From a virus: DNA of 21,202 nucleotides. The first letter of the stretch is position 1. Every line of letters begins with the position of its first letter. Position numbers and translations under genes: made by a program. Below the pieces are notes generated by a model, which worked only from the letters and a program-made list of their open reading frames with translations, was not told the origin of the DNA and ran no database searches. The DNA is taken from positions 1-21,202 of IMG/VR virus record IMGVR_UViG_3300020416_000070; one strand, 5' to 3'. This document shows, in pieces, positions 1 to 21,202 of the stretch.

Positions 1-68
1 AACCACTTACGCAAATCTTCGTTTTGTGGTTCGTTTACTAATTCATGTAGGATATCTGTTAAGTTCAT
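1..68 (-). CDS. N-terminal fragment of a head-region protein, cut by the left edge
   Basis: An ATG at 66-68 opens a frame that runs off the left edge, giving only 22 residues (MNLTDILHELVNE... then PQNEDLRKW). The start lies one base after the TAA of the upstream 352-residue gene, so it is co-transcribed with the head block. The N-terminus has the same M-x-L-x-D-I-L-x-E pattern as several other proteins here. LHE and VNE tripeptides fall near residues 7-13, as expected for a prohead targeting peptide cut by gp21. In T4 the major capsid gene 23 lies downstream of 21 and 22, and T4 gp23 carries a cleaved leader. A capsid-type identity is therefore possible by position, but 22 residues cannot decide it. 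Confidence 0.6.
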   Translation of the reverse strand, partial: MNLTDILHELVNEPQNEDLRKW

Positions 69-69
69 C

Positions 70-1128
70 TTATTTTTTTGTTAACATATATAGTTTTTCC
101 TCTGCATCTGGTACAGTTTTGTATTTACTTGGATTTTCTCCAAATCCTCTTAATGCTTTGTCAATAAATTTTTTGTAATCTCTTGGACCAATTCTTCTTT
201 CATGTTCTGCCATCTTATCATAAAACTTTTTTTCAGTTTTAGAATATTTGGACATTACTTGGACCGCTTTACTTTCTTTCGTTTTAGATTCATCAATACC
301 TCTGATTTTCTTTTGGGTCATCATTACTTTAAATCCATCTCTCTTCATATCAGCCATAAACTTTTGAGCCATCTTTTTATCGGCGTAAGCTGCGAATGCA
401 GGTTTGATAGGTTTAGGTCCTTTTCCGTATGCAACAACAAATGCTTCATCTACTGGCCCTTCATCATCACCCTCATCATCTCTATACGTTCTAAAACTTC
501 TATCAATGGTTTCTGATGTTTTTTCTTCTGAATCTAAATAGTGATATGCTTTTGATACATAATCTCTTGCTAATGTAAGTTTTGATTGCCACCAATTAGG
601 AAAATCAACTTCACCTTCCATATCATCATACTTATCTAACTTATCCATCAGTTTTTTACCATACTCCATTATCTCTAATGCAGTTGATTTTAACATATTT
701 GGTTCATCATCTTGATGTCCTACATCAGTATCCTCTCCGATACCTTCACCGAATCCATATTTGTATCCACCTCTATGTAAAGCGTTTACAAACTTTGCTA
801 AATCTTTTTTGTTTCTGAAAATTTGTATATCAAAGAAATCACTACCATCTTTGTGTTTCTTTTTACCATCATGGTAAGAGATTACATATTTTGATTTACC
901 GACACCATCTTTTTGATTGTATCTTTTTGGTCCTTCATCTATAGCTTTTGGAAATTTTGTTTTTTTAGCAAGTTGTAGAAGTTTTTTAACATCAGCTGGT
1001 TTGTTTCTATTGAACTTATCAGCGTTCTTCTTATCTTTGAATATAGCAGAAACCATTTTATTACCATCACGAATCATAATGATAATACCCTTTTTACCAA
1101 AAAATCTTTCTGTTTCTACTTTAGCCAT
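70..1128 (-). CDS. 352-aa modular prohead/virion protein, possible polyprotein
   Basis: Function not established. The sequence is modular. Three short beta-alpha units share a pattern like DKKxAxKFxxxMKRxGFK (residues about 31-40, 106-123 and 250-267). Between the second and third lies a helical unit (about 142-200) containing VDFPNWWQSKL and ARDYVSKAYHYLD, a recurring module in marine T4-like phage proteins from my memory of those genomes. Candidate gp21 sites fall between the units: AIDE65/G, GIGE132/D, PVDE228/A and GIDE280/S. The C-terminal part (281-352) is lysine-rich and helical. A good Shine-Dalgarno (AAGGA) about 8 bases before the ATG lies inside the last codons of the upstream gene, which ends 3 bases earlier. 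The position among core and scaffold genes suggests an internal head protein. Unlike its neighbours it lacks the amphipathic leader. Confidence 0.85.
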   Translation of the reverse strand: MAKVETERFFGKKGIIIMIRDGNKMVSAIFKDKKNADKFNRNKPADVKKLLQLAKKTKFPKAIDEGPKRYNQKDGVGKSKYVISYHDGKKKHKDGSDFFDIQIFRNKKDLAKFVNALHRGGYKYGFGEGIGEDTDVGHQDDEPNMLKSTALEIMEYGKKLMDKLDKYDDMEGEVDFPNWWQSKLTLARDYVSKAYHYLDSEEKTSETIDRSFRTYRDDEGDDEGPVDEAFVVAYGKGPKPIKPAFAAYADKKMAQKFMADMKRDGFKVMMTQKKIRGIDESKTKESKAVQVMSKYSKTEKKFYDKMAEHERRIGPRDYKKFIDKALRGFGENPSKYKTVPDAEEKLYMLTKK

Positions 1129-1131
1129 TTG

Positions 1132-2277
1132 TTATCCTTTTTTCCAACCACCACCAGCGGCTTTGTACTTTTTAGCAGCCCATCCGTTGGCGTAAGCTGA
1201 AGGATATACATCAAACTTCTTTTTAGCTTGCGCTTTATAGTATGCCCATTTAGATGGTTGTGTTGGAACATTTTTTTCAATCAATGGTGTAACTTTATTT
1301 CCAAATTCTTCTAAGGTATTTATTTCACCAATAGTATCTTTGTACATTTTTACAATCATAGCATCAGCTTTAGGTCCAGTTTTAAGAAATTGACTTCCGA
1401 ATTCTTTTCTAAACATTTTTACAAAATCTTTATTATCTTTTGCTCGTTTTGCCATCATATGAATTGTTTTCATCACACCTTCTTTCATTTTCTTCTTCTT
1501 ACCTTTTTTACCTTTAGCTTTGTATCCACTAGCAAATGCAGCTCTTCGTTGTGCATCTGATGCGAATCCATCCAAAATATAATCACCATCTCTATGTTGA
1601 GATATACCATCCATATCTTTTAACATATCAGCAGTCAATTCAACTCCCATTTCCTTTGCTTTATCTTGTAAATCTTTGAATCCAGCTGCTCCACCCTCAT
1701 CAGATAATTTATCTTTCAAAGCTTGTAGTAACTCTTCTGATTCTTCTTTGATTGTAGTAGTTATAGAACCATCAGCATTTCTACTTGAAACTTTTACTGA
1801 TTCTTCTTTGATTGTATCTCCACATCCACCTGGTGTAGTTCCTCCACATCCACATCCACAATCTCCTTTAGATTCTTTGATACCTAATCTTTCTCTCATT
1901 TCATCTTCAGTAATCTCACCGATTTTGTAGTATCTTGAAAGAATGTTCCCCATATCTTCGTATAGAGTATTCATTCTTTGGTCTAAGTTTCTTGCTTCCT
2001 TAGCAACTTTATCAAATTGAGAACCTAACTTAGTTAGTTCACTCATATTTCTTTTTATAGTATGCTTATCAAACCAATCATCAGCTTCTCTTAGAGCAAG
2101 TTCTCTTGCAGCTTCTGTGATACCACCCAAAGTTTCAGCAACTTCAATGATATCAGATTTTCTATCCATTGATTCTTGATATTTGTTGTATGTAGAAACG
2201 ATTTCTAAGAAGTGTTTTTTAACTTCGTTAGATAATCCCCTATCCTCTGATTCTTTAAGTATATCTCTTAGTTTCAT
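1132..2277 (-). CDS. 381-aa prohead core-like protein with leader, Cys cluster and repeated IKE sites
   Basis: Likely internal head protein. It begins MKLRDILKESE, a leader resembling T4 capsid-targeting peptides (LKE9/S). Residues 15-135 look helical and carry a predicted coiled coil. A short cysteine cluster, GDCGCGCGG (C140, C142, C144) plus C152, could bind a metal. It is flanked by IKE135/S and by two identical TIKEES hexapeptides (155-160 and 175-180), all matching the T4 gp21 (I/L)xE pattern. A lysine tract sits at about 254-265. The protein ends with KKKFDVYPSAYANGWAAKKY (353-372) and a GGGWKKG tail, a C-terminal motif I recognise from many marine phage proteins of unknown role. An AGAGAG sequence precedes the ATG. 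It could be a polyprotein or a gp22-like scaffold; the family is not identified with certainty. Confidence 0.87.
   Translation of the reverse strand: MKLRDILKESEDRGLSNEVKKHFLEIVSTYNKYQESMDRKSDIIEVAETLGGITEAARELALREADDWFDKHTIKRNMSELTKLGSQFDKVAKEARNLDQRMNTLYEDMGNILSRYYKIGEITEDEMRERLGIKESKGDCGCGCGGTTPGGCGDTIKEESVKVSSRNADGSITTTIKEESEELLQALKDKLSDEGGAAGFKDLQDKAKEMGVELTADMLKDMDGISQHRDGDYILDGFASDAQRRAAFASGYKAKGKKGKKKKMKEGVMKTIHMMAKRAKDNKDFVKMFRKEFGSQFLKTGPKADAMIVKMYKDTIGEINTLEEFGNKVTPLIEKNVPTQPSKWAYYKAQAKKKFDVYPSAYANGWAAKKYKAAGGGWKKG
1737..1816 (-). repeat. Two exact 20-bp direct repeats, 60 bp apart
   Basis: The sequence ctgattcttctttgattgta occurs at 1737-1756 and again at 1797-1816. The repeats are in frame (offset of 20 codons) inside the 381-residue protein and each encodes TIKEES, a candidate gp21 cleavage hexapeptide. 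The intervening codons are not repeated, so either a short unit was duplicated and the middle diverged, or the peptide is under strong selection. Confidence 0.9.
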
Positions 2278-2286
2278 ATCTCTCTT

Positions 2287-2649
2287 TTATTTTTTAGTTG
2301 TGTTTTGAAACTTAAACTTCTCACCTGTAATAGATAATTTATCTATGACTTCAGTTTGAACATCTCTTAATAGTTTCTCTAACTTATCTTTTTCGATAAC
2401 CATAGCGGATACTTTATCTTCCAATGCCTCATTCCTAGCTTTTAGTGATTCTACCTCTTCAGGATTCTTACCTATAAAAGTATAGATAACAACTGATAAT
2501 GAACCAACTAACATACCAACGATTACTTTAAATATATCGTTATTAGTTTCTGGTATTTCAAAAAATGCTAAAAATAATAGTAGACCCATTACAAGTAAAA
2601 ATACTGTAGCGGCTCCTAAATATCCTCTTAATTCTTTATCTTCTAACAT
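2287..2649 (-). CDS. Small two-span membrane protein with coiled-coil tail
   Basis: A 120-residue protein with two clear hydrophobic segments (about 10-30 and 39-60), followed by a charged heptad-like coiled coil (about 63-103) and a basic C-terminus. The topology fits a class II holin or another small inner-membrane protein, but nothing in the sequence proves lysis function. Its place inside the prohead assembly operon also allows a role in anchoring the assembling prohead to the membrane, since T4 proheads assemble on the inner membrane. Start chosen at the ATG preceded by a strong GAGGAG. It follows the 71-residue core gene by 23 bases. Confidence 0.8.
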   Translation of the reverse strand: MLEDKELRGYLGAATVFLLVMGLLLFLAFFEIPETNNDIFKVIVGMLVGSLSVVIYTFIGKNPEEVESLKARNEALEDKVSAMVIEKDKLEKLLRDVQTEVIDKLSITGEKFKFQNTTKK

Positions 2650-2672
2650 TATTAACTCCTCTTTCTTTTCTG

Positions 2673-2888
2673 TTATTTTATTTTTTTACCTCTCTTAACA
2701 TCTCTTTGTAAATCCATCAGAGCGTTAATTTGGTCTTGTATTGCTTGTTCTAAACTTACAGTTCTATATTTAGCTTGTTTTCTAACAGCCAACATAGCAA
2801 TTCTTTTTTCTTCAGTAGAAGGTCCTTCGTTAAGTCCTAACTCTTCTAATACTTTTTTTTGTTCGATAATATCTTTTAACTTTATCAT
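2673..2888 (-). CDS. 71-aa prohead core-like protein
   Basis: A very small charged protein. It begins MIKLKDIIEQ, the leader pattern shared with neighbouring genes, followed by LGLNEGPSTEEKRIAMLAVR. IIE9 and LNE21/G fit gp21 cleavage sites, and cutting after E21 would leave a basic helical peptide of about 50 residues (22-71). In T4, genes 67 and 68 encode small prohead core proteins next to 21 and 22; this gene is in an equivalent place but shows no obvious sequence match to them. Ribosome binding site AAGGAAAAG precedes the ATG. Separated from the upstream 428-residue gene by a single base. Confidence 0.82.
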   Translation of the reverse strand: MIKLKDIIEQKKVLEELGLNEGPSTEEKRIAMLAVRKQAKYRTVSLEQAIQDQINALMDLQRDVKRGKKIK

Positions 2889-2889
2889 C

Positions 2890-4176
2890 TTAACTTTTCC
2901 TTTTTACTACCTTATGTAAATCTTCTAATCTTGAAATAGCATCTTCAATGTGATTTAATGCATCATTGTTTTCACCAGCATTTAGTAAATCCATCATTTC
3001 TTCAAAGTCTTGCTTTATGTTTCCATTCTGAGCTTTCGCCATTCTGATAAGGTTTCTATCAGGTCTACCCTCAGGTAACATTTTACTTAATCTCATTGAA
3101 GATTCATTAGTATCATCAAAAATTGATTGCATTTTTAATGCTAAATCTTTACTTCCATTTACTTTTAAATCAAATGCGATAGCATCTAATGCATCTCTAC
3201 CATCATAAGAAGCTTCTTGAGAAGCAAATTGTCCTATCTCATCAGTACCAGGTGATGAATCATAATATGAAGAACCATATACACTATTCTTTCTCCATTT
3301 ATCATATTCAGGTGACATGATATCTGGCATATTAGGGTCTTTTCTTGGGTCTTTAGCAAAATCAGGATTATCTTCTAACATTGCGATTAATTTTCTTGCT
3401 TCAGAATGGAAGTTTGAATCTGTTAATGCTTCTACTGCTGCTTGACCCATTCTTCTTTGATATTCTTCTTTACCTAAGTTCTTTGGACTAATTCCGATTC
3501 TTTTTATTTTACTACGAACTGCTTTGTTTACTTCAATGTTTCCTGCTCTACCACCAGTCGAATCTTTTTGTGGTCCACTATCTTTAGGTTCTTCTTTATC
3601 TTTTTCACCTTTAAGTTTTTGTCCTAACTCTTTTGCGTATGCTACTGCATCTTCTTTACTATTGAATGATTTGTAATGATTATCAGCACGAGCATTATCC
3701 ATATCATCAACTTTTCCACCAAATACGGCAAATTTATTAGGGTCATCAAATAATTTACCTTTAGAAATTTGCATATAATTACCATCCGAATCTTCAAAAT
3801 CTTCAGTACCTTCCATTCCACCCAAATCAGCTGATGAGAATCCCATATCTTTCATTGTTGATTCGATATCTCTTTTAAAATCTTTAAACTTAGCTTTCTT
3901 AGGTTTATCTTTTTCACCGGCAGAAGAGTCACCTCCCTTCGCTGCCTTATCTTTTTTTGGTTTATCAAAAATATTTACTTTAGGTTTATCGGTTGGGTCT
4001 TTAACTGCACCATCCTTATCATCTTTTCTTTTTTCGTGAGTACCTGCTTTTATTGCAGCATCTCTTGCTGCTTTTGATTTAAATACAGAAGTTGTACCTG
4101 TTTCTTTACTGGTAGCAGTAAAAACATCTGCTTCAGTAATTGGTTTTAAATCTATTAATCCACCTAATTTTATCAT
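2890..4176 (-). CDS. 428-aa scaffold-like protein (positional analogue of T4 gp22)
   Basis: Placed immediately after the prohead protease, where T4 gene 22 (main scaffold) lies. It starts MIKLGGLIDLKPITEADVF. ITE15/A is a good candidate gp21 site after a leader-like helix. Next comes ATSKETGTTSVFKSKAARDA (21-40), an N-terminal module I recognise from marine phages, then a long lysine/aspartate/glycine-rich low-complexity stretch (about 48-90). The C-terminal third (about 300-428) is helical and acidic. The charge-rich composition fits a scaffold or internal core protein, but the protein is longer than T4 gp22 and shows no diagnostic motif. The ATG overlaps the protease stop as ATGA, implying translational coupling. 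Confidence 0.85.
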   Translation of the reverse strand: MIKLGGLIDLKPITEADVFTATSKETGTTSVFKSKAARDAAIKAGTHEKRKDDKDGAVKDPTDKPKVNIFDKPKKDKAAKGGDSSAGEKDKPKKAKFKDFKRDIESTMKDMGFSSADLGGMEGTEDFEDSDGNYMQISKGKLFDDPNKFAVFGGKVDDMDNARADNHYKSFNSKEDAVAYAKELGQKLKGEKDKEEPKDSGPQKDSTGGRAGNIEVNKAVRSKIKRIGISPKNLGKEEYQRRMGQAAVEALTDSNFHSEARKLIAMLEDNPDFAKDPRKDPNMPDIMSPEYDKWRKNSVYGSSYYDSSPGTDEIGQFASQEASYDGRDALDAIAFDLKVNGSKDLALKMQSIFDDTNESSMRLSKMLPEGRPDRNLIRMAKAQNGNIKQDFEEMMDLLNAGENNDALNHIEDAISRLEDLHKVVKRKS

Positions 4177-4757
4177 GATAATTCTGTTATTATTTCTCTT
4201 ATTAAATCGTGTGCTTTACAATAATCTCCACAAACTTCATTAACTTTAAGTTGTTTTGATTCGTTCATCGGAGTCATAAATGCACCATGTGTAGACGGGT
4301 TGGATACAAAATCCCAACCTATTAGTTCAAAATCATCACCAACAGTTACACCACCACCATTTCTTGGTTCTACTGAACCCATACCTCTTGATGAGATACC
4401 TAATAGAATGCCAGCTTTTAACAATTCTTTAAGAATGTTACCAGATGGCGTTGGTAGTATTTCAACAGTTCCCATCAAATCATCATTTTCCCAATGAATT
4501 TCTCTAATGTTGTGTGATACGTTCTTTAAATTTATTACAGAAGATTCTGGATGGTCTAACTCACCCAACGCTCTTCTTTCTTTTATGAGAGTTTCATATT
4601 TCTTAGCTTCTCTCATTAGAATTTCTTTAGGATAAACCCTTTCGTTTTGGTTAGGCGCTTCAGCTCTCTGTAAGATTCCTTTTACGATAGTTCTACCTGA
4701 TGAATCTTCGTTTATTTTACCTTCGAATAAATGAGTTTCTATAAGTAAATTTTTCAT
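4173..4757 (-). CDS. g21: Prohead core protease (gp21-like, U9/S78-type serine peptidase)
   Basis: Matures the prohead by cutting scaffold, core and capsid leaders. Recognised by the order of T4 gp21-like motifs: APNQNERVYPKEIL (34-47), the histidine motif LGELDHPE (H69), the serine motif GISSRG (120-125; S122/S123), and GWDFVSNPSTHGAF near 147-160, typical of herpesvirus-fold phage proteases. At 194 residues it is close to T4 gp21 (about 212). I chose the ATG at 4755-4757 rather than a TTG four codons upstream: the ATG has GGGGAG about 8 bases before it, overlaps the previous stop as TAATG, and starts MKNLLIE. The C-terminus overlaps the next gene as ATGA. Its likely substrates surround it, since many neighbours carry (I/L/V)xE tripeptides near their N-termini. 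Confidence 0.92.
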   Translation of the reverse strand: MKNLLIETHLFEGKINEDSSGRTIVKGILQRAEAPNQNERVYPKEILMREAKKYETLIKERRALGELDHPESSVINLKNVSHNIREIHWENDDLMGTVEILPTPSGNILKELLKAGILLGISSRGMGSVEPRNGGGVTVGDDFELIGWDFVSNPSTHGAFMTPMNESKQLKVNEVCGDYCKAHDLIREIITELS

Positions 4758-4942
4758 TATGCTCCCCAACTTCTACGTTTTTTAAATAATTCAAAAAATA
4801 TTGCTGAAACTTCTTGTCTGATAATCTTACGAATCTTATCTTCATCTTCGTTAGTTACCTCTTCATTGACTAAAGAAATTCCACCATATTTGTGGATTAG
4901 AATTTCTTCTTTAACAATTTGTTTCAACTTATCTATTTTCAT
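4757..4942 (-). CDS. 61-aa small prohead core-like protein
   Basis: Small protein immediately upstream of the protease, with its stop overlapping the protease ATG by one base. The N-terminus MKIDKLKQIVKEEILIHKYG is another amphipathic, glutamate-ended leader (VKE12). VNE27 and an acidic linker follow, then a helical tail with IRKIIRQEVSAIFFELFKKR. That tail motif recurs, from memory, in small proteins of marine T4-like phages next to gp21. If gp21 cuts after the leader, the remaining 30-50 residue helix would be a core peptide comparable to T4 gp67/68 products. No enzymatic motif is visible. Confidence 0.78.
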   Translation of the reverse strand: MKIDKLKQIVKEEILIHKYGGISLVNEEVTNEDEDKIRKIIRQEVSAIFFELFKKRRSWGA

Positions 4943-4945
4943 TTT

Positions 4946-5143
4946 TTAACTTTCTTTCTTTTCGCCTTTGCCTTTCCAAGCAGCATCGATTTTGTTAAAA
5001 AATGCTTTTTTCTCTTCATCAGACATTTGAGGAATTGATTTACCAGATTTTTTTAGTGCTTTTGCAAAAAACTTCTGATATTCAGTTTCTTCTCTCAATA
5101 CATCTTTGATGATTTCTTTTAATCTTTCCTTTGTTATTTTCAT
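4946..5143 (-). CDS. 65-aa small prohead core-like protein
   Basis: Begins MKITKERLKEIIKDVLREET, a basic-then-acidic amphipathic helix with LKE10 and LRE18 tripeptides. After it comes YQKFFAKALKKSGKS and EEKKAFFNKIDAAWKGKGE, a short helical domain I recognise as recurrent in marine T4-like phages, both as a separate small protein and appended to larger ones. The ATG overlaps the upstream stop by 4 bases and is preceded by AAAGGAAT. The role is probably a prohead core or internal peptide. No catalytic motif is present. Confidence 0.8.
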   Translation of the reverse strand: MKITKERLKEIIKDVLREETEYQKFFAKALKKSGKSIPQMSDEEKKAFFNKIDAAWKGKGEKKES

Positions 5144-5601
5144 TGGTCTAATTCCTTTATACTGTTAACTATATTAATTAACCTTTCCTTTATCTTATAA
5201 ATATGAGTATTTGTTCTTTTCCAATACTTGTCTTTGTTTAACTCATTCATAGAACGAATCTTATTGTACCATCTAAAAAACATCTCAACTTCGGCTAATT
5301 GATATTTTAATTCTTTTAATCCCAAAGCTAACTTATGGTTGGGAGTTTTTGTTTCATCATTTTTTAACTCTAACCATCTATTTACAGGTCTTTTTATCTT
5401 CTTACCCTCACCAACAATTCTATAACCCATTTGAGTAGCTATCCTTTTTCTTTTTTCTTTATCTTTTTTGGATTTTTTGTTTAGAAAAGCGTAAGGAGTA
5501 TCGAAACCATCTATATTTGCGGTTGTTGTGATTTCATCTAAATCCTCATCCATCTCTTCGACAAGATTACGAATATATTCTTTAAGCTTTGTTTCTAACA
5601 T
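5140..5601 (-). CDS. 153-aa head-region protein of unknown function
   Basis: A leader-like helix (MLETKLKEYIRNLVEEMDED, with LDE23) is followed by ITTTANIDGFDTPYAFLNKK and a lysine-rich region with RIATQMGYRIV. This 'TTANIxGxDTPxAF' module is one I recognise from marine phage structural proteins. The C-terminal half (about 75-153) is helical and basic, rich in K, E and W. The start lies 20 bases inside the upstream 291-residue gene. The position between portal and protease corresponds to the place of T4 genes 67/68. It may be a head protein that also carries a cleaved leader; no function assigned. Confidence 0.82.
   Translation of the reverse strand: MLETKLKEYIRNLVEEMDEDLDEITTTANIDGFDTPYAFLNKKSKKDKEKRKRIATQMGYRIVGEGKKIKRPVNRWLELKNDETKTPNHKLALGLKELKYQLAEVEMFFRWYNKIRSMNELNKDKYWKRTNTHIYKIKERLINIVNSIKELDQ
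5196..5203. promoter_or_regulatory. TATAAATA octamer upstream of the 65-aa gene
   Basis: TATAAATA on the plus strand (TATTTATA on the coding strand), 52 bases before the ATG at 5143. It lies inside the upstream coding sequence, so it is the weakest member of the set of similar sites at 6494, 8706, 11694 and 15768. Confidence 0.2.
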
Positions 5602-6457
5602 TTTTTATTTCACTAATCAATTCATATGCTATCATCATAGCAGAAACCTGATTGTCTGAAACTACCCTACCAATTTTTGTTTTTTTCAAAACATTGATAG
5701 TTTCTTTTAACTTTATTTTTGTAACCTTATCTTTGACCTCTTTATGTTGTTTTACCAACTGAGTAACCACTTCTTTGAGTTGTTGAGTATAGTATTCTGT
5801 AAATTTGGAAGTATTACTTACATTGTTAATGTAATTTTTTAACAATGCTTTTTGAGATTCATTTAATTTTTGATGTTTTTTGTTGAAAGTTTCTAACAAT
5901 ACTTTATATGTTAAGAATCTTTCTTCTTTATTCTGAGTTTTAAACTCAGAAATTGTTTTATCTTCAACAAGTTGTGCTTTATTTTCTAATTCACCACCTA
6001 TTAAACCTTCTACAATGGTATATTTAGAATTAAATACATCTTTTACATCGTAGTTTTCTTTGTTTTGAGATTCAAATATCTTATAAATGGAAGCCATCAC
6101 CTTATAATTTGTAATTGGTGATGATAAAAATTGATTAATATCAAAAGATTCTTGGATTTTTTTAACTAAATTGTATTTTTCTTTAGTTAACTTCTTTAAA
6201 TCAATTCTTTTTCTTGCTTCTAAAATAGTATCAATAAATTTTTCTGCTCTTCCCTCTGATTTGTACTTTTCTTCGGATAGCATTTGATACAATCTGAGTT
6301 CTTTACCTAACTCAGTCCTATTACTATAAAATTCTTTGAGAATTTTTTGTGCTTTTTCGTTATTATCACCATTTAAGACCTCAAAAGTAATTTGTCTGAC
6401 TAATAGTTCAAACAAAATTCCAGTGTTCTTAAACTTACTATGTTTAATTTTTTTCAT
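5582..6457 (-). CDS. 291-aa conserved phage protein of unknown function
   Basis: A lysine-rich, almost entirely helical protein. The first 25 residues include KHSKFKNTGILFELLVRQIT, a signature I recognise from T4-like phages of marine bacteria downstream of the portal, but no function has been linked to it. No membrane segment, cysteine cluster or catalytic motif is visible. Several glutamate-rich coiled-coil stretches occur between residues 40 and 280. It is the first gene after the 67-base gap that follows the portal and has an AGGAAG ribosome site, so it may start its own transcription unit. Given the location it could be a prohead assembly chaperone or core component; this is inference only. 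Confidence 0.85.
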   Translation of the reverse strand: MKKIKHSKFKNTGILFELLVRQITFEVLNGDNNEKAQKILKEFYSNRTELGKELRLYQMLSEEKYKSEGRAEKFIDTILEARKRIDLKKLTKEKYNLVKKIQESFDINQFLSSPITNYKVMASIYKIFESQNKENYDVKDVFNSKYTIVEGLIGGELENKAQLVEDKTISEFKTQNKEERFLTYKVLLETFNKKHQKLNESQKALLKNYINNVSNTSKFTEYYTQQLKEVVTQLVKQHKEVKDKVTKIKLKETINVLKKTKIGRVVSDNQVSAMMIAYELISEIKNVRNKA

Positions 6458-6493
6458 TTTACTTCCTAATTTGATAGAATACTAAATCTCTAA

Positions 6494-6503
6494 TATAAAT
6501 ATA
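6494..6503. promoter_or_regulatory. TATAAATATA element in the portal/291-aa gene gap
   Basis: TATAAATATA on the plus strand (coding strand TATATTTATA) lies 36 bases before the ATG at 6457, inside the 67-base gap 6458-6524. The plus-strand octamer equals the T4 late promoter core, but it points away from the gene; read on the coding strand it is TATTTATA. The same sequence occurs in other gaps of this window. Confidence 0.35.
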
Positions 6504-6524
6504 AAAATATTTATTAAAGAGAAT

Positions 6525-8255
6525 TTATTCCTCTATAATGTTATTTTCATCCAACATATCTGTCTCTTGAAGAAACTTTCGTTTTGATGAAACACCATTA
6601 ACTATACTCTTAATTTTATCGGATGATAACCTGGTTTCCTTCTTTAACGCATTTTTACGTTCTTCGTCCCCAAGAGGGTCTCTACCATAAGGATGTTTAT
6701 CTTTCTTATAAGTATTACCTTCTCTCGGTCTACCACCTTTATCTTTCAACTCATTTTTAAGATTTTCCAAAGATTCTTCTACATCAACTGGCTCTTCATC
6801 TTCTTTAGCTGGGTCACTACCCTCATCTTCGATTGAACGGAATCTGTATCTATCTTTTAAATCTTCAATCATTGTTTCTCTTTGTTTATCAGATTCACCT
6901 CTACTCAATTTAAAGATATTATCATATACCCATTCTTTGGATAACATATTTAAACCTTGAATGTCTTGTGCTAATCTAATCTTTTCACTCCAAAGATTTA
7001 CTTTTTCTTGCTCATATATCATTGATGGGTTAACCAATCCTAATTCAAAGTTAGTTAACTCTGCATCTTGAATACCTTGTGAGTATAAATGAACGATTGC
7101 AATTTTTGTTAACTCAGAAATTACAATTCTTTGGATTCTTTCGATTGTTCTTGCGAATCTAACATCTTCAGCTGCTAATGTTGCTTTACCATTAACCTGC
7201 TCTTCGTATCCTAAATAAGCTTTTGGTATTTTAAGAGCTGCAAATAGTTTATTTTTAAGATAATCAATATCTTCAATGTTACTAAACTCTAAACCTGATA
7301 GGTTTTCAATATTAGTACCACTATCACCACCTCTGACTGGTAAGTAAAAATCTTCTGTAAGGTTTTGTATATTATACTTTAGGTTGTAATCACCTGTATT
7401 TTGGTCAACAAATGGAATCTTCTTCATTTTGTTGATGATTCTTTGCATATAGTTATCTACTTCGTTTGGTGGGATGTTACCTATATCAATTTTGAACACT
7501 CTCTTTTCAGGTGCTCTCATAATTCTATGAATCAACATAGCATCTTCCATCAGAGATAATTGTTTCCATAATCTTCTACCATTTTCAATCATAGCTTTAC
7601 CATATGGTAAGAAGTTTGTATCAGCTAATAATCTAAAATGTGCTACTTCGAAGTTATCATAATCCACTTTACCTAATGAATCATCTTCTACGTGGAATTT
7701 TACAAAGTTTGGATTGTTAGGGTCTGTATTTTCTAATCTTTCTGTATTGTAAACAGATAGTGGAGATACATTTACAATACCTTTACCCTCAGCCATCTCC
7801 AATGAAAGGAAGAAATCTCCATACTTACACATATTTCTTACCCAAGGCCAAAGATTGAATTCAATATTTAGTACATCGTAGAATAAGTTGTTTAGAATCT
7901 GTTGTACTTGTTCATTTGTTGAACGAACTGTAAGAATATCACCATATTCATTCTTTAGTGTTGATTCATCAGCGTATATATCTAATGCTGATGCCAAAAT
8001 AGGGTCATTATCCATAGCATCATAATCTCTGAATAATTCTCTACGAACTTGTTGATATGCCATTGATTGGGCTGCACCTGCTGATTCGTAAAATCCTTTT
8101 TGTAATTTTGTGTATCGGTCTCTTAGATGAGATAAGTTTGTTTTTTGTCTCATATCGACATCAGAAACTTTTCTTCTACCTTTAGCATCGACTCTAACGA
8201 CTGCTTGTGTAGCGAATAGTTTTCTTAATCTACCGAAAAATGAAGTATCTGCCAT
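6525..8255 (-). CDS. g20: Portal vertex protein (gp20-like)
   Basis: Forms the dodecameric portal through which DNA is packaged, onto which the prohead is initiated and to which the neck attaches. Recognised as T4 gp20-like from the overall sequence: the N-terminal basic region (MADTSFFGRLRKLF), the stretch around YDAMDNDPILASALDIYADE (about 75-95), the RIMRAPEKRVFKIDIGNIP region, and the conserved crown/stem segment. Length is 576 residues against about 524 for T4 gp20. The excess is mostly a C-terminal acidic and basic tail (from about 485) carrying HPYGRDPLGDEERK, typical of marine relatives. No clear Shine-Dalgarno precedes the ATG. The upstream 134-residue gene ends 29 bases before it. 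Confidence 0.95.
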   Translation of the reverse strand: MADTSFFGRLRKLFATQAVVRVDAKGRRKVSDVDMRQKTNLSHLRDRYTKLQKGFYESAGAAQSMAYQQVRRELFRDYDAMDNDPILASALDIYADESTLKNEYGDILTVRSTNEQVQQILNNLFYDVLNIEFNLWPWVRNMCKYGDFFLSLEMAEGKGIVNVSPLSVYNTERLENTDPNNPNFVKFHVEDDSLGKVDYDNFEVAHFRLLADTNFLPYGKAMIENGRRLWKQLSLMEDAMLIHRIMRAPEKRVFKIDIGNIPPNEVDNYMQRIINKMKKIPFVDQNTGDYNLKYNIQNLTEDFYLPVRGGDSGTNIENLSGLEFSNIEDIDYLKNKLFAALKIPKAYLGYEEQVNGKATLAAEDVRFARTIERIQRIVISELTKIAIVHLYSQGIQDAELTNFELGLVNPSMIYEQEKVNLWSEKIRLAQDIQGLNMLSKEWVYDNIFKLSRGESDKQRETMIEDLKDRYRFRSIEDEGSDPAKEDEEPVDVEESLENLKNELKDKGGRPREGNTYKKDKHPYGRDPLGDEERKNALKKETRLSSDKIKSIVNGVSSKRKFLQETDMLDENNIIEE

Positions 8256-8284
8256 TTTGTTTTAATTTAATTATATAACCTTTA

Positions 8285-8689
8285 TTACCAAGCTCTACAA
8301 CTCCAATACCTAGCCTTATGTCTTGGACCAGGATTATCACAGTTGTGTCTTGCTCTGAATGCTTTTCTTCGGGCTGGGTCTGATTTTTTAATTCTCATTG
8401 TTTTCTCACCACCCTTACCTTTGTGACCGAAATTAACTTTTACCACGTTACCTTTCGGATTTTTTACATAAACTTTGAATTTTGCTACATCACCTCTTGT
8501 TGGTTTACCTAATTTTACCTTTCTACCTTGATACTCAGCTTCATTTACATCAGGTTTGTAATGTTTTAAAAATTCTATAAGCTCTGAAATGTCTTGTTCG
8601 TTCACTACATCATACTCTTCAACCTCTTCGGCTTCATTTCTGATAATATTAATGTGATTAGAATATAATGCTTTTGTAATATTGTCCAT
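8285..8689 (-). CDS. 134-aa basic protein with conserved RxRHNCDNPGP tail
   Basis: An acidic N-terminal third (about 1-50, with VNE50/A as a possible gp21 site) is followed by a basic domain: EYQGRKVKLGKPTRGDVAK, then FKVYVKNPKGNVVKVNFG, then DPARRKAFRARHNCDNPGPR and KARYWSCRAW at the very end. Cysteines 117 and 131 with H115 could pair or bind a metal. This C-terminal signature is widespread in marine T4-like phages, free-standing or fused to other domains, with no known function to my knowledge. The gene lies between TerL and portal, suggesting a head or portal-associated protein. It has a strong ribosome site (AAGGAG) and its own upstream gap. Confidence 0.85.
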   Translation of the reverse strand: MDNITKALYSNHINIIRNEAEEVEEYDVVNEQDISELIEFLKHYKPDVNEAEYQGRKVKLGKPTRGDVAKFKVYVKNPKGNVVKVNFGHKGKGGEKTMRIKKSDPARRKAFRARHNCDNPGPRHKARYWSCRAW

Positions 8690-8705
8690 AATTAACTCCT
8701 TACAC

Positions 8706-8715
8706 TATAAATATA
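8706..8715. promoter_or_regulatory. TATAAATATA element upstream of the 134-aa gene
   Basis: TATAAATATA on the plus strand (TATATTTATA on the coding strand), ending 16 bases before the ATG at 8689 and just ahead of the AAGGAGTTAATT ribosome site, in the 39-base gap after TerL. It is the same decamer as at 6494 and 15768. Confidence 0.35.
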
Positions 8716-8728
8716 TAATTTTTCATTA

Positions 8729-10309
8729 TTACCTAATTAACCAAGTCAAATCCTCATCGGTATCACCAACTCTTTGTGTCCAAGGGTTTCCATCTACAGT
8801 ACTTCCACCACCATAAACTCCTTGTCCATGCGTTTGTTGTCCAATACTACCTAAAGCTTGTTTTGTTAAATCAATACCTTCCTGTCTTAATCTCAAAGCG
8901 GTATCTCTAACCCACAATCCGATTGCGAATGACATAGTTAAATCATCATTATAACCTTTCATTGCTTCAGCTCTATTACCACTCCATATAAATGTAAATA
9001 ATTCATCTATAAGGCGTGATGAACGAACCATACAAGATTTTTCTCTGAAGTAATCATCTAATTTAGATATAATCAGAGGTCTTGTCTTAGATGTAGTACT
9101 AAAACCAGCTACCATACCTCTTTCTTCTCTTCGGTATTTATTTGTCATCTGATTTTCTACATCTACATATTTTAAATCCTTACTCATATAAAATAAGTTA
9201 GGATATGCTCTATCAATTATCTGTTGGATTACTGCCCAACCTATATTTGCGTTTTCAACTACTAATAATGCGTTATTGTACTCTGTTGCTAATGCAACTA
9301 AAAAGTTTCCAAAGTCTTTTGTTTCCAATTTTCCTTTGTACTCAGCTACTTGTGAAGCTTGTTCAACATCAAAGACGTGACAAGCAGAGTAATCTGTTGA
9401 ATCTCCTCTAGCTACATCAGCTACTACCATATAACTTTTGTTGTAATCAGGATATTCCCATTTCCATAGGTTTCCATCAAATCCAGTCTTTTCAATTGGT
9501 TCTTGTATATGTGTTTCTTTGTAAAACATAAGGAGTTGAGGGTCAATCACTGTATCACCAGAGGAAACGAAATCACAATCACATTCTTGAGCCGCTCCTT
9601 TTGGTCCTAATAGTTTTTCTTGTTCATCTCTCCAAGTTTGGTCTCTTTCAGGATGTACACTCCAATGTAAACGGATTGTATTAAATCCATTTTCCTCTTC
9701 TTCGGCTCCTACCCATGTCTTATGAAAGAAATTTCCTACACCATTTGGTGTTGAAAGGATAACTGCACTACCACCAGTAGATAAGGTAGATTGTGCTGAT
9801 ACCCATATATCTTCAATCTTATCAATGAATGCTGCCTCATCAAATACTAATAAGGATAGTGCTTCAGAACGACCAGCATCACCAGCTGCTGATGTTGCTT
9901 TTATCTGAGAACCATTTGAATATCTAAGAGATAGTTTATTATCTTCTATAGCTGTTTGTTTTAACCACGATGGTAAGTTATCATTCATATATCTTACCTT
10001 AGTAACTAAGTTTTTAGCTACTTCTTGTTTAGTTGCTATAATTAAAATATTGAAATCAGAATTAAATAACATTTTCCAAAGAGAAAATCCCGCTACTAAT
10101 GTTGATATACCAGTTTGTCTTGATTTAAGAACTATGTTATATCTATTCTCATCAAATTGTGTAAGAGTTCTTTCTTGAAATTCAAATAAATGAAAAGGTA
10201 TCTTCCCTCTAACTGGGTGCTGAATATAGCAGTACTTTTTCATAAAGTGAATCGGGTCTGATGCACATTTCTGATATTCAATTTTGATAATCTCCTTTAA
10301 GGATGCCAT
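8729..10309 (-). CDS. g17: Terminase large subunit (gp17-like packaging ATPase/nuclease)
   Basis: The motor that pumps DNA into the prohead through the portal and cuts the concatemer. ATPase motifs are complete: Walker A SRQTGIST (63-70), Walker B LLVFDEA with D157/E158, and coupling motif ILSTPNG (184-190). The RNase H-fold nuclease domain follows, with VVADVARGDSTDYSA (D298 as the first acidic residue, D303/D306 nearby), LLVVENANIGW (E352) and GYNDDLTMS (D455/D456). At 526 residues it is shorter than T4 gp17 (610), mainly at the N-terminus. It begins one base after the end of the 235-residue membrane-anchored gene. Unlike T4, the tail sheath and tube genes (18, 19) do not lie between it and the portal. 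Confidence 0.96.
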   Translation of the reverse strand: MASLKEIIKIEYQKCASDPIHFMKKYCYIQHPVRGKIPFHLFEFQERTLTQFDENRYNIVLKSRQTGISTLVAGFSLWKMLFNSDFNILIIATKQEVAKNLVTKVRYMNDNLPSWLKQTAIEDNKLSLRYSNGSQIKATSAAGDAGRSEALSLLVFDEAAFIDKIEDIWVSAQSTLSTGGSAVILSTPNGVGNFFHKTWVGAEEEENGFNTIRLHWSVHPERDQTWRDEQEKLLGPKGAAQECDCDFVSSGDTVIDPQLLMFYKETHIQEPIEKTGFDGNLWKWEYPDYNKSYMVVADVARGDSTDYSACHVFDVEQASQVAEYKGKLETKDFGNFLVALATEYNNALLVVENANIGWAVIQQIIDRAYPNLFYMSKDLKYVDVENQMTNKYRREERGMVAGFSTTSKTRPLIISKLDDYFREKSCMVRSSRLIDELFTFIWSGNRAEAMKGYNDDLTMSFAIGLWVRDTALRLRQEGIDLTKQALGSIGQQTHGQGVYGGGSTVDGNPWTQRVGDTDEDLTWLIR

Positions 10310-11017
10310 CTATTTCTTTTTCTTAAATGATAATTTCCAATATAGTGAACCGCCAACATAAGGAGTTACATTATTATTTGCATTTAGTACACCTAAATTT
10401 AATCCAAATATTTTATCCTTCTTGTCTTTATATAAAATACCAAATTTTGCACTTTGTATAAAATCGGTTTTATTGAAATCAGCGCCAACTCCGTAATAGA
10501 ATTGTCTTTTGGGTAACTCTTTTACTATCTTTGTATTGTAGATTGTTGGAATCTGAAAGTTCCATTCTATTTTTCTACTTAGAATTTTATTTTGTGATAT
10601 TGTATCTGTAAGATATCCAAATCCTAAAGATGGATTCGGTTTTGTTCCAATTGAATCAATTGTTATTTCAGGTCCAAAATCATATGTTAGATTTAAAGTA
10701 TCTTTTACAATATATTTTGCGTAGTAATCTTCTACTACTTTTAAAGAATCAACATCAGCTGGAACTTCTACAGTAATCGTTTCTACTTTTGTAATATACT
10801 TAGGTACATACTTTGGAACTTCGATTGTCTTTTCAATAAATACTGTATCTATCTTTTGTTCTAACAATTCATAATCTTTTCCATCTACCTTAACTATATC
10901 TTTTGGTTCTGTGGATGAATCTCCACTACATGCTCTCATTAATAGAATTACAACTATTAATCCTAAGATTAGTATTTCTTTAAAATACTTTCTTAATATA
11001 CTAAAGAATGTGCTCAT
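10310..11017 (-). CDS. 235-aa membrane-anchored protein with extracytoplasmic domain
   Basis: A single N-terminal hydrophobic segment (about 14-28) follows a short basic stretch and ends at LLMRACSG. C30 sits where a lipobox cysteine could lie, but the match is poor, so an uncleaved signal anchor is also possible. Then come a coiled, valine/lysine-rich stalk with VPKYVPKYITKVETI-like repeats and a C-terminal half of alternating beta-strand pattern (about 170-235, including YYGVGADF and PYVGGSLYWKLSF), which looks like a small beta-barrel or beta-sandwich. Length and layout could suit a spanin-like or cell-envelope protein, but no family is recognised. It overlaps the upstream gene by 17 bases and abuts TerL. 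Confidence 0.75.
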   Translation of the reverse strand: MSTFFSILRKYFKEILILGLIVVILLMRACSGDSSTEPKDIVKVDGKDYELLEQKIDTVFIEKTIEVPKYVPKYITKVETITVEVPADVDSLKVVEDYYAKYIVKDTLNLTYDFGPEITIDSIGTKPNPSLGFGYLTDTISQNKILSRKIEWNFQIPTIYNTKIVKELPKRQFYYGVGADFNKTDFIQSAKFGILYKDKKDKIFGLNLGVLNANNNVTPYVGGSLYWKLSFKKKK

Positions 11018-11666
11018 AATTTTTATCTTTTATTCGTTGGAAGCATTCTTCTCTTTTTTGTTTTATATCTTCCAACTCTATTTTACTCTTCTCAACAAAC
11101 TCACGCATTTCTGCTTTCATCTCATCTACAGGTTTTGGAAGAGTGTAAGTTTCAATAACTTCACCTTCCTCATTAATTTGTTCATATGTTTGTTTTAAAT
11201 TTTTGATATCTTCTTCAATCTGGTCTAGTCTTAATATACCATCTGCCATAGCATTTGAAAACATTTTGTATTTTTCGTAATCCTCAAAAATACCATTTAT
11301 TCTAAGTTCTCTTTCCATCTCTTTATTACAAGAAATACAAAATCCAGTTTTACGAATTAATTTTTTATTATTTGGTCCGAATTCACCAACATGCTTACAA
11401 TCTGTACCTTTACAATTATTTTGCTCTGCTAAATACTTTCTAATTTCTTGAAAAGTTTCTGAGTTTTTACCTGTTTTTAAAGTATAACCCTCTTTCTTTT
11501 CATATCTGTAATGTTCATCTTCCCAAACATCACCTACTTTTCTATCTTCTTTTTTAGAAGTCCAACCAACAGTTGTATTTTTATCAAATTCACCACCCGT
11601 TCTAACCATATCGGATAGTTTTCTACGAGTTGGGTGCATAAATTTTCTTTTGAATTCTTTTGCCAT
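11001..11666 (-). CDS. 221-aa zinc-ribbon and coiled-coil protein upstream of terminase
   Basis: The N-terminus is basic (MAKEFKRKFMHPTRRKLSDM), followed by WTSKKEDRKVGDVWEDEHYR. A four-cysteine cluster, C85-x4-C90 and C110-x2-C113, is the likely zinc ribbon. From about 140 to 215 it is a charged coiled coil ending in IKDKNYEHIL. I recognise this layout from marine T4-like phages but not a tested function. Its place two genes before TerL invites comparison with the small terminase (gp16 in T4), and a coiled coil would suit oligomerisation, but zinc ribbons are not a known gp16 feature; this is a hypothesis. It begins a transcription block after a 61-base gap. Confidence 0.8.
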   Translation of the reverse strand: MAKEFKRKFMHPTRRKLSDMVRTGGEFDKNTTVGWTSKKEDRKVGDVWEDEHYRYEKKEGYTLKTGKNSETFQEIRKYLAEQNNCKGTDCKHVGEFGPNNKKLIRKTGFCISCNKEMERELRINGIFEDYEKYKMFSNAMADGILRLDQIEEDIKNLKQTYEQINEEGEVIETYTLPKPVDEMKAEMREFVEKSKIELEDIKQKREECFQRIKDKNYEHIL

Positions 11667-11727
11667 ACTATTTTAACATATTATATATGTATATATAAAT
11701 ATCACTAAATTGTAAAAACATAACAAT
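11667..11727. promoter_or_regulatory. 61-base gap with TATAAATA element and short inverted repeats
   Basis: The gap between two gene blocks. It holds TATAAATA on the plus strand at 11694-11701 (28 bases before the ATG at 11666), a 6-bp inverted repeat (acatat at 11676-11681 with atatgt at 11685-11690), and most of an 8-bp perfect inverted repeat, taaattgt (11706-11713) and acaattta (11723-11730), whose second arm covers the stop codon of the upstream gene. The AT-only stem and the lack of a U-tract make it a weak terminator at best. Confidence 0.3.
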
Positions 11728-12201
11728 TTATATTAAAGTACTTTCTAAAGATTTTAATTGAGCATGTACTTGTTTACAATAAATAACATCTTCTGCTAAT
11801 GAAATACCTATTCTGTAGTTTTTGTAATCAAATACTTTTACCGATGTTAGTTTATCTAATTTTGTAAAATTTAAATTATATCTATTACCAAATTCATCAA
11901 TTAGTATTTTCCATTCACTTTCTAATATTTTAAATTTATGTTCTTTTTTTCCAACTACAATTATATCTTTATAATAACCTCGCCTTCCTAAATTTAAAAT
12001 TTCAAATGATTTAGTATTTTTAACACTTTCATAAAATTTTGTTTTGTGTATATCGCTCACATAAAACAAATCAACATCTGTTGAGTTACGTTTATCTAAT
12101 TCATCTTTCATATAGTAGATACCAACAGAACCACCCAAAGTTATGTGTGGGTTGTTGTTCATATGTGGCGCTACGAAATCAATAAGGTTTCTAGCTAACA
12201 T
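11728..12201 (-). CDS. Stand-alone nucleotidyltransferase-fold protein (157 aa)
   Basis: Carries the minimal polymerase-beta/MNT nucleotidyltransferase signature: TLGGSVGIYY (G23, G24, S25), then DVDLF (D42 and D44) 17 residues on from S25, matching the hG(G/S)...DhDh pattern. A basic, beta-rich C-terminal half with KILIDEFGNRYNLNFTKLDK could hold the third acidic residue (D86 or nearby). The fold is used by RNA/protein nucleotidyltransferases, including AbiEii/MenT-like toxins and tRNA modifiers. It directly follows the 1181-residue protein (3 bases apart) and ends the block before the zinc-ribbon gene. It could modify a host RNA or protein, or serve as an antitoxin-like factor; substrate unknown. 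Confidence 0.7.
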   Translation of the reverse strand: MLARNLIDFVAPHMNNNPHITLGGSVGIYYMKDELDKRNSTDVDLFYVSDIHKTKFYESVKNTKSFEILNLGRRGYYKDIIVVGKKEHKFKILESEWKILIDEFGNRYNLNFTKLDKLTSVKVFDYKNYRIGISLAEDVIYCKQVHAQLKSLESTLI

Positions 12202-12203
12202 TT

Positions 12204-15200
12204 TTAGAAAAATATACCTAATATTTGATTAAGAGGTGCAAATGTACCTGTAAGTTTGAAAGTCTTTCCATTGTAAGTAAATACAATACCTTCATTTGGT
12301 ACTATCTTTTTAGCCCCTCCGATAGAGTTTAATCTTTGAAGTTCTAATTTTAGTTTTTGGATTTTCTTTTCATCACCAGATTTTCTTACATCTTTGATTG
12401 TTTTATCCAATTTCTTTTTCATATCTCTAATAGCTTTATCAGGATTTACAGTTAATGCGGAACTTACAAATTGTAACACTTCTGCACCTAAACCTAAGAA
12501 AATATCCTCAAATGGTCTAATATTATCTTTAGCTATTTTACTATGTTTTTCTTTATCAGTTTTCTTTGCCCAATCTAAAGTTTTAGCATCAACTATGTTT
12601 TTTCTATCTAACCTAAATTTCTTATCAAAGAAAGCCCATCTTTTAACTAATCCCATTTTGGTTTTGTTATCTAATGTAGTAGGTGATTTTTTATCTACAT
12701 AGTTTTCCCAAAAAGCTTGGTGATATTCTGCTACACCATCTGTATCTTTAAGATTATATTTCTTTTGTAATCTTTTTATTTTACCACTATATACAGATTT
12801 CTTTTTAGAAAGGTCTTGCGATTTTGGTAATTTAACAACCGGCGGTCCTTCTATTGTATATGATGATTGAACATTTTGATTGACTTGTTTAATCATACCA
12901 GCTAACACTCTAGCAGCTCCTTGATTCTCACCAATAGCTACACCCTCTTCATTATACTCCATTGTTCCGTGGAATACTAAGAGTGCTTGTCCATAAGGTA
13001 CTACATTAACAGATGTTGGATAGATTACCTCTAAGTTCATAAAACAAGCTCCACCTTTGAAAACCTTTTCTCTTTGTTTTTCCGATAACGAAGAGATAGC
13101 TTTAGATAAATCTCTCATAGCAAAGTTATATGCATCACTCAATCCTCCTCTACCTTGAAACTTATCCGATACTCCCTTTATATCTAAAGCATTCTCCCCT
13201 TTATTTTTAAGGTGTCCTTTATTACGAGCAGCAACCAATCGGTTATCTCTCCAACTGATAGCTAACGCTTGTCCATCAGTTTTTTCTCTTGTATTTTCTA
13301 ATGTACCATCAAGCGCTCTGTTTACAATATCTTTTAATTGTCCAAATGTAAGATTAACTTCCGAATCAAATGGGTGATTCATATGACCATAAGCTCCTCC
13401 TTCCATTATCATCTCTTCTTTAACAACTCTATCCTTTTTAAGTTTGTTGTGTAATTCACCACCCTTACCTTTGATATCTTTATCAGCCATTCTATAAGTT
13501 GGTGATTTAAAAAGTTTTACATATAATCTTTCTAAATATTCTTTTTTCTTTTCAGGTGATAATCCTTTAAATAGTTTATTTATTTTTCCTCTGTTTTTAT
13601 AAACATACTTTTTAAAATCCATATAAAAGAAATCATTAACTTCATTAATTGGGTCATACTGATACTCTTGATTTGAATCGGTATTGTTTCTTGCTTTTGT
13701 TAATCTTTTCTTAATAACCTTCATATCTTCTTTTGAAGGATAACCCAAAGTTTCATTCTTAGCTTTGGTTTTCTTTTTCATCTTATTGATGTATGCTCTG
13801 TAAACTGCAGCTTGTGATTTCTTACCCATCTCTTTAGCTCTTTGTTCCATAGCTACCGCAGCTTGGATTTTGTGTGCATGAGATTTACCACTACTCTTAA
13901 TCTTACTTACAGATTTTTTAGCATCATCAACTGTTGCGAACTTCAATCCTTTGATTGTTCCTTTTGGATTCTCATCGGTATATAAATCAGAATGTGAAGA
14001 TGATTGTCTATGTTGTCCTTTTTTTCTTGGGATTCTTGCTGCTTCCTTACCATCAAACTTATCTGCTTCTTTTGCTCTTAACGCTGGTAAAAATCTGAAC
14101 TTTGCTCTTTTTCTAACTCTTCCTTTTTTTCTTAATACATTTTTATGAACTACTTTAGCTTGTTGGATTGATAAATCTGATTTCTTTTTACCAGGAAATA
14201 AATCTTTCATAAACTCATCATAGACTTGAAGGTATGCTTTTTTGTATGCAATCTTTTTAAGTTTAGCAAGAGGTTTTCTTCTCTTCATCGTTCTTGCTCT
14301 TCTTCTTGCTATAGCGGCTCTTTTACCAGCCATCGCTGCTTTTCTTCTAAGTAAATCTGCAGGTCTTAGTTTACCTTTACTTCTTTCATCTAATTCCTCC
14401 TCACCCATTTTCATCAAACCTTTAGGTGGTTGTGCTAATGGATTCACCCCAAAACATCTTGTTCTAAATTGTTGTTCGGTTTCACCCTTCATTGGTCTAT
14501 CACAACTTTCTTCTAATTCAACTTTGAATCCTTCTTTCATTAGTCGAAAAGTTACAACTTTTTTACCATTGATAGTTGGCATCCCATGCTCATCTTTACC
14601 GATTGTTTTAATCACTACCTTTTTGTTTTTGAATCTACCCATTAGAATAGTATCACCAACCTTTACAGGTAACTTAATCATCTCAGTTAGTGATGCTTCA
14701 AACTCTTTCTCTAAATCCTTAGCTCCTTTTGCATCATCGGTTGATTGTTCCTTATCATCCTTTTCTATATCTAACTTTTTGATTACATCGTATCCTACCA
14801 TAGCAGCTTTACGAGTAACATGCTTATACCAATTAGAGTATGCACCACTTGAGTAGATATCAACTTGGTTGTTTGGAGTCATCGTACCAATTACACCAGC
14901 TGGGAAATATGATACTGCTGTTTGTGGTCCATCGGGATATTCGGGATGTTCATAGTAATCTTCAAACTTCTCATCACCAATCATATTAACTACGGTGTAT
15001 CCTAATTTAGCTGCTCTATCAGCTGCTACTCTTCTGAATGTTTTATAATTTGGTATAAAGAAGTTTGGTCCATCATCTACATCTAATCCATTTAGACCAC
15101 CAGTAGATATTTCCATCATATATTCTTCTATAGTTTCTTTTGGTACAAATAAACCTTCACTAAGTTTATCAGATACCATTTGGAATATAGTTTTGTTAAA

Positions 15201-15749
15201 CTTACCATACGCCCTATCTTTGAAGAACTTTTCTTTCTGGTCATCCGAACCCATTGATAATCCTTGTCTAACTTCAGTACCACTTATTGCTCCACCCTGC
15301 ATCGGTGCTACATAAAGGTATCCTCTATCTTCATATCCTTCGGTTGGCTTACCATCATACTTCTGAAAGTATTTGTGTGATAATCTACTAGCATCTTTTT
15401 GCCCTACAACAGTTACAAATGCCGTAGTATCTTTGTTAAATCTTTTTAGAACTTCTTGTGGATTGTATGGATTTTTGACTTGTACGATTTTGGATTTTGG
15501 TATTCCAAACATCGTTGTCATTATTTTTACTTTTTCTTTGAAGTTAAAAGGTGAACGACCTTTTTCTGTTTTGTTTGATGTACCTATGTACACATCTTTT
15601 TTTCCAAACTTTTTCTGAAGGTGTTGGAATGTTTTGAAGTGTCCTTTGTGCATGGGTTGGAATCTACCAACATAGACCACCACAGTCTTTTTGATTTTAG
15701 ATTCTTCCATAAGAATCTGTTCTGCTAAGAAATTGCTTAGTTGACTCAT
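12204..15749 (-). CDS. 1181-aa multidomain protein: adenylyltransferase, basic core, ligase-like domain
   Basis: The longest gene here. Visible order: leader MSQLSNFLAEQ (1-11), similar to T4 internal-protein leaders; cytidylyl/NMN-adenylyltransferase domain (about 21-198) with GRFQPMHKGH (28-37, HxGH) and ISGTEVR (155-161); a doubled alpha/beta unit (about 230-330); a short beta domain with VKVGDTILMGRFKNKK (362-377); a very basic Lys/Arg region (about 456-560); a helical linker; and a C-terminal nucleotidyltransferase (784-1181) with KTDG (K823), NLEVIYP (E907), EGIV (1153-1156) and FKLTG (K1165), matching ligase motifs I, III, IV and V. Candidate gp21 sites LAE10, LSE198/G, LTE356, LEE414, LDE455 and IME783/G lie at domain edges. 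Probably packaged and cut in the prohead; the enzymatic roles are inferred from motifs. Confidence 0.92.
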   Translation of the reverse strand: MSQLSNFLAEQILMEESKIKKTVVVYVGRFQPMHKGHFKTFQHLQKKFGKKDVYIGTSNKTEKGRSPFNFKEKVKIMTTMFGIPKSKIVQVKNPYNPQEVLKRFNKDTTAFVTVVGQKDASRLSHKYFQKYDGKPTEGYEDRGYLYVAPMQGGAISGTEVRQGLSMGSDDQKEKFFKDRAYGKFNKTIFQMVSDKLSEGLFVPKETIEEYMMEISTGGLNGLDVDDGPNFFIPNYKTFRRVAADRAAKLGYTVVNMIGDEKFEDYYEHPEYPDGPQTAVSYFPAGVIGTMTPNNQVDIYSSGAYSNWYKHVTRKAAMVGYDVIKKLDIEKDDKEQSTDDAKGAKDLEKEFEASLTEMIKLPVKVGDTILMGRFKNKKVVIKTIGKDEHGMPTINGKKVVTFRLMKEGFKVELEESCDRPMKGETEQQFRTRCFGVNPLAQPPKGLMKMGEEELDERSKGKLRPADLLRRKAAMAGKRAAIARRRARTMKRRKPLAKLKKIAYKKAYLQVYDEFMKDLFPGKKKSDLSIQQAKVVHKNVLRKKGRVRKRAKFRFLPALRAKEADKFDGKEAARIPRKKGQHRQSSSHSDLYTDENPKGTIKGLKFATVDDAKKSVSKIKSSGKSHAHKIQAAVAMEQRAKEMGKKSQAAVYRAYINKMKKKTKAKNETLGYPSKEDMKVIKKRLTKARNNTDSNQEYQYDPINEVNDFFYMDFKKYVYKNRGKINKLFKGLSPEKKKEYLERLYVKLFKSPTYRMADKDIKGKGGELHNKLKKDRVVKEEMIMEGGAYGHMNHPFDSEVNLTFGQLKDIVNRALDGTLENTREKTDGQALAISWRDNRLVAARNKGHLKNKGENALDIKGVSDKFQGRGGLSDAYNFAMRDLSKAISSLSEKQREKVFKGGACFMNLEVIYPTSVNVVPYGQALLVFHGTMEYNEEGVAIGENQGAARVLAGMIKQVNQNVQSSYTIEGPPVVKLPKSQDLSKKKSVYSGKIKRLQKKYNLKDTDGVAEYHQAFWENYVDKKSPTTLDNKTKMGLVKRWAFFDKKFRLDRKNIVDAKTLDWAKKTDKEKHSKIAKDNIRPFEDIFLGLGAEVLQFVSSALTVNPDKAIRDMKKKLDKTIKDVRKSGDEKKIQKLKLELQRLNSIGGAKKIVPNEGIVFTYNGKTFKLTGTFAPLNQILGIFF
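12207..13400 (-). other. Ligase-like KxDG nucleotidyltransferase domain (residues 784-1181)
   Basis: Starts with GGAYGHMNHPFD directly after a candidate IME/G gp21 cut. The lysine nucleophile motif EKTDGQAL (K823), then NLEVIYP (E907), EGIVF (1153-1157) and the motif V lysine FKLTG (K1165), keep ligase order. A 190-residue insertion between motifs III and IV is longer than in most RNA ligases. Could be a DNA or RNA ligase or an RNA-capping-like nucleotidyltransferase. Confidence 0.65.
14070..14384 (-). other. Highly basic region (residues 456-560)
   Basis: Lys/Arg dominates, including RRKAAMAGKRAAIARRRART and KKGRVRKRAKFRF. The composition resembles phage internal or DNA-binding peptides. 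It follows a candidate LDE455/R cut, so it may become a separate DNA-condensing peptide after maturation. Protein binding to packaged DNA is inference. Confidence 0.55.
15156..15689 (-). other. NMN/cytidylyl-adenylyltransferase-like domain (residues 21-198)
   Basis: HxGH-type nucleotidyltransferase signature GRFQPMHKGH (28-37) at the first beta-alpha junction, and the second conserved motif ISGTEVR (155-161), which fits the ISxTxxR motif of NadM-type NMN adenylyltransferases. A GxSN(K) segment at 56-60 and the VVGQKDA segment (114-120) fit the Rossmann-like core. The candidate cut LSE198/G marks its end. NMN adenylyltransferase is the best family guess; phosphopantetheine or cytidylyl substrates are alternatives. 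Confidence 0.65.
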
Positions 15750-15767
15750 AAATACACCCTATCAGTA

Positions 15768-15777
15768 TATAAATATA
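15768..15777. promoter_or_regulatory. TATAAATATA element upstream of the 1181-aa gene
   Basis: TATAAATATA on the plus strand (TATATTTATA on the coding strand), 18 bases before the ATG at 15749 and just ahead of the TAGGGTG ribosome-site-like sequence, in the 46-base gap after the 35-residue ORF. Same decamer as at 6494 and 8706. Confidence 0.35.
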
Positions 15778-15795
15778 AGATTATAAGAAAGGGGA

Positions 15796-15903
15796 TTATT
15801 TTTTGTAAACAAACGGGTCTCTCTTTTTAAGCTCTTTTATACGCTTTTTATAGAGTCTTTCCATTTTCCAATCTTTATATTTTTTTTTAATCCAGTTTAT
15901 CAT
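15796..15903 (-). CDS. 35-aa basic micro-protein
   Basis: A short open frame from ATG at 15901-15903 to TAA at 15796-15798. It encodes MINWIKKKYKDWKMERLY followed by KKRIKELKKRDPFVYKK. Highly basic, with one predicted amphipathic helix and a RDPFVYK tail that I recall from other small marine phage proteins. It begins one base after the stop of the upstream glycosyltransferase-like gene, which supports translation in the operon. No function can be assigned; a small host-protein binder is possible. Confidence rests on position and tail motif rather than length. Confidence 0.6.
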   Translation of the reverse strand: MINWIKKKYKDWKMERLYKKRIKELKKRDPFVYKK

Positions 15904-15904
15904 A

Positions 15905-17278
15905 CTATATTAAATAGTTAGAAGCTAATCTTTTTAGATTATTTTGATTCTCTCTTTTTGATATTTTGTAGTTATAAAATAAATTTAATAAAACTTTATA
16001 GTTTTTTTCTAATATTGGTTTTATATTTTTCATCCAAATTAATTTTTCTTCTTCTGTTTTATTTACAAGCTTAATTACCTCATCAAATACCATATCCATT
16101 CTTTTTTGTATATTTGGTTCTAAATCATACGATTCATCTATGAATGGTTCAAATGTTTCAAATCCCATTCTTTTCAATTCTTTTAAAGTTCCAAAATTAC
16201 CAAATACAATAAATGGATGATTCTGTCCAAGTGCCTTTACTACCTTTTCTGATATGTAAAATTCATCTTCTAAAAATGATGTTTCTGATATAAAACTAAA
16301 CATTGAATCCTCATAAACACTAGCATCTTCATACATTATACCATATAGAGATTCTAAATCTTCAAAATCATAAAACTTCTTATCATTATTTATTTGTAAA
16401 TCTAAAATGTATTTTTTAAGTTCTGTAAAATCTAATAATTCATTTTCGTGTATATTTGGAATTTCCTTTAAATGTTTTTGGTTATCATTTATAGTAAAAT
16501 CATATGTAACAATATTATTATCTATTAAGTTTAATTGATTTAGCTTTGCTAAAATATACAAGCGATGTGTTCTTAATCTACGATTTAGACAATTAAAATC
16601 ATATTTTTTTGGTTCAATCTTATAATCCAAATGAACTTTATGAAACTCTTTTGCTTTTTTATATTTAGAGTATTCTTCTCCTTTTGTTTTCCAAACCCAA
16701 TGATTATGATTAAATTTTATTTTTTGAGAGATATTAAATTTTTTACAAAAAGTATCATACCACTCTTTTTGATTATATCCAGCAAATGAAAATATACATT
16801 TTTTAGTTGGTATATTATATTCATGTAATTTTGTATGTAACATTTTTAAAGGTATTTGTTCTATAATACCTTCCCAACAATAATCTATGTGAATCACAAA
16901 GTTTTTATTTTTTTTAAGTGCATCTATAACTCTATATGGAATTAAATCAATAGTTGTATTTCTATTATCGCCAGGAAAAGATAAATCACTTCCACCAAAC
17001 ATATCTATTTGATAAAATAGTGGTTCATCTTTGTATTTATCTAATACTATATTATTATCATCAAAAATATCATAAAAGAATAAATGCTTTGTAGTCCATT
17101 TAGTATTTCTTGCAGGATTGTAAACCCAAGTAGCTATACCCTCAATACCAATATTTTCTTCATAAGCCATCTCCCACAAAGTTTCACTATCTAAACTTTT
17201 ACTAAGAGAGGATAATTTTGAAAAATCAAAAGAGTTTATAAATAAATCATCAAATACATAAGTAAATACTAAATTCAT
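15905..17278 (-). CDS. Glycosyltransferase-like protein, tandem paralogue A (457 aa)
   Basis: Paralogous to the next gene upstream. Shared pattern: a start with a hydrophobic beta-alpha core, a middle YDFNCLNRRLRTHR (226-239), then VTYDF (257-261), SFISETSF (328-335) and YISEKVVKALGQNHPFIVFG (341-360), followed by a GTLKELKRMGF segment. The E-x-x-F, S-E-K, HPF layout resembles the nucleotide-sugar-binding half of fucosyltransferase-type (GT10) enzymes. I would call it glycosyltransferase-like rather than assign a donor. It probably decorates a phage or host surface sugar with the other genes in this block. The ATG overlaps the upstream stop by 4 bases. Confidence 0.75.
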   Translation of the reverse strand: MNLVFTYVFDDLFINSFDFSKLSSLSKSLDSETLWEMAYEENIGIEGIATWVYNPARNTKWTTKHLFFYDIFDDNNIVLDKYKDEPLFYQIDMFGGSDLSFPGDNRNTTIDLIPYRVIDALKKNKNFVIHIDYCWEGIIEQIPLKMLHTKLHEYNIPTKKCIFSFAGYNQKEWYDTFCKKFNISQKIKFNHNHWVWKTKGEEYSKYKKAKEFHKVHLDYKIEPKKYDFNCLNRRLRTHRLYILAKLNQLNLIDNNIVTYDFTINDNQKHLKEIPNIHENELLDFTELKKYILDLQINNDKKFYDFEDLESLYGIMYEDASVYEDSMFSFISETSFLEDEFYISEKVVKALGQNHPFIVFGNFGTLKELKRMGFETFEPFIDESYDLEPNIQKRMDMVFDEVIKLVNKTEEEKLIWMKNIKPILEKNYKVLLNLFYNYKISKRENQNNLKRLASNYLI

Positions 17279-18675
17279 AATAGGAAATCCAAATTAGTTC
17301 TTGCTTTTTGAAAATACCACATCAAATTTCTGTTGTATTTAACCATATCAAAGTTTTTAAGGTGATTGTAATTATGCTCTATGATTTCTTTACAATTGTA
17401 CATAAATGTTTCTCTTTGTTCAGTTGTTAGTTGTGATAAATTTATTATTTCTTTCAAAACCATTTTATATCTTTTTTCAGGATCCTCTTCACAATCGTAA
17501 GTTTCATCAACATAACCAGTTTCACCAAATGTTTTAAAACCCATATTGTGTAACCAAGTTAAAGTTCCACTTGTTGATAGAACTATAAATGGATGTTGAT
17601 GTAATATTGGTTTTATAACTTTTTCAGAAACATATCCTATTCTCTCCGTCTCATAAAAGAAGGATTCAGCTACTACTGTAAATAGTGTATCTTTATATGG
17701 AATATCAGTTTCCATACCCTCTCCTCTAACATCCCAAAGTCTTTCATAATCTATTGTTTTTTTAGGAGCTTTTTCAATTAAATCTTCTAGTATTTTCCAA
17801 TACCTTTGAAACTTAGGACTATCCTGCTCAAACCATTGTTCCATTTTAATCCAATTGTTTTTTATATGATTTACATCTTCGTAACCTTCATGTAGATAAA
17901 AGTCATATGATACATTATTATTTTCTATTAAATCTAAATAGTGTAAGTCACATAAAAGTTGTGTTCTATGAGGTTTTTGTTCTCTAGTCAATAAATTAAA
18001 TGATTTTTTTCTACCTACATTAAAATTTTGCTTATACAAAGTTTCATTTGAAAAATTATCGTAATGTAATTTATTATGAAAAAATGGAATGGACCATAAA
18101 TATGGGATAACATTAACACACTTATCAGTTCCATATTTTTCTTTATAATCTAAGGCATATTCTGAAATTCTGTAATTTGCATGTATCAAAAAAGTTTTAT
18201 CTAATTTTAGCTCCTTTTCTAATAACCAATTATTTAGATTGTTAAAACTTTCATAAGGTAAGTATCCTTCAGAACTAGCATTTATAATTAAATATACATT
18301 TGGATTGTATTTTAGGTGTTCAATAATTTTATATGGTATTTTGTTAAATACACTATCGTTATCAAAAGAATCCGCAGGCCATGAATATATGTTAATCTGA
18401 TAAAAATATAAAGTATCTTCTCTTTGATTTGGATTTTCTAAAAAATCAAAAGTAGGTATTATCTCAAAGTTATCTTCAAAATAACCTATGTTACTCTGAT
18501 AACATTGGGGTTGTGTTTGTTCATTTTGTCTAACAAAATTATCTATATAATCAAATTGGTTTTTAAAAAAATCAGTTTTGTTAAAATAACTTGATTTATT
18601 AAAATCCATACAATTAATACCTAATTGTTTTCCAAAAAAATAATCTTCTAAAAATACTATATCTTTAAGCTTCAT
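17275..18675 (-). CDS. Glycosyltransferase-like protein, tandem paralogue B (466 aa)
   Basis: Same architecture as its neighbour: KSFNLLTREQKPHR (224-237), VSYDF (255-259), FTVVAESFF (332-340), YVSEKVIKPILHQHPFIVLS (348-367) and a GTLTWLHNMGF segment. Sequence identity to paralogue A appears modest and limited mainly to these motifs, implying an old duplication or separate acquisition of the same family. The donor-binding residues around the SEK and HPF motifs are kept in both, so both may be active. N-terminal MKLKDIVFLED happens to look like the prohead leaders; I do not treat it as one. It overlaps the upstream PYR-domain gene by 11 bases. Confidence 0.75.
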   Translation of the reverse strand: MKLKDIVFLEDYFFGKQLGINCMDFNKSSYFNKTDFFKNQFDYIDNFVRQNEQTQPQCYQSNIGYFEDNFEIIPTFDFLENPNQREDTLYFYQINIYSWPADSFDNDSVFNKIPYKIIEHLKYNPNVYLIINASSEGYLPYESFNNLNNWLLEKELKLDKTFLIHANYRISEYALDYKEKYGTDKCVNVIPYLWSIPFFHNKLHYDNFSNETLYKQNFNVGRKKSFNLLTREQKPHRTQLLCDLHYLDLIENNNVSYDFYLHEGYEDVNHIKNNWIKMEQWFEQDSPKFQRYWKILEDLIEKAPKKTIDYERLWDVRGEGMETDIPYKDTLFTVVAESFFYETERIGYVSEKVIKPILHQHPFIVLSTSGTLTWLHNMGFKTFGETGYVDETYDCEEDPEKRYKMVLKEIINLSQLTTEQRETFMYNCKEIIEHNYNHLKNFDMVKYNRNLMWYFQKARTNLDFLL

Positions 18676-19213
18676 AATATAACTCTGGGTATTCTACTAA
18701 TATGTGTATTCCACCTTTTGATAATGCATTTTTGTATGCTGGTAAAATCTTATCAGGTGAATCTAATTTTACAATTGTTGAGTTTGTTACCATCTGTTCA
18801 AATGCATCGGTATAATCTGCTTTATGTTGATGACCAGGGTCTAATGGTTTATCACTTCCCTTACCAACTCTAACAATTACATTTGGTTTCCACTCACCAT
18901 CAGACATTGCCTCTAATTTATCTAAGTGATTTATTAATTGATTTGCTGCGCAGATTAAAAAATCCCATCTTGGATAAAATGAAACTACTCTATGACCTGT
19001 CATACTAAGACCTACAGTCATTCCCATTTGTACCTCTTCCATTACTGGTGTCTCAATCATCCTTTCCTTTGGTAATCCTTCAATTGTTTTACTCATTGGG
19101 TTACCATAATAAACTATCTGTTGTCCAATAAAAATAGTAGATGGGTCATCCATACAAAGTTTCATTGATTCTGTAAGTGCATCTACATATGGTGTGAATT
19201 CTGGTTTACTCAT
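18665..19213 (-). CDS. Stand-alone TPP pyrimidine-binding (PYR) domain, E1-beta-like (182 aa)
   Basis: Resembles the N-terminal domain of pyruvate/2-oxo acid dehydrogenase E1 beta. The stretch ETPVMEE (54-60, E59 in the place of the cofactor-activating glutamate), GMTVGLSMTGHRVV (64-77), FLICAANQLINHLDKLEAMS (85-104) and VRVGKGS fit this family. A normal E1 beta is about 320-340 residues and adds a C-terminal transketolase domain, absent here. Thiamine-diphosphate enzymes need a partner PP domain, which may be encoded farther right, outside this window. The gene sits among sugar-modifying genes, so it could help make a branched or carboxylated sugar precursor. Follows the radical SAM gene by 4 bases. 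Confidence 0.8.
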   Translation of the reverse strand: MSKPEFTPYVDALTESMKLCMDDPSTIFIGQQIVYYGNPMSKTIEGLPKERMIETPVMEEVQMGMTVGLSMTGHRVVSFYPRWDFLICAANQLINHLDKLEAMSDGEWKPNVIVRVGKGSDKPLDPGHQHKADYTDAFEQMVTNSTIVKLDSPDKILPAYKNALSKGGIHILVEYPELYYEA

Positions 19214-19217
19214 AATA

Positions 19218-20378
19218 TTAATTTTTTATATTTGTATAAAGATGATTCCAATTTGATTGAATGTGTATTCTATCTCTCCACTTATCAGCTTTTTTAATAT
19301 ACTTTATAAAATCTTTGTGGTTTATATGTTTTGGATTTGATACATCCATTCTCATCATATCCTCATCTGTTAAATGTTGCCATTGATTTATATATCCAAA
19401 ATACATAACTACTTTTTTGGAATCTATATCATCTGTTATTCTATGTTTAAAAATATCATATACCAACTCCAGTGCGAGTTCCATTTCTTTATAGTTATCA
19501 TTTTGTACTACAAATGAAATTCTAAAAAAATTTATACTTTTTATTGTTGATATAAATTTTAGATTTTTTAATAATGTTTCCCAATGACCCCCTAATCTTG
19601 TTTTGTTTTCATAAGTATCTTTTGTACCAGCATCTATGGAAACATCTACTATATCAACATATGGTTGAATGGCTTTCATTAAGTTCCAATTCTTTTCATT
19701 AAAAAGTTTTCCATTTGTAATTAGTTGTACACTTTTTAATTCAGGCCATTGAGAAGGTTGAAAATTAAATAAAAATTTTCTAAATGATTTTGAAGCGAAT
19801 GGGTCTCCACTACCTGTTATTAATATTTTTTTACAATTTGCTGAATATGTTTTATTTATAAATTCAACAATACCATCAATTTCTTTTACTTCATCAGATT
19901 TTGCCATTATAGTATCTACTCTACAAGATGGACATTTAAAATTACAACTCCAATCGAATGTAAAATTAAGTGAGCCAGGAGTATTTTTTACATAACAATC
20001 ATCATCTATTTTTATATTATCAAAATCGTAGTGAGGAAAATCTGTATCATCTCTTTTTACAAAAATTCCTCTATCAGTAATTCCTGTTGAAATTAATGAA
20101 TTTAAATGTGGACATATTTGCTTATCACAATATGTGTATTTACCATCTAAAATAGATTGCCTTATCTCTTGCGCAGCTTCACTATTCCAAACATCATAAT
20201 CATATTTACCATTTTCATCTTTAGGATATACTAACTCTTTTTTTAACCATGTACCACAACATAATGTAGCTTTATCTTTAAACATTTCCATATGTTTAAA
20301 TGGTATCATACACACATGATTTTTCAAAAGCTCTTCTTCTGTGTATAAGTTTTGAGTATATACCTGTCCTTTAATCAT
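19218..20378 (-). CDS. Radical SAM protein with N-terminal SPASM-like cysteine region (386 aa)
   Basis: The radical SAM cluster motif is CNFKCPSC (C145, C149, C152; CX3CX2C), after the beta strand GSLNFTFDWS. The ITGSGDPF segment (about 183-190) resembles the GGEP motif that binds the SAM amino group. The N-terminal 100 residues contain C23, C40, C41, C84 and C89 in the arrangement CMIPF, LCCGTW, WNSEAAQEIRQSILDGKYTYC, ICPH. This strongly resembles the SPASM auxiliary-cluster pattern, which normally lies after the radical SAM barrel. Substrate unknown; neighbours suggest sugar or peptide modification. Its ATG lies 8 bases inside the SGNH-like gene. Confidence 0.88.
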   Translation of the reverse strand: MIKGQVYTQNLYTEEELLKNHVCMIPFKHMEMFKDKATLCCGTWLKKELVYPKDENGKYDYDVWNSEAAQEIRQSILDGKYTYCDKQICPHLNSLISTGITDRGIFVKRDDTDFPHYDFDNIKIDDDCYVKNTPGSLNFTFDWSCNFKCPSCRVDTIMAKSDEVKEIDGIVEFINKTYSANCKKILITGSGDPFASKSFRKFLFNFQPSQWPELKSVQLITNGKLFNEKNWNLMKAIQPYVDIVDVSIDAGTKDTYENKTRLGGHWETLLKNLKFISTIKSINFFRISFVVQNDNYKEMELALELVYDIFKHRITDDIDSKKVVMYFGYINQWQHLTDEDMMRMDVSNPKHINHKDFIKYIKKADKWRDRIHIQSNWNHLYTNIKN

Positions 20379-21006
20379 ATTTTGGTTGTTTTAACAAACC
20401 CAATTCTTCTATGTTATCTATGATTCGATTTGCTATAATTTTATGTGTTCTAAAATTAAAATGCCTATCTTTACTATCAACTATATATTCATCTTTAAGT
20501 GTCATATCAAAAAAACTATATTTGCCATCAAACTTCATACTTATATTTTTGATTTCACTTGGTATTTCTATCATATCTTCTGGCCAATCCCAATGTAAAA
20601 ATCTAATAGGTATATTTTTTCCATTACAATAATCCAAAATTTCTTTATACATACTGACTTGTGTTTCCATAGATAAATTTCTACCATCAGTCATATTTCT
20701 TGTAAAGTTAGTTGTTTGTATTATTACTAAATCTGTAAGAGTATCAATAGCTTTTAAAACGTGTGCATGAATACTCCATGTACTACCACCATTGTTTATA
20801 TCAACCTTTGATTTTCTACCAAAGTAATTACTTACTATAGTTGCAAATCTCCTATCTATAATTTTTTGGTAATCCCAAGAACGGACTGAGTTTTCATCAA
20901 ATCCATGTGTACCTGGTGAGGATGGGTCTACATCACTGTCATCAAAAAGATGTAAACTTTGACCCCAAGTATAAGAGCACCCACCAAATACAATATTTCT
21001 AATCAT
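20371..21006 (-). CDS. SGNH/GDSL-like hydrolase-fold protein (211 aa)
   Basis: Block I motif FGGCSYTWGQSL (S11 as candidate nucleophile), NNGG (71-74) as block II, VIIQTTNFTR (N100) as block III and KDRHFNFRTHKIIAN (D180, H182) as block V follow the order expected for SGNH esterases/acyltransferases. The family hydrolyses or transfers O-acyl groups, often on sugars, which fits its location next to epimerase and glycosyltransferase-like genes. Substrate unknown. The ATG overlaps the stop of the upstream epimerase-like gene as TAATG. Confidence 0.72.
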   Translation of the reverse strand: MIRNIVFGGCSYTWGQSLHLFDDSDVDPSSPGTHGFDENSVRSWDYQKIIDRRFATIVSNYFGRKSKVDINNGGSTWSIHAHVLKAIDTLTDLVIIQTTNFTRNMTDGRNLSMETQVSMYKEILDYCNGKNIPIRFLHWDWPEDMIEIPSEIKNISMKFDGKYSFFDMTLKDEYIVDSKDRHFNFRTHKIIANRIIDNIEELGLLKQPKYD

Positions 21007-21202
21007 TATGGTTTAGAATTTGGGTCAAATTGGTCTTTGTTTTCTTTGTACCATCTTAGTGCATCTTTCAATCCACTATCTAAATCGTAGCTAGGTGTCC
21101 ATCCTAAATCTCTAAGTTTTTTATTGTCTAACAATCTTACAGGTATCATAGGAGCTTTATTGTTTACAAACTCAATAGGATTATCGTTACCTTCGATTTC
21201 TT
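21006..21202 (-). CDS. C-terminal end of NAD-dependent sugar epimerase/dehydratase-like protein, cut by right edge
   Basis: The last 64 residues of a gene entering from the right. The tail has PMIPVRLLDNKKLRDLGWTP followed by a GLKDALRWYKEN helix. That is the typical end of extended short-chain dehydrogenases such as GDP-fucose synthase or UDP-/dTDP-sugar epimerases: a conserved 'LGW.P...L..GL....WY' ending. The Rossmann NAD-binding half is outside the window, so donor sugar and reaction remain open. TAA at 21006-21008 overlaps the next ATG. Confidence 0.75.
   Translation of the reverse strand, partial: EIEGNDNPIEFVNNKAPMIPVRLLDNKKLRDLGWTPSYDLDSGLKDALRWYKENKDQFDPNSKP

Follow-up and report, generated by a model that had tools for sequence, protein, structure and literature searches.

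Why should a single open reading frame join an apparent adenylyltransferase, several small domains and an apparent ligase in one chain of 1181 residues? The frame lies on the minus strand (15749..12204) of the window, the whole stretch of 21,202 nucleotides of viral DNA analyzed here. It starts with ATG and is open and intact, and its neighbors are T4-type head genes (terminase, portal and protease). The identical protein is encoded in a second contig, of 102,940 bases (L002). The source, a marine virus that infects bacteria, is uncultivated, and the polyprotein is known here from sequence. We consider it probable that this is a polyprotein of head cargo, which a T4-like leader directs to the head and the prohead protease cuts after [LI(V)]xE; its cutting, packaging, injection and function are what we infer from the comparisons below. 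The features are summarized in Table 1.

For comparison, 93 closed ORFs of relatives were reduced to 49, with starts taken as the first ATG after a stop. Insertions and architectures were analyzed in the 45 that exceed 600 residues, and leaders in 47, with L042 and L080 left out as they have no proper start. ORFs bearing the ligase domain were kept where at least 300 (survey of standalone genes) or at least 330 (junction count) ligase residues were matched. This gave 152 ORFs both times, including viruses fetched twice, with 100 distinct ligase sequences. A structural model of the full-length protein (mean pLDDT 58) was used only for module edges and the adenylyltransferase match.

Table 1. 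Features of the polyprotein gene and the presumed cutting enzyme, with positions in the window
Feature	Positions	Strand	Evidence and remarks
Whole polyprotein ORF	12204..15749	-	1181 aa; identical copy in L002
Leader, residues 1-16, MSQLSNFLAE/QILMEE, capsid-targeting type, sites E10 and E15	15702..15749	-	Comparison with relatives' leaders and T4 IPIII
Adenylyltransferase module, 17-198, NMNAT/NadM type, ends LSE198	15156..15701	-	PF01467; best Foldseek matches NadM/NMNAT
Module 199-356, ends LTE356	14682..15155	-	Present or absent as a whole among relatives
Small beta module, 357-414, ends LEE414	14508..14681	-	N-terminal in other polyproteins; separate gene in HTVC008M; strands 367-393
Linker module, 415-455, ends LDE455	14385..14507	-	Residues 419-454 missing from L011
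Basic helical module, 456-571	14037..14384	-	Helices 463-565 in model; after LDE/ here and in L008
PRKKGQ module, 572-703, ends INE703	13641..14036	-	Cyanophage identity; permuted in L047 and L059
VNDFFYMDF module, 704-778, ends VKE778	13416..13640	-	Residues 702-771 missing from L089
Spacer, 779-783, EMIME/, main site before ligase	13401..13415	-	Ligase-junction count; E783 invariant
Ligase-like nucleotidyltransferase module, 784-1181, KTDG with K823	12207..13400	-	Invariant K, D, G; structural alignments (weak Z); standalone genes
Prohead protease (gp21 type), presumed cutting enzyme	4173..4769	-	PF03420 Peptidase_S77, E = 2.2e-27

Modules of the chain

The preliminary description of this DNA had recognized an HxGH adenylyltransferase with an ISGTEVR motif. 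A Pfam search agrees, matching residues 25-162 to PF01467 (CTP_transf_like) with E = 2e-9. Both HKGH (34-37) and ISGTEVR (155-161) are found, and they are near-invariant among the aligned relatives. Among the best 50 of 438 Foldseek matches, ranks 1-25 are NMN or NaMN adenylyltransferases (best E = 6.1e-4), and phosphopantetheine adenylyltransferases follow from rank 26 on. Residues 17-198 look like a domain of the NMN-adenylyltransferase type, with NMN or NaMN as putative substrate.

The C-terminal module had been described as a KxDG nucleotidyltransferase, and conservation bears the motif out. The K, D and G of KTDG are invariant in 64 aligned ligase-domain sequences (K40, D42 and G43 of alignment A3), and E370-G371 and K382 of the same alignment, which we take to be motifs IV and V, are near-invariant. 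The best 9 of 47 Foldseek matches are RNA ligases, six of them chains of one ligase and all with E values of only 0.38-1.1. When the structures are aligned, the G of KTDG falls on the corresponding residue of known ligases at Z of about 4, a score equaled by unrelated proteins over the same region. The domain looks like an RNA/DNA-ligase nucleotidyltransferase, and its activity is predicted.

Other similarities of this module were set aside. Unrelated folds, some scoring above the ligases, include DnaK (5.1, over another part of the module), GMP synthase (4.5) and RlmCD (4.3), the last two over the same part; these were taken as background. The best profile match in solved structures, ribosomal protein eS6 (E = 0.0026), was taken as chance. 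No PHROGs match was found at E = 0.01, and Pfam gave only PSII_Pbs31, weak and below its cut-off (E = 0.0024), with no match to DUF6267 (PF19782). Membership of DUF6267 is unproven, as hhalign gave E = 0.31 and a score of 16.8, against up to 22.6 with shuffled columns and 18.6 with reversed ones. The best local matches in that alignment lie at KxDG and EGxV..K. In P-RSM6, DUF6267 is a separate gene beside a cytidyltransferase and has KWDG, and the family also occurs in HTVC008M.

Between the two enzymes, residues 199-356 had been described as a duplicated unit. That they form a unit is upheld by their joint gain and loss in relatives, but the duplication is weak, the score between the two halves being reached by 5 of 1000 shuffles. 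The module is not folded in the full-length model (pLDDT <50 throughout). A small beta domain and a basic region had also been proposed, and the model contains both, the strands with low confidence (pLDDT about 40-60). The small beta gene of HTVC008M is without an LxE leader. In L008 the basic helical module is likewise preceded by LDE/, though the upstream module there differs. Residues 572-667 are 72-74% identical to parts of proteins from three cyanophages, and the query has no strict [LI]xE-type site before residue 572. The deletion in L089 begins at INE703 and ends 7 residues short of VKE778. E783, directly before the ligase module, is invariant in alignment A4.

LxE sites in the leader and at module edges

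The targeting sequence of T4 IPIII is 10 residues long (PMC9026906). A leader of the T4 internal-protein type had been proposed for the query, and MSQLSNFLAE/ with E10 fits that description. Among the 47 relatives [LIV]xE occurs within the first 16 residues of all 35 distinct leaders, with E at residue 10 in 24. Residue 10 is D in three leaders and Q in one, and each of these carries another site at 15-16; in the T4 leader, aspartate at position 10 is reported to block processing (PMC9026906). In closed ORFs, LxE-type leaders occur in 30/30 distinct starts of cytidyltransferase genes, in 13/161 starts of other ORFs, and in 0/14 distinct starts of DUF6267 genes.

Were the resemblance of the leader accidental, the protein could be an unpackaged, late multifunctional enzyme of the cytoplasm. 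We regard this as very unlikely given the site in every distinct leader, the position of the gene among those for terminase, portal and protease, and the finding by published mass spectrometry of a leader-bearing relative, the NMNAT of cyanophage S-SCSM1 (starting MKSFLQFLKE/A), in virions. A cytidylyltransferase was similarly found in S-CREM2 virions, and these separate cyanophage relatives lend packaging indirect support. It is in favor of a cytoplasmic enzyme that the authors of these virion studies allow for carry-over of highly expressed phage protein.

Six candidate cutting sites had been listed (LAE10, LSE198, LTE356, LEE414, LDE455 and IME783). All are present, and LME15, MKE406, INE703 and VKE778 can be added. 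The accompanying caution that LxE is common holds for the query alone, where 11 [LI]xE are near the 8.3 expected by chance, and can be answered from the relatives. The case for cutting sites is made by comparison with relatives and not by the count in the query. The 45 relatives exhibit 24 architectures that differ by insertion, loss and permutation of modules. Across 43 insertions that are strictly non-redundant, [LIV]xE is found within 4 residues of 61 of the 86 ends (10.2 expected), and in 22 of these insertions it is found at both ends (0.8 expected). Shuffling the residues within each end window gave 22.6 such ends on average and never more than 36 in 3000 shuffles. Control motifs were [LIV]xD (13; 11.1 expected), [LIV]xK (16; 21.5 expected), and xxE in which P3 is not L, I, V or M (40; 30.1 expected), all at or near chance. 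The reversed motif ExL is also raised (37/86; 12.6 expected), perhaps through tandem sites. With looser filtering, [LIV]xE flanks both ends of 50/99 insertions (1.4 expected).

A first test on breakpoints was set aside, being inflated by the relatedness of the proteins. A strict version gave 59 against 42 by shuffling, a value reached by 1 of 2000 shuffles; the reversed motif ExL gave 63 against 42. Glutamate richness partly explains this result, and we therefore rely on the insertion test.

The junction with the ligase can be followed across many settings. Directly before its GG there is [LI]xE in 68 of 74 distinct contexts, whatever lies upstream, and the flanking residues differ widely. Four contexts (9 loci) have KELLLM before GG, with the nearest [LIV]xE 18-20 residues upstream in eight loci and 113 in one. 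A search for relatives with the segments as separate genes, as had been suggested, found several modules encoded on their own, behind short leaders that end in LxE. The start is MIRL..L(N/S)E/VLL(K/N)E/GGAYGH in four standalone ligase genes and MKFLKSYEEFLNE/NLILE/GGSYGH in another, from a huge phage. Optional cassettes in relatives resemble polynucleotide kinase, poly(A)/CCA polymerase, HD, GNAT and ParB-like proteins, all of predicted activity. The cassettes tend to run from one candidate LxE site to the next.

Might the edge motif instead be a DNA-level recombination site, or codons of a shared linker? The edge of a cassette is necessarily a recombination joint, but LxE also ends the leaders of standalone genes and sits in a capsid propeptide, where no joint is needed, and the residues around it vary widely between contexts. 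We find this reading highly improbable.

A more serious alternative is that the protein is packaged and injected uncut as one multidomain (polyvalent) protein, with only the leader removed and the inner LxE as flexible linkers. Large multidomain injected proteins have been described in phages (PMC5512222), and some module edges are without a strict site. Mere linkers would not be expected to prefer [LIV]xE at insertion ends while LxD and other xxE stay near chance. Moreover, [LIV]xE is scarcer than in shuffled sequence inside the ligase domain (112 against 171.5; 44 proteins), and modules are also found as standalone genes, each equipped with an LxE leader. We judge the uncut protein unlikely. 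Inside the adenylyltransferase the difference is small (40 against 48.5; 43 proteins). The ligase domain of the query does contain [LIVM]xE at 890, 941 and 1008, of which IGE941 is kept in 31/32 aligned rows and LSE890 in 22/32. It also counts against cutting that three edge sites of the query are not well conserved in place: 414 in 5/18 aligned rows, 455 in 12/28 and 703 in 12/22.

Proposed route and known systems

The presumed cutting enzyme is the T4-type protease encoded in the window. In the contig with the identical polyprotein, the capsid protein propeptide reads ..LME/..LAE/..LLE/..LLE/..LDE/A, which suggests a putative L/I-x-E specificity for the protease. The proposed leader of T4 internal-protein type and the prohead-protease-type sites at module edges find support in insertion ends, permuted modules, LxE-led standalone genes and this capsid protein.

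In the processed-polyprotein model, the 10-residue capsid-targeting leader would direct the entire chain to the prohead core. There the gp21-type protease would cut after [LI(V)]xE between modules, releasing an enzyme that resembles NMN adenylyltransferases, a number of small proteins, many of them basic, and a nucleotidyltransferase of ligase-like type. This cargo would remain with the DNA and accompany it into the host. Relatives would vary what they carry through gain, loss and permutation of cassettes that tend to run from site to site. A core of adenylyltransferase and ligase with optional cassettes would fit early repair of nucleic acids and NAD; a link of NAD-capped RNA to end repair is a guess.

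It is quite possible, though we hold this only tentatively, that a widespread group of T4-like and huge phages uses shuffled-cassette polyproteins as a delivery device, in which an enzyme flanked by two LxE sites is packaged, released inside the head and then injected. Such phages would usually carry an enzyme that makes NAD together with a ligase for nucleic acids, while cassettes for a kinase, a poly(A)/CCA polymerase and an HD protein would be optional. This would be a repair kit for the first minute of infection, directed against host defenses that cleave RNA or DNA or degrade NAD. Processing of polyproteins by a viral protease is characteristic of many RNA viruses. If a tailed phage released several cargo enzymes from a single gene product in this way, its head-maturation protease would have a new use, and there would be a natural rule for getting proteins into phage heads. 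What uncultured phages carry could then be read from sequence, each LxE-bounded cassette being a candidate injected protein, and the candidates for NAD synthesis and ligation, as well as the kinase and the CCA/poly(A) polymerase, could be tested against RNA-cutting and NAD-depleting defenses.

In the literature searched, which covers subscription journals thinly, no account of a polyprotein whose cassettes are cut apart by a prohead protease came to light. The nearest known systems are the T4 internal proteins and the polyvalent proteins. Another similar case is the 'cytidylyltransferase like protein' of Microcystis phage Mel-JY01 (WWT39297.1), a 639-residue adenylyltransferase-ligase fusion with a leader and LxE before the ligase. 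Only two modules are recognized in it, it is annotated by name alone, and the search found no publication on the fusion. The cyanophage virion proteins of S-SCSM1 and S-CREM2 (PHROG 395/3041) belong to the same superfamily as our adenylyltransferase. The S-SCSM1 NMNAT has a CTS-like leader, but is a separate gene and is not fused to a KTDG domain.

Polyvalent proteins of phages and plasmids also combine disparate enzymatic domains in one chain, as predicted for the query and its relatives. They are predicted to be packed and injected, and have already been likened to RNA-virus polyproteins (PMC5512222). Their release is, however, attributed to peptidase domains that are themselves part of the chain, and the available passages of that paper contain no array of prohead-protease-bounded cassettes; Pfam found no embedded peptidase in the query or the 13 relatives examined. 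In phiKZ, 201phi2-1 and SPN3US many head proteins are cut after glutamate in a short motif, with redundant propeptide sites, but in the available passages this is mostly propeptide removal, and no shuffled enzyme cassettes are described there (PMC9026906). Finally, T4 IPI-IPIII and Alt lose a leader of 10-19 residues, cut by gp21 after L/I-x-E, and are packed in the head, many being ejected into the host (PMC9026906). They share with our polyprotein a leader of capsid-targeting type ending in L/I-x-E, that of T4 ipI having been read in this analysis. In T4, however, these are separate proteins, whereas here a single chain has candidate sites between its modules.

The polyprotein and its two recognisable domains

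The window covers part of a T4-like virus, with the portal (PF07230) and large terminase (PF03237) genes on the strand of the polyprotein (see table). The single 1181-residue protein of the preliminary description is confirmed by an intact ORF, and the L002 contig of a relative (102,940 bases) encodes an identical copy. Two domains have a recognisable identity, an adenylyltransferase and a ligase-like domain. A HIGH-type adenylyltransferase spans residues 25-162 (PF01467, E = 2e-9), and for the full-length model NMN/NaMN adenylyltransferases occupy ranks 1-25 among the 50 matches shown, the best being NadM (E = 6.1e-4).

The second domain, residues 784-1181, had been described as a KxDG nucleotidyltransferase. 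The motif stands, being invariant in 64 sequences of the family (K823 in the window protein), but the fold comparison is less favourable. The domain had no PHROG match at E = 0.01 and no Pfam match above the cut-off. RNA ligases are the best nine of 47 Foldseek matches, yet with E = 0.38-1.1, and six of the nine are chains of one ligase. VIA-align of the model gave Z ~4, while the unrelated GMP synthase (4.5) and RlmCD (4.3) score equally high over the same region. Some unrelated alignments also begin at model residue 43, the glycine of KTDG (K40), and residues 36-43 have low confidence, so that this starting point has little meaning. The partner of residue 43 is more telling. In the P. pacificus RNA ligase it is residue 95 (K92A in the entry title), in T4 Rnl1 it is 102 (K99M) and in a eukaryal nick-sealing RNA ligase 173 (K170M), i.e. 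the title-named lysine plus three in all three title-bearing ligases. Residue 43 also pairs with 38 of T4 Rnl2, 90 of the trypanosome editing ligase and 154 of the ASFV ligase, positions that fit the lysine numbers of these enzymes in the same way. It is this KTDG register in the model that speaks for a putative ligase.

Features noted (window coordinates unless a locus of a fetched relative, L-number, is given; / marks a presumed cut)
Feature	Location	Strand	Remarks
Polyprotein ORF	15749..12204	minus	intact, 1181 aa
gp21-type prohead protease	4173-4769	polyprotein's strand	PF03420, E 2.2e-27; LIE/ near likely start (MKNLLIE/THLFE/)
Head-region ORF	1132-2277		early site LKE
Head-region ORF	2890-4176		early site ITE
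Head-region ORF	5140-5601		early site LKE
Head-region ORF	8285-8689		match to phrog_7595 around PDVNE
Block upstream of polyprotein	15905-21006		radical SAM protein (PF04055); fragment resembling transketolase pyrimidine domain (PF02779, below cut-off); two proteins of 457-466 aa without Pfam match, related to each other by eye
Pre-ligase site lost (KELLLM/GGAYG)	L062, L067, L073-L076, L078, L080, L081
Huge phage LR756508, 915-aa version	L172:2587-5331		ParB-like unit ahead of adenylyltransferase
P-loop kinase match elsewhere in LR756508	449640-450131 of that record
Agrobacterium phage Atu_ph07, 778-aa protein	L170:4254-6590		units joined at LNE/, VTE/, LTE/, LNE/ around the same P-loop kinase; possible independent cargo polyprotein of a jumbo phage

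Cassettes and the sites at their edges

Two scans of IMG/VR found 222 and at least 583 relatives, the best 80 being kept each time. Ligase-bearing ORFs number 152; 93 are closed, giving 49 non-redundant proteins of 413-1846 aa. By simple anchors the 45 proteins longer than 600 aa have 24 ordered architectures, with the ligase in all 45 and the adenylyltransferase in 44. The modules are permuted; in the relative L047 the small beta module (query residues 357-414) lies at residues 14-66 and the adenylyltransferase starts after residue 520. Extra cassettes match PolyA_pol, HD, an AAA_33/Zeta_toxin-type P-loop kinase, GNAT and DUF5661; recognition of a ParB-like motif and of zinc ribbons was by eye or anchor only.

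T4 gp21 is described as cutting after L/I-x-E (PMC9026906). The propeptide sites of capsid protein gp23 on the L002 contig are LME/G, LAE/T, LLE/G, LLE/N and LDE/A, and six other capsid proteins retain LxE at the same positions, except at the second one in L163. The polyprotein modules end in tripeptides of this kind. The earlier caution that LxE is common proved justified for the query alone, which has 11 [LI]xE against 8.3 by shuffling. We therefore analyzed insertions of at least 30 residues between homologous proteins, using a strict set of 43 events without a common boundary 5-mer. Both ends have [LIV]xE within four residues in 22 of the 43 (0.8 expected), and 61 of the 86 single ends do so (10.2 expected); shuffling of the end windows gave at most 36 in 3000 trials. 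Over the same 86 ends the controls were LxD, 13 (11.1 expected), LxK, 16 (21.5), and xxE lacking L, I, V and M at P3, 40 (30.1). A looser filter gave [LIV]xE at both ends of 50/99 insertions (1.4 expected) and LxD at 0/99. The reversed motif ExL is raised too (37/86, 12.6 expected), perhaps because of tandem sites like KE/GLLTE/. A simpler breakpoint test points the same way, partly as an effect of glutamate richness. Within the domains [LIV]xE is rarer than after shuffling in 44 ligases (112 against 171.5) and slightly so in 43 adenylyltransferases (40 against 48.5). Judged by these sequence comparisons, LxE at the cassette edges is a real signal.

Of the gp21-type sites originally placed at the edges of the parts, those at residues 10 (24/28 rows), 198 (25/29), 356 (28/29) and 783 (32/32) are well kept in place, but 414 (5/18) and 455 (12/28) are not. 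Site 778 is also well kept (31/32) and 703 poorly (12/22); two sites inside the ligase, 941 (31/32) and 890 (22/32), are kept as well. [LI]xE immediately precedes the ligase in 140 of 152 ORFs (68 of 74 distinct contexts). The six exceptional contexts are one at a contig end, one with an unread residue and four with KELLLM. The KELLLM type comprises nine loci; eight of them have their closest [LIV]xE 18-20 residues further upstream and the ninth 113 residues, and the group offers a natural test case for processing. Four standalone ligase genes start MIRL.., with LNE/ or LSE/ and then VLLKE/ or VLLNE/ adjoining GGAYGH, and that of a huge phage starts MKFLKSYEEFLNE/NLILE/GGSYGH.

Leaders and virion proteins

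A leader like that of T4 internal proteins had been proposed, and the relatives bear this out. A site occurs within the first 16 residues of all 35 distinct leaders (from 47 relatives); 24 of these leaders have E at residue 10, and four with D or Q there have their site at 15 or 16. Leaders with E at residue 10 equal in length the targeting sequence of T4 IPIII, given as 10 residues (PMC9026906). The T4 ipI sequence starts with MKTFKEF and carries ITE/A at residue 19. The polyprotein has both leader and sites. In loci fetched with the DUF6267 of P-RSM6, 30/30 distinct starts of cytidyltransferase genes show a site within their first 18 residues, compared with 13/161 of the remaining ORFs in these loci and 0/14 distinct starts of DUF6267 genes.

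The early site of the prohead protease recalls LIE-9 noted in T4 gp21 (PMC9026906) and hints at self-processing. The four head-region ORFs may be further cargo; single leaders prove little, since an LKE also occurs by chance close to the terminase start. ORFs of L162-L165 starting MANSKLLKE or MANSNLLKE are presumed prohead scaffold proteins with numerous glutamate-rich xxE sites (e.g. L163, L164).

Pelagibacter phage HTVC008M has the small beta module, P-loop kinase and cytidyltransferase as adjoining separate genes. The first has no LxE leader, the kinase starts MIPFILKE/GLYDPGIF.. and the cytidyltransferase MKTLKE/. The NMNAT of cyanophage S-SCSM1, whose sequence starts MKSFLQFLKE/A, was detected in virions (PMC9602691). 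A cytidylyltransferase is reported from S-CREM2 virions (3 unique peptides), and NMNAT-like proteins are listed for those of S-CBWM1, S-SZBM1 and S-SCSM1 (PMC10665884). Both papers concede that highly expressed phage protein may be carried over with virions.

A probable head cargo compared with known systems

We infer cutting, packing and injection of the modules. The leader would target the polyprotein to the prohead core; the modules would be released by the prohead protease, remain with the DNA and enter the host by injection. We consider such a head-cargo polyprotein probable, our confidence being slightly lowered by the poorly conserved sites and an earlier polyprotein analogy. The predicted activities suggest that the cargo aids the start of infection by forming NAD and sealing broken nucleic acid. 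Restoration of NAD by phages against NAD-depleting defence is described for other enzymes (PMC12774641). The link to NAD-capped RNA raised in the preliminary description is a speculative possibility.

In the portions of PMC9026906 and PMC5512222 describing T4 internal proteins and polyvalent proteins respectively, we found no series of exchangeable cassettes with prohead-protease sites at their borders. The polyprotein would work like the T4 internal proteins. It is akin in spirit to the polyvalent proteins, which their authors already compared to RNA-virus polyproteins (PMC5512222). That account, however, credits the release of polyvalent proteins to peptidase domains within the same chain, whereas the polyprotein has candidate prohead-protease sites.
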